A stretch of DNA of 64,000 bases, from the NCBI GenBank assembly GCA_027488755.1, contig JAIYAZ010000075.1:128492-192491 (forward strand), written 5' to 3'. A program made the translations under genes and the position numbers. Below, one piece after another: positions 1 through 64,000 of this stretch; the first letter of the stretch is position 1; every line of letters starts with the position of its first letter. This stretch comes from Verrucomicrobiaceae bacterium. GTDB lineage: Bacteria; Verrucomicrobiota; Verrucomicrobiia; Chthoniobacterales; JAATET01. A model generated the notes under the pieces. The model did no database searches. It was given only the letters and a program-made list of their open reading frames with translations, and was not told the origin of the DNA.

Positions 1-225
1 CTCGGCGCGGGGCACGCTGACGGTGGCCATGGGCGCGGGGGAGTCGGCGGAGACGCCGGCGGGCCGGGCGAGGGCGACCTGGAGGCGGAAGGCGCGGCCG
101 TCGAAGGCGACGACGGTGCCGACGCGTTTGACGCCGTTAGTCATGAAGAGGACGTCCTCGGCGCGGGCGAGAGTGAGCGCGCCGGCGGCGGCGAGGAGGA
201 GGGCGAGGCGGGCGGCGGGCTTCAT
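1..225 (-). CDS. Exported protein of unknown function (N-terminal part, cut by window edge)
   Basis: Only the first 75 codons lie inside the window. The ATG at 225-223 overlaps the TGA of the TPR gene upstream of it (ATGA), so the two genes are probably translated in a coupled way. Residues 1-22 are a basic start followed by an Ala/Leu-rich stretch ending in ARA, which looks like a Sec signal peptide. The mature part begins EDVLFMTNGVKRVG and is unknown to me; no domain can be named from this fragment. Inference: an envelope partner of the TPR protein. Confidence 0.7.
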   Translation of the reverse strand, partial: MKPAARLALLLAAAGALTLARAEDVLFMTNGVKRVGTVVAFDGRAFRLQVALARPAGVSADSPAPMATVSVPRAE

Positions 226-3086
226 CCTTGCGCGGCGGGGGTGGCGGCGGGGGCCGCGGGTTCGGGCGTGGGGGTGGGGAGCGGGCCGCCGAGGGCGTTC
301 AGGCGGGTCTGGGCGTCGCGGAGCTCGGCGCGCTCGGCAAACTGGGGATCTTCGACGAATTCCTGGTAGGTGCGGCGGGCGGCGGTGGGGTCGTTGAGTT
401 TCTCGAAGGCGGCTCCGCTGCGCACGTAGGCGGGGGCGACCCAGTCGGCCCAGCGGCGGTGCATGACGTAGATGCGTTGGTAGTAGGGGACGGCGAGCTC
501 CGGCTTGCCCTGCGCCATGTAAATCTCGGCGATGCGGAAGAGGGCCTCGGCCTTGTCGGGGCCGCGGGCGGATTTTTCAGCGAGCAGGGCTTCGTAGTCC
601 TTGATCGCGGCGGCGTTTTCCCCGCGCTTCTCAAGCAGGCGGGCGCGGGTGAGGTGCATGCGGGGGGCGAGGATGGAGCCGAGGATTTCGCGGTCGAAGC
701 GGTTGAGGAGGGCAAGGGCGGCGGCCTGGTTGCCGCGGGCGAGTTCGATCTCGGCGAGGGCGAGGAGGGCGCGGTCCTTCTGCGGGGCGCGGGGGTTCCA
801 CTTCACGAGATCGCGCCACATTTTTTCGCCGGCCTCGGCCTGCCCGCTGTCGGTGAGGGCCTGGGCGAAGTCGGCAAGGAGGAGCGGGTTGGTGTTCGGC
901 ACGTCGGCGCGGGCGGAGGCCTGCACGAGGAACTTCCGGGAGAGGTCGGGGTCGGTCTTGCCGAGGACGATCGCGTAGGCCCAGAGGGCGCGCATGGCGA
1001 GGGTCTTTTTGCCCTCGGCGTCGGCGCGTTCGCGGAGGTCGGAGAGCTGGGCGGCGAGGTGGCGGCGGTCCTCGGGTTGGCGGTAGAGCTTCACGAGGGC
1101 GGGCACGAGGTCGTCGACGGAGCGAATGGTGGGGTCATCCCCGAGGGTGGTGATGGCCTTCCAGTATTCCTCGCGGGCGCGTTCGGGCTGATCCTGCTGG
1201 GTGTAGGTTTTGCCGATCCAAAAAACGGCCTCGGCGACGCGAGGGCTGCGGGGATGCTCGCGCACGAACTGCTCGAAGTGCGCGCGGAGCTTATCGGGTT
1301 CCTCCATCTTGGTGTAGGCCTTGCCGATCTTGAACCAGCCTTCCTCGAAGAACCGGGTTTCCTCGGGCGGGATGCGCTTGTAGGCGGCGATGCCGGGCTC
1401 GATGTCGCCGGTGGCGAAGAGAGCATCGCCTAGGAGCATGAGGGCCTCGGGGTTCGACTCGTGGCCGGGGAATTTTTTGAGGTAGTCCTGCAGCTCGCGG
1501 ATGCTGGTGGCGTAATCCTGCAGCGACTGGGCGGCGTAGGCCTTGCGGTAGACGGCGAGGCCGCGGGAGGCGCCCTGCGGATACTTCGCGAGGTAGGCGT
1601 CCATCGCCTCGCGGGTCTCGGGGTATTTTTTGTCGAACGAGAATCCCATGCCGCGCCAGTAGGCGGCGGGGTCGGCGAGTTCGTGGGTGCCGTATTTGCG
1701 GGCAAACTCGTCGAAGGTCGCGACGGCGTCGGCGTTTTTCTCGGCGAGGAGCTGGGTGAAGCCGCGCATGAAGAGGGCGCGGGGCGCGAAGTCGCTCTCG
1801 GGGAAACGGGTGAGGATGGCGTTGAACGTGGCGATGGCGGTGGTGGTGTCGCCGGCGCGCTGCTCGGCGATGCCTTCGAGATAAAGGGCGAGCGGGAGCT
1901 GCTTGGACTGCGGGAATTTTTTGACGAAGGCGCGGGCGGCCTCCGCGGCCTTCGGCCAGCGTTCGATCTGCGACCAGCATTGGATGAGATTGACGGAGGC
2001 GGACTCGACGACGGGGTCGGGCGGCATTTCCGCGAGCATGGCCTCCATTACGAGGGCGGCTTCGCGGTAGCGCTGCATGGCCTGGTAGGCGCTGGCGAGG
2101 CGGAGGCGGAGGGCGGAGTCGAAATTCGGGATTTTTTCGAGCCCGGCGAGCTCGCGGCGGATTTTGGCGATGAGCTGCTTGAGCTGGAACTTGCGGTAGG
2201 GGTCGGCCTTCGGCTGGGCCTCGGCGGCGGCGAGGGCGTCGGTGAGCACGTCGAGGCGCTGCCGCTGGTGCTTGGTCAGGCGGTCGCGGCTCCACACGCG
2301 CTGGAGGCACTGGATGGCCTTGCGGTATTCGCCGGCCTCCAGGAAGTCCGCCCCGAGCTGGAGGGCGAGCGTCTGGAAGGTGGCGATCTGGATCATGTCG
2401 CCGACGCGGGGAAATTCCTCGAGCACGAGGGCGAGCGCGGCGTCGCGATTGCCGGCCTGGAGGAGGGCGTAGAGTTGCAGGACGGCGGCGCGGCCGCGGT
2501 TCACCGGATCGAGCCGGGCCTTGATCGAGCCAAAGTAGGCGGCCGCCTCGGCGTTGCGGCCGGCAAGCAGGTCGGTGGTGCCGATGAGGAGCGCGGCTTC
2601 CTGCGCCTGACGGGCGACGGGAAATTCCCGCAGAAACTGGGCGAAGGTCTGCTTGGCGGGCTCGTTTTCGTCGGCCTGCATCTGGCAGACGCCCTGGTAA
2701 AAGAGCAACTCCTCGCGCTGGACGGTGCTCGGCGGCGGCTGGGCCTTGAGGCAGGCGGTGATGGCTTCGCTGGCGTCCTCGAATTTCTGCAGATGCAGAT
2801 AACTCATCGCCAGCGGGTAGCGCAGCTTGCCCATGGCGACGCGACCCTGTTCGCTGCTGGCGAATCCCTGCTCGAACTGCTTTATGCCCGCGATGGCCTC
2901 GGCGTAACGGCCGTTGTTGAAGGCGGCAAAAATCGCGCCGTAGAGTTCCTCGGCCGTCATGGCCGCGGTATCGGCGCCACCGCCGGCGGGGGCAGGCGCG
3001 GCGACCGGAGCCGGAGCCGCCCCGGCAGCACCCGCACAAGCGAGGGCACCGAGGACGAAGAGGCGGCGAAGAAACATGCGAACCAT
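222..3086 (-). CDS. Exported tetratricopeptide-repeat protein, about 954 aa
   Basis: A long helical-repeat protein made of TPR-like units for almost its whole length (for example around AIATFNAILTRFPESD and RAREEYWKAI). TPR arrays bind other proteins; in exported form they usually serve as scaffolds in envelope complexes. The frame is open to 3224, but that would overlap the divergent gene at 3151; the ATG at 3086 (or 3077) gives a good signal peptide, MFLRRLFVLGALACAG, followed by an Ala/Pro-rich linker, so it is preferred. No clear Shine-Dalgarno site is seen. The tail ends in a Pro/Thr/Ala-rich stretch (PTPTPEPAAPAA). It overlaps the next gene by ATGA. Function beyond scaffold is unknown; the exact partner is not visible in the window. 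Confidence 0.85.
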   Translation of the reverse strand: MVRMFLRRLFVLGALACAGAAGAAPAPVAAPAPAGGGADTAAMTAEELYGAIFAAFNNGRYAEAIAGIKQFEQGFASSEQGRVAMGKLRYPLAMSYLHLQKFEDASEAITACLKAQPPPSTVQREELLFYQGVCQMQADENEPAKQTFAQFLREFPVARQAQEAALLIGTTDLLAGRNAEAAAYFGSIKARLDPVNRGRAAVLQLYALLQAGNRDAALALVLEEFPRVGDMIQIATFQTLALQLGADFLEAGEYRKAIQCLQRVWSRDRLTKHQRQRLDVLTDALAAAEAQPKADPYRKFQLKQLIAKIRRELAGLEKIPNFDSALRLRLASAYQAMQRYREAALVMEAMLAEMPPDPVVESASVNLIQCWSQIERWPKAAEAARAFVKKFPQSKQLPLALYLEGIAEQRAGDTTTAIATFNAILTRFPESDFAPRALFMRGFTQLLAEKNADAVATFDEFARKYGTHELADPAAYWRGMGFSFDKKYPETREAMDAYLAKYPQGASRGLAVYRKAYAAQSLQDYATSIRELQDYLKKFPGHESNPEALMLLGDALFATGDIEPGIAAYKRIPPEETRFFEEGWFKIGKAYTKMEEPDKLRAHFEQFVREHPRSPRVAEAVFWIGKTYTQQDQPERAREEYWKAITTLGDDPTIRSVDDLVPALVKLYRQPEDRRHLAAQLSDLRERADAEGKKTLAMRALWAYAIVLGKTDPDLSRKFLVQASARADVPNTNPLLLADFAQALTDSGQAEAGEKMWRDLVKWNPRAPQKDRALLALAEIELARGNQAAALALLNRFDREILGSILAPRMHLTRARLLEKRGENAAAIKDYEALLAEKSARGPDKAEALFRIAEIYMAQGKPELAVPYYQRIYVMHRRWADWVAPAYVRSGAAFEKLNDPTAARRTYQEFVEDPQFAERAELRDAQTRLNALGGPLPTPTPEPAAPAATPAAQG

Positions 3087-3150
3087 GGTGTTAGCGGATC
3101 GCCGCGGGAAACGGCTGTAACATTTTCGCCACAGCGCCCATGCTCGGCGC

Positions 3151-4161
3151 ATGAGCGCCCCGGATCTCGAATCCCGACTCGTAAACTGGATCGCCGGCAC
3201 CGGCGACGGGGATTTCGGCCGCATGATGCTCGAGGTTCATGCGTTCCAGCGCGCGGCGAACCCGGCCTACGACCGCTACTGCGCGCTGTTCCCGGCCGCG
3301 ACGGACTGGCGCGAAATCCCCGCGCTGCCGCAGCGCACCTTCAAGGAGGCGGCAATCCGGAGCTTCCCGGCGCATGAAACCATGCGCACGTTCCGCACAA
3401 GCGGCACGACCGGGGAGGGCTACGGGGAGCATCATTTTCGCACGTTACGTCTTTACGAAGCCGCGGCGCGGAGGGGATGGGAGCTGGCCGGTTATGGCGG
3501 ATATCAGGTCTTGAGTCTGATCGCGGCCGCGCCGGAAGCGCCGTTTTCCTCTCTCAGCCAGATGGCTTCGTGGCTGTGCGATGGGAATTCAGCATTTTTC
3601 GTGCGCAGGGGACAAGCCCGCTGGAAGGAACTCGCCGAAAACCTGCGCCGCACCCCGGAGCCGGTGGTGCTTTTTGGCACGGCCCTCGCGTTTCTCGACT
3701 GGTTTGAAAACCTCGGCAACGCCGAGGTGGCGCTCCCGCCCGGCAGCCTCGCCGTCGAGACGGGCGGCTACAAGGGAACGCGCCGCGAACTCCCCAAGGC
3801 GGACCTCTACGCGCGGTTCACCCGGCACCTCGGGCTGCCCGCCGACGCCATCGGCAACGAATACGGCATGACCGAGCTGTCCTCGCAATTCTACTCCCGC
3901 GGCGTCGGCACCCCGCACCACGGCCCGCCCTGGGCCCAGGGACTCGTGGTCGACCCCGCGACGGGCCGCGAGGTCGCCGAGGGCGAAACCGGCGTGCTTC
4001 GTCTCCTTGATGCCGCCAACCTCTGGTCCGTCGCCGCCGTGCAGACCCAGGACCTCGCCATCAAGCGAGGCGACGGCTTCGAGCTCCTCGGCCGCGACCC
4101 CGCCGCCCTCCCCCGCGGCTGCTCGCGAGCGGCGGACGAAATGCTGCAGGCCCGCGCCTGA
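3151..4161 (+). CDS. LuxE-family acyl-protein synthetase (adenylating enzyme)
   Basis: 336 aa. The adenylate-forming signature TSGTTG is at residues 83-88 and a second one, EYGMTEL, at 237-243, both typical of AMP-forming ligases and of the LuxE family, which activates a fatty acid as acyl-AMP and transfers it to a protein thiol. Length is normal for LuxE (about 370 aa) if slightly short at the C-terminus. Its bioluminescence partners (LuxC reductase, LuxD) are absent, so it acts in some other acyl-activation step, as LuxE-like genes in many non-luminous bacteria must. It is a lone gene, divergent from the TPR gene with 64 bp between them. The substrate cannot be told. Confidence 0.75.
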   Translation: MSAPDLESRLVNWIAGTGDGDFGRMMLEVHAFQRAANPAYDRYCALFPAATDWREIPALPQRTFKEAAIRSFPAHETMRTFRTSGTTGEGYGEHHFRTLRLYEAAARRGWELAGYGGYQVLSLIAAAPEAPFSSLSQMASWLCDGNSAFFVRRGQARWKELAENLRRTPEPVVLFGTALAFLDWFENLGNAEVALPPGSLAVETGGYKGTRRELPKADLYARFTRHLGLPADAIGNEYGMTELSSQFYSRGVGTPHHGPPWAQGLVVDPATGREVAEGETGVLRLLDAANLWSVAAVQTQDLAIKRGDGFELLGRDPAALPRGCSRAADEMLQARA

Positions 4162-4170
4162 GGCCCCGCG

Positions 4171-5205
4171 CTACCAGCCCACGTCGCCGCCCCACATGCG
4201 CCGCCAGATTTGCGGCAGCAACTCCGCCCGGCTCCGCGTGCCCCGCACCGGCACGGGCTCCCAGCCATTTGGCCCCGCCACGAGCCGCCACGCAAAGATC
4301 GCCTCCGGCGTATTGTCCGCGCCGAGCGGAGCCCGCCGCTCGCGCGTTTCGCCAAAGCGCCAGTCGCTCACCACCAGCCCGTCCGGCCCCGGCTGCACGC
4401 CGTGATATCCCTGCGCAAACCACGCCAGTCGCCGCCCGGCACGATCCGCCTCCAGCTGCGGCAGCCACTCCTCCCCGCGCGGGATGAAGTCAAACCGCAC
4501 CGGCCGCCCGCGATCCGCCAGCGAATAATACCCGACCCAGAATCCGCCCGGCGCCTCCGCAAGCCCGCGCCACAGCACCGTGTTAAACGGCGTCGGCGCC
4601 GTCATCAACCTCGCGTGCGGCAGCCCCTGCTCCCGCAGCGACGCCGCGATCTCCGTTGTCGCCACCGCCTTCGCGCCAAAACTCCAGCCCACGTAAAGCG
4701 TGCTCAGCGCCAGCCCCGCCATGTTCATCCTAGACCGCCAGCGCCCGCCGGGACGCAGCCACAACGCCGCCCCCACGCCGATCAACAACGGTAGCGTGTA
4801 GAGCGGATCGATGATGAACAGATTATTGAACGCCACCCGCACATCGCTGAACGGCTCGAACACCTGCGTGCCATACACCGTGAACACATCGATCAACACA
4901 TGCGTGAACAGCACCGCAAACGTCGTCAGCGCCGCCCGCACCACGCTCACCTGCCCGCGGTGAAACCGCGCAATCCCCCACCCGATCAACGGCGACGCCA
5001 CCAGCATGAACAGCAGCGCATGCGAGAGCCCCCGGTGCCACGACAACCGCTGCACCGCGTCCAGCCACGGATGCGCCAGCACGTCGAGATCCGGCAACGT
5101 GCCCAGCACGACGCCCCACGCAATCGCGCGGTTGCCCAGCCGCCGCCCGCCCATGCCGGCCTCGGCAACCGCCGCCCCGAGCACCGCTTGAGTGAGCGAA
5201 TCCAT
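4171..5205 (-). CDS. YdjM-family membrane-bound metal-dependent hydrolase
   Basis: 344 aa from the ATG at 5205; this start gives MDSLTQAVLGAAVAE, the usual first residues of the YdjM/YbcI family (PF04307). Further features are conserved acidic and His residues near the membrane segments (GTLPDLDVLAHP, WHRGLSHALLFM, THVLIDVFTVYG) and at least four hydrophobic spans in the first 200 residues. Family members are inner-membrane proteins of the hydrolase type; the substrate is not known. The C-terminal third (about residues 200-344) is hydrophilic, probably a periplasmic or cytoplasmic domain without a recognisable fold. The gene converges with the LuxE gene (9 bp between the stops). Confidence 0.8.
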   Translation of the reverse strand: MDSLTQAVLGAAVAEAGMGGRRLGNRAIAWGVVLGTLPDLDVLAHPWLDAVQRLSWHRGLSHALLFMLVASPLIGWGIARFHRGQVSVVRAALTTFAVLFTHVLIDVFTVYGTQVFEPFSDVRVAFNNLFIIDPLYTLPLLIGVGAALWLRPGGRWRSRMNMAGLALSTLYVGWSFGAKAVATTEIAASLREQGLPHARLMTAPTPFNTVLWRGLAEAPGGFWVGYYSLADRGRPVRFDFIPRGEEWLPQLEADRAGRRLAWFAQGYHGVQPGPDGLVVSDWRFGETRERRAPLGADNTPEAIFAWRLVAGPNGWEPVPVRGTRSRAELLPQIWRRMWGGDVGW

Positions 5206-5265
5206 GACCGCCCGATTTACCCGACGGCCGCGCCGTTGGCCAGAGCTCCCGAGCCCGGGCACCTC

Positions 5266-5294
5266 TTGACACAACGACTCATCGCTCCTTACTT
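5266..5294 (+). promoter_or_regulatory. Possible sigma-70-type promoter of the Tat phosphatase gene
   Basis: TTGACA at 5266-5271 is a perfect -35 hexamer. A 17-bp spacer leads to TTACTT (5289-5294), a poor -10. The ATG at 5304 would then lie only about 10 bp from the -10, which favours either a nearly leaderless message or use of the ATG at 5340. Weak evidence: consensus for this phylum is not well known to me. Confidence 0.3.
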
Positions 5295-5303
5295 CGGGAA
5301 CGT

Positions 5304-8114
5304 ATGCGCGCCGAAAAAACGCCCGAACCGCCCGCCGGCATGGACCGCCGGCAGTTCCTCAAACTCACGGCGCTCACCGGCTCGACCCTCGCCGCCGGAG
5401 GCATGCTCGGACTCTTCAGCCCCCGCCGCGCCCTCGCCCAGACCGCCAACGCCAACGCGGTGCAGTTCGCGATCATCGGCGATTTCGGCGAAACCCTCCG
5501 CGACCAGGAATTCCCCGTCGACCGGCTCGGAGCCATGATCCGCTCGTGGAACCCCGACTACCTCGTGGCCGTCGGCGACGACAACTACATCCTCGGCGAG
5601 GCCTCGACCATCGACACGAACATCGGGAAAAACTTCACCTCCTTCATCTACCCGAAGGGCACCGGCTACCCGGAATATTACCCGTATCCCAGCGGCGCGC
5701 CGCTCTACAACCGCTTCTACTCCTGCCTCGGCAACCACGACTACGCCGACGTGGGCGACGACTTCCCGCCGACCACGGAAAAAATCGCGCTCAGCCAGCC
5801 CTACATCAACTACCTGCAAAATTCCCTCCTCGGCCCGCAGGCGCCGAACACCGCGATCACGTTCGCCAACAACCCCGTCGGCCAGAGCTACGACCTCAAC
5901 AAGGACGGCTACGTCTGCGGCACCTACGCCCCGTTCACCGAGGCCACGAACATCCGCTTCTACGACGTGCGCCTCGGCGCAGCCACCGGGCCGAGCTCGG
6001 TGCACCTCTTTTTCTTCGACAGCAACAAGCCCACGCCCTACGGCCGCTATTGGAAGGACCAAACGATCTCCAACGCCGGCAACACCTGCTCGGCCACCGT
6101 GCTCGCCACGCAGGGCGCCTGGCTCAAGCAGCGCCTCGCCGCCTCCACCGCCCGCTGGAAGATCGTGCTCTTCCACCACCCGCCCTACTACTCCGCCACC
6201 GGAGCGGCGGACGCCCAATACGAGACCATGCGCTGGCCGTTCCAGGAATGGGGCGCTTCGGCCGTCATCACCGGGCACGTCCACAACTACGAGCGGCTGT
6301 CCATGCCCGACGCGGACGCGAACAACCAGCCCGACTACACCAAGCCGCGCATCCCCTACATCGTGAACGGCGCCGGCGGCTTCGTCCCCGAGCAGGGCTT
6401 TGACCCGAACTTCGTCATCAACGGCAGCCTCTCCCGCGTCGAGAACTACGGCGCCCAGCTCGTCAGCGCGAACGACGACTCCATCTCGTTCCTCTACTTC
6501 GACATCGACGGCGTGCTGCGCGACAGCCTCACGCTCTGGAACGACGCCGCCAACGCCCCGAAGGACGTCCAGTTCGCCGCGGCGGAGTCCGTCTTCGGAA
6601 CGAACGCCGGCACGGCCACGCTCGTCGTCACCCGGCAGGGCGATCTCTCGCAGTCCCTCACCGTCAACTACAACACGATGGACGGCACCGCGAAGCAGGG
6701 CGTGAACTATGTCGCCGCCGCCGGCAGCCTCACCTTTGCGCCCGGCCAGTCGTCCGCGAACCTCCCCATCCAGCTCATCCAGGTCGTCTACCCGCCCGAC
6801 ACGGTCACGCCGCCCACGCTCGCCTTCACCGTGCTCCTCAGTGCGCCGAACGACGGCACCAGCCTCGGATTCTTCAGCTCCACCACCGTCGTCCTCCAAA
6901 ACGACGTCCAGACCCCGCTCAACGACCTCGACACCTTCATCGACCAGACGTTCCTCGACGTGCTCGCGCGCCCGGTCACGCCCGCCGAACGCACCGCCGC
7001 CCGCGTCTGGATCGGCTTCGGCTCGACCGACCCCGCCGTGCAGGACCTCGCGTTCCTCTCGTATTTCCGCCGGGCGGAATGGATCACCAACCTGCTCACC
7101 ACCGGCTTCACCGGCGACCCCGCCACGAATGCCCCCATCCTCAACGTCGGCCTCATCTTCTCCCTGCTGAACCTCAGCGCGCTCTTCAACCTCGCCGACC
7201 CCGGCGAGGCCGTGCCGCCCACCTACGCCGACCTCAGCTTCTGGACCACGCAATGGATCAACCAGTCCGGCACGACCTCCACCGAGACGCTCATCGAGCA
7301 AACCTCCGACGGCTTCAACCGCAACATCGTTGATTATCTCATCAACTACATCAAAAACGCGGTCTCGGACACCAAGCTCGGCGGCGACCCCGCGCTCGAC
7401 GACGCCGCGTTCATCCTCGGCGTCTATTACGTCTTCATCGTCCCGCTCGGGACGGACCCCACCGCCGCCGACCTCGTTTACTGGCTGCCCCGCGTCAACA
7501 CGCCCAAGGGCCGCTTCGCCTTCCTCGGCCGCATCTCCGCGCAGAACTTCAATCCGCCGCCCGTCGCGGGCATGACCGCCTTCAACCTCGCCGGCACGCC
7601 CGCCGACCTCACCGTCGGCAACCAGCTCCTTGCCCTGCTCAGCCCCATCGTGGCCGGCCTCACCCGCACGCAGCCGACGTTCGGGAAATTTTATTACCAG
7701 CTCTGGTGGCAGATCCGCTACTCAAGCAACGTCGAGACCGCCCTCACCGACATCGCTTACAACACGCTCATCTCGCCGGAATACGCCGCCCGCTTCACCC
7801 TGCCGCCGGCCCCCACGCCGCCGCCGACGCCCCCTCCCACGCCGCAAAAAATCACCGTCGAACGCGTCGTCCGCCTCCGCGGCCGCTTCGCCAATTTCCG
7901 CGGCACCGCCACCGCGGGCATCGAGCGCATCGAACTCCGCGTGCTCGGTCGCGACGCCCGCACCATCATCAACGGCCGGGCCAACTGGTCCGCCCGCCTG
8001 CCGGCCCTCCCCGCCCGCGGCAACCTCCTCATCCTCGGCCGCAACGCCGCCGGCGCCGTCGTCTGGCGACGCACCTACCGCATCAACGAATTCCTCGTCC
8101 GCCCGCCACGCTAA
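5304..8114 (+). CDS. Tat-exported purple-acid-phosphatase-like metallophosphoesterase with Calx-beta and C-terminal modules
   Basis: 936 aa. The N-terminus carries a twin-arginine signal (RRQFLKLTALTG, residues 14-25, then a hydrophobic run ending ALAQ), so the enzyme folds with its metals before export. The catalytic domain (about 50-400) shows the binuclear-metal motifs in order: GDFG, GDDNY, GNHDY (about 142-146), HHPPYYS (about 291) and GHVHNYER (about 324-331); the last is characteristic of purple acid phosphatases. A Calx-beta-type domain follows (about 425-530, with TAKQGVNYVAAAGSLTF), then a long helical region resembling DUF4214-type modules, a Pro/Thr linker, and a C-terminal beta module shared with two other proteins here. 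ATG 5304 or 5340 (MDRRQF) are both possible starts. Role: release of phosphate from organic esters outside the cytoplasm. Confidence 0.85.
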   Translation: MRAEKTPEPPAGMDRRQFLKLTALTGSTLAAGGMLGLFSPRRALAQTANANAVQFAIIGDFGETLRDQEFPVDRLGAMIRSWNPDYLVAVGDDNYILGEASTIDTNIGKNFTSFIYPKGTGYPEYYPYPSGAPLYNRFYSCLGNHDYADVGDDFPPTTEKIALSQPYINYLQNSLLGPQAPNTAITFANNPVGQSYDLNKDGYVCGTYAPFTEATNIRFYDVRLGAATGPSSVHLFFFDSNKPTPYGRYWKDQTISNAGNTCSATVLATQGAWLKQRLAASTARWKIVLFHHPPYYSATGAADAQYETMRWPFQEWGASAVITGHVHNYERLSMPDADANNQPDYTKPRIPYIVNGAGGFVPEQGFDPNFVINGSLSRVENYGAQLVSANDDSISFLYFDIDGVLRDSLTLWNDAANAPKDVQFAAAESVFGTNAGTATLVVTRQGDLSQSLTVNYNTMDGTAKQGVNYVAAAGSLTFAPGQSSANLPIQLIQVVYPPDTVTPPTLAFTVLLSAPNDGTSLGFFSSTTVVLQNDVQTPLNDLDTFIDQTFLDVLARPVTPAERTAARVWIGFGSTDPAVQDLAFLSYFRRAEWITNLLTTGFTGDPATNAPILNVGLIFSLLNLSALFNLADPGEAVPPTYADLSFWTTQWINQSGTTSTETLIEQTSDGFNRNIVDYLINYIKNAVSDTKLGGDPALDDAAFILGVYYVFIVPLGTDPTAADLVYWLPRVNTPKGRFAFLGRISAQNFNPPPVAGMTAFNLAGTPADLTVGNQLLALLSPIVAGLTRTQPTFGKFYYQLWWQIRYSSNVETALTDIAYNTLISPEYAARFTLPPAPTPPPTPPPTPQKITVERVVRLRGRFANFRGTATAGIERIELRVLGRDARTIINGRANWSARLPALPARGNLLILGRNAAGAVVWRRTYRINEFLVRPPR

Positions 8115-8127
8115 AGCCGCCCCGCGC

Positions 8128-9420
8128 CTACTCGAACCGCAGCGCCTTCACCGGGTCCAGCCGCGCCGCGAAATAGGCCGGAATCAACGCCGCCACCGAA
8201 CAAATCACGAACGCGCTCACGCAGATGATCGCGACGTCGCCCGGCACCACCTTCGCCGGAATCTCCGCGAACTGGTAAACCGACGCCGGGAACACCTCGA
8301 CGTTCAGCACCGCCGCGAGGAAATCCCGCACCTCATTGCGGAACTGGATGAGCAGCATCCCCATGCCCAGACCGGCCAGCGTGCCAAAAAATCCCACCAC
8401 CATCCCCTGCGCCACGAAGATGCCCACGATCTGCCCCGTGCGCGCCCCCAGCGCCTTCAGGATGCCGATCTCCCGCGTCTTCTGCACCGTCACCGTGATC
8501 AGCGTGTTCATGATCCCGAACGCCGCCACCAGCACGATGAACATCAGCAGAAAAAACATCACCCCGCGCTCCATCCGAATCGCGTCAAACAGCTCCTTGT
8601 TCTGGTCCACCCACGTCAGCGCCACAAACGGCGGCCCGATCCGCGCCATGATGGCTTGCTTCGTCAGCTCCGCCGAAAACGGATCATCCGTCTTCACCGC
8701 CAACCCGTGCACCTCGCCACTGGTGAGTTCATACATCTCCTGCCCGATGTGCAGCGGCACGAGGATGAACTCGCTGTCGTAAAGATACCGCCCGCTCGAA
8801 AAAATCCCCGTCACCGTCAGTTCCACGGGCAGCACGAGCTGCTTGATGTTCTCAAACACCTGCGGGTCCTTGTTGCCCTCCTTCTCCGCCTGGTCGAGCT
8901 GGCCGAGAATCTCGTCCACGTTCTTCGGCGAAGTCAGGCTGATCACGCTGCCCACGCTCAGCCCGAGCTGCCGCGCGAGGTCCGCGCCCACCACGCAGGT
9001 GTCGCCGCTCAGGTCGAGTTCCCCGGCGACGATGTATTTGTTGATGTCCGTGATCTTCGACTCCTCCTCGGGGTCAATCCCCCGCACGAGCGGAGCCAGC
9101 CGCCGGTGGTCGTATTCCGCCATCACCCGGCCGAGCGTGTAGGGGGCAACGGCCTGCACGCCGGGAATGCCCGCAATTTCCTTCGCCGCCTTGCGCCAGC
9201 CGGGCATCACCCCGTCCGTCCGCACGATCACATGCGCGTCGAAGCCGATCACCTTCTTCTGCAGCTCCAGCTCGAAGCCGCTCATCACCGAAATCACGAG
9301 AATCAACACCGTAATCCCCAGCGTCACCCCCAGGATCGAAATCACGGTAATCACCGACACAAACGTGCGCTTCGGCTTCAGGTAACGCAGGGCAAGAAAC
9401 AGGCTGAACGGCTTTTTCAC
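8128..9420 (-). CDS. LolC/LolE-family lipoprotein-releasing ABC transporter permease
   Basis: 430 aa from the GTG at 9420. Layout is that of LolC/LolE: an N-terminal membrane anchor right after FLALRYLKPKRTFVSVIT, a periplasmic MacB-like domain (about 50-260), and three C-terminal spans of the FtsX type. LolCDE pulls mature lipoproteins out of the inner membrane and hands them to LolA. The frame is open to 9522, but the residues upstream of the GTG (GWWGIFFPDRQ...) do not look like a LolC start; the usual family start is a few residues before the ALRYL motif. The ATPase gene lolD, normally next door, is not adjacent here. The product ends DPVKALRFE, a typical end for this family. Confidence 0.85.
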   Translation of the reverse strand: MKKPFSLFLALRYLKPKRTFVSVITVISILGVTLGITVLILVISVMSGFELELQKKVIGFDAHVIVRTDGVMPGWRKAAKEIAGIPGVQAVAPYTLGRVMAEYDHRRLAPLVRGIDPEEESKITDINKYIVAGELDLSGDTCVVGADLARQLGLSVGSVISLTSPKNVDEILGQLDQAEKEGNKDPQVFENIKQLVLPVELTVTGIFSSGRYLYDSEFILVPLHIGQEMYELTSGEVHGLAVKTDDPFSAELTKQAIMARIGPPFVALTWVDQNKELFDAIRMERGVMFFLLMFIVLVAAFGIMNTLITVTVQKTREIGILKALGARTGQIVGIFVAQGMVVGFFGTLAGLGMGMLLIQFRNEVRDFLAAVLNVEVFPASVYQFAEIPAKVVPGDVAIICVSAFVICSVAALIPAYFAARLDPVKALRFE

Positions 9421-9673
9421 GGGCGCGGGCAGGATGCCCCGACCCGACCCCTCCCGCAACGGGAATTCCCGTTTCCCAACCCCCTGCCGGTCCGGAAAAA
9501 AGATTCCCCACCACCCGCCCACCTGTAAAAGCCCATGTTTTCTACCTCCCGGGACACCCCCGCCCGCCGAGGAAGCATTTAAGCCCCTTGCGGGATTGCC
9601 GATTCCGGCGTAGCGTCAAAAAAAAGGAGACTCCGCCCAGCCCGCAACCGCGGGCGACGGCGGGTTTTGGTTT
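9421..9673. promoter_or_regulatory. Divergent intergenic region with a GC hairpin before the dehydrogenase gene
   Basis: 253 bp between two divergent genes; it must hold both promoters. Just before the plus-strand start, CCCGC (9641-9645) can pair either with GCGGG at 9650-9654 (loop AACC) or with GCGGG at 9660-9664, the latter followed directly by TTTTGGTTT and the ATG. A good Shine-Dalgarno-like AAGGAGA (9625-9631) sits some 40 bases too far upstream. Whether this is a regulatory leader is only a guess. Confidence 0.25.
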
Positions 9674-10900
9674 ATGGCAAACGCAATGGTTATTGGAATT
9701 GGCGGCGTGGGGTCCGTCATTGGGCAGCGCCTCCACGAATACGACAGCATCGACCGGATCATCCTGGCCGACATGGACACCACCTTCGCCGAGCAGCTCG
9801 CCGCGCGAACCCCGAAAAACCGCTTCGTCGTCGTGCAGGCCAACGCGATGGACACCGACCGCCTCGCCGCCCTCATGCGCGAGCACAACGTCAAGGTCAC
9901 CTGCAACGCCTGCGTCTGCCAGACGAACCACTCCGTCCTCGAGGCCTGCGTCCGCGCCGGCTCGCACTACCTCGACATGGCCGCCGACATCTACTCGCCC
10001 CCCGGAGTCAAGCGGCCCGGCAAAAACTCCTTCGAGGCCGAGATCGAAAAATTCAACCAGCGCTTCCTCGACGCCGACCTCGCCGGCATCCTCTGCATGG
10101 GCATGGACCCCGGCGCCGTCAACGTCTTCGCCCGCTGGGCCATGGACCGCCTCGACACCGCCAGCTCCATCCGCGTGCTCGACGCCGACAACGCCGAGGT
10201 CCGCGGCTACCGCTTCGCCGTGCTCTTCTCCCCCGAGACCTTCTTCGAGGAACTCGGCGCCGTGCCCTATTTCGTGAAAGACGGACGCGTCACCAGCGGC
10301 AAACCCCTCGAAACCGAAGTCGAATGGGTCCGCTTCCCCGACCCCATCGGCCTCCAGAAAACCTACGCCGTCGCCCACGAAGAGGGCGTCAGCCTCGGCA
10401 TCTACCCGCCCTTCGTGGAGAAGGGCGTGCGGTATTCCGTCTTCAAGTATTCCGTGCCCGACAAGGTCGTGAACATCTCGAAGTCCCTTGCGATCCTCAA
10501 CCTCGACACCTGGAAAAAAATCCGCGTCGACGGCGTGGAGGTCGCCCCCGTCCGCGTCGCCAGCGCCAGCCTGCCGAAACCCGCCGCCCTCGGCGCCACC
10601 GTCGACGGCTACTCCTGCGTCGGCACCGAAGTCCGCGGCACGAAGGACCGCAAGCGCGTCGAGTATTTCGTCTACTCGATGGACAGCCACCGCGACACCT
10701 ACGAAAAATACGGCTACTCCCTCACCCTCGTCCAAACCGGCATCCCGCCCGCCCTCACCGCCCGCCTCCTCATTGAAGGCCGCATCCCCGAGCGCGGCGT
10801 CATGATGCCCGAGCACCTCGACCCCGAGGAACTCATGGCCAACTTCTCCCGCGAAGGCCTCCCCATCTTCGTCGAGAAGCGCGAAGTCGAGCGCGTCTGA
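9674..10900 (+). CDS. Saccharopine dehydrogenase-family oxidoreductase
   Basis: 408 aa. The first residues form a Rossmann nucleotide site, MVIGIGGVGSVIGQRL, of the saccharopine-dehydrogenase NADP-binding type, and the later region (CNACVCQTNHSVLEAC, HYLDMAAD, GMDPGAVNVFARW) agrees with this family, which contains lysine, carboxynorspermidine and homospermidine enzymes. Members reduce or form C-N bonds between an amino acid or polyamine and a keto acid or aldehyde. The GMDPG-x-N motif and overall length resemble carboxynorspermidine/saccharopine dehydrogenases that act in polyamine synthesis, but no decarboxylase partner lies next to it, so the substrate stays open. It is followed after 58 bp by ftsK on the same strand. 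Confidence 0.75.
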   Translation: MANAMVIGIGGVGSVIGQRLHEYDSIDRIILADMDTTFAEQLAARTPKNRFVVVQANAMDTDRLAALMREHNVKVTCNACVCQTNHSVLEACVRAGSHYLDMAADIYSPPGVKRPGKNSFEAEIEKFNQRFLDADLAGILCMGMDPGAVNVFARWAMDRLDTASSIRVLDADNAEVRGYRFAVLFSPETFFEELGAVPYFVKDGRVTSGKPLETEVEWVRFPDPIGLQKTYAVAHEEGVSLGIYPPFVEKGVRYSVFKYSVPDKVVNISKSLAILNLDTWKKIRVDGVEVAPVRVASASLPKPAALGATVDGYSCVGTEVRGTKDRKRVEYFVYSMDSHRDTYEKYGYSLTLVQTGIPPALTARLLIEGRIPERGVMMPEHLDPEELMANFSREGLPIFVEKREVERV

Positions 10901-10958
10901 CCCCCGCGCCGCCCCTTGCGCCGGGGCCGCATTTTCTGCGATAGGTAGCGGCTACCCG

Positions 10959-13496
10959 ATGGCCAAACCCGCAAACACCACCGTCAGCGAAGCCCTCGGC
11001 GTGCTTCTGCTGGCCGCGGGCATCCTCCTCCTGCTCGCCCTCGTCTCCTACGACCCCGCCGACGTTCCCTCCTGGGTCTTCTTCAGCCACGTCGCCCCGC
11101 CGAACGAGCATATCTCGAACTTCATCGGCATCGTCGGCGTCCTCCTCGGCGGCCTGCTCTACTTCCTCATCGGCGCCGCCGCCTACCTCCTCGCCGTCGT
11201 CCTCCTCGGCTTCGGCGCCGGCAAAATGTTCTTCCCGAAGGTCCGCTTCGCCGACCGCATCGTCTGGGTCGTCCTCCTCCTCCTCACCGCCGCCAGCCTG
11301 CTCGCGCTCCAGCCCTGGTTCCTCCTCGGCTGGAAGGAAGCCTTCCACGTCGAGGGCCCCGGTGGCTGGTTCGGCAAATGGATCGGCGTGAAAGCCTTCG
11401 AAAACGCCCTCGGCGCCGTCGGCTCCGCCATCGTCCTCTCCGGCCTCTACCTCGCCAGCCTCATCCTCGTCACCGGCTTCCACCCCATCCGCTTCGTCAA
11501 GCAATGCGCTGCCGCGCTCACCGCCTGGCTCGCTGCCCGCCGCGAACGCCGCCGCGCCCGGCTCGACGAACAAACCCTCTTCGCCGAAAACCAGCGCGAA
11601 ATCGAAAAAGGCGCCCGCAAGCTCGAGCGCAAAATCCGCCGCCGCGCCGAGCCCGAATCCCCCGCGGACCCCGCGCCCGCCGCCCCCGCGAACGAACCCG
11701 ACCCCGCCCTCCCCGCGCCCCGCATCATCGACGCCTCCGTCCCCCCGCCCCCGCGCAAACCCACCCTCGAGGAAGTCACCGGCCGCAAAAAAAAGGTCGA
11801 CGCCCCCGCCCTCGCCCCCGGCCTCAAGGGCGTCCACCTCGAGCACTACGAACTCCCCTCGCTCGACCTCATCGACGCCCCCGCCGCCGGCGACCACGTC
11901 GCCACCGATCCCGCCGAGCTCAAGGCCACACAGGACGTCATCCTCGACACCCTCGCGCAGTTCGGCATCCAGGCCAGCCCCGGCGACATCACCAAAGGCC
12001 CCACCATCACCCGCTACGAGCTCTACCCCGCCAAGGGCGTCCGCGTTGACCGCATCTCCGCCCTCGAACGCGACATCGCCCGCGCCACCCGCGCCGAACG
12101 CATCAACATCCTCGCCCCCATCCCCGGCAAGGACACCGTCGGCATCGAGATCGCCAACGCCAAAAAGGTCAAAGTCACCCTCCGCGAACTCTTCGAAAGC
12201 GACGCCTGGGTCAACGCCAAGGCCCGCCTCCCCCTCGCCCTCGGCAAGGACGTCTACGGCAACGCCATCATCGCCGACCTCGCGCAGATGCCCCACTGCC
12301 TCGTCGCCGGCACCACGGGCTCCGGCAAAAGCGTCTGCATCAACGCCGTCATCGCCAGCCTCCTCTTCCGGTTCACCCCCGCCGAGCTGCGCTTCATCAT
12401 GATCGACCCCAAGGTCGTCGAGATGCAGATGTATAACACCCTGCCGCATCTCGTGACACCCGTCGTCACCGACCCCAAAAAGGTCCTCCTCGCCCTCCGC
12501 TGGGTCGTGGACGAGATGGAAAACCGCTACCGCATCATCGCCAAGGTCGGCGTCCGCAACATCGCCGCCTTCAACTCCCGCCCCAAACCCAAGACCCAGG
12601 CCGAGCTCGACGCCGAAGCCGCGTCCGACCTGGAGGGCACCGCCCCCCCTGCGCCGACTTCCGCTTCCGTCCCCGCGCCGCCCGCCTCCGAGCCCGAGGG
12701 CCCCGTCGAGATCGACACGAGCGCCCCCTCCGCGCCCCACCCCGACGCCCCCGAAATGGACGTCGTCGAGGCCGTCAACGAACCCGAGCCCCCGAAAATG
12801 CGCGTCCCCCGCGACGCCGACGAACTCATCATCCCCGAGCACATGCCCTACATCGTGGTCATCATCGACGAGCTCGCCGACCTCATGCAGACCGCCCCCG
12901 CCGAGGTCGAGGAAGCCGTCGCCCGCATCGCGCAGAAGGCCCGCGCCGCCGGCATCCACCTCATCGTCGCCACCCAGACCCCCCGCGCCGACGTCGTCAC
13001 CGGCATCATCAAGGCCAACATCCCCAGCCGCATCGCCTTCCAGGTCGCCAGCAAACTCGACAGCCGCATCATCCTCGACGAATCCGGCGCCGAGAAACTC
13101 CTCGGCCAGGGCGACATGCTCTATCTCCCCCCCGGCACCTCGAAGCTCGTCCGCTCCCAGGGCGTCCTCGTCACGGACGACGAAATCCGCCGCGTCGTCG
13201 AAGCCGTCTCCGCCAACGCCGAGCCCCAGTTCGAACCCACCATCCACGCCAAACTCTCCAGCACCGCCGACCCCGAGGAGGAAATCAGCGACGAAGACGA
13301 AGAACTGGTTGAAAAGTGCCTCGAAATCATTAAGCAGGAGGGCAAGGCATCGACCTCGATGCTCCAGCGCCGGTTGCGGTTGGGATACACGCGCGCGGCC
13401 CGGGTGGTGGACATCCTCGAGCAGCGCGGCATTCTCGGCCCCAAGGACGGCGCGAAAGACCGCGAAATCCTCGTCGACCTCGATTCCTTGCCATGA
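10959..13496 (+). CDS. ftsK: FtsK/SpoIIIE DNA translocase
   Basis: 845 aa. Pumps chromosomal DNA through the closing septum. Four or five hydrophobic spans occupy residues 10-190, then a basic, Pro-rich linker (about 190-300) and the motor: Walker A AGTTGSGKS at about 449-457, Walker B YIVVIIDELADLM at about 630-642, arginine-rich RecA fold, and at the C-terminus the winged-helix gamma domain (SMLQRRLRLGYTRAARVVDILE) that reads orienting sequences. Between Walker A and B, after NIAAFNSRPKPK (about 540-627), lies a Pro/Ala/Glu-rich insert that other FtsK proteins I know lack; the usual segment is much shorter. The stop overlaps the next gene as ATGA. Sure of the family. Confidence 0.95.
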   Translation: MAKPANTTVSEALGVLLLAAGILLLLALVSYDPADVPSWVFFSHVAPPNEHISNFIGIVGVLLGGLLYFLIGAAAYLLAVVLLGFGAGKMFFPKVRFADRIVWVVLLLLTAASLLALQPWFLLGWKEAFHVEGPGGWFGKWIGVKAFENALGAVGSAIVLSGLYLASLILVTGFHPIRFVKQCAAALTAWLAARRERRRARLDEQTLFAENQREIEKGARKLERKIRRRAEPESPADPAPAAPANEPDPALPAPRIIDASVPPPPRKPTLEEVTGRKKKVDAPALAPGLKGVHLEHYELPSLDLIDAPAAGDHVATDPAELKATQDVILDTLAQFGIQASPGDITKGPTITRYELYPAKGVRVDRISALERDIARATRAERINILAPIPGKDTVGIEIANAKKVKVTLRELFESDAWVNAKARLPLALGKDVYGNAIIADLAQMPHCLVAGTTGSGKSVCINAVIASLLFRFTPAELRFIMIDPKVVEMQMYNTLPHLVTPVVTDPKKVLLALRWVVDEMENRYRIIAKVGVRNIAAFNSRPKPKTQAELDAEAASDLEGTAPPAPTSASVPAPPASEPEGPVEIDTSAPSAPHPDAPEMDVVEAVNEPEPPKMRVPRDADELIIPEHMPYIVVIIDELADLMQTAPAEVEEAVARIAQKARAAGIHLIVATQTPRADVVTGIIKANIPSRIAFQVASKLDSRIILDESGAEKLLGQGDMLYLPPGTSKLVRSQGVLVTDDEIRRVVEAVSANAEPQFEPTIHAKLSSTADPEEEISDEDEELVEKCLEIIKQEGKASTSMLQRRLRLGYTRAARVVDILEQRGILGPKDGAKDREILVDLDSLP

Positions 13497-14209
13497 AAAC
13501 CGCCGCCACCCAGGGACAGCTCATGCTCTCCATTGGGGCCCTGCTCGCCGCCGAACGCGAGCGCCGCGGCATCCCCGTCGAAAAGGCCGCCAAGGAGACC
13601 CGCATGCGCCCCCAGCGCATCCGCGACATGGAGGGCGACGACCTCTCCCACTTCACGAACCCGAGCTACGCGCGCATGTTCATCATCGCCTACGCCAAGT
13701 ATCTCGACATCCCCATGCAGACCATCCGCGATCACCTCCCCGATCGCGGCGAGCCCGGCTCCGACGGCTACCAATACATCAGCAACACCCCGGCCGAGCT
13801 CCCCTCCGTCCGCCGCGACCTCGTCTCCCGCCCCCTCCACCGCAACATCTGGCTCCCCCTCGTCGGCGTCGTCCTCCTCGCCCTCCTCGTCGCCATCGGC
13901 TTCACCGTCAATTACCTCGTCATCAACGCCCAGCGCATCACCGCCGGCCTCGACAAACCCCCGCCGCCCCCCGAGATTGTCCTCGTCAAGCCCGACCCCA
14001 CCCCCGTCCCCGCGCAGATCGAAAACCTCGCGCCCACCGCCGCGCCCGCCATCTTCGACGCCGCCGCCAGCCTCGTGGAACCCAGCGGCCAGGCCCCCGC
14101 GAACCCGACGTCCACCGTCGCCAGCGGCCCCGCCCCCAGCCCCACCGACGAAGACCGCGCCTTCCTCCTCGGCACCCCCGCCGAACCGAAGCCCCCCGCC
14201 GTCCAGTAA
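13493..14209 (+). CDS. RodZ-like HTH membrane protein
   Basis: 238 aa. Residues about 12-80 form a RodZ/HTH_25-type helix-turn-helix (LLAAERERRGIPVEKAA, TRMRPQRIRDME), a region that in RodZ binds MreB. A single membrane span follows (about 122-146, WLPLVGVVLLALLVAIGF), then a Pro-rich periplasmic tail that is not a recognisable RodZ beta domain (DUF4115). Cell-shape work is therefore likely but not certain. It starts inside the ftsK stop codon (ATGA) and so is translated with ftsK. The TAA at 14207-14209 is directly followed, in the same frame, by a 21-bp tandem repeat array. Confidence 0.7.
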   Translation: MKTAATQGQLMLSIGALLAAERERRGIPVEKAAKETRMRPQRIRDMEGDDLSHFTNPSYARMFIIAYAKYLDIPMQTIRDHLPDRGEPGSDGYQYISNTPAELPSVRRDLVSRPLHRNIWLPLVGVVLLALLVAIGFTVNYLVINAQRITAGLDKPPPPPEIVLVKPDPTPVPAQIENLAPTAAPAIFDAAASLVEPSGQAPANPTSTVASGPAPSPTDEDRAFLLGTPAEPKPPAVQ

Positions 14210-14461
14210 GCCCCGCGCACCCGCGCAAAGGCGTCTCGCACCCGCGCAAAGCCGTCTCGCGCCCGCGCGAAGGCCCCGCGCATCGGTGCAAACCCTCCTC
14301 GCCCGCGCGCAAAACGATCGCGCAGCCTTGCAAAGGTCGCTCTCAGCACTGCAAAGCCCCCGCGCATCCGTGCAAAGGCATCTCGCATCTCGGCAAAGCC
14401 TCCGCGCAGGCGTGCAAAGCGCCCTTACACCTCTGCAAAGGCCCCTTACGCGTCTGCAAAG
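14210..14461. repeat. Twelve 21-bp degenerate tandem repeats with conserved GCAAAG end
   Basis: Twelve units of exactly 21 bp run from 14210 to 14461 without a single length change; a worn thirteenth may follow to 14482. Nine units end in GCAAAG and the others differ by one base (GCGAAG, GCAAAC, GCAAAA). Most also hold CGCA or CGCG about 12 bases earlier. In the frame of the preceding gene the array would read as heptads of the type A-P-R-T-R-A-K, twelve times, directly after its stop. On the other strand it also reads as heptads (F-A-R-V-R-D-A). 21 bp is two turns of B-DNA, so the motifs would face the same side. Confidence 0.9.
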
Positions 14462-14506
14462 CCCGGTTCCGCAGGCATTTACGCCAATCGGAGCGCCGGG
14501 GGCGGC

Positions 14507-15454
14507 CTACTTCTTGCGCACCACGGTCACCTTGTCGATGGCCATCCCGCCGAAGCCCCGCGCGCGCACCTCGACGACAGTCGTCCCCACGTTCACCCGC
14601 ACCATGGCCGTCCAAGCCGCCGGTTTGCCCGAGGTCGGCCGGGCCGGCAGCTTGCCGGCCTGATACTCCACAAACGTCGAGTTCGTCGTCGTGCCCGAGA
14701 GCGGCACCAGCGCCTTGCTCGTCGTGATCCGCGTCGGCCCCTTGATCTGCACCGTCGGCTTGCCGATCCCGCCGGGCGGCGGCGTGACCCCCGGCGTCGG
14801 CGTGGGCGTCGCGTCCGGCGTGACGTTGCCAAACAGGCCCACCATGAGCCGCCGCCCCGTGTCCGAGCCGGGCGCGGAAGGCCAGGCATCCCCGTTGCTG
14901 TTGACCTCCGAGGAGGTGAAGGCGTAACCCGCCAACCCGCTGAACGTCAGGGCCTCGCCGCGATTGATGACATTCGTGTTGGAAAACGGGAGAAAACTGC
15001 CCGCCGAGCCCGTGTTGCTGATGGCGATCCAATAAGTCGCGTTCGCCGTGAGCGCCGCGCCGGAGGGCGTCGTGTTCGTCGGCGTGTAGGTTCCAAGGCC
15101 GTCCGCCGCGCTCGCGTAGGCAAATTCCCCGCGCAGGGTGCCCGGGCGGCCATCCGCGCCATCCGCGGAGTAAATCCGTGCCTTCATCACCTCGGGACCG
15201 GGGCCCCCGCTGCCGATGGGCACCACGACCGAGGTCACCGTCGCATTCGCGCTGCCCGCCGCAAACGGCCAGGCCGGGCTGGACCCCGTGCCGATATACG
15301 AAGTAATCGGCGCCGCGTTATCCGCGAGGTCACTCAGGATCACCTCCGCCTGCCCGCGCGGCGCGCCGGCCGCCAGCACGCCCGCCGCCAGCAGCAGCGC
15401 GAGCGGCGCGCGGGTTCGACGGGGACGGGGGAAGGGGGATTTCACGGTTTGCAT
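14507..15454 (-). CDS. Secreted protein with Pro/Thr linker and C-terminal beta module
   Basis: 315 aa. A signal peptide (basic start, then ALLLAAGVLAAGAPRGQAE) is followed by a beta-rich domain (about 38-230) that looks like the extracellular choice-of-anchor type found in many environmental bacteria: VILSDLADNAAPI..., then repeated statements on aperture and appearance, with TYWIAISNTGS. A short linker TPTPTPGVTPPPGG leads to a terminal module of about 85 residues ending KVTVVRKK, built like those of the Tat phosphatase and of the protein at 61036-62691. No PEP-CTERM tag. Function unknown. It lies 76 bp downstream of the nitrilase gene on the same strand and converges with the RodZ-like gene. 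Confidence 0.75.
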   Translation of the reverse strand: MQTVKSPFPRPRRTRAPLALLLAAGVLAAGAPRGQAEVILSDLADNAAPITSYIGTGSSPAWPFAAGSANATVTSVVVPIGSGGPGPEVMKARIYSADGADGRPGTLRGEFAYASAADGLGTYTPTNTTPSGAALTANATYWIAISNTGSAGSFLPFSNTNVINRGEALTFSGLAGYAFTSSEVNSNGDAWPSAPGSDTGRRLMVGLFGNVTPDATPTPTPGVTPPPGGIGKPTVQIKGPTRITTSKALVPLSGTTTNSTFVEYQAGKLPARPTSGKPAAWTAMVRVNVGTTVVEVRARGFGGMAIDKVTVVRKK

Positions 15455-15530
15455 GCCGAACTGTCACCCGCCGCAGCGTCGGAGTCAAAAACCGATTCCG
15501 GCGGCGCCCACCCGGATGCGGCGGGTCGCC

Positions 15531-17429
15531 TTAGCGGGCCTGGCGGAACGGCGCCCAGACGGAGAGATCAAACCCCGGCGAGGACTGCCACGTTTGAAAC
15601 GCCGCGGAGTCCACGGGAAACGTGAGCGGAGCGAGGAGATCGACGCGGCGACCGGTGATGAGCGCCTGCTGGCTCATCCACCAATCGGGCTCGGCCAGCG
15701 TGGTGAAGCGCACAAACAGGGCCTCCTCCCGGTCCGAGGAGGCGGTCACGGGCGGATTTTTGGCGTCCACGGGATTCAGCGTGAAGAGCCCGCTCCCGCC
15801 CAGGAAGCCGTTGCCGACGGCGTTGGCGACGACCGTGTAGGCCTGCGCGGTTTTGGCAATGGCATACCACAGCGACATCGTGTTGGCCGGGTAGCGTTCC
15901 GCAAAGAGGTCGGGCGAAATCTGGAGCCGGCCGCCGTATTGTCCGCTCCACGCGGTGGGCAGCGCGATGATGTCCGCGCGGCGGACGCTCAGCATGCCCG
16001 AGGCCTCGGGGAAGCGCGCGTCGCCGCCGAGCAGCAGGCCGATGCGCCCGATCGCGGTGTCGTAGACCGGGAAGGTGTCGCCGGCCGTCGCCCAGGATTT
16101 CTCGGCTCCCTCGAGGTGCGTTTTGCGGTAGGTGCCGAGGAGTTTTCCGTCCGGGCCAATGAGCACGGCGGTCGGGTAAAGCGATGCGCCGGACTTCTCG
16201 ACGATGCTCCCCACGACGTGGGCCGCCATTTGGTTCGCGAGCGTGGAAAAAATCTGGACGGAAGGCCCGTCGATCGGCTCGGCAAATTTCGCGGCGGCGG
16301 CGGCATCCGCCGGCGGGCCGGTGAGGGAGTATTCGGGCAGGACGATCAACCGCCCGGCCCCTTCGGCCCACGCGGGCGTGCCGAGCAGGCGGTTGATTTT
16401 GGCGACGTTGGCTTCGCGGTCGCCGGCGACGGGCGTGAACTGGACGGCGGCGGCGGCGACCGCGTGGCGCGTGGTCGAGGCCTTCGGATCGAAGGGCGCG
16501 CGGTAAAAGGCGAGGTCGCCGTAGATCGCGGGGCGGCGTTCGGCGAACGAGTCACGGGCGGGGTTGCGGAACTCCGCGGGATCGATCTCCGCGGTGAGGA
16601 TCCGCGGCGGGGCGGCGGGCGAGACGTCCGGTTTCGTCGCCGGGGCCTGGGCCAGCTTTTTGCCGGTGGGCGACCAGATCGAGGCGATGCCACCGTAGTA
16701 GACCGTGAGCCCGGTGGTCGGGTTGCTCTCGCTGTTGTTGCGGTCGGTCGCGATGAGGGCGACGCCGTTCCAGGCGTTGATTTCCTGCACGGCGGAGATG
16801 GTCGAGTGGTTCGCCCAGGAGCCCGGCTCGCGGGGCAGCGCCCGGTCGGAACTCGACATGAAGCAAATGATCTGGGCGCCCTTCACCGCGGCCGTCCGCG
16901 CGATTTCCCAATACGTGTCGTCGTAGCAAATCTCCATCGCCAGCTTTCCGTATTTCGTGTCGAACACGGGATACCCGAGGTTCCCGGGCGTGAACCAAAG
17001 CTGGTCGTCCGGGTTGAGCCCGACCTTGCGGTATTTGCCCACATACCCCTCGGGGCCGATGAGGGCGCCCGTGTTGTAGGCCAGGCCGGTCGCGCGATCG
17101 ATCTCGGCGATGCCAATCGTGACGTAGCACCCGTATTTTTTGGTGAGCGCCGCGATGGCGTCGGTCGTTTTCCCGGGAACGGAATCGAGGAACGGATCGA
17201 ACTGCCGCCGATCCTTGTAGATGTATCCCGACGTCGCCGTCTCGGGCAGGACGATGATTTTCGCGCCGCCCTGCGCCGCCTCCTCGATGATCGCGCAAAT
17301 CCTCGGAATGTTCCGCTCGAACTCGAAAAACTGCGGGTTGAACTCCACGGCGGCCACTTTGAACGGCGCGGCTTCCACCGGACCGGAAAGGGCGAGAAGG
17401 ACGGCAAGAACCGGCAGGATTGTTCTCAT
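15531..17429 (-). CDS. Exported double carbon-nitrogen hydrolase; second domain lacks the catalytic Cys
   Basis: 632 aa with a signal peptide (residues 1-20, ending VEA-APF). Two nitrilase-superfamily domains follow. The first (about 23-300) has the full Glu-Lys-Cys triad: E63 in LPETATSG, K135 in GKYRKVGL and C168 in MEICYDD. The second (about 322-610) keeps E366 (LPEYSLTG) and K436 (TYRKTHLEG), but where Cys is expected it has Gly (LLLGGDARFPE, G468), so it cannot form the thioester. Nitrilases hydrolyse amides or nitriles. A dead second copy probably supports folding or binding. The gene diverges from the giant beta-repeat gene and sits upstream of the secreted protein at 14507. Confidence 0.85.
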   Translation of the reverse strand: MRTILPVLAVLLALSGPVEAAPFKVAAVEFNPQFFEFERNIPRICAIIEEAAQGGAKIIVLPETATSGYIYKDRRQFDPFLDSVPGKTTDAIAALTKKYGCYVTIGIAEIDRATGLAYNTGALIGPEGYVGKYRKVGLNPDDQLWFTPGNLGYPVFDTKYGKLAMEICYDDTYWEIARTAAVKGAQIICFMSSSDRALPREPGSWANHSTISAVQEINAWNGVALIATDRNNSESNPTTGLTVYYGGIASIWSPTGKKLAQAPATKPDVSPAAPPRILTAEIDPAEFRNPARDSFAERRPAIYGDLAFYRAPFDPKASTTRHAVAAAAVQFTPVAGDREANVAKINRLLGTPAWAEGAGRLIVLPEYSLTGPPADAAAAAKFAEPIDGPSVQIFSTLANQMAAHVVGSIVEKSGASLYPTAVLIGPDGKLLGTYRKTHLEGAEKSWATAGDTFPVYDTAIGRIGLLLGGDARFPEASGMLSVRRADIIALPTAWSGQYGGRLQISPDLFAERYPANTMSLWYAIAKTAQAYTVVANAVGNGFLGGSGLFTLNPVDAKNPPVTASSDREEALFVRFTTLAEPDWWMSQQALITGRRVDLLAPLTFPVDSAAFQTWQSSPGFDLSVWAPFRQAR

Positions 17430-17437
17430 CTCTTGGA

Positions 17438-17454
17438 AGACGTTGCTTACGTCT
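17438..17454. promoter_or_regulatory. Palindrome AGACGT-N5-ACGTCT before the nitrilase gene
   Basis: A perfect 6-bp inverted repeat with a 5-bp spacer lies 9 bp upstream of the nitrilase start codon, in the 147-bp region between two divergent genes. It could be an operator for a dimeric repressor or a small RNA hairpin in the leader. No regulator can be named. Confidence 0.3.
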
Positions 17455-17576
17455 CGGCGCCACCACCGTCGAGGGCGAAATCGCGGCCCGCGCCCGCCGG
17501 GCCACCGCCCCGCCCCCGGGGCCGGCGACCGATTCTGAGGTGGAAAAGTCCCGGAGCGAGGCTAGCTTTCCCCCGC

Positions 17577-20500
17577 ATGCCTGCCAATTTTCCACCCTCG
17601 CCGCGCCAGCGCCTTCGGTCCTTCGGGCGATTCGCGCGGGTTTTTCTGGGCCTGGCCGCCCTGCTGGCTTCGGCCCGGGCGGATTCGATTGCCACGGCTC
17701 TGAATTCCGGGCAACTGCAGATCTGGCTCGGGACCTCGGAGGGCAATTCGGCCGTCGCCACGACAACCGATCAGGCCAACGACATCTTCGTCGGGGGCTC
17801 GGGAATGGGGAACACGATTTTTGGGCCTGTCACCTCGATCTCCGTGACCTTCCAGGGCTCCGGCCAGCTCTTCGCGCTGGAAAACAACCCGCTGCCGTTT
17901 TCCGCCAGCCTCACCTCGCCGATCCTCATCAACAGCACCGGCTTTGGCCTTTCCAACGAGGTGCTCGATGACACGACCACCGGCGGGAACGCGTTCGATT
18001 TCTCGGGTTTCACCGACCCCGTGGGGCGACTGACCAGCGAAGGCAACCCGGGGACCGCGCCGCTCACGATCCTTTCCTCCAAGGGCGCGAACTTCGTGCT
18101 CTCGGATGCCGCCCTCGTCACCGGAGCCTCGACCGTCGAGCTCCTCAACGTGCGCACCGCCATCCTCACCCACACGGCCGGCTTCCACGAATTCAACTCC
18201 GCCGGCTGGACCGGCAACCTCTCGCTCACCAACAACGCCGGGGCCACCCTCACGATCACCAACGCGCTCGACTACGCCAACGTCACCAACCTCGGCGCGC
18301 TCGTCTTTGACTACTCCGGCATCGCCATCACCAACGTCGGCGGCACCGGCCTCGCCGGCGCGAACCCGAACTTCGGCCCCGCCGGCGCGGGCGGCGCGGC
18401 CCTCACCTTCGCCGCCGCCGGGAACCTCACCACCGTGGCCGCAAAATCCATCACCGGCGGCCTCGGCGGGACGCCCGCCATCGAGGGTGACGGGGGCACC
18501 GGCGGCGACGGCGTGGTTTTCTCCGCGACCGGCTCGCTGGTGAACGCGGCCGGCGCCACGATCTCCGGCGGCCAGGGCGGTGCGGCTTTGGCCAACGGAC
18601 TCGGCGGCAGCGGCGGGCGCGGCGTGGTCTTCCAGGCGGCCGGCACTCTGGTCAACGCGGCCGGCGCGACGATCAACGGCGGCCTCGGCGGCGAGAACGC
18701 GATCAGCGGCGGCGGAACCGGACCCACCGGCGTCGCCGCGGCCTTCCTCGGCGGAGCCGGCAACCTCACCAACGCCGGCACGATCAACGGCGACGTCACC
18801 ATGGGCAGCTTTGCCAACGCCGTCACCCTCCTCGCCGGCGGCGTCATCAACGGCGACCTTTCCGTCGGCGGCAACGCCAGCTCCACCCTCACCCTCGGCG
18901 GCGCTGGCAACCAAAGCCTCTCCACCGCCGTCACCGGCAACCTCATCTTCAACGGCTCCCTCATCAAGCAGGGCACCGGCACCTGGACCCTCGACGACAT
19001 CCTCGGTTACTCCGGCGCGACGACGCTCGCCGCCGGCACGCTGCGCCTCTTCAGCCCCGGCGTGCTCGGGGACGGCGACCTGCGTTTCACCGGCGGCACC
19101 CTGCAATACGGAGCCGGAACCACCGCCGACCTCTCGGCCAAATTCAGCGCCGCGGCGAGCCAGCTTTATTCCGTCGACACCAACGGCAACAACGTCACCT
19201 TCGCCACCGCCCTCACCAGCTCCGGCGGCAGCCTCACCAAGCTCGGCCTCGGCACCCTCACGCTCTCCGCCGCGAACACCTACTCCGCCGGCACGACCCT
19301 CGCGGGCGGCATCCTCCAGGCCGCGAACTCCGACGCGCTCGGCACGGGCCCGGTCACCTTCGCCGGCGGCACCCTGCAATACGGCGCGGGCGTCTCGCAG
19401 GACTTCTCCGGGCAATTCAGCACCGCCGCCGGCCAGCGCTACGCCATCGACACCAACGGCAACACCGTCACCTTCGCCTCCTCGCTCACCAGCAGCGGAG
19501 CCACCCTCAACAAACTCGGCGCGGGCTCGCTCGTCCTCACCGGATTCGCCCCGCTCACCGGCAGCACCACGGTCTCCGGCGGCAACCTCCAGCTCGGCAC
19601 GGTGGTCGGCAGCTTCAACACCGTCACGCTCATCGGGTCAAACGGCACGACCGGCAGCGACACGGGCGGCCCGGGCGGCGCCGGGGTGATCGTCGCCCCG
19701 GGGGCCACGCTGAATCTGGTCAACGGCTCCATCACCGGCGGCGCCGGCGGCTTCGGCCCGAACCAGGGCGGCAACGGCGGCGTGGGCGTCAGCTTTTTCG
19801 GCGCGGCCGACTTCGTGAACCCGGCCGAGGGCACGATCCAGGGCGGAGCCGCCGTGGCGGGATTTGCCCTCGGCGGAAACGCCGTCGTCTTCAAGGCGGG
19901 CGGCTCGTTGACGAATCAAGACGGCGGCCAGATCACCGGCGGCGCCACCCCGGAAGGCTACGGCGGCACGGGCGTGGTCTTCGAGGCGGGCGGCTCCCTC
20001 ACCAACGAATCCGGCGGACAAATCACCGGCGGCTCCACCCCGGAAGGTTACGGCGGCTCCGGCGTCGTCTTCACCGGCGGCCCCGGCACCCTGGTGAACG
20101 CCGGCACCATCACCGGCGGAAACAACAACCAGCCCGGCTACAACGGCACCGGCGTGCTCTTCACCGCCACCGCCGGCAACCTCACGAACTCCGGCACGAT
20201 CAACGGCGGCGTCACCATGGCCACCGTGGCCAACGCCGTCACCCTGCTCTCCGGCGGCGTCATCAACGGCGACCTTTCCATCGGTGGCAATACCAGCTCC
20301 ACCCTCACCCTCACGGGCTCCGGCGACCAGGCCTACTCCGGCGCCGTCACCGGAGCGACCACGTTCGCGGGCTCCCTCGTCAAGCAGGGCAGCGGAAAAT
20401 GGACGCTCGATCAGGCGTTCAACTTCGGTGGCGGGACAACCCTGCAAAGCGGCATCCTCGAGGCGGCCAATGCCGCCGCGTTCGGATCGGGCGCGATCCG

Positions 20501-22328
20501 CTTCACCGGCGGCACGCTGCGTTACGCCGCGGGCCTCACGACGGACTTCTCCCCGCAATTCAGCCCCGTCGCGAGCCAGAGCTTCCTCATCGACACCAAC
20601 GGCAACGCCGTGACCTTCGGCACCGCCCTCACCAGCAGCGGCGGCTCCCTCACGAAGCTCGGGACCGGCTCGCTCACCCTCACCGGCAACAACTCGTTCG
20701 GCGGGGCCACGCTCTCCGCCGGCCAGCTCCAGATCGGCACGCCCGCCTCCCCCGGCCGCGTCACCGGCGCCGCGAGCACCGGCCCCGGCGGCACCGCGGG
20801 AACCGGTGTCGCGACCGCGGCCGGAACCACGCTGAATCTCAACGGCACCATCGCCGGCGGCCTCGGCTGGTCCTCCTCCGAGGGCACCAGCAACGGCGGC
20901 ACCGGCGTCTCGCTCGGCGGCAACGCGACCTTCGCCCCCACCGCCGGCGCGTCCCTCCTCGGCGGCGCGGGCGGCAACGGCGGCGACCTCGCCAATGGCG
21001 GCGCGGGCGGCGCGGGCGTGATCCTCGGCGGCGGCGCAACCTTCACCGGCGCCGCGAACATGACCGTTACCGGCGGCGCGGGCGGGAGTTCCGGCACCCT
21101 CGCGATCACCACGGGCGGCCAGGGCGGCGCGGGCATCCTTGTCGGCAGCGGCGCGACGTTCGTCAACGCGACCGGCGCCCAAATCTCCGGCGGCGCGGGC
21201 GGCGCCTCCGACTTCACCGGCGGCAACGGCGGCGAGGGCATCCGCTTCCTCGGCAACGCGACCTTCACGAACCCCTCCGCCGCCACGATCCAGGGCGGAG
21301 CCGCCACGGACGGCTTTGCGAACGGCGGGGCCGGCGTGGTTTTTGAGGCCGGCGGCTCGCTGACGAACCAGTCCGGCGCCCTCATCGCCGGCGGTGCCAC
21401 CCCGTTTGGCACCGGCGGCACCGGCGTCGCGTTCCTCGCCGGCGGCGCGCTCACCAACGCCGCCGGGGCCACCATCTCGGGCGGTTCCGGGGCGGGGGTC
21501 GGCGGCGGAAATGGCACCGGCGTTTCGTTCGCCGGCGGCAACGGCAGCCTCACCAACGCCGGCACGATCCAGGGCGGCGTCGCCATGGGCAACGCCCCCA
21601 ACGCCGTCACCCTCCTCGCCGGCGGCGTGATCGACGGCGACCTCAACGTCGGCCCCAACGCCGGCTCCACCCTCACCCTCGCGGGCTTCGGCAACCAGAC
21701 CTACTCCGCCGCCGTCACCGGCGCGACGACCTTCAACGGCTCACTCGTCAAGGCGGGCAACGGCACCTGGACGCTCGACCAAGCCCTCGCCCCCGGCGGC
21801 GGCACCACCATCAACGCCGGCACCCTCAGCGTGACCGGCAACCTCTCCGGCGGAACCGTCACCGTCAACGCCGGCGGCACCCTCGGCGGCACCGGCCCCG
21901 TCGGCGCGATCAGCCTCGCCGGCGGCACCCTCTCGCCCGGCGTCACCGCAGGCACGCTCACCACCGCGGGCCTCCTCTGGACGGGCGGCGGCATTCTTTT
22001 CGACCTCGGCCCCACGCCCGCCACGTCCGACCTCATCCAAACCGGGGCCCTGCAGGGCGGCGGAACCAGCTACGCGTTCACGTTTGTCGATCAGGGGTGG
22101 GTGTTTGGAGCGGCCTACGACCTCATCACCTTCAGCAGCTCCGACATCGCCCTCGGGAACTTCACGTTCACCAACGCCGGCGGCTTCGACGGCCATTTTG
22201 GCTACCAGGGGAACACCCTCCAATTCACCGTCACCGGCGTCCCCGAGCCCGGCACCTGGGCCATCCTCGTCCTCTGCGCCGCCGCGCTCCTCGCCCACCG
22301 CCTCCGCCGGCAACCCACCCGCCGCTAG
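17577..22328 (+). CDS. Giant PEP-CTERM protein with autotransporter-associated beta-strand repeats
   Basis: 1583 aa from the ATG at 17577; the frame is open far upstream but only antisense to the nitrilase gene. Signal peptide (about 1-35, RFARVFLGLAALLASARA). The body is Gly/Ala/Asn/Thr-rich passenger-type beta helix with three macro-modules, each a Gly-rich stretch, then LTNAGTINGG and a block of the form SLVKQGSGKWTLDQA, GGTLQYGAG, FSPQFS, IDTNGN-VTF. The key blocks start near 18960, 20370 and 21740, a period near 1.4 kb. The end, VPEPGTWAILVLCAAALLAH plus Arg-rich tail, is a PEP-CTERM sorting tag, cut by an exosortase (not in this window). Role: probably a surface or matrix protein. Converges with a similar gene. 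Confidence 0.9.
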   Translation: MPANFPPSPRQRLRSFGRFARVFLGLAALLASARADSIATALNSGQLQIWLGTSEGNSAVATTTDQANDIFVGGSGMGNTIFGPVTSISVTFQGSGQLFALENNPLPFSASLTSPILINSTGFGLSNEVLDDTTTGGNAFDFSGFTDPVGRLTSEGNPGTAPLTILSSKGANFVLSDAALVTGASTVELLNVRTAILTHTAGFHEFNSAGWTGNLSLTNNAGATLTITNALDYANVTNLGALVFDYSGIAITNVGGTGLAGANPNFGPAGAGGAALTFAAAGNLTTVAAKSITGGLGGTPAIEGDGGTGGDGVVFSATGSLVNAAGATISGGQGGAALANGLGGSGGRGVVFQAAGTLVNAAGATINGGLGGENAISGGGTGPTGVAAAFLGGAGNLTNAGTINGDVTMGSFANAVTLLAGGVINGDLSVGGNASSTLTLGGAGNQSLSTAVTGNLIFNGSLIKQGTGTWTLDDILGYSGATTLAAGTLRLFSPGVLGDGDLRFTGGTLQYGAGTTADLSAKFSAAASQLYSVDTNGNNVTFATALTSSGGSLTKLGLGTLTLSAANTYSAGTTLAGGILQAANSDALGTGPVTFAGGTLQYGAGVSQDFSGQFSTAAGQRYAIDTNGNTVTFASSLTSSGATLNKLGAGSLVLTGFAPLTGSTTVSGGNLQLGTVVGSFNTVTLIGSNGTTGSDTGGPGGAGVIVAPGATLNLVNGSITGGAGGFGPNQGGNGGVGVSFFGAADFVNPAEGTIQGGAAVAGFALGGNAVVFKAGGSLTNQDGGQITGGATPEGYGGTGVVFEAGGSLTNESGGQITGGSTPEGYGGSGVVFTGGPGTLVNAGTITGGNNNQPGYNGTGVLFTATAGNLTNSGTINGGVTMATVANAVTLLSGGVINGDLSIGGNTSSTLTLTGSGDQAYSGAVTGATTFAGSLVKQGSGKWTLDQAFNFGGGTTLQSGILEAANAAAFGSGAIRFTGGTLRYAAGLTTDFSPQFSPVASQSFLIDTNGNAVTFGTALTSSGGSLTKLGTGSLTLTGNNSFGGATLSAGQLQIGTPASPGRVTGAASTGPGGTAGTGVATAAGTTLNLNGTIAGGLGWSSSEGTSNGGTGVSLGGNATFAPTAGASLLGGAGGNGGDLANGGAGGAGVILGGGATFTGAANMTVTGGAGGSSGTLAITTGGQGGAGILVGSGATFVNATGAQISGGAGGASDFTGGNGGEGIRFLGNATFTNPSAATIQGGAATDGFANGGAGVVFEAGGSLTNQSGALIAGGATPFGTGGTGVAFLAGGALTNAAGATISGGSGAGVGGGNGTGVSFAGGNGSLTNAGTIQGGVAMGNAPNAVTLLAGGVIDGDLNVGPNAGSTLTLAGFGNQTYSAAVTGATTFNGSLVKAGNGTWTLDQALAPGGGTTINAGTLSVTGNLSGGTVTVNAGGTLGGTGPVGAISLAGGTLSPGVTAGTLTTAGLLWTGGGILFDLGPTPATSDLIQTGALQGGGTSYAFTFVDQGWVFGAAYDLITFSSSDIALGNFTFTNAGGFDGHFGYQGNTLQFTVTGVPEPGTWAILVLCAAALLAHRLRRQPTRR

Positions 22329-22335
22329 ACCCCCA

Positions 22336-22363
22336 TCCGTGGGCATCCGTGCCCATCCGTGGC
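22336..22363. repeat. CCGTG-type dispersed repeat, single arm
   Basis: ATCCGTGGGCATCCGTGCCC and the next bases form three near copies of a 9-10-bp unit (ATCCGTGxxC) between the stops of the two converging giant genes. It belongs to the same sequence family as the hairpins at 26822-26889 and 59360-59428. Confidence 0.6.
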
Positions 22364-22401
22364 TCTCCCCTCAGCCGCCCCCTCAAATCCCTCCGCTCGG
22401 G

Positions 22402-25218
22402 TCAAACCCCGGAACGCCGCCGCCGCCGCTTGGCGAATACCCCCAGCACGCAGGCCGCAAGGACGAGCAGCACCGCGATCCGCGGCTCGGGAATGATGAC
22501 GAATTGCAGGGTGTTCCCGACATAAGAAAACTCGCCCTCAAAACCGTCGGCATTGGTGAATCCGAAATTTCCAATCGGGATGTTCGTGCTGCCAAAACCG
22601 ACGAGGGTATAGGTCTGCCGGAGCACCCAGCCGTTGTTCACGAAGGTAAATCGGAGCGGCGCGGCTCCGCCGGTCAACGAGCCGGCCATCAAAACCATGT
22701 CGGACGCGGCGGCGTTCGCGCCGAGTTCGAACACCAGCGTCCCGGAATTCCACGCCAGGCTGCCCGCGTTGAGTTGACCAGGCCCGGCGCCGGGGCCGGG
22801 GGCGAGCTGGCCGCCGGCGAGGGAAATCGCGCCCACCGTTCCGTTGCCCCCGAGGGTTCCGCCGGCGTTGACGGTCACGTTGCCGAGGGTTCCCTGCGCG
22901 ATCAGGCTGCCGCCGGCGATGGTCGTTCCGCCCGAGAAGGTCTGGTTGCTGCTGAGCGTAAGGCTGCCCGTGCCCTGCTTGGTGAGCGAGCCGTTGCCGG
23001 TGAGCGTGAGGGCCGTGGTGACGGCGAAGGACTGCGTGTTAATGGTTCCACCGCCGGGGCCGGTGAGCGTGACGTCGCCGGCTTCAAAGCCGGAGAAGAG
23101 GGCGGTTTGGTTGCCGGTGAGGCGAAGGGTGCCGCCGCTGAAGGTGACCGTGCCGTTGCCGTCGCCTTCGGAGAGCTGGCCGGTGGTGAGAACGCCGCCG
23201 CGGAGGCTGAGGGTGCTTCCGGAGGTGGCATTCTCGGCGAGGAGAACCGTGCCCGACGAGAGGGTGCCGTTGGAAAGCGTGAATGTCCCGTTACCGAATC
23301 CCCCGATGAAGAGGGGTCCCGAGTTTGTCCAATCCCCTCCGCTCATGTTGACGGTGCCCCTCGTGAAAAAGGAGGACCCGAGGGTGCTCGAGGCGCTCGA
23401 GAGGGTGCCATTCGAAAGATTCAAGGTGCCGACATTGAGGCCGCCGATGCGAAAGTCTCCGGAGATGAGCAATGCCCCGCCGGTCATGTTGATAACTCCT
23501 TCGAAGTCGATGCGGGAGAGAGTGATGCTCGAGGCGGAGACGGTGCCGCCGGAGAGGTTCAGGGTGGCGTCGCCTTTCTGGCCGATCGTCATTGACCCGG
23601 TGCTGAGGCTGCCGCCACTCACATTGATCGTGGCCGAGGAGCCGTATCCTTCTCCAACGCTTATGAGGGAGCTGGAGACGGTGCCGCCGGAAACCTTCAA
23701 GGTGGAGTTGGAAAAGTTGTCCAAGCTCATGCGGAGCTCGCCGGCGGAGTTGTTGATGGAACCGCCGGTGGGGACTTCGATGGTGCCCGAAAGGATGGTG
23801 GTGTTTCCGGTGTAGGAGTTGTTACCGGAGAGGGTGAGGGTTCCCGTGCCGGTCTTGGAGAGGGAGCCGTTGCCGGTGAGGGGGTGGGCCGTGGCTACTA
23901 AGAAGGACTGGGTGTCCAGGGTGCCGCCCGAGGCGGTGAGGGTAACTTCGCCGGGCTCGAAGCCGGAGAAAAGGGCGGATTGGTTGGCGGAGAGGCGGAG
24001 GGTGCCGCCATTGAAGGTGACGGTGCTGTTTCCAGAGCCCTCGGAGATTTGGGAGGCGGTGAGGGTGCCGCCAAGCAGGTTCAGGGCGGCGGTGCTGTTC
24101 GCCCCGGCGGCAAGGGCGACGCTGCCGGTATTGGCCCAGTTTCCACCGCTGATCGTGAGGTTTCCGCGCGAGACGCCGCCAACGCCGATCAAGATACCGG
24201 CACTCGAGATCGAGCCGCTGCTGAGGGTCATGCTGCCGTTTCCGCCGAAGCCCACGGTGATGTCTCCCGAGCTGTTCCAGGTCCCGCCGCTGACGGTCAC
24301 GTTGCCATTCGAGCCGGCCCGGATGGCAATGTTGGTGAAGTCCGTCGAGATCGTTCCCCCGGTGTGACTGACAGTCGCGTTGCCGGAATCCCCGACGGTG
24401 AAGGTGTCGGAGTTGGTCCAACTCCCGGCGGTCACGCTGAGGCTGCCGGTGGAGCCGGCGGCGGACCCAAGGATGGTTTCGAAGGCGGAGAGGGTGCCGT
24501 TGGATGTGACGGAGGCAACGTCAGCCGCGAGGCTACCGATGGTCACGGCGGAGGCCACGTGGCTGAGCGAGCCGGTGAGCCCAAGGGTGCCGGCGCGCAC
24601 GGTGGTGCCGCCCGCGTAGGAGTTGCTGCCGGCGAGGGTGAGCGTGCCATTCCCATGCTTGGTCAACGAGCCGGAGCCGGTGAGCCCAAGGCTCGTCGCG
24701 ACGGAAAAAGACTGGGTGTCAATCGACCCGCCGGAGCCTGCCAGCGTCACGTCGCCGGACTCGAACCCGGAGAAGAGGGTGGTTTGGTTGGCGGAGAGGC
24801 GGAGGGTGCCGCCGTTGAAGGTGACGGTGCCGTTGCCGGCGCCCTCGGCGAGTTGGGGGGCGGTCATGGTGCCGCCGGTGAGGTTGATGCGGCCGGTGGA
24901 GCCGGAGTTGTTACCGACGGTGACGTTGCCGGAGCTGGTCCAATTGCCGCCGGTGAGGGCGACGGTGCCGTTGCCGCCGGAGGTGTTGCCGATGAGGGCG
25001 CTGGTGTTTGAGACCGTGCCGTTCGCAGCAATGGTCAGGTTGCCGGAACTGGAGCTGCCGACCGTGAGGCTGCCGTTGATGGTCCAGGTCGGGCTTGTGG
25101 GGGAGCCGGGAAGAACGTTGCCGGAAACGGAAACCTGGGCCGAGGCATCAAGAAGCGAAAACCCGGAAAAAAAGAGCCGGAAGATCCATTTGCCGGAGGG
25201 GTATGCCACGCGATTCAC
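22402..25218 (-). CDS. Large PEP-CTERM protein with autotransporter-associated beta-strand repeats
   Basis: 938 aa from the GTG at 25218 (there is also a GTG three codons later). Signal peptide IFRLFFSGFSLLDASAQ. The body is repetitive, Ser/Thr/Gly/Asn-rich; the block TVTFNGGTLRLSANQT-LFSGFE, SGGSIDTQSF, GSLTKHGNGTLTLAGSNSY occurs three times (near 24600-24850, 23830-24020 and 22970-23150), with units of the type GNLTISGGNWANTGS between. The tail IIPEPRIAVLLVLAACVLGV with RRRRR is a PEP-CTERM variant. Sorted by an exosortase elsewhere in the genome; likely a surface or matrix protein. Its repeats differ from those of the converging neighbour, so the pair did not arise by a recent duplication. 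Confidence 0.88.
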   Translation of the reverse strand: MNRVAYPSGKWIFRLFFSGFSLLDASAQVSVSGNVLPGSPTSPTWTINGSLTVGSSSSGNLTIAANGTVSNTSALIGNTSGGNGTVALTGGNWTSSGNVTVGNNSGSTGRINLTGGTMTAPQLAEGAGNGTVTFNGGTLRLSANQTTLFSGFESGDVTLAGSGGSIDTQSFSVATSLGLTGSGSLTKHGNGTLTLAGSNSYAGGTTVRAGTLGLTGSLSHVASAVTIGSLAADVASVTSNGTLSAFETILGSAAGSTGSLSVTAGSWTNSDTFTVGDSGNATVSHTGGTISTDFTNIAIRAGSNGNVTVSGGTWNSSGDITVGFGGNGSMTLSSGSISSAGILIGVGGVSRGNLTISGGNWANTGSVALAAGANSTAALNLLGGTLTASQISEGSGNSTVTFNGGTLRLSANQSALFSGFEPGEVTLTASGGTLDTQSFLVATAHPLTGNGSLSKTGTGTLTLSGNNSYTGNTTILSGTIEVPTGGSINNSAGELRMSLDNFSNSTLKVSGGTVSSSLISVGEGYGSSATINVSGGSLSTGSMTIGQKGDATLNLSGGTVSASSITLSRIDFEGVINMTGGALLISGDFRIGGLNVGTLNLSNGTLSSASSTLGSSFFTRGTVNMSGGDWTNSGPLFIGGFGNGTFTLSNGTLSSGTVLLAENATSGSTLSLRGGVLTTGQLSEGDGNGTVTFSGGTLRLTGNQTALFSGFEAGDVTLTGPGGGTINTQSFAVTTALTLTGNGSLTKQGTGSLTLSSNQTFSGGTTIAGGSLIAQGTLGNVTVNAGGTLGGNGTVGAISLAGGQLAPGPGAGPGQLNAGSLAWNSGTLVFELGANAAASDMVLMAGSLTGGAAPLRFTFVNNGWVLRQTYTLVGFGSTNIPIGNFGFTNADGFEGEFSYVGNTLQFVIIPEPRIAVLLVLAACVLGVFAKRRRRRSGV

Positions 25219-25422
25219 GTCGGGGGTGGGTTTCTGGTTGAAAACTCCGCGCTATCGAACGACTCGTCGTCGGAAGGACAAGGCCCCTTAAATCAGGCTC
25301 CAAAGCAAGCGTCGAGCCCTTTCCGAGGCCCGCCGCCGACTTCGTAAAACCGGACTCACGCCGAGCGTGCATGAGACGCCCACCCACGCTAAGCTTCCGG
25401 TTGCCCTTATCCGTTCCGCCGC
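25219..25422. other. Divergent intergenic region before rimO
   Basis: 204 bp between the start of the beta-repeat gene and rimO. It must carry both promoters. I see no convincing -35/-10 pair and no repeat of the families found elsewhere in the window. Confidence 0.4.
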
Positions 25423-26811
25423 ATGCCGCCCGCCACCCCGTCCCCATCCGCCGCCACCCGCAAGGTCGGCATGATCAGCCTCGGCTGCGCCAAAAACCTC
25501 GTCGACGCCGAGGTCATGCTCGGCGACGCCGCCACCCGCGGTTACGAAATCACCCCCCACGCCGACGACGCCGACATCATCGTCGTGAACACCTGCGGCT
25601 TCATCGACACCGCCAAGCAGGAATCCATCGACGCCATCCTCGAAGCCGGCGCCAAACTCCGCGACGGCCAGAAACTCGTCGTCAGCGGCTGCCTCTCCCA
25701 GCGCTATTCGACGGAACTCCGAAATGAACTCCCCGAGGTCCACGCCTTCATCGGCCTCGATCAGGTCGCCCAGGCCGGCACGATCTTCGACACCCTTTTC
25801 AACGCCGATCAGGAGGAAAGCGCCGTCAACCTCGTCACCCGCGGCTCCCGCTACATCCCCGACTACACCACGCCGAAGTTCCAGCTCACCCCCGGCCACA
25901 CCGCCTACGTGAAGATCGCCGAGGGCTGCAACCACCCCTGCAGCTTCTGCGTGATCCCCCAAATGCGCGGTCGGCACCGCAGCCGCACGATCGACTCCGT
26001 CGTGCGCGAGGTGCGCGAACGCCTCGCCACCGGCGTCCGCGAGATCAACCTCATCTCGCAGGACACCACCTACTACGGCATGGACCTCTGGGAGCAAAAG
26101 GCCGGCCCGCGCCAGCCCGTCGACAGCTCCCGCGGCCCCACCCTCGTTTCCCTCCTCGACGAACTCGCCAACCTCGGCGACGGCGAGGAATTCTGGATCC
26201 GCCTCCTCTACACCCACCCCGCGCACTGGAGCGACGAGCTCATCGCCGCCATCGCGCGCAACCCCCGCGTCGTCCCCTACATCGACATGCCGCTCCAGCA
26301 CATCCACCAGGACCTGCTCGGCACGATGAAACGCGAGACCTCCCGCCAGCACATCGAGGACCTCATCCTCCGCCTCCGCGCCGGCATCCCGAACCTCGCC
26401 ATACGCACCACCTTCATCGTCGGCTTCCCCGGCGAAACCGAGGAACACTTCGAAAGCCTCCTCGAGTTCATCGAACGCGTCCGCTTCGAGCGCCTCGGCG
26501 TCTTCGCCTACTCCCGCGAGGAAGGCTCCCGCGCCGCGAAGATGGAGGACCAAATCCCCACCGCGACGAAAAACCGCCGCCACCGCCGCGCGATGAAGCT
26601 CCAGCAGAAAATCGCCGCCGAACTCGCCGCCGCCCAGGTCGGCCGCCCGATCCGCGTGCTCACCGAATCGCCCCGCGTCGGCCGCACGATGCACGACGCC
26701 CCCGAGGTCGACTGCAAGGTCATCCTCGAATCCGACGCCCCCGTCGGCCGCTTCATCGACGCCCGCGTCACCGGCACCCAGGTCTACGACCTCGTCGCCC
26801 GCCCGCTCTGA
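25423..26811 (+). CDS. rimO: Ribosomal protein S12 methylthiotransferase RimO
   Basis: 462 aa. Radical-SAM enzyme that puts a methylthio group on Asp of ribosomal protein S12. The N-terminal UPF0004 domain starts GMISLGCAKNLVDAEVMLG and has its three cluster Cys (LGCAKN, NTCGF, SGCLSQR); the SAM domain has C169-x3-C173-x2-C176 in EGCNHPCSFCVIPQ; a TRAM domain is at the end. The CAKN-x-VD start and CSFC-IP-x-RG are more RimO- than MiaB-like. It stands alone on the plus strand after a 204-bp gap; a 24-bp hairpin follows 10 bp after the stop and may end transcription. Confidence 0.93.
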   Translation: MPPATPSPSAATRKVGMISLGCAKNLVDAEVMLGDAATRGYEITPHADDADIIVVNTCGFIDTAKQESIDAILEAGAKLRDGQKLVVSGCLSQRYSTELRNELPEVHAFIGLDQVAQAGTIFDTLFNADQEESAVNLVTRGSRYIPDYTTPKFQLTPGHTAYVKIAEGCNHPCSFCVIPQMRGRHRSRTIDSVVREVRERLATGVREINLISQDTTYYGMDLWEQKAGPRQPVDSSRGPTLVSLLDELANLGDGEEFWIRLLYTHPAHWSDELIAAIARNPRVVPYIDMPLQHIHQDLLGTMKRETSRQHIEDLILRLRAGIPNLAIRTTFIVGFPGETEEHFESLLEFIERVRFERLGVFAYSREEGSRAAKMEDQIPTATKNRRHRRAMKLQQKIAAELAAAQVGRPIRVLTESPRVGRTMHDAPEVDCKVILESDAPVGRFIDARVTGTQVYDLVARPL

Positions 26812-26821
26812 GCCACCACGA

Positions 26822-26889
26822 ATGGGCACGGAGGGAACACGGATGAACGGCGAAGAAATTCCCCCCATCCGTGTTCCCTCCGTGCCCAT
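26822..26889. repeat. Perfect 24-bp inverted repeat of the CCGTG family
   Basis: Arms 26822-26845 and 26866-26889 are exact reverse complements, with a 20-base loop. The arm ATGGGCACGGAGGGAACACG is made of the same 9-bp-period words as the repeats at 46965, 48937 and 59360. It lies right behind rimO and covers the annotated start of the following methyltransferase, so it may be a mobile or amplifying hairpin, a terminator, or both. Confidence 0.85.
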
Positions 26890-27580
26890 CCATGGCTTAA
26901 ATCCCGCCGAAGGTTTCCTCGCCAAGCGCGCCCGCTTTCGCCGCATCGCCGCCCGCTTCGGCGTCGCCCTTCCCACCCGCGGCTACATCGCCGGCAAACT
27001 CGCAAGCGACCCCGCCTACGCCGCCGTGCTCGCCGCCGTGCGCGACACCACCGCGCCCATCCACGACGTCGGCTGCGGCCTCGGCCTCCTCGCCCATTTT
27101 CTCCGCGACGCCGGCTGCGACCTGCCGATCCACGGCACCGACTTCGACGCCGCGAAAATCACCCGCGCCCGCGCCGCCGCCACCCGCGGCGGGCTCCGCG
27201 ACGTCACCTTCGCCGTCGGCGACCTTGCCCACGAAACGCCCGCCGCCGACACGATCGTCCTGCTCGACGTGCTCCACTACCTCGAATTCCCCGACCAGCA
27301 CCGCCTGCTCACCACCCTCGCCGCCCGCGCCCGTGCCGGCGGCCGCGTGCTCATCCGCGTCACCCTCCGCGACGCCTCCTGGCGCTTCCGCCTCACCGTC
27401 GCGCAGGAATCCTGGACCCGCCTCTCGGGCTGGATCCCCTCGCGCAGCCACTTCAACTTCCCGACCCGCGAGCAACTCCTCGCCCCGTTCGCCGCCGCCG
27501 GCTGCCCCTGCGACCTGAGCCCGCTCTGGGGCCGCACGCCCTTCAACAGCTACTGGCTCGCCGCCCGTCAGGCCGAATAA
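26822..27580 (+). CDS. Class I SAM-dependent methyltransferase
   Basis: 252 aa if started at the ATG at 26822, about 245 if at 26843. The SAM site is clear: [14 protein letters not shown] (motif I), then [10 protein letters not shown] and [14 protein letters not shown]. The substrate is not known. The start is uncertain, because the first 24 residues (GTEGTRMNG...[10 protein letters not shown]) are merely the translation of the inverted repeat at 26822-26889; real protein sequence seems to start near [16 protein letters not shown]. No ribosome binding site is seen. The 3' end overlaps convergently with hisI by 13 bp. Confidence 0.75.
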
Positions 27581-27966
27581 ACCGCGCCGTCGTCAAACAC
27601 CTTCTCTTCGCGAACCGGCAGCGCCTTCGCCCCGCGGTCCAGCTCCTGGAAAAAACAGCTCCGGTGCCCCGTGTGGCACGCCCCGCCCGCCTGCTCGACC
27701 TCAAAGAGCAGCACGTCGCGGTCGCAGTCCTGATACCACCGCACCACGCGCTGCGTGTGGCCGCTGGACTCGCCCTTGAACCACAGCTTGCCCCGCGACC
27801 GGCTCCAGTAGTGCATGAAACCCGTTTCCAGCGTCTTCTCGAGCGACTCGCGGTTGAGCCACGCAAACATCAAAATCCGCCCCGTGGGCTGCGCCGCGCC
27901 GGGCACCGCCTCCTGCACAATCGCCGGAATCAGCCCGTCGGCCGTGAACTTGAAATCAAAATCCAT
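27568..27966 (-). CDS. hisI: Phosphoribosyl-AMP cyclohydrolase
   Basis: 132 aa from the ATG at 27966 (an in-frame GTG at 27987 is less likely). Third step of histidine synthesis: opens the adenine ring of phosphoribosyl-AMP. Signature segments are present: [30 protein letters not shown] and the metal sites DCDRD (D80, D82, D84 with C81) and [11 protein letters not shown] (C97, C104). Full length for stand-alone HisI, no HisE fusion. No other his gene is nearby. Convergent overlap with the methyltransferase gene. Confidence 0.93.
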
Positions 27967-28010
27967 GCGCCACCATTTCGCGGCCACGCGGTCGCGTCAA
28001 TGCCGGGCTG

Positions 28011-28643
28011 TCACGCCCGCGTCAGCAGCCAGCGCGGCATCGCCAGATTCCAGCGAATCGCCGCCGCCCGCAGCGCAAAGCTCACGGCCACCCCGCCCAG
28101 CAGCCCGGCCACGCGATAATGCGGCGCCCACGCCAGCAGCGCCACGTAGAGCGCGCAGGCCACCAGCAGCGGCACCGCATACAGCTCGCGCGACATCAGC
28201 AGCGTCGGCCGCCCCGCCAGCACATCGCGCAGCAAACCGCCGCCAATCCCCGTCATCACGCCCAGGATCACCGGCCCCGCTGGCCACGCAAAGTCGAGCC
28301 GCCACGCCTTATCGGCCGCCAGCAGCGCAAACAGCGCCGCGCCCAGCCCGTCGAGATACAGCAGGATCGCGTAGGTCTGCCCCCGCGTGACCAGCCCCCG
28401 CGCCACGAACGCCAGCAGCGACGCGGCCAGGGCCACCCAGAGGTAGTTTAAATCCTGCGCCCAAAACACCGGCTCCCGCAAGATCACGTCCCGCACCGTT
28501 CCCCCGCCCACGGCCGTGATCGCCCCCAGCACGAGCACGCCGAACAAATCCACGCCCCGGTCCTTGATCGCCGCGACCGCCGTGATGGCAAACGCCGCCG
28601 TCGCCGCCATCCCCACCGCGTAGCCGAGCTCACCCCCGCTCAT
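28011..28643 (-). CDS. TRIC/UPF0126-family membrane protein
   Basis: 210 aa, seven hydrophobic spans, with the two glycine-rich repeats of the family (AITAVGGGTVRDVILREPVF and MTGIGGGLLRDVLAGRP). These belong to the trimeric intracellular cation channel / UPF0126 (YicG) group; bacterial relatives have been linked to cation or glycine transport. It is the last gene of an overlapping unit: its ATG overlaps the TGA of the rlpA-type gene (ATGA). Confidence 0.88.
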   Translation of the reverse strand: MSGGELGYAVGMAATAAFAITAVAAIKDRGVDLFGVLVLGAITAVGGGTVRDVILREPVFWAQDLNYLWVALAASLLAFVARGLVTRGQTYAILLYLDGLGAALFALLAADKAWRLDFAWPAGPVILGVMTGIGGGLLRDVLAGRPTLLMSRELYAVPLLVACALYVALLAWAPHYRVAGLLGGVAVSFALRAAAIRWNLAMPRWLLTRA

Positions 28644-29116
28644 TGCCGGATGCGGTAGCGCCCGTCGCCCACGCTCAGCACCTCGATGCGCACGCGCGCC
28701 AGCCCCTTATGGTAAAACCCGAGCCGCTTCGCCACCGGCGCCGTCACATCCACGATGCGCCCGTCAATGAAGGGCCCGCGGTCATTCACCCGCACCACGG
28801 TCTTGCGGCCATTTTCGAGGTTCGTGATGCGGATCTTGCACGGGAGCGGCAGCGTCTTGTGCGCCGCCGCGCTCGTCCAGCCGTAGAGCGGCTCGCCGAT
28901 GGCCGTCTTGCCCGGGAAGATGAACCACCCCTCGCGGTAATGCGAAGCGATGCCCTCCTCTGTGTAGCCCACCGCATCCCGCGGATGCAGCGGCTCATAA
29001 TACTCCCCGCGCAGGGTGTAGGGTTTGTATTTGTAGCCGGGGTAGGTGCGGCCGCCGCACCCCGCGAGGAGCAGCGCCACCACGGCCAGAGCCGCCAGCC
29101 GCCCCGCCGCGTTCAT
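28640..29116 (-). CDS. RlpA-like septal-ring lipoprotein (double-psi beta-barrel)
   Basis: 158 aa. Lipoprotein signal with lipobox LLAGC (C20). The barrel domain (about 50-158) has the RlpA pattern: GIASHYREGW, GKTAIGEPL, SAAAHKTLPL, ITNLENGRK, VVRVNDRGPF, RIVDVTAPVAKRLG. RlpA proteins act on peptidoglycan at the division site in Gram-negative bacteria. No SPOR domain follows, so this is the short form. ATGA overlaps on both sides (with rfaE1 upstream and the TRIC gene downstream) show co-translation. Confidence 0.85.
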   Translation of the reverse strand: MNAAGRLAALAVVALLLAGCGGRTYPGYKYKPYTLRGEYYEPLHPRDAVGYTEEGIASHYREGWFIFPGKTAIGEPLYGWTSAAAHKTLPLPCKIRITNLENGRKTVVRVNDRGPFIDGRIVDVTAPVAKRLGFYHKGLARVRIEVLSVGDGRYRIRQ

Positions 29117-30111
29117 GCGGGAAAACTCTCCACCAGCTCCGCCGGATGCACCGTGGCCGTGCCCAGCTTGCCGACCACGATCCCCGAGGCGTGATTCGCC
29201 ACCTCCGCCGCCTCGCGCGGCGCGGCCCCGGCGGCAAGCGCCAGCGTGTAAAGCGAGATCGCCGTGTCGCCCGCGCCCGAAACGTCAAAGACCTCCTGCG
29301 CCCGCGTCGGCGTGTGGTAGGGCGGCTGACCCGCCTCAAACAAAATCATTCCATGCTCGCTCAGCGTGATCAGGAGCTGATTCACCCCCCAGCGCTCGAT
29401 CAACCGCCGGCCCACCTCGAGCAGCGGCCCGTCGGTCAGCGGATCCTCGCCCGGCTCACACGCCGGCACGCCCGCCGCCGCAAAGGCCTCCGAACGATTC
29501 GGCTTGATCACGTCCACCCCCGACCAGTCGAGGGGATTGCCCGGATTCGGATCCACCGCCAGCACGACGCCGCCCGCCGCCGCCAGCCCCGCCACCGCGT
29601 CCTTCAACGCCTGGCCAAGCAGCCCCTTGCCGTAATCCTCAAAGATAATCGCGTCCGTCTCGGGCAGCACCCGCTCGACCTGCGCCAGGATCGCCCGCGC
29701 CGTCTCCGCCGTGGGCGGCACCCGCTTCTCGCGGTCCACCCGCACGACCTGCTGCTGCCGGGCGATGATCCGCGTCTTCACGATCGTGGGAAAATCCGCC
29801 GCCTCCACGAGGCAATCCGTGCCAATCCCCTCCCCCGTGAGCAAATCCCGCAGTTGACGCCCGTAAACGTCCGCCCCCACCACGCCGAGCACCCGCACGT
29901 GGCTTGTGAACTCCGCGAGATTCCGCGCCACGTTCGCCGCGCCGCCGGGATAACTGCTCTCGCGCGCCACCTCCACGACCGGCACGGGCGCCTCCGGCGA
30001 AATGCGGGACACCTTGCCCCAGACAAACTCATCCAGCATGACGTCCCCAATCACCAGAATCCGCTTCGCGGATGCGGCGCCAAGGATATTGTGTATTCTG
30101 TCTCGATTCAT
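29113..30111 (-). CDS. rfaE1: D-glycero-beta-D-manno-heptose-7-phosphate kinase
   Basis: 332 aa. PfkB-family kinase that makes the 1,7-bisphosphate in the ADP-heptose pathway for LPS inner core. Characteristic segments: VIGDVMLDEFVWGKVSRISPEAPVPVV, YPGGAANVARNL, and the catalytic GAGDT in FDVSGAGDTAISLY. It is the kinase half only; the nucleotidyltransferase half of bifunctional HldE is missing and must be encoded elsewhere. First gene of the rfaE1-rlpA-TRIC unit; a divergent gene begins 65 bp away. Confidence 0.92.
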   Translation of the reverse strand: MNRDRIHNILGAASAKRILVIGDVMLDEFVWGKVSRISPEAPVPVVEVARESSYPGGAANVARNLAEFTSHVRVLGVVGADVYGRQLRDLLTGEGIGTDCLVEAADFPTIVKTRIIARQQQVVRVDREKRVPPTAETARAILAQVERVLPETDAIIFEDYGKGLLGQALKDAVAGLAAAGGVVLAVDPNPGNPLDWSGVDVIKPNRSEAFAAAGVPACEPGEDPLTDGPLLEVGRRLIERWGVNQLLITLSEHGMILFEAGQPPYHTPTRAQEVFDVSGAGDTAISLYTLALAAGAAPREAAEVANHASGIVVGKLGTATVHPAELVESFPA

Positions 30112-30176
30112 TAAGGATACAGCGGCGTCCGGCCTTCACGCGGACGCCCGCCACTTTAAATCCGAACGCGCCGCTT

Positions 30177-30980
30177 ATGAGAATCTCCATTTTTGCGCTC
30201 ACCGCCGCCCTGGCGATGACGTCCCTCCGCGCGGAAACATCCGCCCCCGAGCAGATCGACCTTTCCAGCTTCCCCGCCGCCGCCGTCCAGGACGTCGTCG
30301 TCCCCGTGCCGAGCGAAATCTTCAACGTCCTCGACAAACTCGGCTCCCCGAACTGGAAGGGCGAACTCCGCGACTCCCTCGGGAAAAACTCCGGCAACCG
30401 CGCCCAGGTCGCCCTCCTCCTCGGCACCGTCATCGCCGAAGGCTTCATCGCCGTCGAAGCCGAGGACAGCGAGCGCGTGAAACAAATCGGCCGCGACGTG
30501 CTCGAACTCTCCGCCGCCGTCGGCGTCCAGAAAGCCGTCGTCGCCCGCAGCAAGGCCATCGTCGACAAGGCCGAGGCCCGCGACTGGACCGGCACCCGCC
30601 GCGAACTCGATGGCGCCCTCCAGGACGTCCGCGGCGCCATGATCGAACTCAACGACGACGACCTCGCCCAGCTCGTCAGCCTCGGCGGCTGGATCCGCGG
30701 CACCGAGGTCCTCACCTCCATCGTCCAGAAGGATTACAAACGCGACCGCGCCGAGCTCCTCCACCAGCCCGAACTGCTGAACTACTTCGAGCGCCGCCTC
30801 GACAACCTCAGCCCCCGCCTCCGCAAGAGCGAACTCGTCACCCAGCTCCGCGCCATGCTCGCGGAAATCCGCCCCCTCATCCTCGAAGGCGAAGGCCGCA
30901 AAATCAGCCCCGAAAGCGTCGAGCGGATCCACACCGTCACCAGCAAGATGGTCGTCACCATCACCTCGACCGACGCCTGA
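30177..30980 (+). CDS. Exported helical protein of unknown function
   Basis: 267 aa from the ATG at 30177, which opens a good signal peptide (ISIFALTAALAMTSLRAE). The rest is mainly charged helix without Cys or a motif that I know; it contains VQDVVVPVPSEIFNVLDKLG and a run of acidic/basic heptads near the end. The frame extends to 30072 but those codons overlap the divergent rfaE1 start and lack a signal. Located 15 bp before another small exported protein, then phoH, so it may be in one transcript with them. Confidence 0.75.
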   Translation: MRISIFALTAALAMTSLRAETSAPEQIDLSSFPAAAVQDVVVPVPSEIFNVLDKLGSPNWKGELRDSLGKNSGNRAQVALLLGTVIAEGFIAVEAEDSERVKQIGRDVLELSAAVGVQKAVVARSKAIVDKAEARDWTGTRRELDGALQDVRGAMIELNDDDLAQLVSLGGWIRGTEVLTSIVQKDYKRDRAELLHQPELLNYFERRLDNLSPRLRKSELVTQLRAMLAEIRPLILEGEGRKISPESVERIHTVTSKMVVTITSTDA

Positions 30981-30995
30981 ACCCCGTCCCCCTTT

Positions 30996-31424
30996 GTGAA
31001 AACCCGCCTCCTCCTGGCTCTCACCGCCCTCCTCGCCGTTCCCGGGTTGTCCCGGGCCACGGTCGACGACGCCCTGTCGTTCGCCTACGAAGCCGCCACC
31101 CCCTACGTGCAGCAGGGCTTCACCTTCCGCGAGGATGCCTGGGGCGGTGACCTCGGCGTTGGCGACCAGAAGGCCGTCACCGCCCAACTCTTCCGCGGCA
31201 ACGCCTACTGGTTCACCCTCGGCACCGACGTCGACGGCGCCACCGTCACCGTGAACCTCTACGACGCCAAGGGCAAACTCGCCCAATCCTCCGCCTGGCA
31301 GAAAGGCCGCTTCGCCGGTGCCGCCATCACGCCCAAGCAAACCGGCACCTACTACGCCATCATCGAGGTCAAAAAATCGCCCGCCGACCGCACCCCCTGG
31401 GCCCTCGTCTACGGCTACAAATAA
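30996..31424 (+). CDS. Small exported protein of unknown function
   Basis: 142 aa with a GTG start and signal peptide (TRLLLALTALLAVPGLSRA). The mature part of about 120 residues looks like a single beta-sandwich (AYWFTLGTDVDGATVTVNLYDAKGK, TPKQTGTYYAIIEVKK), a fold reminiscent of the pre-peptidase C-terminal (PPC) type domain; this is an impression, not a firm call. Four bases separate its TAA from the phoH start. Confidence 0.7.
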   Translation: MKTRLLLALTALLAVPGLSRATVDDALSFAYEAATPYVQQGFTFREDAWGGDLGVGDQKAVTAQLFRGNAYWFTLGTDVDGATVTVNLYDAKGKLAQSSAWQKGRFAGAAITPKQTGTYYAIIEVKKSPADRTPWALVYGYK

Positions 31425-31428
31425 CGCC

Positions 31429-32448
31429 ATGCCCCTTTCCGCCTCGTCCGAGGGAACCACGATCGAGTTCGAAAACGCGCGGGCGCTCCAGGCCCTCTAC
31501 GCCAACGACGAACGCCTGCTCAAGGACCTCGAAGCCGCCCTCGGCGTCCGCGTCGTCGCCCGCGACAGCGTCCTGCGCATCGACGGCGACCCCGGCCAGA
31601 TCGACCGCGTCCGCCGCCTCTTCGCCGAACTCGACGAAGCCCGCAAGCGCGGCCTCACCATCCGCCGCCACGAATTCCAATACGCCCTCAAAAGCGTCAC
31701 CGACACCCCGGCCCCCTCCGAGGACGGCATTCCCGCCGTCGAGCCCGCCAAGCTCTCCCGCCTGCTCGACAGCAAAATTCTCTGCTCCAGCCGCAAGCCG
31801 CCCATCGTTCCAAAAACCGAGGGTCAGCGCGCCTACGTCGAGACCATCCGCACCCACGACATCGCCTTCGGCATCGGCCCCGCCGGCACCGGCAAGACCT
31901 ACCTCGCGATGGCTCTCGCCGTCTCCGCCCTCAAGCAGGAAAAGGTCAGCCGCATCATCCTCACCCGCCCCGCCGTCGAGGCCGGTGAAGCCCTCGGCTT
32001 CCTCCCCGGTGACCTCCAGGAAAAACTCCTCCCCTACCTCCGCCCGCTCTACGACGCCCTCCACGACATGCTCGAAGTCGAGGAACTCCAGCGCCTCATG
32101 GACCGCGGCGTCATCGAGATCGCCCCGCTCGCCTACATGCGCGGCCGCACCCTCAGCAACGCCTTCATCATCCTCGACGAGGCCCAGAACACCACCACCG
32201 AGCAGATGTTCATGTTCCTCACCCGCCTCGGCGCGGATTCCAAATGCGTCGTCACCGGCGACCGCACCCAGATCGATCTTCCGCGCAACAAACGCAGCGG
32301 CCTCGTCGAAGCCGTCGAAGCCCTCCGCCACGTCGACGGCATCGGCTTCCACGTCTTCCAGGAATCCGACGTCGTGCGCCACCCGCTCGTCCAGCGCATC
32401 CTCCGCGCCTACCGCAAACACCGCGGCCTGCAGGATTCCATGCTCTAA
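31429..32448 (+). CDS. phoH: PhoH-family ATPase
   Basis: 339 aa from the ATG at 31429. Walker A GPAGTGKT at 150-157, Walker B with ILDEAQN, and PhoH blocks [41 protein letters not shown]. An N-terminal KH-like segment (about 15-75) is also usual in PhoH. The order phoH, 7TM-HD, ybeY is conserved in many phyla and links it to RNA metabolism. The codons before 31429 belong to the overlapping preceding gene in another frame. Confidence 0.93.
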
Positions 32449-32482
32449 CGCCGCGACCGCGCCGCCCGGCGCAAACCGCCCC

Positions 32483-34069
32483 ATGTGGAAATTTCTCCAA
32501 CGCCGCCGCCTGATCAACCAGGGCCTCTGCAGCCCGAAGACGCGCCTGCGGCAGGTCGAAAACCCCGTCCTCGAAAAGCTGGAGACCGGCTGGCCCGCCC
32601 GCGTCGCCATCATGCTCGCGTTCAACGTCGGGCTCGCCCTCCTCATCTTCAGCGGCGCCCAGCCCGAGCCGGTCAAACACTTCCTCATCTGCCTGCTCGT
32701 CTTCGGCACCGCCATGGCCGCGCTCTGGATCAACTACCCCCACAGCTTCGACCGCAACTCCCGCCTCCTCCTCATCCTCAGCGTCTGCTTCCTCCAGCTC
32801 CTCGGCGTCCGCCTCATTCTCACCAACGCCATCAACCCCGAGCTCGCCCCGCTCCTCTTCCCCTACGCCTTCGCGCCCCTCGTCCTCTCCGTGCTTATCG
32901 GCCGCCACCACGGCCTCTTCGCCGCCCTCTTCTGCAGCCTCTGGGGCATGTTCCTGCTCCCCCGCATCGACCCCAGCTTCGTCGTCCTCTCCCTCATCAC
33001 GGGCTTCATCGCCGTCTTCGTCACCCTCCAGGTCCGCCGCCGCAGCCGCCTCATCAAGGCCGGCATCTACGTCGGCATCGCCACCTGGATCCTTGCCGCC
33101 ACCTTCGGCCTCATCAGCCCCATCCGCTGGGAAGGCGGCACCGACTGGCGCATGATCGGCTGGCAAAGCCTCTTCGCCGTCGGCGTCGGGCTCACCACCG
33201 CCATCATCGTCAGCGGCATCCTCCCCGCCCTCGAAACCCTCTTCGGCATCACCACCGACATTTCCTGGCTCGAAATGGCGGACATGAACCACCCCCTCCT
33301 CCGCCGCCTGTCCATGGAGGCCCCCGGCACCTACCACCACAGCCTCGCCGTCGCCAACCTCGCGGAAGCCGCCGCCGAAGCCGTCGGGGCCAACCCCACC
33401 ATCTGCCGCGTCAGCGCCTATTTCCACGACATCGGCAAACTCGTGAAGCCCGAGTATTTCGCCGAAAACATGCCCCCCGGGCACAATCCCCACGACGAAC
33501 TCACCCCCACCATGAGCGCGCTCATCATCATCGCGCACGTCAAGGAAGGCGTCGACCTCGCCCTCAAGCACCGGCTGAATCCCCTTCTCATCGACGCCAT
33601 CCGCCAGCACCACGGCACCTCCCTCGTCAGCTACTTCCACCAGCGCGCCCTCCGCCAGCAGGAAGACGCCCGCCTCGGCGGCAAAATCATGAACCTCCGC
33701 GACGACGACATCCCCGACGTCCACGAGGAAAGCTTCCGCTATCCAGGCCCGAACCCCCAGACGAAGGAAATCGCCATCGTCAGCCTCGCCGACTCCATCG
33801 AAAGCGCCTCCCGCTCCCTCGAACGCCCCACTGCCCAGCGCATCGAGGACCTCGTCAACGGCATCATCGACCGCCGCATCGCCGAGCACCAACTCGACGA
33901 ATGCCCGCTCACCCTCGAGGAAATCCGCCGCGTCGCCGACAGCTTCCGCTCCACCCTCGGCAGCATGATGCACTCCCGCGTCGCCTACCCCGCCCGCCGC
34001 GAGCCGAAAAAGGACGCCCGCGACTCCGCCGATGCCGCGCCAAAACGCTCCGAGCAAAGCGCGGCGTAA
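32483..34069 (+). CDS. 7TM receptor with HD hydrolase domain (PgpH type)
   Basis: 528 aa. Seven or so membrane spans (about 45-250) followed by a cytosolic HD phosphohydrolase domain: the metal pair H315-D316 in YFHDIGK, preceded by [17 protein letters not shown] and followed by PEYFAEN and RQHHGTSL. PgpH in Gram-positives degrades cyclic di-AMP; the extracellular 7TMR-HD sensor domain of longer PgpH is missing here. Product and substrate are inferred from family only. Between phoH and ybeY; ends 38 bp inside the ybeY start region. Confidence 0.85.
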
Positions 34070-34541
34070 CTCGCCTCCCCCGGTAGGGACGACGATCCTC
34101 CGCCGTCCCGCTCTTACCGTCACCAACCGCCAGCGCGCCCACCGCCTCGACCTCGCCCGCATCCGCCGGCTCATCGATCTCGCCCTGCCCCTCTGCCTCG
34201 AAGAAGCCGCCGGCCCCCTTCCCGCGCTCCTCGGCACGCTGCCCGAAGTCACCGCCGCCATCGTCTCCCCCCGCGCCATGGCCCGCGTCCACGTCGACTT
34301 CCTCGGCCTCGCCGGCCCGACCGATGTCATCACCTTCGACTACGGCGAAATCCTCGTCTGCGCCGCCGTCGCCGCCGAAAACGCCGCCCTCTACCACCAG
34401 TCCCTCGACGACGAACTCGCCCTCTACCTCATCCACGGCCTCCTCCACCTCCAGGGCTACGACGACCTCACCCCCGCCCACGCCCGCCAAATGCGCGCCC
34501 GGCAGGCAAAAATTTTGAACGCCGTGCGCAAGTCAGCGTAG
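34032..34541 (+). CDS. ybeY: Endoribonuclease YbeY (16S rRNA 3'-end maturation)
   Basis: 169 aa. The zinc motif is HGLLHLQGYDD near residues 136-146; the third ligand, normally His in HGxLHLxGYDH, is Asp. GPTDVITFDYGEILVC is the usual family core. The conserved start of the family corresponds to ALTVTNRQRAHRLD (about residue 27), so the first 26 residues are an extra tail that overlaps the preceding gene; it covers a palindromic repeat (34086-34109). No better start codon is available. Third gene in the phoH unit. Confidence 0.85.
   Translation: MPRQNAPSKARRNSPPPVGTTILRRPALTVTNRQRAHRLDLARIRRLIDLALPLCLEEAAGPLPALLGTLPEVTAAIVSPRAMARVHVDFLGLAGPTDVITFDYGEILVCAAVAAENAALYHQSLDDELALYLIHGLLHLQGYDDLTPAHARQMRARQAKILNAVRKSA
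34086..34109. repeat. Imperfect palindrome in the ybeY start region
   Basis: GGGACGACG (34086-34094) and CGCCGTCCC (34101-34109) pair at 8 of 9 positions with a 6-base loop. It lies in coding sequence for the unusual N-terminal tail of YbeY. It looks like an inserted short repeat; whether it recurs in the genome cannot be seen here. Confidence 0.45.
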
Positions 34542-34556
34542 AGTGCCGGCCAACGC

Positions 34557-35141
34557 ATGACCGTCATCTCCGAACTCGAGCATCCCGGCGAGATCCGTCA
34601 CGGCCTCGGCCCGATCTGGGCCGCCACCCGCGTGGCCAATCCCGACTTCGCCACCTGCCCGGCGGTCACCTTCCATTCCGGCCCCGTCTTCCGCCTCTCG
34701 GCCGACGCCTGGCACGACACCCTCTTCCGCCCCCGGCTCTTCCCCGCGCTCCGCGCCGCCCTCGCCCACGCCCGCCGCGGCGAAGCCCGCGAACTCGCCG
34801 ACCTCGACCGGCAACTCTCCGCCGACCTCGGCCCGAGCCATTTCCCGAGCAGCACCCGCGCCGGCCAACGCCTCGCCGCCCTCGGGACGGACCTCCGCGG
34901 CGAACGCCTCCTCCAGCGCCTCGCCGCCCAGGTCCACGCGGGCACGACCCCCGGCCACCTCGCCATCATCTTCGCCGCCCGCTGCGGAGCCTTTTCGCTG
35001 CCCGACCGCACCGCCATCGGCGCCTACCTCTTCCAGGAACTCTGCGCCGGCGCCCCGCAGGCCCGCGTCGATGAAGTCTGCGCCTTCGTCGCCGCCTGCC
35101 TCGAGCCCCTCGGTACCACCGGCGCCCTTCGCGCCGCCTAG
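34557..35141 (+). CDS. Hypothetical protein
   Basis: 194 aa, no signal peptide or membrane span. Mostly helical by composition, rich in Ala, Leu, Arg. I do not recognise a family. It starts 15 bp behind ybeY and likely belongs to that transcript. Its TAG shares the palindrome CTAG with the stop of the converging bicupin gene (overlap of 4 bp). Confidence 0.6.
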   Translation: MTVISELEHPGEIRHGLGPIWAATRVANPDFATCPAVTFHSGPVFRLSADAWHDTLFRPRLFPALRAALAHARRGEARELADLDRQLSADLGPSHFPSSTRAGQRLAALGTDLRGERLLQRLAAQVHAGTTPGHLAIIFAARCGAFSLPDRTAIGAYLFQELCAGAPQARVDEVCAFVAACLEPLGTTGALRAA

Positions 35142-36160
35142 TCGACCGGATTCACCCGGCCGACCATCAGCAGATCCGCCGGCAGCCGCGGAATCCGCGC
35201 CACCTGCTCCGCCGCCAGCCCCAGCGTCGGACCGACCACACCCGCGGGGAAGCCGGGAATCGCCCCAGTAAGCCCGATGTCCTGCACGTCCGGCGTGTCA
35301 AAAAAGATCAAAAAATGCACCTCCGTGCCGTCGAGGTTTTCGATGTGGTGCGGATACGCCCGCGGGATGAAATAAATATCCCCCGCGTGCAGCTCATACG
35401 TGTCCGCGCTCCCCCCGGGGCTCTGCACCGTCATGCGCGCATGCCCCTGCCGCACGAAGCCCAGCTCCGCCGTCTCCGGATGCCAGTGCGGTTCCCGCAT
35501 GCCCACGCCGTGAATCCGCACCGAATACATCGCCTGCGCCCGCAGCGCCGGCCACGTATCCCGCCGCGCCACGATCGCGGAGCCGTCCGCATTGGCCACC
35601 AGCGGCGCCCGCGCCTCGATGGCAAACTTGAACGGCGAGGGATACCCGTCCTCCTCGGTGATTTCCGGCGCGCCCTCCGCGCGGCCAAATTCCACGCTCT
35701 CCGGCGAGCGCCGCAACCCCGCCAGCGCCGCCGCGTCGAGGTTCCACGTGTTGCCCATCACCGCCGTGGACAGACAGCCGACAAAACCCGACAGGCCAAA
35801 ATCCTCCACCTGCTCGTCCGAGAACGTGATCACCACCTCCGCCTCGTCAGGCCCCACGTTCTCCAGCGCGTGCAACGCCCCCGACGGCACGAAATACATC
35901 TCGCCCGCCGTCACCGTGAAGCGGGCGTGCAGGTTGCCGCTCGCAAAAATCGTCACCCGCAGCCGCCCGGCCAGGCAATACCCCAGCTCGTCCGCGTTCG
36001 CGTGCCAGTGCGGCTCGCGAAAGCAGCCCGCCGTTATCGTCAGCCGGTAAAGCGACAGGCCGCGCAGGATCGGGAAGTTCGCCCGGTTGGCCTGGATTTT
36101 GGTGCCCAGCGGAGTCGAAACCTGCGGGGGCGTGGCGCGGAGCGGGAATTTGTGCGACAT
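35138..36160 (-). CDS. Bicupin, oxalate-decarboxylase-like
   Basis: 340 aa from the ATG at 36160. Two cupin domains. First: EPHWHANADELGYCLAGRLRV with H-x-H and E, then GEMYFVPSGALHALEN. Second: MREPHWHPETAELGFV and GDIYFIPRAYPHHIEN. Both metal sites (H-x-H, E, H) are thus complete, as in Mn-dependent oxalate decarboxylase/oxidase bicupins; activity on oxalate is plausible but not proved, since many bicupins bind other acids. No signal peptide. The upstream part of the frame (to 36271) overlaps the divergent promoter region of clpS and is not counted. Confidence 0.8.
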   Translation of the reverse strand: MSHKFPLRATPPQVSTPLGTKIQANRANFPILRGLSLYRLTITAGCFREPHWHANADELGYCLAGRLRVTIFASGNLHARFTVTAGEMYFVPSGALHALENVGPDEAEVVITFSDEQVEDFGLSGFVGCLSTAVMGNTWNLDAAALAGLRRSPESVEFGRAEGAPEITEEDGYPSPFKFAIEARAPLVANADGSAIVARRDTWPALRAQAMYSVRIHGVGMREPHWHPETAELGFVRQGHARMTVQSPGGSADTYELHAGDIYFIPRAYPHHIENLDGTEVHFLIFFDTPDVQDIGLTGAIPGFPAGVVGPTLGLAAEQVARIPRLPADLLMVGRVNPVD

Positions 36161-36285
36161 GGGGAGAACGGGCGGGTTCTCCTCCTTCTCCGCCGAACCG
36201 CCCGCCCCGTCACGCCAAAACCACCGCCGCCCCCGGCACGTTGCGTTTGAAAGTTTTCGCATTTCCCGCACACTCGGGAATCGCC

Positions 36286-36573
36286 ATGGCGACCCAAACC
36301 ACCGAGCTCCCCGAGACCGAGGCCGCGACCGCGCGCACCACCCCTTGGAACGTCGTCGTGCACAACGACCCGGTGAACCTCATGAGCTACGTCACCCTGG
36401 TCTTCCGCCGCGTCTTCGGCTACCCCGAGGCCCGCGCCCAGAAACACATGCTCGAAGTCCACGAACTCGGCCGCTCCATCCTCTGGACCGGCGACCGCGA
36501 AAAGGCCGAGCACTACGTCCAGCAACTCCACGGCCACCTCCTGCTCGCCACCCTCGAGCGGGCCGCCGACTGA
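36286..36573 (+). CDS. clpS: ClpS, ATP-dependent protease adaptor
   Basis: 95 aa from the ATG at 36286. ClpS folds onto the N-domain of ClpA/ClpC and hands over N-end-rule proteins. WNVVVHNDPVNLMSYVTLVF is the family signature, with the later HEVHELGR-like segment present as LEVHELGRSI. First gene of a run clpS-DUF2017-recO-yqgE with gaps of 7, 0 and 9 bp. Confidence 0.93.
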   Translation: MATQTTELPETEAATARTTPWNVVVHNDPVNLMSYVTLVFRRVFGYPEARAQKHMLEVHELGRSILWTGDREKAEHYVQQLHGHLLLATLERAAD

Positions 36574-36580
36574 GACCCCC

Positions 36581-37072
36581 ATGGAGTTCTTCATCCCCGG
36601 GAAGGGCCGCCTCGGCTTCCGCCACATCCACCCGCTGCTCGCCGACCTCGTGCGCACCCTGCCCGACCTCGTCGAACCCGGACACCTCAGCGAAGCCGCC
36701 GAGCAGCGCTTCTACCCCCCGCCGACCCAGGCCGCCGACCAGGAGGAACTCCACGCCGACTGGAAGGCCTTCGTGGAACCCGGCCTCCAGGAACTCTTCC
36801 GCTCGAACCGCGACGTCGTCCTCGCCGACCTCAAGACCCTCACCGCGAAAAAGAAGGACCTCCTCGAATTCACCCTCCCCCTCACGCACGCCGAAGCCTG
36901 GCTCAACGTCCTCAACCAGGCCCGCCTCGCCCTCGCCGCCGACCTCGGCTTTGACGAACGCGCCCTCGCCGCCGGCGACACCCCCGACCTCTCCACCGAC
37001 GCCGGCATGAAGGCCTTCCGCGTCAACCTCTACGCCTTCATGCAGCAATGCCTCATTGAGCAGCTCGACTAG
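36581..37072 (+). CDS. DUF2017-type protein
   Basis: 163 aa, soluble, acidic-basic helical protein (MEFFIPGKGRLGFRHIHPLL at the start). It follows clpS after 7 bp. In Actinobacteria DUF2017 proteins sit next to clpS in the same manner; the fold similarity here is my judgement from position, length and helical pattern, not a domain hit. Its stop is directly followed by the recO start. Confidence 0.6.
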   Translation: MEFFIPGKGRLGFRHIHPLLADLVRTLPDLVEPGHLSEAAEQRFYPPPTQAADQEELHADWKAFVEPGLQELFRSNRDVVLADLKTLTAKKKDLLEFTLPLTHAEAWLNVLNQARLALAADLGFDERALAAGDTPDLSTDAGMKAFRVNLYAFMQQCLIEQLD

Positions 37073-37624
37073 GTGGACAAAACCCCCGCCATCCTCCTGC
37101 GCCGCATCCGCTTCTCGGAAACCAGCCTCATCTGCGTCTGGCTCACCCGCCACCACGCCAAACTCAAAACCTCCGCCCGCGGCGCGCTCCGGCCCGGCAG
37201 CGCCTTCGCCGGCAAACTCGACCTCTTCTACGAGGCCGACATCGCCTTCGCCCGCGCCCGCTCCGGCGACATCCACGCCCTCCGCGAGGTCGCCCTCATC
37301 CAACCCTTCGACGGCGAAGGCCCACACTACGCCAACCTCGCCGTCGCCGCCTACTTCGCCGACCTCATCGACCGCGCCACCGAGACCGAAGGGCACGCGG
37401 AGGAAGTCTACGACCTGCTCCACCGCGCCGTCGGTTACCTCCGCACCCAGCGCGCCGCCCCCCGCGCGATCACCCACTTCGAGGCCGAACTCTGCCGCGC
37501 CCTCGGCGTCAGCGACCTCGCCGGCCGCCAGGACCCCCTCCACGCCCTCGCCACCCAATGCGGCCGCATCCCCCCCAGCCGCCTCCGCGCCCTGCGCGCT
37601 TGCGGCCCGACCCCGCCGCCGTAA
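37073..37624 (+). CDS. recO: DNA repair protein RecO, short form
   Basis: 183 aa, GTG start directly after the previous stop. The N-terminal OB-fold is typical (TPAILLRRIRFSETSLICVW, KTSARGALRPGSAFAG-LDLF) and so is the helical part (FADLIDRATE, YDLLHRAVGYL). RecO works with RecR in loading RecA. Normal RecO is about 240 residues; here the C-terminal zinc-finger region is missing, with only the single Cys of LRALRACGP at the end. The end is followed within 9 bp by yqgE, so the truncation seems genuine and not a frameshift. Confidence 0.8.
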   Translation: MDKTPAILLRRIRFSETSLICVWLTRHHAKLKTSARGALRPGSAFAGKLDLFYEADIAFARARSGDIHALREVALIQPFDGEGPHYANLAVAAYFADLIDRATETEGHAEEVYDLLHRAVGYLRTQRAAPRAITHFEAELCRALGVSDLAGRQDPLHALATQCGRIPPSRLRALRACGPTPPP

Positions 37625-37633
37625 AATCCCCCC

Positions 37634-38194
37634 ATGCGCGACACGCCCTCCGCGGGAAACATGACGGGCTCGCTCCTCATCGCCCACCCCAACCTGCGCG
37701 ACCCCAACTTCCGCCGCACCATCGTTTTCCTCTCCCACCACCAGGCCGACGACGGCGCCATCGGCCTCGTCCTCAACCGCCCGCTCAAAAAAACCATGGC
37801 GGACCTCTCCGCCACCCCCGGCGAAACCGCCGCCCTGCCCCGCGTCCCCGTCTTCTACGGCGGCCCCGTCGAGCCCGACGACATCCTCCTCGCCAGCATG
37901 CAATGGCAGGAATCCCCCAGCGCCCTCGCCTTCCGCGGCTTCGGCCGCATCAAGGACGAGCCGGTCATCCCCCCCGAATTCCAGCCCGGCCTTCGCGCCT
38001 GGAAGGGCTACTCCGGCTGGAGCCGCGGTCAGCTCGAAAGCGAGATCGCCGAAAAGGCCTGGATCCTCCTGCCGCCCACGCGCCCGCTCATCGAAATGTC
38101 CCAGCCCGACACGGTCTGGCACGAAGTCATGCGCCACCTGGGGCCCATGTATCGCCTCCTCGCCGGCATGCCCGACGACCCCGAGCGAAACTAA
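37634..38194 (+). CDS. YqgE/AlgH family protein
   Basis: 186 aa. Family marks: GSLLIAHPNLRDPNFRRTIV, GAIGLVLNRPL, VFYGGPVEPDDILL, and the closing YSGWSRGQLESEIAEKAWIL. Function is poorly known; AlgH was first described as affecting alginate expression. Last gene of the clpS run; corA faces it with 22 bp between stops. Confidence 0.9.
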   Translation: MRDTPSAGNMTGSLLIAHPNLRDPNFRRTIVFLSHHQADDGAIGLVLNRPLKKTMADLSATPGETAALPRVPVFYGGPVEPDDILLASMQWQESPSALAFRGFGRIKDEPVIPPEFQPGLRAWKGYSGWSRGQLESEIAEKAWILLPPTRPLIEMSQPDTVWHEVMRHLGPMYRLLAGMPDDPERN

Positions 38195-38216
38195 CCCGCC
38201 CCGCGCCCGGCCCCGG

Positions 38217-39212
38217 CTACCACTTCCGCGCCCGCCAGAGCCACAGCACGGCCAGCGCGGAAACCACCGACACAAACGTCGCCACAACGAACGGCCACCA
38301 ACTGTCAATCTCCTGCCACGGCACCTTCACGTTCATGCCGAAGGCGCCGACGACGAGGTTCGCCATCATGATCGCGATCGAGACAATCGTGAACTTCTTG
38401 ATGAGGTGGTTCAGGTTGTTGCTCACGATGGAGGCGCGGGAATCCATCAGCCCGCCCAGCACCTCGGAGTAAATCTGCGCCCGCCGGAAGCACTGCTTGT
38501 TCTCAATCGAGATGTCCTCCAGCACGCCCACCTGGTCGCTGTCAAAGCCGAGCCGCGAGGCCGCCAGCCGGAGCTTCTCGCACAGGCTGCTGTTCGAGCT
38601 CAGCGAGTTCAGGATGTAAACCAGGCTCTTCTCCAGCGCGAACATGTTGAGGAGATATTTGTTCTCCATCGACTTCGCGATCCGCTTCTCCAGCGAATCC
38701 GAGAGCATGTTGATCGCCTTCAGGTGCCCCTCGAAATGCGAGATGGACTGGTAGAGCAACCGCAGAATCACGTCCTGCAGCGAGTTCACCGGGAAGGGCA
38801 CCCGACCCTCGAAAAGCGGCGCGTCGTCCGGCATCACCACCACCAGCACGTCCGCGTAAAGGAACGCCCCGGTCGACGTGACCTTCAGCAAAAAATTATC
38901 GTCCGCGCAGTAGCTCTTCGGCCGCTTGAAAATGACGACCGCGTGATCGGGCTCGTATTCCAACCGCGAGATTTCCTCCGGATCGAGCGCCGACTGGAGC
39001 GTGTGGCTGTCGATGTTGAACCGCGCGAGCAGCTCCGCCTCCTCGGCGGGGCCGGGGTTGTTGTAGGCGATGATCTGGGCGTCCGCCTCGTCGCAGGGCA
39101 TCGGGCGCCCCTCCACTAGACGAAAAAAAGACCGCGTGGTCGGCACGCCCTCAATCGCCGACGTGCCCGGGCGCGGGGCGGGAGCTTCGGCGGTGGCGGT
39201 GAGGTCGTTCAT
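38217..39212 (-). CDS. CorA-family divalent cation transporter
   Basis: 331 aa from the ATG at 39212 (a TTG ten codons earlier is less likely). Large cytosolic N-domain, then two C-terminal spans with the selectivity loop GMNV (AFGMNVKVPW, about 295) followed by WWPFVVATFVSVVSALAVLWL and a basic tail. Magnesium or cobalt are the usual ions of the family. Stand-alone gene, same strand as the aminotransferase 94 bp upstream. Confidence 0.88.
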   Translation of the reverse strand: MNDLTATAEAPAPRPGTSAIEGVPTTRSFFRLVEGRPMPCDEADAQIIAYNNPGPAEEAELLARFNIDSHTLQSALDPEEISRLEYEPDHAVVIFKRPKSYCADDNFLLKVTSTGAFLYADVLVVVMPDDAPLFEGRVPFPVNSLQDVILRLLYQSISHFEGHLKAINMLSDSLEKRIAKSMENKYLLNMFALEKSLVYILNSLSSNSSLCEKLRLAASRLGFDSDQVGVLEDISIENKQCFRRAQIYSEVLGGLMDSRASIVSNNLNHLIKKFTIVSIAIMMANLVVGAFGMNVKVPWQEIDSWWPFVVATFVSVVSALAVLWLWRARKW

Positions 39213-39306
39213 GGCAAAAGCACCCGTCGGTCTCCCTGCCAATACAGCCGAAAGGGGGTGCCCCTCAACCGTTTTGTTACCCGACCCCGCCGCGCGGGCC
39301 GGCGGC

Positions 39307-40644
39307 TCAAGCCGTCAGCCGGTCCAAACCGCGCCGGACCGCCGCAAAAAGCTCGTCGATTTGCGGCCGGGTAATGATCAGCGGCGGCGCCAGCGCGATC
39401 AGGTCGCGGATGCCGCGCACGATCGCGCCCTCCTCGCGGATGAGCTCGGCCGCCTTGAGCCCGAGCAGCTTGCCCGGGGGACGCGTTCCGCCCGGCTCCA
39501 CGAGTTCCGCGGCCCCGATCAGGTGATCGCCCCGCACCTCGCCCACCGCCGGATGATCCGCCAACTCCCGCAGCTTCTGCTGGAAATACGGACCGACGTC
39601 CGTGCGCACCGCGTCGATCAGCCCGAGGCTCTCGATCACCCGCACGTTGGCCAGACCGGCCGCCGCGCACGTGGGGTGGCCCGTGTAGGTGTAACCGTGC
39701 GCGAAGTAACCGCCGGTGTGAATCACATCCGTGATCTCGTTGCTCACCAGCGTGGCCCCGAGCGGCAGGTAGCCGCTGGTCAGCCCCTTCGCGATGTTCA
39801 TCAAGTCCGGATCCAGATCGTCCCGCACGCTCGCGAACCAGCACCCGAGCCGCCCAAAGGCCGTGATGACCTCGTCCGCCACAAACAGAATGTCCCGCTC
39901 GCGGCAGAGCTCGCGCAGCGCCTTGAGGTAACCCGGCGGCGGCACGATCACGCCGCCCGCGCCCTGGATCGGCTCCACAAACATCGCCGCAATCGTCTCC
40001 GACCCCTCCCGGTCAATGATCTCCGCCGTGCGCGCGATTACGTCCGCCCCGTAGGCCTCCGTCGCCGCCGCGCCGTCATGCCACGCGTAGGGCGCGGGAA
40101 TCTTCAAAAAACCCTCCAGCGGCAAATCGAACGGCTCGTAGCAATTCGGCAGCCCCGTCAGGCTCGTCGCCGCCAGCGTCACGCCGTGGTAGGCAAAATT
40201 CCGCGACAACACCTTCCGCTTCTGCGACTTGCCCCGCAGCTTCCAGTAGGCGCGGATGATCTTCAGCGCCGTCTCGTTCGACTCCGAGCCGGAGTTGGAA
40301 TACACCACCCGCTTCAACCGCGCCGGCGCCCGCTCCGCCAGCCACTCCGCCAGCAGCACCGGCGGCTCGGTCGTCGTGTTGAAAAACGACGGATAATAGG
40401 GCAACTGCTCCATCTGCCGGTGCACCGCCTCGACGATCGCCGTGCAGTTGTAACCCACGTTCACGCACCACAACCCCGCCAGCCCGTCGAGCAACCGCCG
40501 GTCATTCTCGTCGATGAGATAACACCCGTCCCCCGTCTTGATCCAGCGCGTGCCCTCGCGGTGCATGTCGCCATGGTGGGTGAAGGGATGAATGTGATGC
40601 GCGCGGTCCTTTTGGCGCAGTTCCTGCAAGGTGGGAGAAACCAT
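39307..40644 (-). CDS. Class III aminotransferase (omega-amino acid:pyruvate type)
   Basis: 445 aa. PLP Lys at K286 (MNIAKGLTSGYLPLG), cofactor Asp D257 (FVADEVITAFGR) and segments SNSGSESNETALKIIRAY and TYTGHPTCAAAGLA are those of the omega-amino acid--pyruvate/putrescine subgroup. Such enzymes move the distal amino group of diamines or beta-alanine to pyruvate. The exact substrate is not visible. Divergent from the glycosyltransferase gene with a 225-bp gap. Confidence 0.88.
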   Translation of the reverse strand: MVSPTLQELRQKDRAHHIHPFTHHGDMHREGTRWIKTGDGCYLIDENDRRLLDGLAGLWCVNVGYNCTAIVEAVHRQMEQLPYYPSFFNTTTEPPVLLAEWLAERAPARLKRVVYSNSGSESNETALKIIRAYWKLRGKSQKRKVLSRNFAYHGVTLAATSLTGLPNCYEPFDLPLEGFLKIPAPYAWHDGAAATEAYGADVIARTAEIIDREGSETIAAMFVEPIQGAGGVIVPPPGYLKALRELCRERDILFVADEVITAFGRLGCWFASVRDDLDPDLMNIAKGLTSGYLPLGATLVSNEITDVIHTGGYFAHGYTYTGHPTCAAAGLANVRVIESLGLIDAVRTDVGPYFQQKLRELADHPAVGEVRGDHLIGAAELVEPGGTRPPGKLLGLKAAELIREEGAIVRGIRDLIALAPPLIITRPQIDELFAAVRRGLDRLTA

Positions 40645-40869
40645 GGCTCACGCTACCATCGCCCCCGGCAAAATGCCAGCCATCGCCCGCGGCTTCCTCC
40701 CGCTCCGACCGCACCCCTCCCCGGCCTCCCACCCGGCCAAAATCCGCCCCTTGACCCCCCGCAAAGCCGCCGCCGACCGCCCCGCCCCGTCCGGTTTTCC
40801 GCTTGACCTGCCCGGGGCTTTTGGATTCCTTCGCCGCGTTTTGAATGAGGGGAATCACTGACCGATTCA
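40645..40869. other. Divergent intergenic region
   Basis: 225 bp between the aminotransferase and glycosyltransferase starts, presumably two promoters. TTGACC at 40803-40808 is the only -35-like hexamer that I notice and no -10 fits at 16-18 bp. GGGGAATCA a few bases before the plus-strand start may contain the ribosome-binding site (GAGGGG at 40847-40852). No repeat or gene seen. Confidence 0.35.
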
Positions 40870-42366
40870 ATGGAAGCGGTTTTTAATCACTATTTCTGGG
40901 GCGCGTCCTATCTCGTCGTCCTCATTGGCTTGTCGGCTTACGGAATCCACCGTTGGTCGATCATCTATCTATTCCTCAAGCACATCCGCCGCCAGGTGGA
41001 GCCCAAAAGCCACTTCACCGAGCTCCCCGCCGTCACCGTCCAGCTCCCCCTCTACAACGAATACTACGTCATCCGCCGGCTGCTGAACGCCGTCGCCGCC
41101 CTCGACTACCCCCGCGAAAAGCTCCAGGTCCAGGTCCTCGACGACTCCACCGACGAGACCCGCGCCATCGCCGCCGCGGAATGCGAACGCCTCCGCGCCG
41201 AGGGCCTCGACATCGTCCACCTCCACCGCACCGACCGCACCGGCTTCAAGGCCGGCGCCCTCGAGAACGGCCTGCGCACCGCCACCGGCGAATTCATCTT
41301 CATCCTCGACGCCGACTTCGTCCCGGAACCCGACGTCCTCAAGCGCTCCATCGACTACTTCACCGACCCCGCCATCGGCATGGTCCAGATGCGCTGGGGC
41401 CACCTCAACCGCAACGACTCCCTCCTCACCCGCATCCAGGCCATGTTCCTGGACGGCCACCTCCTCCTCGAACAAACCGCCCGCTGCCGCAGCGGCCGCT
41501 TCTTCAACTTCAACGGCACCGCCGGCATCTGGCGCCGCCAGGCCATCGAAGACGCCGGCGGCTGGGAACACGACACCCTCACCGAAGACCTCGACCTCAG
41601 CTACCGCTCCCAGCTCGCCGGCTGGAAGTTTGAGTTCCTCCCCGACATCGTCATCCCCGCCGAGCTCCCGCCCGACATGAACGGCTTCAAGAGCCAGCAG
41701 CACCGCTGGACCAAGGGCTCCATCCAGACCTGCATCAAAATGCTCGGCACCATCTGGCGCGCCCCCATCCCCTTCCTCCTCAAGGTCGAGGCCACCATGC
41801 ACCTCACCTCGAACTTCGGCTACCTCCTCCTCGCCCTCCTCTGCGTCCTCATGCTCCCGCAGACCATCTCGGGCAAAGCCGCGCCCCACACCTGGCTGGT
41901 CGACGTCCCCATCTTCCTCGCCACCACCGTCTCCATCGCCACCTTCTACATCTGCGCCCAGCGCCACCTGAACCCCCGCGGCTGGATGCGCGACATGCTC
42001 CTCCTCCCGATGCTCATCTCCCTCGCCATCGGCATGTCGGTCAACAACGCCCGCGCCGTCCTCGAGGCCGTCTTCAACCAGCAGTCCGATTTCAACCGCA
42101 CCCCGAAATACGGCGACGCCCGCAAGCCCACCCTCACCCGGCGCAAATCCTACCTCCCCCTCGCCTCCCTCCTCCCCGTCCTCGAGCTCCTCTTCGCCGG
42201 CTATTTTGCCTTTTGCGCCTGGCACGCTATCATGCTCGGCCAATGGACCTCCGTTCCGTTCACCCTCATGTTCTTCGTCGGCTTCAGCTACGTCGCCTCG
42301 AAGTCCGTCGGCTTCTGGCTCCAGCGCTGGGGCTTTGCCGAACGCGAACCCGCTGCCGCGGCGTGA
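40870..42366 (+). CDS. Membrane-bound family 2 glycosyltransferase (cellulose-synthase-like)
   Basis: 498 aa. N-terminal span (about 10-35), catalytic GT-A domain with the processive-type motifs DD 91-92 (VLDDSTDE), DAD 147-149, TED 238-240 and QQHRW 276-280, then four C-terminal spans (about 300-490). This is the layout of processive polysaccharide or glucosylceramide-type synthases (e.g. glucomannan/CslA-like). It builds a polymer or glycolipid at the inner membrane; the sugar cannot be told. Its TGA overlaps the GTG of the L,D-transpeptidase gene (GTGA). Confidence 0.88.
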
Positions 42367-42890
42367 TCCCTCGCCTCGCCCCCCTCGCGCTCACCCTCAT
42401 CCTCCTCGCCGGCTGCGCCGAGGACCGCCGCCACGTCCTCGTCATCGACGTGCCCGCCCAGCGCATGACCGTCCTCGACAAGGGCCGCCCCATCGCCACA
42501 TACCCCGTCTCCACGTCGAAATTCGGCATCGGCGACGGCCCCGGCACCTACCGCACCCCGCCCGGCCTCATGAAGGTCCGGAAAAAAATCGGCGACGACG
42601 CCCCCGCCGGCGCGGTCTTCAAATCCCGCCAACCCACCGGCGAAATCCTCGCCGTCAACGCCCCCGGTCGCGACCCCATCGTCACCCGCATCCTCTGGCT
42701 CGACGGCCTCGAACCCGCCAACCGCCAGGCCTTTTCCCGCCACATCTACATCCACGGCACCCCCGAGGAACGCACCATCGGCACCCCCGCCAGCTATGGC
42801 TGCATCCGCATGCGCTCCGCCGACGTTATCGAACTCTACGACCTGGTCGGCGTCGGCGCCCGCGTGAAAGTCGTCACTGGCGACTTGTGA
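42363..42890 (+). CDS. L,D-transpeptidase (YkuD) lipoprotein
   Basis: 175 aa from the GTG at 42363, which overlaps the previous stop. Lipoprotein signal ALTLILLAGC, then a YkuD domain with the catalytic motif H-x-x-SYGCIR: H in YIHGTPEE and S144-Y-G-C147-I-R149. The family makes 3-3 peptidoglycan cross-links or attaches lipoproteins to the wall. A longer frame to 42213 exists, but would bury the lipobox internally, so the GTG start is preferred. Confidence 0.88.
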   Translation: MIPRLAPLALTLILLAGCAEDRRHVLVIDVPAQRMTVLDKGRPIATYPVSTSKFGIGDGPGTYRTPPGLMKVRKKIGDDAPAGAVFKSRQPTGEILAVNAPGRDPIVTRILWLDGLEPANRQAFSRHIYIHGTPEERTIGTPASYGCIRMRSADVIELYDLVGVGARVKVVTGDL

Positions 42891-42981
42891 ACCCCCCGCC
42901 CAACACGCAAGCTGCCAACCGGTCGTGCGCGCCGGCTTGACGCCGCCAGCACCCACCCAATTTCCGCCACCTCCCACCCGC

Positions 42982-44877
42982 ATGGGCACCTCCACCTCCT
43001 CGCTTCCCCGCTGGTTCGCCACCCTCCTCTGGGGCAACTCCGTCGCCCTATCCTGGATGTGGGGCCTCGGCCTCTTCTTCTCCGTCCAGTTCACGACGCA
43101 GTTCGGCCTCTTCGGCCTGCTCACCTTCGCGATCCCGAACTTCATCGGCCTCATGGCCTTCGGGCTCATCACCCAGCACATCGCGAACCGCCACAAGGGC
43201 AAGGGCTCCGAAGCCCTAGCCAGCTTCTTCGTGAGCTGGTCGCGCCCCTTCCGGCTCATCTTCTTCCTCTACCAGATTCTCGCGATCACCCTCACCATCT
43301 TCGCGATCATCCACTACGTCTGGCAGCCCCTCGGCCTTGAGCCCCAGGTCCTCTACCTCCCCCTCACCCTCCTCATCGTCCTCGCCGCCGCCGTCCTCTT
43401 CGGTGAGGAGTTCAACATCAAGCGCATCAAATACAGCCACGGCGCGCTCTTCCTCCTCCTCGCCGCGGCCATCGCCGTCCTCGTGCTCGGTGCCCCCGGC
43501 ATGCCCTCGGTCTCCGAAAAAACCCTGCCCACCCTCCCCGTCTCCGGCTGGGATTTCTGGGGCTACGTCGTCCCCATCATCATCGGCTTCCTCGTCGGCC
43601 CCTGGCTCGACCTCCAGCAATGGCAGCGCGCCATCCAGATGCACCGCGAGCGCGTCTCCGTCGGCTGGGGTTACGTCTTCGGCAGCCTGGAGTTTTTCGC
43701 CCTCCTCCTCTTCCACGGCGGCCTCACCCTCTGGGCCCAGGGCAAGGGCGCCAGCGAGTTCATCCGCGAAGGCCTCGCCGGCTACACTTACGGGCAGGAC
43801 ATGCTCATGCGCTACTTCTTCGAGAACATCACCTCCCACCCCGTGATGTTCATCGCCTACTGCGTCTTCGTCTGCGTCTGCATCCTCACCACGCTCGACA
43901 GCGGTTACATCGCCCTCCGCTGGTTCCTCCAGTCGAACGTCAACACGAGCAACCACGCCATCTTCTCCCTCATCCCCACCCGGCTCGTCACCTCCCCCAT
44001 CCCGATCTACCTCTTCTGCGGCATCGTCGCCCTCGCCGCCGCCGTCCTCGGCCTCGAGCTCGAGTATTTCATGATCTTCTTCGCGACCTTCCTCGTTGGC
44101 TACGAGGCCCTCGGCATCGCCCGCTGCTACGTCTTCAGCCCCGCCAACGCCATCCCGCAGGTGAAGATGTTCTGCATCGGCTCCGTCGCCGTCGTCATCT
44201 TCGCCTTCGGCTACTTCCTCCACCAGCCCGCCCTCCAGATCATCGGCTCGCTCCTCCCCCTCGGTTACGTCCTCTGGCTGCTCATCAAACCCACCTCCGC
44301 CGAGGACTTCGTCTCCCAGGCCGACGAACTCGAATCCCCCGCGAACACCGCCGCCGCCCGCCCCGCCGAGCCCGGCACCATGGCCCCCTCGCCGGTCATC
44401 CCCTCGCCCGCCAGCCACCCCGTCGCCGCAGCCGCCGCCGCCCTCGGCATCCACGACCTCACCGGCCACTTCGAGGGCAAGTGGTTCATCCACCAGTTCG
44501 TCGCCACCTACGCCGACACCAACTCCGTCGGCAACGTCTACTTCGGCATGTATGCCATGTGGGTCGGCAAAACCCGCGAGCTCTTCTTCAACAAGGTGAT
44601 GCCCAAGTTCAACCTCAAGGACACCCCCTTCTACATCCTCACCCGCTCTTTCGAGCACAAGTTCGTCCGCGAGACCCGCGAGTTCGAAGCCGTCAGCGTT
44701 CGCATCAAGATCGCCAGCTTCAACCGCAAATTCGTCACCCTCGCCCACGAAATCTACGACTCCCAGCAGCAGCTCCTCGGCAAAGGCCAGCAGAGCCTCC
44801 TCTTCGTCTCCTCGTCCGACTACCACATGATCGACATCCCGCCCGACGTCTACGCCGCCTTCGTCGTGCACACGTAG
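42982..44877 (+). CDS. Polytopic permease (SSS-like) fused to a hotdog thioesterase domain
   Basis: 631 aa from the ATG at 42982 (a GTG at 42925 is less likely). Residues 1 to about 460 form some 11 or 12 membrane spans, weakly like sodium-solute symporters (GPWLDLQQWQRAIQ, CILTTLDSGYIALRWFLQ). After a Pro/Ala linker (about 465-488), residues about 495-628 are a single hotdog domain: YADTNSVGNVYFGMYAMW and VGKTRELFF match the thioesterases of enediyne polyketide pathways (pattern NSVGNVYFxxYxxWxGxxRExF). I know of no such fusion. A membrane carrier plus thioesterase might take up, trap or release acyl esters. Three bases separate it from the next gene. Confidence 0.75.
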   Translation: MGTSTSSLPRWFATLLWGNSVALSWMWGLGLFFSVQFTTQFGLFGLLTFAIPNFIGLMAFGLITQHIANRHKGKGSEALASFFVSWSRPFRLIFFLYQILAITLTIFAIIHYVWQPLGLEPQVLYLPLTLLIVLAAAVLFGEEFNIKRIKYSHGALFLLLAAAIAVLVLGAPGMPSVSEKTLPTLPVSGWDFWGYVVPIIIGFLVGPWLDLQQWQRAIQMHRERVSVGWGYVFGSLEFFALLLFHGGLTLWAQGKGASEFIREGLAGYTYGQDMLMRYFFENITSHPVMFIAYCVFVCVCILTTLDSGYIALRWFLQSNVNTSNHAIFSLIPTRLVTSPIPIYLFCGIVALAAAVLGLELEYFMIFFATFLVGYEALGIARCYVFSPANAIPQVKMFCIGSVAVVIFAFGYFLHQPALQIIGSLLPLGYVLWLLIKPTSAEDFVSQADELESPANTAAARPAEPGTMAPSPVIPSPASHPVAAAAAALGIHDLTGHFEGKWFIHQFVATYADTNSVGNVYFGMYAMWVGKTRELFFNKVMPKFNLKDTPFYILTRSFEHKFVRETREFEAVSVRIKIASFNRKFVTLAHEIYDSQQQLLGKGQQSLLFVSSSDYHMIDIPPDVYAAFVVHT

Positions 44878-44879
44878 TC

Positions 44880-46166
44880 ATGGTCATTGGTCATTGGTCA
44901 TTGGTGGTTGGTGTGGCCGCCGCCCTGCTTCTCGCCGGCTGCGAAAAACCCGCACCCCCCCCGCCGCCGCCCAAACCCAAGCCCACCCCCGCGGCCACCG
45001 CCACGCCGCCCCCCACGCCCACGCCGATCCCCCGCATCGAAAACAAGCGGCTCGAAACTTCCCGCCTCTTCAGCGGCCTCCGCGTCGAAAGCCGCGTCGA
45101 AGCCGTCCGCGGCAACGAAACCGCCTCCCAGGACCGCACCCAGCCCGGCAGCTACCAGCTCGAACTCACCGTCCGCGCCACCGTCCCCACCGCCAGCCGC
45201 ACCCTCGCCCAAATCAGCGCGAACGACCCCACCCTCGCCGCCGCCCTCCCCGGCCTCGAAGGCCTTCTCGCCACCGCCCGCGTCTCCCCCGCCTTCGAGC
45301 AAATCTACGCCCTCAAGCTCGACTTCCTCCAATCCCGCCTCGCCCGCCTCGACGCCCTCCTCTCCCCGCACAACTTCTACGACTGCGAGACCATCCTCGA
45401 ACTCGAGAACCCCGCCACCGGCGCCCGCGCCCTCCTCCTCCAGGGCGACATGGACGTCAACACCGACGGCTCCGACGGCGACCGCAACTTCACCGTCGAC
45501 GGCTCCTCCATGTTCTTCCAGCCCCAGACCAGCTACCGCTGGCGCCGCCAGACCGACCGCCTCAACCCCTTCACCGAACGCTTCCAAAAACGCCTCGCCG
45601 ACGCCCGCGCCGAACTCAAACGCCCCGAACTCACCGCCGCCCGCCGCGCCGAACTCACCGAGATCGCCCGCCACGCCGACGCCACCCTCTACGAGCTCCG
45701 CACCTACAGCTTCCTCATCGCCGGAGCCGATCCCTACATCGTCCTCCCCCTCTTCATGTTCCGCGCCGACGGCCCCTTCAAACCCGCCATCGGCGACTAC
45801 GCCGCCGTCATCCACGACGGCATCGTCTACCCCGCCATCCTCGGCGACGCCGGCCCCTCCTATAAATTCGGCGAAGCCTCCCTCCGCCTCTGCGAGCAGA
45901 TCAACCCCCGCTCCTCCGCGAACTCCCGCCCCGTCAGCGCGCTGAACGTCACCTACCTCGTCTTCCCCGGCAGCAAGGCCGCCAAAGCCTCCGCTCCCGA
46001 CCTCGCCGCCTGGAGCGCCCGCTGCAACGACCTCCTCGCCCAGCTCGGCCTCACCCCCACCCGTCTCCACGTCTGGGAAAACACCATCCCCCCCTGGCCG
46101 ACCCCCACGCCCTCCCCCAGCCCCACACCCTCGCCCGCGGCAAGCCCCTCCCCCGCCGCCCCGTAA
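44880..46166 (+). CDS. Lipoprotein with GH75 (fungal-type chitosanase-like) domain
   Basis: 428 aa. Lipobox LLLAGC with Cys at 21, then a Pro/Thr/Lys linker. The domain (about 150-340) has the GH75 pattern: GDMDVNTDG (about 189), DPYIVLP (about 285) and the late block GDAGPSYKFGEAS (about 322-334). GH75 enzymes cut chitosan endo-wise. Activity is a family inference. The first eight codons are the translation of a 7-bp tandem array (GGTCATT), so the start is formed by a repeat; GTG codons further on could also serve. Ends in a second Pro/Ser-rich tail. Likely the partner of the permease gene before it or independent. Confidence 0.65.
   Translation: MVIGHWSLVVGVAAALLLAGCEKPAPPPPPPKPKPTPAATATPPPTPTPIPRIENKRLETSRLFSGLRVESRVEAVRGNETASQDRTQPGSYQLELTVRATVPTASRTLAQISANDPTLAAALPGLEGLLATARVSPAFEQIYALKLDFLQSRLARLDALLSPHNFYDCETILELENPATGARALLLQGDMDVNTDGSDGDRNFTVDGSSMFFQPQTSYRWRRQTDRLNPFTERFQKRLADARAELKRPELTAARRAELTEIARHADATLYELRTYSFLIAGADPYIVLPLFMFRADGPFKPAIGDYAAVIHDGIVYPAILGDAGPSYKFGEASLRLCEQINPRSSANSRPVSALNVTYLVFPGSKAAKASAPDLAAWSARCNDLLAQLGLTPTRLHVWENTIPPWPTPTPSPSPTPSPAASPSPAAP
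44881..44912. repeat. 7-bp tandem array (GGTCATT) at the start of the GH75-like gene
   Basis: GGTCATTGGTCATTGGTCAT and the next bases: at least three exact 7-bp units, then GGTGGTT. The array is short, but its 7-bp period matches the arrays in cysS (48536-48560) and uvrC (60541-60570). It encodes the first residues of the signal peptide. Confidence 0.75.
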
Positions 46167-46185
46167 GGTTTTTCCGCCCACGCCC

Positions 46186-46935
46186 ATGTCCGACTTCCTC
46201 CACTCCGCCATCGAAGCCGCCCACGCCGCCGGCGGCCTGCTCCGCGCCAACTTCGGCCTCGCCGCCAAGGTCGACGAAAACCTCGCCCACGACATCAAGC
46301 TCGAGCTCGACCGGCGCTCGCAGACCCTCATCGAGTCCCTCCTCCTCGCCCGCTACCCCGACCACGCCATCTACGGCGAGGAAGGCCTCCGCGGCGACCA
46401 GGACAGCGAATACCAGTGGATCATCGACCCCATCGACGGCACCGTGAACTTCTTCTACGGCATCGCCCACTTCGCCGTCTCCATCGCCCTCCGCCGCCGC
46501 GGCGGCGACATCCTCGTTGGCGTCATCTACGACCCCATGCGCGACGAACTCTGGGCCGTCGAACGCGGCCACCCCGCCACCCTCAACGGTCTCCCCATCC
46601 GCGTCAGCGACCGCGCGAAACTCTCCGACGCCATCGTCTCCGTCGGCGTCTCGAAAACCCTGGAATCCGTCGAAGCCAGCCTGCCCCTCTTCCAGCGCAT
46701 GGTCCGCGAAGCCAAAAAATGCCGCATGATGGGCTCCGCCTCCCTCGACATCGCTTACGTCGCCTGCGGCCGCCTCGACGCCTACATCGAAGGCCAGATC
46801 AGCCTCTGGGACATCGCCGCCGGCCTCCTCCTCGTCGAAACCGCTGGCGGCAAAATCGACCTCCGCCCCCACGCCACCCTGCCCGACAAATACGCCATCG
46901 CCGCCACCACCGGCCGCATCGACTTCGGAATTTAA
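46186..46935 (+). CDS. Inositol-1-monophosphatase family protein
   Basis: 249 aa. Metal-binding residues are E65/E66 (YGEEG), D81, D84 (DPIDGT) and the late WDIAAG. The family dephosphorylates inositol phosphates, but also 3'-phosphoadenosine or histidinol phosphate; the exact substrate cannot be told. Comes 19 bp after the GH75-like gene. Followed by a single-arm CCGTG repeat, then ispF. Confidence 0.9.
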   Translation: MSDFLHSAIEAAHAAGGLLRANFGLAAKVDENLAHDIKLELDRRSQTLIESLLLARYPDHAIYGEEGLRGDQDSEYQWIIDPIDGTVNFFYGIAHFAVSIALRRRGGDILVGVIYDPMRDELWAVERGHPATLNGLPIRVSDRAKLSDAIVSVGVSKTLESVEASLPLFQRMVREAKKCRMMGSASLDIAYVACGRLDAYIEGQISLWDIAAGLLLVETAGGKIDLRPHATLPDKYAIAATTGRIDFGI

Positions 46936-46964
46936 GCGGGAGAAGCAGAAATCTTTCCGCCTTT

Positions 46965-46993
46965 CTCCGTGCCCTCCGTGCCCTCCGTGGTTC
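46965..46993. repeat. CCGTG-type dispersed repeat, single arm
   Basis: TCTCCGTGCCCTCCGTGCCC and the following CTCCGTGGTTC form three 9-bp units between the inositol-phosphatase and ispF genes. Reads in the same sense as the right arms of the two hairpin copies. Confidence 0.8.
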
Positions 46994-47003
46994 AAATAAT
47001 GCC

Positions 47004-47480
47004 ATGACCACCTCCGGCATCGGCTACGACGTCCACCGCTTTGCGGAAAACCGCCCGCTCGTCCTCGGCGGCGTCGAGATCCCCCACGACCGCGGCCTCG
47101 ACGGCCACTCCGACGCCGACGTCCTCTGCCACGCCATCGCCGACGCCATCCTCGGCGCCGCCGGCGAACGCGACATCGGCCACTTCTTCCCGAACACCGA
47201 CGAATCCATCCGCGGCATCAGCAGCCTCGAAATTCTCCGCCGCGCCCGCGAGGTCCTCACCACCCGCGCCATCCGCATCCTCAACGTCGACGCCACCCTC
47301 ATCGCCGAAGAGCCCAAGATTTCTCCCCACCTCGACGCCATGAAAACCGCCCTCGCCGAAGCCCTCGCGCTCCCCGCCGACCGCATCGGCATCAAGGCCA
47401 CCACCAACGAAGGCATGGGCTTCGTCGGCCGCGGCGAAGGCATCGCCGCCCTCGCCGTCGCCAGCGTCGAACGGAGTTAG
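47004..47480 (+). CDS. ispF: 2-C-methyl-D-erythritol 2,4-cyclodiphosphate synthase
   Basis: 158 aa from the ATG at 47004. Fifth step of the non-mevalonate isoprenoid pathway. Motifs: GIGYDVHRFAE, DGHSDADVLCHAIADAILGA (metal Asp and His), and TTNEGMGFVGRGEGIAA. Full length for IspF. No ispD next to it. 11 bp before cysS. The repeat at 46965-46993 sits where its ribosome-binding site would be expected. Confidence 0.95.
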   Translation: MTTSGIGYDVHRFAENRPLVLGGVEIPHDRGLDGHSDADVLCHAIADAILGAAGERDIGHFFPNTDESIRGISSLEILRRAREVLTTRAIRILNVDATLIAEEPKISPHLDAMKTALAEALALPADRIGIKATTNEGMGFVGRGEGIAALAVASVERS

Positions 47481-47491
47481 TCGCGCCACCC

Positions 47492-48910
47492 ATGGGCCTC
47501 TCCTTCTTCAACACCCTCACCCGCCAGGTCGAGCCCTTCACGCCCCGCGAGCCCGGCCGCGTCTCGCTCTACACCTGCGGCCCGACCGTCTACAACTACG
47601 CCCACATCGGGAACTTCCGCGCCTACGTCTTCGAGGATCTCCTCCAGCGCCACCTCGAGTTCCGCGGCTACCACGTCACCCGCGTGATGAACCTCACCGA
47701 CGTCGACGACAAAACCATCCGCGGCTGCCGAGCCGCCGGCGTTCCCCTCGCGGAGTTCACCCAGCCCTTCAAGCGCGCCTTTTTCGAGGACCTCGACACC
47801 CTCCGCATCCAGCGCGCCCGCCACTTCCCCGAGGCCACCGCCGCCAACCACATCGAGCGCATGATCGCCATGATCACCACGCTCATCGAGCGCGGCCATG
47901 CCTACCGCGCCGACGACGGCAGCGTCTACTTCCGCATCGCCAGCTTCCCCGCCTACGGCCGCCTCGCCCACCTCAACCTCGACGAACTCCGCCCCGGCGC
48001 CCGCGTCGCCAGTGACGAATACGACAAGGAAAGCCTCGGCGACTTCGCCCTCTGGAAAGCCTGGACCGAGGCCGACGGCGCCGTTGCCTGGGACAGCCCA
48101 TGGGGCCGCGGCCGCCCCGGCTGGCACATCGAGTGCAGTGCCATGGCCACCGGCATCCTCGGCCCGCAGATCGACATCCACTGCGGCGGCGAGGACAACA
48201 TCTTCCCCCACCACGAAGCCGAGATCGCCCAGAGCGAATGCGTCACCGGCCTCGACTTCGTCCGCCTCTGGATGCACTGCAAGCACCTCCTCGTGGACAA
48301 CCAGAAAATGTCCAAAAGCGCGGGCAACTTCTTCACCCTCCGCGACCTGATCGACAAGGGCTGGACCGGCCGCGAAGTCCGCTTCGTCCTCCTCTCCGTC
48401 AAATACCGCGAGCCCCTCAACTTCACCTTCGACGGCCTCGCCGCCGCCCGCTCCGCCCTCGCCCGCTTCGACGAATGGAGCCGCCGCCTCGACGACCACC
48501 TCGCCCTCCACCCGGCGCAGCCGCTCGACCCCTCTCAACGATCAACCATCAACGATCAACTGGACCTCTCCGCCTTCGGCGCGGCCCTAGACGACGACCT
48601 CAACATCTCCGCCGCCCTCGGCGCCCTCTTCGAAGTCATCCGCGACACCAACAAGCGCCTCGACGCCGGCACCCTTACCGCCGCCGAGGTCCGCGCCCTC
48701 GCCGACTGGCGCGACCAGATCAACGCGGTTCTCCAGTTCCAACCCGAAACCGTGGCCATCCCGGCCGAAGTCGAAGCCCTCGCCGCCGCCCGCGCCGCCG
48801 CCCGCGCCGCCAAAAACTTCGCCGAAAGCGACCGCCTCCGCGACGCCCTCGCCGCCCTCGGCTGGACCGTCAAAGACACCAAGGACGGCCAAAAACTCAC
48901 CCCGGCCTAG
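47492..48910 (+). CDS. cysS: Cysteinyl-tRNA synthetase
   Basis: 472 aa. HIGH motif as YNYAHIGNFRAY after the zinc Cys of YTCGPTVYN; KMSKS as KMSKSAGNFF; zinc region CGGEDNIFPHHEAE. Length and layout are normal. In the linker towards the anticodon-binding domain the sequence SQRSTINDQLD is coded by a 7-bp tandem array (48536-48560), a foreign-looking insert that leaves the frame open. 11 bp after ispF, 69 bp before the next gene; a CCGTG repeat fills that gap. Confidence 0.95.
   Translation: MGLSFFNTLTRQVEPFTPREPGRVSLYTCGPTVYNYAHIGNFRAYVFEDLLQRHLEFRGYHVTRVMNLTDVDDKTIRGCRAAGVPLAEFTQPFKRAFFEDLDTLRIQRARHFPEATAANHIERMIAMITTLIERGHAYRADDGSVYFRIASFPAYGRLAHLNLDELRPGARVASDEYDKESLGDFALWKAWTEADGAVAWDSPWGRGRPGWHIECSAMATGILGPQIDIHCGGEDNIFPHHEAEIAQSECVTGLDFVRLWMHCKHLLVDNQKMSKSAGNFFTLRDLIDKGWTGREVRFVLLSVKYREPLNFTFDGLAAARSALARFDEWSRRLDDHLALHPAQPLDPSQRSTINDQLDLSAFGAALDDDLNISAALGALFEVIRDTNKRLDAGTLTAAEVRALADWRDQINAVLQFQPETVAIPAEVEALAAARAAARAAKNFAESDRLRDALAALGWTVKDTKDGQKLTPA
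48536..48560. repeat. 7-bp tandem array (CAACGAT/CAACCAT) inside cysS
   Basis: CAACGATCAACCATCAACGA then TCAAC: three units of 7 bp plus part of a fourth. It codes for residues that are not part of the conserved synthetase domains. Confidence 0.7.
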
Positions 48911-48936
48911 TCTCCGCGCACCTCAAGACAGCAAAT

Positions 48937-48966
48937 CCTCCGTGCCCTCCGTGCCCTCTGTGGTTT
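48937..48966. repeat. CCGTG-type dispersed repeat, single arm
   Basis: CCTCCGTGCCCTCCGTGCCC and CTCTGTGGTTTAAA follow the cysS stop by 27 bp. Nearly the same as the copy at 46965-46993. It covers most of the gap before the hexapeptide gene. Confidence 0.8.
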
Positions 48967-48979
48967 AAAACGCTTCGAG

Positions 48980-49657
48980 ATGTTCGCGCCCGACCAGTTC
49001 CTCGATCTCGCCGAAACCGAACACGGCATCCTCTTCGAGGACGTTGAGCACGTCTGGCAGGCGCTGCCCAAAATCGCCGCCTACCTCAAGTTCCGCCTCA
49101 AGCCCGCCATCCACGGCCGGCTCATCGGCCGCCCCTACATCAGCAACGCCGTCTACATCGGCCGCGGCACCGTCATCGAACCCGGCGCCGTCATCAAGGG
49201 CCCCGCCTGGATCGGCGACAATTGCGAGATCCGCAGCGGCGCCTACCTCCGCGAAAACGTCATCCTCGGCCACGGCGTCGTCGCCGGCAACTCCTGCGAA
49301 TTCAAAAACTGCCTCGTCTTCAACGACGCGCAGATCCCCCACTTTAACTACGTCGGCGACGCCATCCTCGGCCACAAGGCCCACCTCGGCGCCGGCGTCA
49401 TCATTTCCAACGTCCGCCTCGACCGCCGGCCCGTCACCATCCCCACCGCCGAAGGCCCCGTGGACACCGGCATGCGCAAATTCGGCGCCATCGTCGGCGA
49501 TCGCGCCGAGATCGGCTGCAACGCCGTCCTCAGCCCCGGCTCGATCATCGGCCGCGACAGCATCATCTACCCCGGCACGCAATGGCGCGGCGTGCTCCCC
49601 GCCCGCAGCATCGCCAAACTCCGCCAGGAGATCCAGGTGGCCCCGCGCCACGACTGA
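48980..49657 (+). CDS. Left-handed beta-helix hexapeptide protein (NDP-sugar synthase-like C-domain)
   Basis: 225 aa. Residues about 50-200 are hexapeptide repeats (YISNAVYIGRGTVIEPGAVI, IGDNCEIRSGAYLRENVILG), the fold of acyltransferases and of the C-terminal half of GlmU. There is no N-terminal uridylyltransferase domain and the helix is short. It may add an acyl group to an amino sugar, or be a GlmU-like paralogue. HFNYVGDAILGHKAHLGAG resembles the GlmU active-site region, which supports a UDP-sugar link. 13 bp before the AraC gene. Confidence 0.75.
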   Translation: MFAPDQFLDLAETEHGILFEDVEHVWQALPKIAAYLKFRLKPAIHGRLIGRPYISNAVYIGRGTVIEPGAVIKGPAWIGDNCEIRSGAYLRENVILGHGVVAGNSCEFKNCLVFNDAQIPHFNYVGDAILGHKAHLGAGVIISNVRLDRRPVTIPTAEGPVDTGMRKFGAIVGDRAEIGCNAVLSPGSIIGRDSIIYPGTQWRGVLPARSIAKLRQEIQVAPRHD

Positions 49658-49670
49658 TTTCCCCCGGCCC

Positions 49671-50573
49671 ATGCCGCGCCGCCCCGCGCCCCCGCCCGCC
49701 CTGCCCGCCTTCGCCGCGCAGGTCGCCGACCCGAGCTACGCCTCGCTCGACATGCACCCCCGGGCCGCCGACGGCCTCATCGTCTCCTGCGCCGGCCGCG
49801 AACGCTGCCTGCCCGGCTACCGCATCGACCGCTCCGGCTACGCCTGCCTCGCCCTGGAACTCGTCGTCGAAGGCACCGGCACCCTCACCCTCGCCGGAAA
49901 AAACCACCGCCTCCAGCCCGGCCACCTCTTCTCCTACGGCCCCCGCGTCCCCCACGGCATCACCAGCTCCCCGCGCCGCCCGCTCGTGAAATACTTCGTC
50001 GACTTCTTCGGCCGCGAAACCGCCGCCCTCTGCCGCGCCTCCCGCCTCACCCCACCCGCCCTCCTCAGCGTCGCCGAACCCGAAAACATGCGCCGGCTCT
50101 TCGAGGAACTCATCCGCGAAGCGCAAAAACCCCACGCCCTCCGCGCCGACCTCGCCGCCACCTACCTCCGCCTCCTCCTGCTCAAGGCCCGCGAACGCCC
50201 CGCGTCGCCGTCCACTTCCCCCCGCGCCCTCGAAACCCTCCAGCGCGCCCTCCGCGTCATCGAAACCCGCCACGCCGAACTCCACTCGCTCGCCGACCTC
50301 GCCGCCGCCGCCCACGTCAACCCCGCGCATCTCTGCCGCCTCTTCGCCCGCTTCCGCCGCGACACCCCGCAACGCTGCCTCACCCGCCGCAAACTCGACA
50401 CCGCCGCCCGCCTCCTCGCCACCGGCCCCATCCTCGTCAAGGAAGCCGCCGCCGCCGCCGGCTTCGCCGACGCCCTCCACTTCTCCCGCGTTTTCCGCCG
50501 CAACTTCGGCTGCAGCCCCCGCGATTTTCAGACGCGCCACCTCGCCAACCACCCAAAACCGCGCAAAAATTAG
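49671..50573 (+). CDS. AraC-family transcriptional regulator
   Basis: 300 aa from the ATG at 49671. An N-terminal cupin-like sensor domain (about 15-130; GTGTLTLAGKNHRLQPGHLFSY) and a C-terminal double helix-turn-helix (about 200-295; LADLAAAAHVNPAHLCRLFAR, then VKEAAAAAGFADALHFSRVFRR). Probably senses the sugar of the operon behind it and activates that operon; the position directly before it, same strand, with 67 bp between, supports this. Confidence 0.9.
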   Translation: MPRRPAPPPALPAFAAQVADPSYASLDMHPRAADGLIVSCAGRERCLPGYRIDRSGYACLALELVVEGTGTLTLAGKNHRLQPGHLFSYGPRVPHGITSSPRRPLVKYFVDFFGRETAALCRASRLTPPALLSVAEPENMRRLFEELIREAQKPHALRADLAATYLRLLLLKARERPASPSTSPRALETLQRALRVIETRHAELHSLADLAAAAHVNPAHLCRLFARFRRDTPQRCLTRRKLDTAARLLATGPILVKEAAAAAGFADALHFSRVFRRNFGCSPRDFQTRHLANHPKPRKN

Positions 50574-50617
50574 CCATATCCACGCGAAGTCGCGCCATTC
50601 CCGCTTTTTCCATCCTC
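50573..50617 (+). promoter_or_regulatory. Candidate AraC binding half-sites before the sugar operon
   Basis: GCCATATCC at 50573-50581 and GCCATTCCC at 50594-50602 are direct repeats 21 bp apart, two helix turns, as is usual for AraC-type half-sites; a third partial copy CCATCC lies at 50610-50615. They lie in the 67-bp gap between the regulator gene and the operon. CATAAC at 50619-50624 may be the -10. Confidence 0.35.
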
Positions 50618-50640
50618 ACATAACCTCATCCTCGCTCCCA

Positions 50641-51030
50641 ATGATCCGCACCGGCCTCCTCAACCCGCACGTCCTCAGCCTCCTCGCCCGCGTGCGCCAC
50701 ACGAACACCCTCGTCATCGCCGACCGCGGCTTCCCCTTCTGGCCCGGAATCGAGACCGTCGATCTCTCTCTCGTTGACGACGTGCCCACCGTCGCCCAGG
50801 TCGTCACCGCCCTGCGCGCCAACCACGTCTTCGGCCGCGCGTTCGCCGCCGAGGAACTCCACTCCGCGAACGACGCCGCCAAACTCGCCCGCCACCTCGC
50901 CAGCCTCGAAGGACTCGCCGTCACCTTCGAATCCCACGTCGCCCTCAAACAGCGCGTCCCCCACGCCATCGGCCTCATCCGCACCGGCGACACCACCCAA
51001 TACGGCAACCTCATTCTCGAATCCGCCTGA
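50641..51030 (+). CDS. RbsD/FucU-family sugar mutarotase
   Basis: 129 aa. RHTNTLVIADRGFPFWPG is the family start; H20 and D28 correspond to the catalytic pair of RbsD, and QYGNLIL at the end is conserved as well. The family interconverts ring forms of ribose (RbsD) or alpha/beta-fucose (FucU). L-fucose is 6-deoxy-L-galactose, so a mutarotase for L-galactose is reasonable in this operon. First gene of the set; 19 bp to the next. Confidence 0.85.
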   Translation: MIRTGLLNPHVLSLLARVRHTNTLVIADRGFPFWPGIETVDLSLVDDVPTVAQVVTALRANHVFGRAFAAEELHSANDAAKLARHLASLEGLAVTFESHVALKQRVPHAIGLIRTGDTTQYGNLILESA

Positions 51031-51049
51031 CCCCCAGCACCCTCCCCCC

Positions 51050-51985
51050 ATGCAATACCGCACCCTCGGCGCCACCGGCGTCAAAGTCTCCGCCCTCGCC
51101 TACGGCGGCTCGTCCCTCGGTTCCCAGTTCGGCGCGATCGACGAGAACGCCGGCATCCGATCCGTCCACGTCGCGCTCGACCACGGCATCAACCTCATCG
51201 ACACCGCGCCCTACTACGGTCTGACGAAGGCCGAAACCGTCCTCGGTCGCGCCCTCAAAGGCGTCCCCCGGGACCGTTACATCCTCGCGACCAAGGTCGC
51301 CCGCTATGGAATGAACGCGGAGGACTTTGATTACTCCGCGGAACGCGTCACCCGCAGCGTGGACGAAAGCCTCGCCCGCCTCGGCGTCGATTACGTGGAC
51401 TTCATCCAGGTCCACGACATGGAGTTCGGCTCCCTCGACCAGATCGTCCACGAGACCATCCCCGCCCTGCGCCGCGTGCAGGCCGCCGGCAAGGCCCGCT
51501 TCGTCGGCATCTCCTGCCTGCCCGTCCGCCTCTTTCGCGAGGTAATGGACCGCGTCGACGTCGACCAGATCCAGAGCTACTGCCACTACTGCCTCAACGA
51601 CACCGCGCTCGCCGACATCCTCCCCTACCTCCAGGCCAAACGCGTCGGCATCTTCAACTCGGCCCCGCTCGCCATGCGCCTGCTCAGCGACGAGCCCCTT
51701 CCGGACTGGCACCCCGCCCCGCCCGAACTCCGCGCAAAGTGCGCCGAAGCCGCCGCGCTCTGCCGCGCCCGAGGAACGTCCATCGGAAAACTCGCGCTGC
51801 AATTCGCCATGGCCAACCCGGATATCCACACCCACATCGTCGGCACCGCCAACCCCGACCGGGTTCTCGCCAATCTCGCCGACGCCCAGGCCCCGCTCGA
51901 TCCTGACCTCCTTGCCGAGGTCCAGCGCATCCTCGCCCCCGTCCACAACGTGACGTGGTCCTCCGGCCGCCCGGAGAACAACTGA
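51050..51985 (+). CDS. Aldo/keto reductase, L-galactose dehydrogenase-like
   Basis: 311 aa from the ATG at 51050. AKR tetrad D51, Y56, K82, H122. Beyond the general fold it matches, as I remember the sequence, plant L-galactose dehydrogenase block by block: [42 protein letters not shown]-like [10 protein letters not shown], and the end HNVTWSSG (plant: NLTWPSG). That enzyme oxidises L-galactose to L-galactono-1,4-lactone with NAD. L-fucose dehydrogenase is a close relative and cannot be ruled out. Gene spacing 8 bp to the dehydrogenase gene. Confidence 0.82.
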
Positions 51986-51993
51986 TCGCCGCC

Positions 51994-53013
51994 ATGCGCA
52001 CCCTCGTCATCGACGCGCCCGGCCGCTTCTCCTACGGCCAGCGCGAGATTCCCGCGCCCGCCGACGGCGAAGTCCTCCTCCGCGTCCGCCGCCTCGGCTT
52101 CTGCGGCACGGATCTCAACACCTTCCGCGGCGGCAATCCGCTCGTCACCTTCCCCCGCATTCCCGGCCACGAAATCGCCGCCACCATCGAAGCCGTCACC
52201 CCCGGCGTGCCCGCGGCGTTCACCGTCGGCCAGGCCGTCACCCTGCTCCCCTACACGACCTGCGGCGCATGCTCCTCCTGCCGCGCCGGCCGGACAAACG
52301 CCTGCCGCCACAACCAAACCCTCGGCGTGCAGCAGGATGGCGCGTTCACCGAATTCCTCGTCACCCGCTGGCAGAACCTCATCGCCCCCCGCGCGCTGGA
52401 TTTCGCCGGCCTCGCCCTCGTCGAGCCCCTCGCCGTCGGCTTCCACGCCGCCGCCCGCGGCCGCGTCACCGCCGCCGACACCGTCCTCGTCTTCGGCTGC
52501 GGCATGATCGGCCTCGGCGCCATCGCCGGCTCCGCCTTTCACCGCGGCGCCACCGTCATCGCCGTCGACGTTGAGGACGAAAAGCTCGCCGTCGCCCGCC
52601 TGGCCGGCGCCACGCACGTCATCAACTCCCGCACGGAGGACCTCCCCGCCCGCGTCCAGGAACTCACCGACGGCCACGGCCCCGCCGTCGCCATCGAGGC
52701 CGTCGGCCTGCCCGCCACCTTCACCGCCTGCGTGGACCTCGTCGCCTTCGCCGGCCGCGTCGTTTACATCGGCTACGCCAAGGCCCCCGTCTCCTACGAA
52801 ACGAAGTATTTCGTGATGAAGGAGCTCGACCTCCTCGGCTCCCGCAACGCCACCCGCGACGACTTCACCGACGTCGTCACGCTGCTCGAGTCCGGCCGCT
52901 ACCCGCTCCCCGCCACGATCACGCGCACCGTGCCCTTCGCGGAATCCGGCGAAGCCCTCGCCGCCTGGGCGGCCAACCCCGGCGCGATCACCAAAATTCA
53001 CGTCGAACTCTAA
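51994..53013 (+). CDS. Zinc-dependent alcohol dehydrogenase, L-galactonate 5-dehydrogenase (LgoD)-like
   Basis: 339 aa from the ATG at 51994. Catalytic zinc C37, H59, E60; structural zinc C90, C93, C96, C104; cofactor site [11 protein letters not shown]. Similar to E. coli LgoD (YjjN) in the stretches [39 protein letters not shown] and in the late [17 protein letters not shown]. LgoD oxidises L-galactonate to D-tagaturonate. Threonine or sorbitol dehydrogenases are alternatives in the same superfamily, but the operon favours LgoD. Confidence 0.8.
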
Positions 53014-53029
53014 ACCTCCCCCGCACGAC

Positions 53030-53863
53030 ATGGACGTCATCGATTCCCACCACCACTTCTGGCGCTACTCCGCGGAGGAATACGGCTGGATCCCGCCCGA
53101 ATGGCCGGCCGTCCGCCACGACTTCCTCCCCCCCGACCTCCACGCCGTCACCCGCGCCGCCGGCGTAAATGGCGTCGTCACCGTGCAGGCCCGCACAACC
53201 CTCGCGGAAACCCGCTGGCTGCTCGAACTTGCCGCCCACGATCCCCTCATCCGCGGCGTCGTCGGCTGGGTCCCGCTCGTCGATCCCGACGTCGACGACG
53301 TGCTCGACGAACTGATCGAACATCCGAAGTTCCGCGCCGCCCGCCACGTGCTCCAGGCCGAACCCGACGACGCCTTCATGCTCCGGCCCGATTTCCACAA
53401 CGGCATCCGCGCCCTCACCGCCCGCGGCCTCGCCTACGACATCCTCATCGTCGAACGCCAGCTCCCGCCCGCGACCGCCCTCGTCGATCGCCACCCCGAC
53501 CAGATCTTCATCGTCGACCACCTCGCCAAACCGCGCATCGCCGCCGGCGAGATCGAACCCTGGGCAAAACATCTCCGCGAAATCGCCCGGCGCCCCCACG
53601 TCGCCTGCAAGCTCTCCGGCCTCGTCACCGAAGCCGACGTCCGGGCGTGGACCCCCGCCCAGCTCCACCCCTACTTCGACGTCGCCCTGGAAGCCTTCGG
53701 GCCCGACCGCCTCCTTTTCGGCAGCGACTGGCCGGTCTGCCTCGCGGGCATCGACTACGCCGCGTGGAAAACCCTCGTCGAAACGTGGATCGCCCCGCTC
53801 TCCGCCGACGAACGCGCCGCCATCCTCGGCGGCAACGCCCGCCGCCTCTACCGCCTCGCGTAA
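53030..53863 (+). CDS. Amidohydrolase-2 family lactonase (fuconolactonase-like)
   Basis: 277 aa. MDVIDSHHHFWRYS is the TIM-barrel metal-site start (H-x-H) of the COG3618 lactonases; FIVDHLAKP, KLSGLVTEA and LLFGSDWPVC are later marks. Such enzymes open fucono-, rhamnono- or galactonolactones. Placed between the two dehydrogenases and UxaA, it would hydrolyse L-galactono-lactone to L-galactonate. 4 bp to the uxaA gene. Confidence 0.85.
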   Translation: MDVIDSHHHFWRYSAEEYGWIPPEWPAVRHDFLPPDLHAVTRAAGVNGVVTVQARTTLAETRWLLELAAHDPLIRGVVGWVPLVDPDVDDVLDELIEHPKFRAARHVLQAEPDDAFMLRPDFHNGIRALTARGLAYDILIVERQLPPATALVDRHPDQIFIVDHLAKPRIAAGEIEPWAKHLREIARRPHVACKLSGLVTEADVRAWTPAQLHPYFDVALEAFGPDRLLFGSDWPVCLAGIDYAAWKTLVETWIAPLSADERAAILGGNARRLYRLA

Positions 53864-53867
53864 CGCC

Positions 53868-55361
53868 ATGTCCCCCGCCTTCCTCCGCATCCACCCCGCC
53901 GACAACGTCGCCGTCGCCCTCCGCGAGGTCCCCGCCGGCACGGACGCAGACGGCGTCCCCGCGCGCGAACCCATCCCCGCCGGCCACAAGATCGCCCTCC
54001 GCGCCCTCGCCGCCGGCGAGCCCGTCATCAAATACGGCCACCCCCTCGGCCTCGCCTCGACCGACATTCCCGCCGGCGCCCACGTCCATTCCCACAATCT
54101 CCGCAGCGCCCTCGCCGACCGCCTGGAGGAAATCCCGCCCTCCCCCGCGCCCGTCCGCGCCGCCGCCCCCGCCCGCGTCGAAACCTTCCTTGGCTACCGC
54201 CGCCCCGACGGCCGCGCCGCCACCCGCAACGAAATCTGGATCGTCAACACCGTCGGTTGCGTAAACGTCGCCTCGGAAAAGATCGCCGCCGCCGCCCACG
54301 CGGAACTCGCCGGCACCGGCATCGACGGCGTCTACGCCTTCCCCCACCCCTTCGGCTGCTCCCAACTCGGCGACGACCTCGGTTACACCCGCAAGGTCCT
54401 CGCCGGCCTCGCCCGCCACCCGAACGCCGCCGCCGTCCTCGTCCTCGGCCTCGGCTGCGAAAACAACCAGATGCAGGAATTCCTCGCCTGCGTTGGTCCC
54501 CAGGCCGCCGAGCGCATCCGCTGGTTCAACGCCCAGGACGTCTCCGACGAAATCGAATCTGGCGTCGCCGCCGTGCGCGAACTCGCCGCCTACGCCCGCC
54601 GGTTTCACCGCGAACCCATTCCCGTCTCCGAGCTCATCCTCGGCATGAAGTGCGGCGGCTCCGACGGATTCAGCGGCATCACCGCGAATCCCCTCGTCGG
54701 CCGCATCGCCGACCGCCTCGCCGCCGCCGGCGGCACCGTGCTCCTCACCGAAGTGCCCGAGATGTTCGGCGCCGAGCGCGTGCTGCTCGGCCGCGCCGCC
54801 GACGCAGCCACCTTCCGCGGGGTCATCGACCTCGTGAATGACTTCCGCGCCTACTTCCAACGCCACGGCGAACCCATCGACGAAAACCCCTCCCCCGGCA
54901 ACAAAGCCGGCGGCATCACCACCCTCGCCGAAAAATCCCTCGGCTGCGTCCAAAAGGGCGGCCACGCCCCCATAGCGCAGGTCCTCCCCTACGGTGCCAC
55001 CGCCACCGCCGGCCTCGGCGGCGTCGCCCTCATCCAAGGCCCCGGCAACGACGGAGTCTCCGGCACCGCCATGACCGTCGCCGGCGCCCACCTCCTGCTT
55101 TTCACCACCGGCCGCGGCAACCCCATGGGCTTTCCCGTGCCCACCGTGAAGATCTCCAGCAACACCGACCTCGCCACCCGCAAGCCGCAGTGGATCGACT
55201 TCAACGCCGGCCCCATCGCCGACGGCACCGCCGATTTCGACGCCCTCACCGACGCCCTCTGGCAGCAGGTTCTCGACGTCGCCTCCGGCCGCGCCGCCAC
55301 CCGCAACGAAACCCGCGGCCACCGCGAGATCGCCATCTGGAAGGACGGCGTGACGCTGTAA
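53868..55361 (+). CDS. uxaA: Altronate dehydratase (UxaA family)
   Basis: 497 aa. An SAF-domain (about 1-85; RIHPADNVAVALREV, ASTDIPAGAHVHSHNL) and the galactarate/altronate dehydratase domain (about 105-497) with NTVGCVNVAS, HPFGCSQLGDD, GLGCENNQ and KCGGSDGFSG; conserved Cys and His bind iron. Removes water from D-altronate to give 2-keto-3-deoxygluconate. Related to galactarate dehydratase, but UxaB is encoded right behind, which favours altronate. 5 bp to uxaB. Confidence 0.88.
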   Translation: MSPAFLRIHPADNVAVALREVPAGTDADGVPAREPIPAGHKIALRALAAGEPVIKYGHPLGLASTDIPAGAHVHSHNLRSALADRLEEIPPSPAPVRAAAPARVETFLGYRRPDGRAATRNEIWIVNTVGCVNVASEKIAAAAHAELAGTGIDGVYAFPHPFGCSQLGDDLGYTRKVLAGLARHPNAAAVLVLGLGCENNQMQEFLACVGPQAAERIRWFNAQDVSDEIESGVAAVRELAAYARRFHREPIPVSELILGMKCGGSDGFSGITANPLVGRIADRLAAAGGTVLLTEVPEMFGAERVLLGRAADAATFRGVIDLVNDFRAYFQRHGEPIDENPSPGNKAGGITTLAEKSLGCVQKGGHAPIAQVLPYGATATAGLGGVALIQGPGNDGVSGTAMTVAGAHLLLFTTGRGNPMGFPVPTVKISSNTDLATRKPQWIDFNAGPIADGTADFDALTDALWQQVLDVASGRAATRNETRGHREIAIWKDGVTL

Positions 55362-55366
55362 ACTCC

Positions 55367-56860
55367 GTGCCCCCGCCCCGCCTCACCCTCGCCGTCGCCG
55401 GCGGCCCGCCCAATCAACGTCCCGAACGTTTCCTCCAATTTGGCGAAGGAGTTTTCCTCCGCGGCTTCGTGGATTGGATGGTCCACCGCCTCAACGCGTC
55501 CGGCCATTTCGACGGCAGCGTGCTCGTCGTGCCCCCGCGCCCCAGCGACAAGGCTGCCCGCCTCAACGCCCAGGACGGCCTCTTCACCTTCATCCAGCGC
55601 GGCCTCGTGAATCACGAGATCGTTGAGGAAATCGAAATCGTCCGCTCCATCCGCCGCGCCCTCGACCCCGCGAAGGACTACGCCGCCCTCCTTGCCTGCG
55701 CCCGCCAGCCCGAGCTGCGTTACATCGTGTCGAACACCACCGAGGCCGGCATCGCCTGCCACCCCGACGACCGCTTCGACGCCGAGCCCCCGGTCTCCTT
55801 CCCCGGCAAACTCACCCGCTTTCTCGTGGAACGCCACCGCGCCTTCGGCGACACACCCGCCAGCGAAATGATCATCCTCCCGTGCGAACTCATCGAGTCG
55901 AACGGCCACGCCCTCCGCGCCTGCGTTCGCGAGACCGCCGCCCGCTGGCAGCTCCCACCCGACTTCCTCGCCTGGCTCGACGCCCGCATCCTCTTCTGCA
56001 ACACGCTCGTCGACCGCATCGTCACCGGCTTCCCCGCGGACGAAGCCGACGCTCTCGCCGAGCGCCTCGGCTACACCGACGCCCTGCTCAACACCGGCGA
56101 ACCCTTCCACGCCTGGATCATCGAAGGCCCCGCCCACCTCGCCGACGAACTCCCCTTCGCCCACGCCGGGCTCAACGTCACCTTCACCCCCGACGTCCGC
56201 CCCTACCGCGAGCGCAAGGTGCGCATCCTCAACGGCGCCCACACCCTCATCGCCCTCGCCGCCTTCCCCGCCGGACACGTCACCGTCAAACAAACCCTCG
56301 ACGACCCCCGCTTCGCCGCGTTCCTCCGCCGAACCCTCCACGACGAAATCCTCCCCACGCTCGACCTGCCCCGCGCCGACCTCGAAGCCTTCGCCGCCGC
56401 CACGCTCGAACGCTTTGCGAATCCCTTCGTCCACCACGCGCTCCTCAGCATCTCGCTCAACTCCACGAGCAAATTCACCGCGCGCCTCCTCCCCTCGCTC
56501 GAACGCCACGCCGCGCCGCCCCCCGGCCTCACCTTCGCCCTCGCGGCCCTGCTCGCCTTCACCCGCGGCACGGAACTCCGCGACGGCGCCCTCCTCGGCC
56601 ACCGCGCTGACGGCTCGACGTATCCGATCCGCGACACCCCCGAGGCCCTCGCCTTCCTCCAATCGCTCTGGTCCGCCGCCGACACCTCCCCGGAAACCCT
56701 CACCCGCGCCGCCCTCGCCCACGCCCCGCTCTGGGGCGGCCGCGACCTCTCGCTCCTCCCCGGCCTCGTGCCCGCCGTGAGCGCCCGGCTTGCCGCCATC
56801 CAACTGCGCGGTATCATCCCAAGCCTCGAAACATTGTTCTCGAATTCTCCATCCCATTAA
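55367..56860 (+). CDS. uxaB: Tagaturonate reductase / altronate oxidoreductase (UxaB)
   Basis: 497 aa from a GTG at 55367. Mannitol-dehydrogenase superfamily: FGEGVFLRGFVDWMV (NAD site), SNTTEAGI, LPCELIESNG, HAWIIEG and KVRILNGAHT. UxaB reduces D-tagaturonate to D-altronate. Length near E. coli UxaB (483). The GTG lies 5 bp after uxaA; the frame is open upstream only through the uxaA codons in another phase. 17 bp to kdgK. Confidence 0.88.
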   Translation: MPPPRLTLAVAGGPPNQRPERFLQFGEGVFLRGFVDWMVHRLNASGHFDGSVLVVPPRPSDKAARLNAQDGLFTFIQRGLVNHEIVEEIEIVRSIRRALDPAKDYAALLACARQPELRYIVSNTTEAGIACHPDDRFDAEPPVSFPGKLTRFLVERHRAFGDTPASEMIILPCELIESNGHALRACVRETAARWQLPPDFLAWLDARILFCNTLVDRIVTGFPADEADALAERLGYTDALLNTGEPFHAWIIEGPAHLADELPFAHAGLNVTFTPDVRPYRERKVRILNGAHTLIALAAFPAGHVTVKQTLDDPRFAAFLRRTLHDEILPTLDLPRADLEAFAAATLERFANPFVHHALLSISLNSTSKFTARLLPSLERHAAPPPGLTFALAALLAFTRGTELRDGALLGHRADGSTYPIRDTPEALAFLQSLWSAADTSPETLTRAALAHAPLWGGRDLSLLPGLVPAVSARLAAIQLRGIIPSLETLFSNSPSH

Positions 56861-56877
56861 TCCCAATCCCCTGCCCA

Positions 56878-57975
56878 ATGAGCCTCCCCGTCAAACCCGC
56901 CAAATCCACCGTCTACGACCAGATCTCGCTCGGTGAAGTCATGCTCCGCCTCGACCCCGGTGAAGGTCGCGTCCGCACCGCCCGCCACTTCACCGCCTGG
57001 GAAGGCGGCGGCGAATACAACACCTCCCGCGGCCTCCGCAAATGCTTCGGTTACAAGACCGCCGTCTGCACCGCCTTCGTCGAGAATGAAGTCGGCCGCC
57101 TCCTCGAGGACTTCATCCTCCAGGGCGGCGTCGCCACCGACTTCGTCAAGTGGCGCGACGACGACGGCATCGGCCGCACCGTCCGCAACGGCCTGAACTT
57201 CACCGAGCGCGGCTTTGGCGTCCGCGGCGCCGTCGGCACGCCCGACCGCGGCAACACCGCCGCCTCCCAGCTCAAACCCGGCGACTTCGACTGGGACCAC
57301 ATCTTCGGCACCCTCGGCTCCCGTTGGTTCCACACCGGCGGCATCTTCGCCGCGCTCTCCGAAAGCACCGCCGAACTCACCGTCGAAGCCGTCAAGGCCG
57401 CCAAAAAGCACGGCGTGATCGTCTCCTACGACCTCAACTACCGCCCCTCGCTCTGGAAGACCATCGGCGGCCTCAAGAAGGCCCAGGAGGTCAACCGCGA
57501 GATCGCGAAATACGTCGACGTCATGATCGGCAACGAGGAGGACTTCACCGCCTCCCTCGGCTTTGAGGTCAAGGGCGCCGACCACAACATCTCCAAGATC
57601 GAGATCGACGCCTTCAAGGACATGATCGAGACCGCCGTCAAGGAGTTCCCGAACTTCAAGGTCGCCGCCACCACGCTCCGCCGCGTCATCACCGCGACCA
57701 AGAACGACTGGAGCGCCATCCTCTGGCACGACGGCCAGTTCCACGAAAGCCGCAAGTATCCGGAGCTCGAAATTCTCGACCGCGTCGGCGGCGGCGACAG
57801 CTTTGCCTCCGGCCTCCAGTTCGGCTTCATGGAATTCAACGACGCGCAGAAGGCCGTGGAATACGGTGCCGCCCACGGCGCGCTGGCGTCCACCACGCCC
57901 GGCGACACCTCCATGGCTAGCCGCAAGGAAGTCGAGAAGCAGATCGCCGGCGGCGGCGCCCGCGTTGTCCGCTGA
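56878..57975 (+). CDS. kdgK: 2-Keto-3-deoxygluconate kinase (PfkB family)
   Basis: 365 aa. PfkB marks: EGGGEYNTSRGLRKC near the start, SYDLNYRPSLW, GNEEDF, and the catalytic RVGGGDSFASG (D307). Makes 2-keto-3-deoxy-6-phosphogluconate, which an aldolase (not in the window) would split to pyruvate and glyceraldehyde-3-phosphate. Base composition is less extreme in some stretches but not foreign. Last gene of the operon, followed by a strong terminator. Confidence 0.85.
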   Translation: MSLPVKPAKSTVYDQISLGEVMLRLDPGEGRVRTARHFTAWEGGGEYNTSRGLRKCFGYKTAVCTAFVENEVGRLLEDFILQGGVATDFVKWRDDDGIGRTVRNGLNFTERGFGVRGAVGTPDRGNTAASQLKPGDFDWDHIFGTLGSRWFHTGGIFAALSESTAELTVEAVKAAKKHGVIVSYDLNYRPSLWKTIGGLKKAQEVNREIAKYVDVMIGNEEDFTASLGFEVKGADHNISKIEIDAFKDMIETAVKEFPNFKVAATTLRRVITATKNDWSAILWHDGQFHESRKYPELEILDRVGGGDSFASGLQFGFMEFNDAQKAVEYGAAHGALASTTPGDTSMASRKEVEKQIAGGGARVVR

Positions 57976-57996
57976 CGCCATCGTTCACCCCTTTCC

Positions 57997-58035
57997 CGGG
58001 CCGGTTCTCCCCACGGAGGCCGGCCCGTTTTCGTT
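57997..58035 (+). terminator. Rho-independent terminator behind the sugar operon
   Basis: CGGGCCGG (57997-58004) pairs perfectly with CCGGCCCG (58020-58027); TTTTCGTT follows. It ends the 50641-57975 unit. Its last bases touch the stop of the converging MFS gene. Confidence 0.85.
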
Positions 58036-59360
58036 CAGCGCATCCAGATGCGCGAGAGCCGGCCGAAACGTCCGCCGATGCCCTGACTCCCCGCGCGCGG
58101 CGGTCCCTCGACCAGCCACGACACCGCCAGAAACGCGACGACGTTCACGACCAGCAGCGCGACAAAGTAGATGCTATGCCGCCGCCACGTGAACCACCCC
58201 GCCGCCAGTTCGTAGCTGCCGATGGCGTCCAGCGTCACGCCCCACATCACCGGCGCCGCGCCCAGCCCGAGGCTCGTGATCACCGTGAAGAGCGCGAAGA
58301 AATGGTTGCGACCCATCTCGGGCATCGTCGCCATCGCCATCCGCATGTTCGCCACCGAGAAGTTCGCGCCCGCCAGCCCGCTCAGAAAATTCAGCGCCAG
58401 CACGATCGGCACCGAGCACGGGAGCACCCCGCCCGCAATCAACGCCCACCCCGCCAGCACCACCGCCAGCAACCCCAGGGCGAACCGCAGCACCGGCTTA
58501 CTCCCCGTGCGGTCGATAAAATGCGCCGTCAACATCAGCGTGAGGATCGGTCCCACAAAGGCCGCCGCGGAAAGCAGGATCACCAGGTCCGCGTCGAAGT
58601 GCTGGTATTCCTTGAGATACTCAACCGTGAACACCCCCAGGCTGCCCACCACGACCATGAACAGCACCGTGAACCCCAGCAGCATCAGAAACGGCCGGTA
58701 ACCCAGCATCGCCAGCCACGGCACTGGCTGCGCGGAACGCCGCATCACCTCGCCCGGCGGCGCGTCCGGAATGCGCTTGATAAACCACAGGCTCACCGCC
58801 CCGCCCAGCGCGCTGATCAGAAACACCACCGCGTATTCCCACGGATCCACGTGCCCGTGCATCACCCACGCACACGCCACCAGCGACAGCAGGCTGCCGA
58901 TGTAGGCAAACAGCTGGTCGCGCGCGAGGAACTTCCCCCGCACCGGCTCATCGATGATCGCCGTGATCCACGGCATCCACCCCGCCGACGAAATCCCGCG
59001 CAGCAGGTTGAAGATAAACAGCACCGCCAGCAGCAGCCCGAGCTGCGAGATCGCGTCGAGAAAACCCAGCAGCGGAATCACCGCCACGACAAAGATGAAC
59101 ACCGTCCGCAGCCCCCAGCCATTCACCACGAACTGCCGGTAGGAATACCGGTCAAGAAACCGCGCCGCCGGCAACTGCATCACCGTCATCAAAGGCGTGA
59201 ACGCCGCGATCACCCCCAGCACCGTGGAACTCGCCCCCAGCGACTTCGCGAACAGGATGATCGGCGCACCCATCATGATCTGAAACGCAATCGCGTTGAA
59301 CAGGTTGAACCAGTGCGAATTAAACGCCTCGCGAGGATAGGAGGGCACCAACGCATTCAA
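58035..59360 (-). CDS. Major facilitator superfamily transporter
   Basis: 441 aa, about twelve membrane spans (PIILFAKSLGASSTVLGVIA, LLFIFNLLRGISSAGWMPW, MLGYRPFLMLLGFTVLFMV). No sugar- or drug-specific motif that I can read. As the only transporter near the sugar operon, converging on it, it may import its sugar; it may also be independent. Start uncertain: TTG at 59360, lying at the edge of an inverted repeat, or the GTG at 59348; no ribosome-binding site is visible at either. Confidence 0.85.
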   Translation of the reverse strand: MNALVPSYPREAFNSHWFNLFNAIAFQIMMGAPIILFAKSLGASSTVLGVIAAFTPLMTVMQLPAARFLDRYSYRQFVVNGWGLRTVFIFVVAVIPLLGFLDAISQLGLLLAVLFIFNLLRGISSAGWMPWITAIIDEPVRGKFLARDQLFAYIGSLLSLVACAWVMHGHVDPWEYAVVFLISALGGAVSLWFIKRIPDAPPGEVMRRSAQPVPWLAMLGYRPFLMLLGFTVLFMVVVGSLGVFTVEYLKEYQHFDADLVILLSAAAFVGPILTLMLTAHFIDRTGSKPVLRFALGLLAVVLAGWALIAGGVLPCSVPIVLALNFLSGLAGANFSVANMRMAMATMPEMGRNHFFALFTVITSLGLGAAPVMWGVTLDAIGSYELAAGWFTWRRHSIYFVALLVVNVVAFLAVSWLVEGPPRAGSQGIGGRFGRLSRIWMR

Positions 59361-59428
59361 ACACGGAGGACACGGAGGGCACGGAGAAAAAAATTCATCC
59401 TCTCCGTGCCCTCCGTGTCCTCCGTGTT
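59360..59428. repeat. Perfect 28-bp inverted repeat of the CCGTG family
   Basis: Arms 59360-59387 and 59401-59428 are exact reverse complements with a 13-base A-rich loop. Arm words (CACGGAGGACACGGAGGGCA) match the other copies. It fills the divergent gap between the MFS gene and uvrC, so it must contain or displace their promoters. Confidence 0.9.
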
Positions 59429-59443
59429 AAAATTCCCCTTCGC

Positions 59444-61042
59444 ATGCCCGACATCGACCTCCAGGCCAAGCTCCGCGACGTGCCCCACAAACCGGGTGTC
59501 TACGTCATGCGCGACCGCTTCAAAAAGGTCATCTACGTCGGCAAGGCCCGCGACCTGCGCCGCCGCGTGAGCAACTACTTCATGCCCTCGCGGAAAATGA
59601 CCGCCGACCCGAAGACCCGCGCGCTCATCGACAGCATCTGGGACTTCGAGTGGCACGTCGTGAAAAGCGACGCCGAGGCCGTGCTCTACGAAGGCCGGCT
59701 CATCAAGGAATTCCGCCCGAAATACAACGTCAGCTTCCGCGACGACAAACGCTTCCTCCTCGTCCGCGTGAACCTCGCCGAGCCCTTCCCCCGCTTCGGC
59801 CTCACCCGGCTGAAAAAGGACGACGGCGCCCGCTACTTCGGTCCCTTCGCCCACAGCGGCGCCCTCCGCTCCACGCTCAACGCCATCCGCAAGCGCTTCG
59901 GCCTGCGCACCTGCCGCCCGCTCGCGCCCACCGAAACCGACTACCGGCATTGCAGCAACGACATCATCAAAAACTGCTCCGCCCCCTGCGTCGGCCGCAT
60001 CGAGCAGGCGGAATACCGCCGCCGCGTCGAGGAGGCCTGCGAACTCCTCGAGGGGCAGTCGCAGGGCATGGTCGCCCAGGTCGAGGCCGAGATGCGCGCC
60101 GCCGCCGAGAAGCTCGACTTCGAAAAGGCCGCCCAGCTCCGCAACCTGCTCGACGACCTCAAGGCCACGACGAAGCCGATGACGCGTTACATCCACAAGG
60201 CCCTGCCCAGCGCCATCGACCCGCAGGCCGACCTCGTCGCCCTCCAGGACGCCCTCCAGCTCGCCCGTCCGCCCGCCGTCATGGAGTGCTTCGACATCTC
60301 GAACATCAGCTCGAACCACATCGTCGCCTCCATGGTCCGCTTCCGCGACGGCGTGCCCGACCGCGCCAGCTACCGCCGCTTCCGCATCGCCGGCGTTCCG
60401 GGGCAGAACGACTTCGCGAGCATGGCCGAGGTCGTCCGCCGCCGCTACCGCCGCATCCTCGGCGAACTCCACGCCGCCGCCGGCGACGACGCCGAATTCT
60501 CCCAGGAATCCCCCTTCGAAGCCGCCCAACGCCTCTCCTCCCATCTTCCATCTTCCCCCTCCGATCTTCCCAAATCCGGCCTGCCGGATTTGATCGTCGT
60601 CGACGGCGGCAAGGGCCAGCTCTCCAGCGCGTGCCGCGAGCTTCAGCGGCTCGGCCTGAGCGACGTGCCGATCATCGGCCTGGCCAAGGAATTCGAGGAA
60701 ATCCACCGCCCCGCCCGCCCGCTTCCGCTGCGCCTCCCCGCCGACAGCGGCGCGCTCAAGCTCCTCCAGCGCATCCGCGACGAAGCCCACCGCTTTGCCA
60801 ACGGTTACCACAGCCTGCTGCTGAAGCGCCGCATCAGCGAAAGCCGGCTGGACGATATTCCCGGCGTGAGCGAGGCGCGCAAAAAAGCCCTGCTCTCCCG
60901 CTTCGGCAGCGTGGAGCGCATCCGGCGGGCCACCGCCGAGGCGCTCGCCGAGGTGCCGGGCATCAGCCCGCGGCTCGCCGCGGACATCCTCCTCGCGCTG
61001 GCCGCGCCCGAGCCGGCCCGGCCGCGCCGCCGCGCTCAGTAG
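59444..61042 (+). CDS. uvrC: UvrABC system protein C
   Basis: 532 aa. GIY-YIG nuclease (about 10-100; KPGVYVMRDRFKKVIYVGKA), zinc-less Cys cluster CSAPCVGRI, UVR motif (AEKLDFEKAAQLRNLLDDLK, about 225), RNase-H-like C nuclease (MECFDISNIS, IVVDGGKGQL, GLAKEFEEIHRP) and HhH pair at the end. Makes both incisions in nucleotide excision repair. Before LPDLIVVDGGKG an unusual insert SSHLPSSPSDLPKSG of low complexity is coded by a 7-bp-type array (60541-60570). The end overlaps the converging gene by 7 bp. Confidence 0.93.
   Translation: MPDIDLQAKLRDVPHKPGVYVMRDRFKKVIYVGKARDLRRRVSNYFMPSRKMTADPKTRALIDSIWDFEWHVVKSDAEAVLYEGRLIKEFRPKYNVSFRDDKRFLLVRVNLAEPFPRFGLTRLKKDDGARYFGPFAHSGALRSTLNAIRKRFGLRTCRPLAPTETDYRHCSNDIIKNCSAPCVGRIEQAEYRRRVEEACELLEGQSQGMVAQVEAEMRAAAEKLDFEKAAQLRNLLDDLKATTKPMTRYIHKALPSAIDPQADLVALQDALQLARPPAVMECFDISNISSNHIVASMVRFRDGVPDRASYRRFRIAGVPGQNDFASMAEVVRRRYRRILGELHAAAGDDAEFSQESPFEAAQRLSSHLPSSPSDLPKSGLPDLIVVDGGKGQLSSACRELQRLGLSDVPIIGLAKEFEEIHRPARPLPLRLPADSGALKLLQRIRDEAHRFANGYHSLLLKRRISESRLDDIPGVSEARKKALLSRFGSVERIRRATAEALAEVPGISPRLAADILLALAAPEPARPRRRAQ
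60541..60570. repeat. 7-bp-period array (CATCTTC) inside uvrC
   Basis: CCATCTTCCATCTTCCCCCT then CCGATCTTCC: units CATCTTC, CATCTTC, CCCCTCC, GATCTTC. It encodes a Ser/Pro/Leu insert with no match in the normal UvrC layout. Confidence 0.6.
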
Positions 61043-62691
61043 CGCAGGATCGCGAGGAAAAGGGGCTCGGAGACGTTGCCGAGTTTGTCGGTCGCGGTGA
61101 CGGCGATGCGATTGATTCCAAGGGCGAGCGGGACGGTGAACTCCCACTTGCGGTCGCCCTTCGCGAGGCGCGGCACGAGCCGGCGCTTGGTGGGCGCCTT
61201 CCCGCCGCGCTTCTTCTCCGCCAGCACGGTGTATTCGACCTTGTCGATGCCGGTTTCGTCGATGGCCACGCCGCGGATCGTGATCGACGCCGCACGGGTC
61301 ACGCGGTCCCGGGCCTGGCGCGGGTAGCTGACCCGCACCCACGGAATCATCGCCCGGGTGTCGGCGAGGTAAATTCCTTCGTCGTAGCCGTCGCCGTTCG
61401 AGAACCGGGCGCGGAAGGCAAACTGGTGGAGGCCGTTGAACGTGCCCGGGCCGGCAAAGTCCACATGGTCCACGGTGCGGTTGCCGCCGGGCGTCGGTAG
61501 TTCCATGCCGTCCACCGCGAGTAGCACCGGGTCGCCGTCCGCGCGCTTGATCCAGAAACCCGTGCGGACGCCGCCGTTAGTGTAGAGGATCTTCGCCTTG
61601 AACACGACGTCGCCGGTTTCGTTGGTGACCGCGCCCAGCGACAGGTCGCTGAAGACCACATCCGAGGTGGTCGGCACCTTCGCACCAGCCACGAGGATCG
61701 GGGCCAGCTCGCCGATGCGGCCGGCAAAAACCGCGGAAGGCCTCACCCCGGGCGTCCCGGTCGCATTCCCGTCCACGAATGTCAGAGAGGCCGCGAAGGC
61801 GAGGCGGTCCTGCCCGGCGATGGAGGGGGCGGGCGACAGGTCGCTGAGATAAAAGCTGGGCAGGGCCGGAGCCATGTCCCCGCTGCGGGCGACGAAGCGC
61901 AGGTCGCCGGGTTTGCCCGCGTAGATCGTCTGCAGCGGCGCGGGCGTGTTCGACGGCGAGGGCGAGGTTTTCACCTTGAGGGCGACGGCCCCGGTTTCGG
62001 TGGCATCAATGATGTCCCCCACGCCGGAAATGTCGCCCTCGTAGGTGATGCTCTCGTTCCCGTTCACGGCCGACACGTAGAGCGCGCTTTCGCCCGGCCC
62101 GGGGAGCTTCTCGCCCACGGTTACCAACGGGTTGAGGCCCTTGGCGGAAAGCCCGGCCGCGAGGGGCGTGATGGTTTCGTTGCCGAAGTCGCGGTTGCCC
62201 TTCACGTAAAGCTCGCGCCCCGCCCGGAAGCTCGCCGGGCCGAGGTCGAGAAAACTGGTGTTACCCGTCAGGCCGAACGTGCCGCCGCCCTCCACGCTCA
62301 CCCCCGGCTGGCTGGATTCCGCCTCGAAGGGAACCAGGCGCGCATTCACGGCCACCCGGCCGTCCGACGCGACGGAGACCGCCGTAAACTGGGCAAAGGT
62401 GGCGTTGGTTCCCGGGGCGGTTTGCTCCAGCGTGGCGACGATGCGGGTCACGCCGAGACGCTCGGCAAACACCCGCGGATTGACGTCGAGCTGCCGGGAC
62501 TCGGACTCAAAAAACGCGACCGTGCCGTCCTCGCCGATCGTCGGCAGGCCGAAGGCTTGGTAGGGCACACCCGCCGGACCGATCAGCCCCGTGAAGGCCA
62601 CGAATCGGTAGCTCGCCCCCATCTGGGCAAATGCCGCGGCCGCCGTGGCCAGGCCGAGAACGAGCCCGGCGATTCCCAATTTCAGACGCAT
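61036..62691 (-). CDS. Exported protein with NxxGxxAF-type tandem repeats and C-terminal beta module
   Basis: 551 aa from the ATG at 62691. Signal peptide LKLGIAGLVLGLATAAAAFAQ. The body has six or so copies of a loop of the form TIGEDGTVAFFE, VASDGRVAVNARL, DATETGAVALKVKT, IAGQDRLAFAASL, VTNETGDVVFKAKI, GLHQFAFRARF, matching the NxxGxxAF-repeat exported proteins (DUF7453-like) seen in environmental bacteria; they form a beta-propeller-like fold in my estimate. The end (about 465-551) is the module shared with the phosphatase and the protein at 14507, here ending in KLGNVSEPLFLAILRY. No PEP-CTERM tag. Function unknown. Confidence 0.78.
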   Translation of the reverse strand: MRLKLGIAGLVLGLATAAAAFAQMGASYRFVAFTGLIGPAGVPYQAFGLPTIGEDGTVAFFESESRQLDVNPRVFAERLGVTRIVATLEQTAPGTNATFAQFTAVSVASDGRVAVNARLVPFEAESSQPGVSVEGGGTFGLTGNTSFLDLGPASFRAGRELYVKGNRDFGNETITPLAAGLSAKGLNPLVTVGEKLPGPGESALYVSAVNGNESITYEGDISGVGDIIDATETGAVALKVKTSPSPSNTPAPLQTIYAGKPGDLRFVARSGDMAPALPSFYLSDLSPAPSIAGQDRLAFAASLTFVDGNATGTPGVRPSAVFAGRIGELAPILVAGAKVPTTSDVVFSDLSLGAVTNETGDVVFKAKILYTNGGVRTGFWIKRADGDPVLLAVDGMELPTPGGNRTVDHVDFAGPGTFNGLHQFAFRARFSNGDGYDEGIYLADTRAMIPWVRVSYPRQARDRVTRAASITIRGVAIDETGIDKVEYTVLAEKKRGGKAPTKRRLVPRLAKGDRKWEFTVPLALGINRIAVTATDKLGNVSEPLFLAILRY

Positions 62692-62753
62692 AAGATGAAA
62701 GGCTATTCGACCCGGCCCGAAGCACAAACGGTTTTTCCCCGGCGCCGCCCGAA

Positions 62754-62790
62754 ACAAAAAAGCCCCCGCCCGGGAAAACCAGGCGGAGGC
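62754..62790 (-). terminator. Rho-independent terminator of the PEP-CTERM LTD gene
   Basis: On the minus strand GCCTCCGCC and GGCGGGGGC pair (one G-T) around TGGTTTTCCCG, followed by TTTTTTGTTT. It lies 20 bp behind the stop of the gene at 62810-63505. Confidence 0.8.
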
Positions 62791-62809
62791 TCGAAAAAAG
62801 ACCGGACGA

Positions 62810-63505
62810 TCAGGCCTTGCGGCGGCGCAGGCCGAGCAGGACCGCACCGAGACCGAGGCCAACGAGAGCCACCGTGCCCGGCTCGGGGACGGCGGTGACG
62901 GTGGACGAACTCAAATAGTTATCCGTGCCGGCCGTGGCATCGGCTACATTGGTCAAGGTCTCTTGCGACCAAACCGTGGGAAATTGGGTAATGTTGGAGC
63001 CGGGCGTCAGATTCCAACCAACATCTGCGGTGAGCCGCACGAAGCTTTTGTCCTGCCCTTCGTTCCCGAGGTTGGTAAAACTCAGGACATCCACGAGCTG
63101 GGTGGTGCTGCTGTAAGTCGAACCAGTCCACAGGGTGATGCTGTCATTCCCGTTAAAGTTTGTCGCACTGCCCGAGAGGGTTGCCAGAGCAGGCGCATAG
63201 GACGGCAGGGCGACCGCCGTGTTGCCGAGGAGGAACACCGAACCTGCATTCAGCGTTCCGCTGAGCGTCAAATTTCCACTCACGGTGGTGGTCGCATTGC
63301 CGACCTTCCAAGCTTCCGCGTTCGCGTTAGAGTAGACCGAAAGCGTGTAAAGACTCAGATCCACGGATTCCGTCCCGATGTTCTTGAGCTCGAGGTATTT
63401 ATTGTTCGAGGTGCCTTCGTAATATTGCGTGAAGATCAATTGCGCGTTGGCGGAAAGGACGGAGACCGCGAGGGTCGCAAGAAGGGCAAGGGCAGCTTTT
63501 TTCAT
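62810..63505 (-). CDS. PEP-CTERM protein with lamin-tail-like domain
   Basis: 231 aa. Signal peptide AALALLATLAVSVLSANAQ. IFTQYYEGTSNNKYLELKNI and SLYTLSVYSN are the start of a lamin-tail (LTD)-like domain, common in surface-bound or cell-wall enzymes. The tail VPEPGTVALVGLGLGAVLLG plus RRRKA is a textbook PEP-CTERM tag: Pro-Glu-Pro, hydrophobic span, basic end. Probably an extracellular matrix or surface protein handled by an exosortase elsewhere in the genome. Followed by a terminator, preceded by a hairpin leader. Confidence 0.85.
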   Translation of the reverse strand: MKKAALALLATLAVSVLSANAQLIFTQYYEGTSNNKYLELKNIGTESVDLSLYTLSVYSNANAEAWKVGNATTTVSGNLTLSGTLNAGSVFLLGNTAVALPSYAPALATLSGSATNFNGNDSITLWTGSTYSSTTQLVDVLSFTNLGNEGQDKSFVRLTADVGWNLTPGSNITQFPTVWSQETLTNVADATAGTDNYLSSSTVTAVPEPGTVALVGLGLGAVLLGLRRRKA

Positions 63506-63549
63506 GGATTGATAATTCGGGTGGAATGTCCGCGTGAGAGCGAGAAGTC

Positions 63550-63565
63550 GCCAACTTTCGTTGGC
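63550..63565 (-). promoter_or_regulatory. GNRA-type hairpin in the leader of the PEP-CTERM gene
   Basis: On the minus strand GCCAAC-GAAA-GTTGGC, a 6-bp stem with a GAAA tetraloop, about 45 bases upstream of the start codon. TTGACG at 63581-63576 on the same strand could be a -35 for a start near or in the hairpin. Possibly an mRNA stability element. Confidence 0.35.
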
Positions 63566-63612
63566 AACATTTTCGTCAAGTTAGTTCCCAATTCAGCACG
63601 GGGCGTGCCGAC

Positions 63613-64000
63613 TCAGGCGCGGAGGCGAAGTTTTCGTCGGGCCGTCCAGGCGGCTGCCCCGCCGGCCAGAGTAAGAAGCGCGAGAACGGAGGGCTCGGGA
63701 ACCGGGGCGAAATCACTAAGAATCACGCTGGTTCCCGTCTGCGTCACCGCGAAGGTTCCCTCGGTGAGGCTCACGCGCCCCGCGGACACGTTCGTAAAAA
63801 ATCCGCTGACGCCCCCGGTGGCGGTGAGGATCGTGAAGGTGTCGGTGCCCGCCGGAACGAAGCCGGAGAGGAGCGAAATCTGGAGCTGACCGTCGAGGGT
63901 GATGGCCGGGACGAGCCCGACGCGGTCGAAGCTGCCGGCGGCGGTGCCGGCCAGTTCGATCTGGAAGATCGCGTTCGCGGTGAGGGTGACGTTGCCGCCC
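63613..64000 (-). CDS. PEP-CTERM beta-repeat protein (C-terminal part, cut by window edge)
   Basis: The last 128 codons of a gene that begins beyond 64000. NVTLTANAIFQIELAGTAAG, LDGQLQISLLSGFVPAGTDT and FTILTATGGVSGFFTNVS fit the end of autotransporter-associated beta-strand proteins. The end VPEPSVLALLTLAGGAAAWT with ARRKLRLRA is a PEP-CTERM tag. Belongs to the same surface-protein class as the two giant genes. Confidence 0.8.
   Translation of the reverse strand, partial: GGNVTLTANAIFQIELAGTAAGSFDRVGLVPAITLDGQLQISLLSGFVPAGTDTFTILTATGGVSGFFTNVSAGRVSLTEGTFAVTQTGTSVILSDFAPVPEPSVLALLTLAGGAAAWTARRKLRLRA

Follow-up and report, generated by a model that had tools for sequence, protein, structure and literature searches.

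The window, as we call the whole 64-kb stretch of DNA analysed, carries the ftsK gene (10959-13496, plus strand) and, directly downstream of it, a RodZ-like gene with an HTH_25 domain (rodZ, 13493-14209, plus strand), whose C-terminus is conserved with congeners. The base next after the rodZ TAA is the first base of a tandem array of 12 units, each exactly 21 bp (14210-14461). This array lies in the 3'-to-3' gap between rodZ and a convergent gene, gene A (14507-15454, minus strand), and begins 46 bp beyond the gene A stop. An earlier note on this DNA had described 12 repeats right behind the rodZ-like stop and in frame with it, which is confirmed, and had placed them beside ftsK, which is not: the adjoining gene is rodZ, and ftsK lies one gene further upstream. 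Beyond gene A follow gene B, a two-copy carbon-nitrogen hydrolase (15531-17429, minus strand) that lacks an orthologue in congeners (best congener match, 34-35% identity); gene C, an autotransporter-like repeat protein with a PEP-CTERM-like end (17540-22328, plus strand; described partly by reading of the sequence, with an approximate start and an open frame listed from 15216); gene D, a passenger-associated (PATR) repeat protein (22402-25218, minus strand); and rimO (25423-26811, plus strand), the ancestral neighbour of rodZ. The C-terminal region of gene A, of ~95 residues, is common to many proteins of the congener G001 and is Ig-like, with a Big_13-type match in one paralogue. The repeat proteins of genes C and D are both large and of autotransporter type.

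The genus was compared through one genome per species, namely the source genome (G000) and three congeners (G001, G002 and G003). In all three congeners rodZ is followed directly by rimO, without the array, whereas in the source genome rimO starts only at 25423, on the same strand as rodZ. The ancestral rodZ-rimO spacer of G001 reads TAAGCCAATG, the array start TAAGCC, and the array is therefore placed at the left edge of an accessory block of about 11.2 kb (14210-25422), absent here in all three congeners, which appears from these genomes to have been inserted between the ancestral pair. The array is unique in the source genome, and a search of 57 genomes of the order returned nothing beyond chance-level pieces of 23-42 bases. 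Conservation of the array behind ftsK-rodZ, which the earlier note had wanted looked for in relatives, is not supported by any of the three congeners, and relatives with intact neighbours and no array, which the earlier note had named as speaking against its reading, are what we find.

The array matches itself at a shift of 21 in 0.654 of positions; of 2000 dinucleotide shuffles, none rose above 0.434 even at the best of 51 shifts. The array is also reported by TRF, it is the strongest period-21 stretch of the window, with no other near it at that period, and it has no 7-bp substructure (self-match 0.23 at shift 7). No indel interrupts its 12 x 21 bp. The units described as exact repeats are exact in spacing, but not in sequence, as their mean pairwise identity is 0.647 (64.7% of bases); a fixed unit length in spite of strongly varying bases is supported. 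The consensus is roughly G/C-C-N-Y-C-T/G-C-G-C-A-N-C-N-N-Y-G-C-A-A-A-G, and six columns are invariant: 5 and 9 (C), 16 (G), 17 (C), and 19 and 20 (A). The GCAAAG end claimed for the units is exact in nine of 12, and deviates by one base in the other three (GCGAAG, GCAAAC and GCAAAA).

Six invariant columns exceed the 1.4-2.3 expected when uniform decay is simulated on trees fitting the identity spread (P<=0.005), so the changes are not free of motif constraint, the other pattern that had been named as adverse; a constraint acting on the motif at the level of DNA is plausible from these column counts. A similar unevenness of columns is seen in X2, one of three period-21 arrays of sister species (X1, X2 and X3) described below. 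Neighbouring units are not more alike than distant ones, as recent duplication would make them (correlation -0.14, P=0.14), and since likeness does not fall with distance, the copies either diverged together or belong to an old array. Two further tests were chosen post hoc, with the data already seen: column information has a 10.5-bp harmonic, half a unit, in the window array (P=0.006) and in X3 (P=0.035) but not in X2 (P=0.20), and the window array ranks in the top 0.8% when its predicted curvature is compared with the genomic background, and in the top 4.5% when compared with column permutations. The predicted curvature of X1, X2 and X3 is not unusual, and curvature was rejected as a property of 21-bp arrays as a class.

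The array, which is non-coding, inserted relative to the congeners, absent from them and conserved by position, is probably best read as a lineage-specific tandem array, a bacterial minisatellite, at a gene-content junction in the gap between rodZ and gene A. It would have formed at the left edge of the block that splits rodZ from rimO, or have come in together with that edge, and would have grown by tandem duplication precise to the unit. Under this reading, we tentatively suggest that the two-turn unit has been kept because the array acts as DNA, presenting one motif on one helix face to a DNA-binding or nucleoid protein, or forming phased A-tract curvature; alternatively, the same minisatellite may simply be old and inert. 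The proposal of an array of binding sites, with one motif per two helix turns, draws on the column constraint and the 10.5-bp harmonic, and is opposed by the fact that the genome offers no second copy of the motif array for one regulator to serve. Phased sites are opposed as well by the other arrays, in which harmonic and curvature are not class features (X2 has neither, and X1 and X3 have no special curvature), and column heterogeneity could stem from uneven mutation.

Rather less probable is an inert minisatellite in the strict sense, in which one duplication event produced 12 units that have since decayed through point mutations, neither their length nor their motif being under selection. 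Such an origin fits an array that is confined to a single species, where it sits at an accessory-block edge, and that has no second copy in the genome. Neither a promoter nor a terminator signal is found at the array, and no curated RNA family (Rfam) matches it above threshold (best sub-threshold match, E 0.1), which fits as well. It accords poorly with a divergence that is star-like and yet leaves six invariant columns, with twelve heavily mutated units that contain not a single indel, and with a unit length shared by every clear non-coding array sampled in the genus, four in all.

We consider it improbable that the array works as RNA, on the minus strand within the 3' UTR of gene A, with each unit forming a hairpin (two 7-nt arms around a 4-nt loop, then a 3-nt spacer). 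Against dinucleotide shuffles the minus strand folds with a z of -4.5 and the plus strand with one of -0.1, the dyad counted with G-U pairs reaches P=0.025 against column permutations, and the dyad of the G003 array is stronger (P=0.005). Column-permuted arrays are the appropriate null when a sequence is periodic, and against them the fold of the minus strand reaches just P=0.04; moreover, exchanging bases among units within columns weakens neither pairing nor folding, and therefore there is no covariation, the check that the earlier note had proposed. The string of hairpins, suggestive at first, is not upheld by these column and row shuffles, and the compensatory changes at paired positions that mark a structured RNA were not found in the array. 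In 57 non-coding arrays elsewhere dyads are in weak excess only, and a dyad universal to 21-bp arrays was likewise rejected.

That the array encodes basic heptads, as a lost or readthrough C-terminal tail of RodZ, can be set aside almost entirely. In its favour, the frame is open and continuous with that of rodZ, and its translation (APRTRAK, ASRTRAK, PSRARAK, APRIGAN, PPRPRAK, RSRSLAK, VALSTAK, PPRIRAK, ASRISAK, PPRRRAK, RPYTSAK, APYASAK) is rich in basic residues and approximates, but only approximates, the proposed heptad x-P-R-x-R-A-K. Amino-acid identity among the units exceeds a column-shuffle null (0.494 vs 0.458, P=0.003), but a frame of the minus strand that is broken by two stops does better still (0.532 vs 0.466), and the signal is therefore attributed to linkage of neighbouring bases. 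Minority bases fall 21/17/22 over the codon positions of the RodZ frame, without a third-position excess, and this codon-bias check, also proposed at the outset, gives no coding pattern; the conserved alanine is encoded by GCA in 11 of 12 units, a codon used for five of 361 alanines in six neighbouring genes. The RodZ proteins of congeners end at the same conserved region (of the type DRAFLLG...PAVQ in G000, G001 and G002; the G003 end is somewhat longer), and RodZ has therefore lost nothing here. We found neither such a tail in RodZ homologues, nor a truncated RodZ, nor native codon usage; the array is non-coding and not a RodZ tail, and neither a lost tail nor stop-codon readthrough is supported.

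The earlier note could name no repeat class for the array. With at least three head-to-tail copies of a 10-100 bp unit, a position outside genes and no coding signature, it agrees with a minisatellite. Bacterial minisatellites and VNTR loci, as used in MLVA typing, share with it head-to-tail units of tens of bp, an intergenic position and species specificity, but their units are usually near-identical and change in copy number, whereas these units are ~65% alike and exactly spaced. Plasmid iterons and operator arrays comprise direct units of about two helical turns, a unit length and orientation that the array shares. In contrast to plasmid iterons, it has no recognised replication gene nearby, occupies a single chromosomal locus and is built of units too diverse for that class; no plasmid match was found, and a plasmid origin was rejected. 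Recurrence of the motif at like loci in relatives or elsewhere in the genome, expected of iterons or operators, was not observed. A CRISPR array was rejected, given contiguous, diverged 21-bp units and flanking genes that, as far as described, include no recognised cas gene. The TAACTGA heptamer direct repeats of Beggiatoaceae, Cyanobacteria and Bacteroidetes, of unknown function, have a 7-bp unit of one fixed sequence, and a genome contains 169 sets of them, most of which immediately precede start codons (PMC4679880). Like the array, they are intergenic direct repeats with a patchy spread over distant phyla, missing from the corresponding gap of close relatives, but the array has a 21-bp unit without 7-bp substructure and occupies one locus.

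In the source genome GCAAAG recurs at 21-bp spacing only in the array, besides single chance pairs, and the other such arrays that the earlier note had thought worth seeking were not found. Of 388 genomes from the phylum, 8 have three GCAAAG in a row at this spacing and 11 have the reversed motif so arranged; a control that is equally common or commoner led us to reject GCAAAG as a conserved or shared signal. As to the originally claimed selection on unit length and on the GCAAAG end, constraint on the motif is plausible from the six invariant columns (P<=0.005), but GCAAAG itself is not enriched in the phylum. A scan of GTDB genomes for four GCAAAG in a row at 21 bp found over 119 stretches, which are spread through many phyla and mix coding, heptamer and non-coding arrays, and 26 stretches with the motif array were found in viral contigs; arrays of 21-bp units are in general common enough that many 6-mers find some. 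Those of Pedobacter, Emticicia, Hymenobacter, Tannerellaceae, Treponema and Planctomycetaceae resemble the window array in period, many lie in non-coding gaps and some carry GCAAAG, but they were preselected by the GCAAAG search and include coding and heptamer repeats. Tannerellaceae Pc512_bin25 (L138, L144, L146) and Planctomycetaceae Roe453_bin113 (L149, L168, L176) each hold at least three separate 21-bp arrays of one unit, that is, dispersed array families, and two further GTDB contigs (L109 and L125) carry 21-bp arrays of unrelated units, TGGGATACACATAAGCGACGT and AAGGGAAGGAATGTTCTTCCC, the AAGGGAAGGAATGTTCTTCCC one upstream of a tatA-like gene.

The unusual point is that sister species also have arrays of period 21, with sequences that are unrelated. 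A scan for tandem arrays, whatever their sequence, covered 1.52 Mb from the genus (0.81 Mb being source genome), and among the clear arrays, picked by inspection, all four that are non-coding and have units of more than 12 bp have period 21, with unrelated unit sequences. Three of these belong to two of the three sister species: X1 (G001:C10:120374-120478; five units, GGAAACGCGTTGCGCCGGGTT) has an autotransporter gene on one side and, on the other, a small module of two genes resembling a toxin-antitoxin pair; X2 (G001:C10:130258-130488; eleven units) precedes a DUF433/DUF5615 pair; and X3 (G003:C87:31561-31749, equal to L257:11561-11749; nine units) stands directly behind rimO, a position occupied in the other three genomes by a methyltransferase gene, which is flanked there by rimO and hisI. 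No flank is common to all four arrays, and a 10-mer is shared by two only. X1 and X2 lie in or beside a minus-strand gene cluster (G001:C10:121031-144311) whose products carry the Ig-like C-terminal region of the gene A type, and a remnant of such a region (PFQPGRNKLTVTRKP, followed by a stop; L014:1440-1500) abuts X1 and looks like the trace of a gene truncated at that point. The nearest exceptions to period 21 in the scan are found in L067, a weaker stretch built on a 9-mer, and in G003 (C1; L263:2870-3110), a CRISPR array with a repeat of 36-37 bp, CGCTTTGCCTTGAATCCACTTTCAGGCCCGGCAAACT; a further period-21 match (L081:7004) reads as coiled-coil coding sequence. In 0.56 Mb surrounding the GTDB matches, the matches themselves excluded, period 21 is seen in just two of nine non-coding-like arrays, so the preference is clearest in this genus, on small numbers.

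We found no description of a class of 21-bp non-coding arrays in the open-access literature, the nearest being the TAACTGA heptamer repeats (PMC4679880). It is conceivable, if unlikely, that non-coding arrays with unrelated units and a 21-bp pitch, exactly two helical turns, form a distinct class of bacterial element, which would be made or kept by a dedicated process (duplication in fixed steps, or a nucleoid protein that reads helical phase) and would collect where gene content changes. At this locus the practical outcome is that the idea of a RodZ tail can be dropped. If period 21 is truly favoured in non-coding arrays of any sequence, such arrays would readily lead to false "heptad-repeat" hypothetical proteins in annotated genomes, and something would read or write DNA in steps of two helical turns, with the arrays as its mark.

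What the first reader, a model, noticed from the sequence alone, without database searches (positions are those of the whole stretch)
42982..44877. Membrane permease fused to an enediyne-type hotdog thioesterase
One open frame carries about a dozen spans and, after a Pro/Ala linker, a full hotdog domain with DTNSVGNVYF-x-x-Y-x-x-W and RELFF, the pattern of the thioesterases of enediyne polyketide pathways. No stop or frame change separates the parts. A carrier joined to a thioesterase suggests transport linked to hydrolysis of an acyl ester.
Basis: partly seen in the sequence, partly recalled or inferred. Interest (0 to 1): 0.7.

Follow-up and report, generated by a model that had tools for sequence, protein, structure and literature searches.

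The report
Transporter fused to a thioesterase
A single bacterial gene, kept intact across many Verrucomicrobiota and also present in the laboratory bacterium Methylorubrum extorquens, welds an unclassified membrane transporter (built like human choline and sugar carriers) to an enzyme domain that normally cuts acyl thioesters; what the pair carries and cuts is unknown, but it can be tested.

Summary
Window 42982-44877 (+) encodes one 631-aa protein: a 12-helix membrane domain (residues ~10-440), a variable disordered linker (441-494) and a complete hotdog domain (495-630). The fusion is not an error. It is continuous in all 80 relatives inspected in Verrucomicrobiota (49-85% identity), apart from one internal stop in the permease of one MAG and two contig ends, and in Methylorubrum extorquens AM1 (33% end to end). 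The hotdog is closest in sequence and fold to enediyne polyene thioesterases (EspE7, CalE7, DynE7, SgcE10) and keeps their Asn/Arg/Glu site. It is nevertheless a separate clade, with no polyketide synthase beside it. The membrane domain matches no Pfam or NCBIfam family. Its AlphaFold model (pLDDT 86.9) is a LeuT fold nearest solute/sodium symporters (CHT1 Z 31, DUR3 Z 29.5) and carries a CHT1-type Na2/Na3 motif (TTxDS). A distant stand-alone version in another class lies directly behind, and overlaps, a gene for what is probably a different hotdog protein, which independently suggests a carrier-hotdog partnership. Best reading: a cytoplasmic thioesterase tethered to a cation-coupled carrier. 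Substrate and coupling are inferred. An enediyne role is not supported.

The parts
42982..44877 (+). whole fusion gene, 631 aa plus stop
   Evidence: open frame; full-length homologues in 80 loci and Methylorubrum
43009..44301 (+). membrane domain, residues 10-440: 12 TM, LeuT fold nearest SSS/SLC5, predicted N-in/C-in
   Evidence: AF2 of the domain alone pLDDT 86.9, pTM 0.88; VIA Z 31.2 CHT1 and 29.5 DUR3; hydropathy and charge profile; no Pfam or NCBIfam family
43054..43071 (+). TM1 motif W25-x-W27-G-L-G30, counterpart of the unwound TM1 joint of SSS carriers
   Evidence: W25, W27, G28, L29, G30 invariant in A4 including Methylorubrum; near CHT1 W62-VGGGY by fold ranges
43597..43632 (+). TM6 motif GPWLDLQQWQRA (206-217); D-x4-Q-R as in SSS proteins (e.g. 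TDQDMVQR)
   Evidence: alignment A4; SSS proteins of relatives
43888..43902 (+). TM8 motif T303-T304-L-D306-S307, same spacing as CHT1 Na2/Na3 residues S346-S347-x-D349-S350
   Evidence: alignment A4, [ST]T-x-DS in all 21 rows; CHT1 residues from PMC11589582
44302..44463 (+). variable Pro/Ala-rich linker, residues 441-494
   Evidence: pLDDT <50 over 441-491; 23% mean identity
44464..44871 (+). C-terminal hotdog thioesterase domain, residues 495-630
   Evidence: 4HBT_2 E 2.6e-9; PDB 5vpj E 2.8e-12, EspE7, CalE7, DynE7, SgcE10; Foldseek TMt 0.8
44515..44562 (+). active-site helix start DTNSVGNVYFGMYAMW (512-527); N514 where YbgC has the catalytic Asp
   Evidence: alignment with enediyne TEs and YbgC; N514 aligns with CalE7 N19
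44575..44589 (+). RELFF (532-536); R532 aligns with CalE7 R37 and with the residue changed to Ala in the EspE7 R35A structure

Best explanation
It is a membrane-tethered acyl-thioesterase built onto a cation-coupled carrier. Shown: one polypeptide; the membrane part has a LeuT/SSS-type fold and a CHT1-like Na2/Na3 motif on TM8; the hotdog has the catalytic constellation of the enediyne-type thioesterases. Inferred: both ends of the membrane part face the cytoplasm, so the hotdog meets intracellular acyl-CoA or acyl-carrier-protein thioesters; hotdogs dimerise or tetramerise, which would gather the carriers; the carrier moves the free acid, or a solute exchanged for it, that the hotdog releases from, or recycles out of, its thioester, so that flux across the membrane and the thioester pool are handled by one particle. 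Direction of transport and the substrates are not shown.
For: The fusion is kept across orders and in two phyla. The site N514, Y524, R532 and E533 is invariant in 52 Verrucomicrobiota sequences and N514, R532 and E533 are kept in Methylorubrum and L092. The fold match to SSS carriers covers ~405 residues at Z 25-31, against ~330-370 at Z 21-24 for other LeuT folds. The TM8 TTxDS motif has CHT1 Na2/Na3 spacing. Predicted N-in/C-in topology puts the hotdog in the cytoplasm. A distant stand-alone homologue of the membrane domain (hhalign E 8e-9) overlaps by its start codon an upstream gene for a probable, different hotdog protein, so the same kind of partner was probably acquired twice.
Against: No substrate evidence for either half. 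No conserved gene neighbourhood outside the genus. The membrane domain is not recognised by the SSF profile, and profile comparison with 12 SSS proteins of relatives gave no signal. Catalytic residues alone do not prove activity. The model's active-site loop 514-519 has low confidence. The hotdog nature of the second partner rests on profile comparison (probability 76-81%) without a structure.
Confidence: 0.45

Rival explanations
1. Transceptor: the hotdog is a sensor, not mainly an enzyme. It binds an acyl-CoA or acyl-ACP, changes its oligomeric or induced-fit state and gates the carrier (or reports carrier state), as the cytoplasmic modules of CbrA-type SSS fusions are joined to transport.
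For: SSS domains fused to cytoplasmic signalling modules are an established kind (PMC7918813). A dynemicin TE structure entry is titled for induced-fit and allosteric effects upon polyene binding. The linker is long and variable.
Against: The full catalytic set (N514, Y524, R532, E533) is conserved; a pure sensor could lose it. No kinase or other output domain is present.
Confidence: 0.25
2. Anchor: the membrane domain only holds a thioesterase at the membrane, where lipid or carrier-bound acyl chains are made; transport is lost or secondary.
For: The hotdog is more conserved than the membrane part (77% against 61%). The sequence is far from all SSS families.
Against: TM1, TM6 and TM8 motifs at the ion and substrate positions are the most conserved parts of the membrane domain, down to Methylorubrum; a plain anchor would not keep them.
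Confidence: 0.18
3. Release enzyme of a polyene or aryl-polyene polyketide pathway with a built-in exporter.
For: Nearest solved hotdogs release ACP-bound polyenes. The own genome has a separate contig stretch with two ketosynthase-type genes side by side (L144).
Against: No PKS beside the fusion in the window. 5 of 9 fusion-bearing genomes, including small ones of 1.7-2.6 Mb, lack a strong match to the second ketosynthase-type gene. Fused hotdogs form their own clade.
Confidence: 0.07
4. Assembly or gene-calling artefact joining two neighbouring genes.
For: Assemblies in this phylum are mostly MAGs; one relative (L074) has an in-frame stop, but inside the permease.
Against: No stop or frame change at the joint in the loci inspected, in L092 or in the finished Methylorubrum megaplasmid.
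Confidence: 0.01

Closest known systems
Enediyne/polyene hotdog thioesterases (CalE7, DynE7, SgcE10, EspE7)
   Same: Best sequence and fold matches (E down to 2.8e-12; Foldseek TMt ~0.8); ETN/DTN..GNVY..Y..W.G..RE site with Asn in place of the YbgC Asp.
   Different: Known members are small and mostly stand-alone, next to an iterative type I PKS (Streptomyces and S. meliloti loci L177, L179, L180, L184, L127). This one is fused to a carrier, has no PKS beside it and forms a separate clade with conserved ILTRSFEHKF and NRKF stretches.
Solute/sodium symporters (SSS, SLC5: CHT1, DUR3, SGLT, SiaT, NIS)
   Same: LeuT fold over ~405 residues with the highest Z; TM6 D-x4-QR and TM8 [ST]T-x-DS motifs.
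   Different: No Pfam SSF hit; 12 TM predicted and no counterpart of TM0, so N-in instead of N-out; ~10% identity.
SLC5/STAC sensor kinases (CbrA, CrbS/MxtR)
   Same: Architecture principle: symporter-type domain with cytoplasmic C-terminal functional modules in one chain.
   Different: The C-terminal module is an enzyme-type hotdog; no STAC, PAS or kinase domain was matched.
YbgC/FadM-type acyl-CoA thioesterases and MenI (DHNA-CoA thioesterase)
   Same: Hotdog superfamily; weak NCBIfam hits (MenI_Staph 30 bits, YbgC/FadM 25.6 bits).
   Different: Far below cut-offs; the catalytic Asp of ADTD is Asn; the YbgC clade is separate in the tree (100/100).

Membership tests
Enediyne polyene thioesterases (CalE7 type) | hotdog fold of the 4HBT class | tested here: met
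   Pfam 4HBT_2 38 bits; Foldseek to 5vpj, CalE7, SgcE10 TMt ~0.8
Enediyne polyene thioesterases (CalE7 type) | Asn (not Asp) and Arg-Glu at the active site, ETN/DTN...WQGxCRE | tested here: met
   N514, R532, E533 align with CalE7 N19, R37, E38. That N19 and R37 are the catalytic pair of CalE7 is from memory; the CalE7 paper was not held.
Enediyne polyene thioesterases (CalE7 type) | falls within the clade of enediyne-cluster TEs | tested here: inconclusive
   Fused hotdogs are one side of a branch (100/99); the join to other enediyne-type TEs has weak support 44/74 and long branches
Enediyne polyene thioesterases (CalE7 type) | encoded beside an iterative type I PKS | tested here: not met
   Window neighbours are GT2, L,D-transpeptidase-like, lipoprotein, IMPase, ispF, cysS (names by inspection). 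No gene other than the fusion itself is shared by most relative loci.
Enediyne polyene thioesterases (CalE7 type) | releases ACP-bound polyene | not testable with these tools
   needs an enzyme assay
SSS / SLC5 symporters | LeuT fold nearest SSS structures | tested here: met
   CHT1 Z 31.2 (405 aligned, 3.8 A), DUR3 Z 29.5; other LeuT folds at most 24.4 with fewer aligned residues
SSS / SLC5 symporters | Pfam SSF / NCBIfam profile match | tested here: not met
   no match in 52 sequences; hhalign with 12 SSS proteins no signal
SSS / SLC5 symporters | 13 TM with an extra first helix (TM0) and N-terminus outside | tested here: not met
   12 TM predicted, alignment begins at CHT1 residue 47-50
SSS / SLC5 symporters | Na2 hydroxyl pair on TM8 | tested here: met
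   T303/T304 with D306/S307, spacing of CHT1 S346/S347/D349/S350; motif match, not ion binding
SSS / SLC5 symporters | Na+-coupled solute uptake | not testable with these tools
   needs transport assay
SLC5/STAC sensor kinases | STAC, PAS and histidine-kinase domains after the symporter | tested here: not met
   only hotdog models match the full protein
YbgC acyl-CoA thioesterases | YbgC model score and catalytic Asp | tested here: not met
   23.1 bits against cut-off 141; Asn at that position

The most novel reading that the evidence does not exclude
A new family of LeuT-fold carriers whose defining partner is a hotdog thioesterase, fused in Verrucomicrobiota and Methylorubrum and encoded by an overlapping gene in another class, coupling solute transport to thioester turnover: a transport enzyme in which CoA- or ACP-thioester hydrolysis sets the flux or gating of a secondary carrier.
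Probability: 0.3. Interest if true: 0.8.

Novelty: new variant of a known kind. Interest (0 to 1): 0.55.

Why it matters
Both parents are known kinds, but I found no curated family for the membrane half and no report of a carrier-thioesterase fusion in the papers searched. If transport and thioester cleavage are coupled, this would be a direct link between a secondary carrier and the CoA/acyl pool. The Methylorubrum extorquens AM1 copy puts it in a genetically tractable laboratory bacterium.

Tried and rejected
Rejected: sequencing or assembly fusion (80 loci plus a finished plasmid); enediyne pathway member (no PKS, separate clade); obligate link to the ketosynthase pair of the own genome (absent in 5 of 9 fusion genomes). 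Led nowhere: sequence search of the PDB with the membrane-domain profile (0 hits); viral contigs with A1 and A2; phages; PADLOC; Pfam/NCBIfam/PDB for the second hotdog candidate. PF14539 (DUF4442) gave no clear match to that partner, yet hhalign with PaaI/DUF4442 proteins gave 76-81% against <2% for controls (that alignment contains some wrong-frame rows). A quaternary-ammonium substrate was considered from W25/W27 and W208 (CHT1 cage W62, W254): only a lead, since QR-anchored alignment puts D210, not W208, at CHT1 W254. A MenI role was considered (weak NCBIfam hit) and not pursued. Genomes outside the phylum could not be surveyed, and the structure of the second partner was not predicted because its loci are outside that tool's stated input.

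Full report
The gene. Window 42982-44877 (+) is a single open frame of 631 codons. It is single-copy in its genome. Sequence neighbours are a GT2 glycosyltransferase, an L,D-transpeptidase-like protein, a lipoprotein, an inositol monophosphatase, ispF and cysS (named by inspection). They are shared only within the genus. Across 82 loci no gene other than the fusion itself (and its shadow frames) is shared by most.

The fusion is real and old. A scan of species genomes returned 139 relatives; the 80 kept are all matched across both domains at 49-85% identity. In the extracted frames the joint is never broken. The only internal stop seen (L074) lies in the permease, and L049 and L064 end with their contigs. 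In a sample of 387 genomes of the phylum, 9 carry the fusion, the most distant at 42% (L092). A tblastn search of plasmids found a full-length homologue in Methylorubrum extorquens AM1 (NC_012811.1), 33% identical end to end and 55% in the hotdog. The joint there is continuous too. In the phylum sample, hotdog-only hits were no closer than ~26%. Mean identity to the window is 61% (membrane), 23% (linker) and 77% (hotdog).

The hotdog. Pfam 4HBT_2 matches above its cut-off. The nearest PDB sequences are Actinomadura thioesterase 5vpj, EspE7, CalE7, DynE7 and SgcE10, and the predicted fold ranks the same proteins first. The site DTN..GNVYF..Y..W.G..RE is shared with enediyne TEs. YbgC proteins of the same phylum have ADTD..GVVYY..Y..YFER instead. 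N514, R532 and E533 align with CalE7 N19, R37 and E38; the R was mutated in the EspE7 R35A structure. That these residues are catalytic in CalE7 is from memory, since the paper was not held. In a tree, all fused hotdogs including Methylorubrum are one group (100/99) and YbgC is another (100/100). The attachment to enediyne TEs is weak and long-branched. Genuine stand-alone TEs in the collections sit directly behind type I PKS genes (L127). The fusion does not.

The membrane domain. It matches no Pfam or NCBIfam family and no PDB sequence by profile. AlphaFold of the domain alone is good (pLDDT 86.9, pTM 0.88). VIA-align gives SSS/SLC5 carriers first: CHT1 Z 31.2 over 405 residues, DUR3 29.5, then SGLT, SiaT, NIS and SMCT1 at 22-24. 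Nramp and NSS structures also score 22-24 but over fewer residues (whole-protein model). So the LeuT fold is firm and SSS is the nearest group, but sequence membership in SSF failed. The predicted protein has 12 helices, lacks TM0, and its charge pattern puts both ends inside; this is inference. The most conserved stretches are those of an SSS carrier's core: TM1 W-x-W-G-L-G, TM6 D-x4-Q-R (as TDQDMVQR in SSS proteins of relatives) and TM8 [ST]T-x-DS. The last has the exact spacing of CHT1 S346, S347 (Na2) and D349, S350 (Na3) described in PMC11589582. These are kept in Methylorubrum, apart from Q215, which is R there.

A second partnership. Eight genomes of another class carry a stand-alone homologue of the membrane domain (~395 aa; hhalign E 8e-9 over 356 columns). 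In the six loci read out it directly follows, usually overlapping by the start codon, a ~200-aa gene (one locus is cut at its end). That gene has no library match, but profile comparison with PaaI/DUF4442 hotdog proteins gave 76-81% probability, E 1-2e-5, against <2% for controls. If right, the same carrier family took up two different hotdogs, one by fusion and one by operon. I treat this as support, not proof.

Function. Shown: architecture, conservation, fold, conserved active-site and ion-site motifs. Inferred: cytoplasmic hotdog; catalytic activity on CoA or ACP thioesters; cation coupling; functional coupling of the halves. The fusion does not follow the ketosynthase pair seen elsewhere in the own genome: of the 9 fusion genomes only 4 have a strong match to it. 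A general acyl or organic-acid role is therefore likelier than a polyketide one. The main rival is a transceptor in which the hotdog senses acyl thioesters, by analogy with SLC5/STAC kinases (PMC7918813).

Verdict. It is a new variant of a known kind (a symporter-type domain fused to a cytoplasmic module), with an unclassified membrane family and a testable copy in a laboratory bacterium.

Noticed in passing
L094 869-2649, L096 994-2810 and equivalents in L095, L097, L103, L110: Overlapping two-gene unit in another class of the phylum: a ~200-aa probable hotdog protein with no library match, then a ~395-aa stand-alone relative of the fusion's membrane domain.
   Followed up: partly
L126 8004-9827 (Methylorubrum extorquens AM1 megaplasmid NC_012811.1): Full-length fusion homologue in an alphaproteobacterium; about 6 kb downstream lie LuxR-like and LuxI-like genes (by inspection), probably unrelated.
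   Followed up: partly
L144 6992-15510 (own genome, contig C13): Two adjacent ketosynthase-type genes followed by FAD-oxidoreductase-like, LpxL-like acyltransferase-like and ligase-like genes: looks like an aryl-polyene-type cluster (names by inspection; only the ketosynthase match is from a profile).
   Followed up: partly
L127 22-5438 (Sinorhizobium meliloti T073 plasmid psymA): Type I PKS frame directly followed by a stand-alone enediyne-type hotdog thioesterase.
   Followed up: no
L182 1-3441 (Gloeothece verrucosa plasmid): Enediyne-type hotdog fused to the C-terminus of a PKS/SDR protein: another fusion use of this hotdog group.
   Followed up: no
L074 5992-7869: Fusion homologue with one in-frame stop in the permease part; MAG error or pseudogene.
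   Followed up: no
L048, L060: Contigs filed as Proteobacteria and Paceibacterota carry typical Verrucomicrobiota versions of the fusion, probably mis-binned or mis-named.
   Followed up: no
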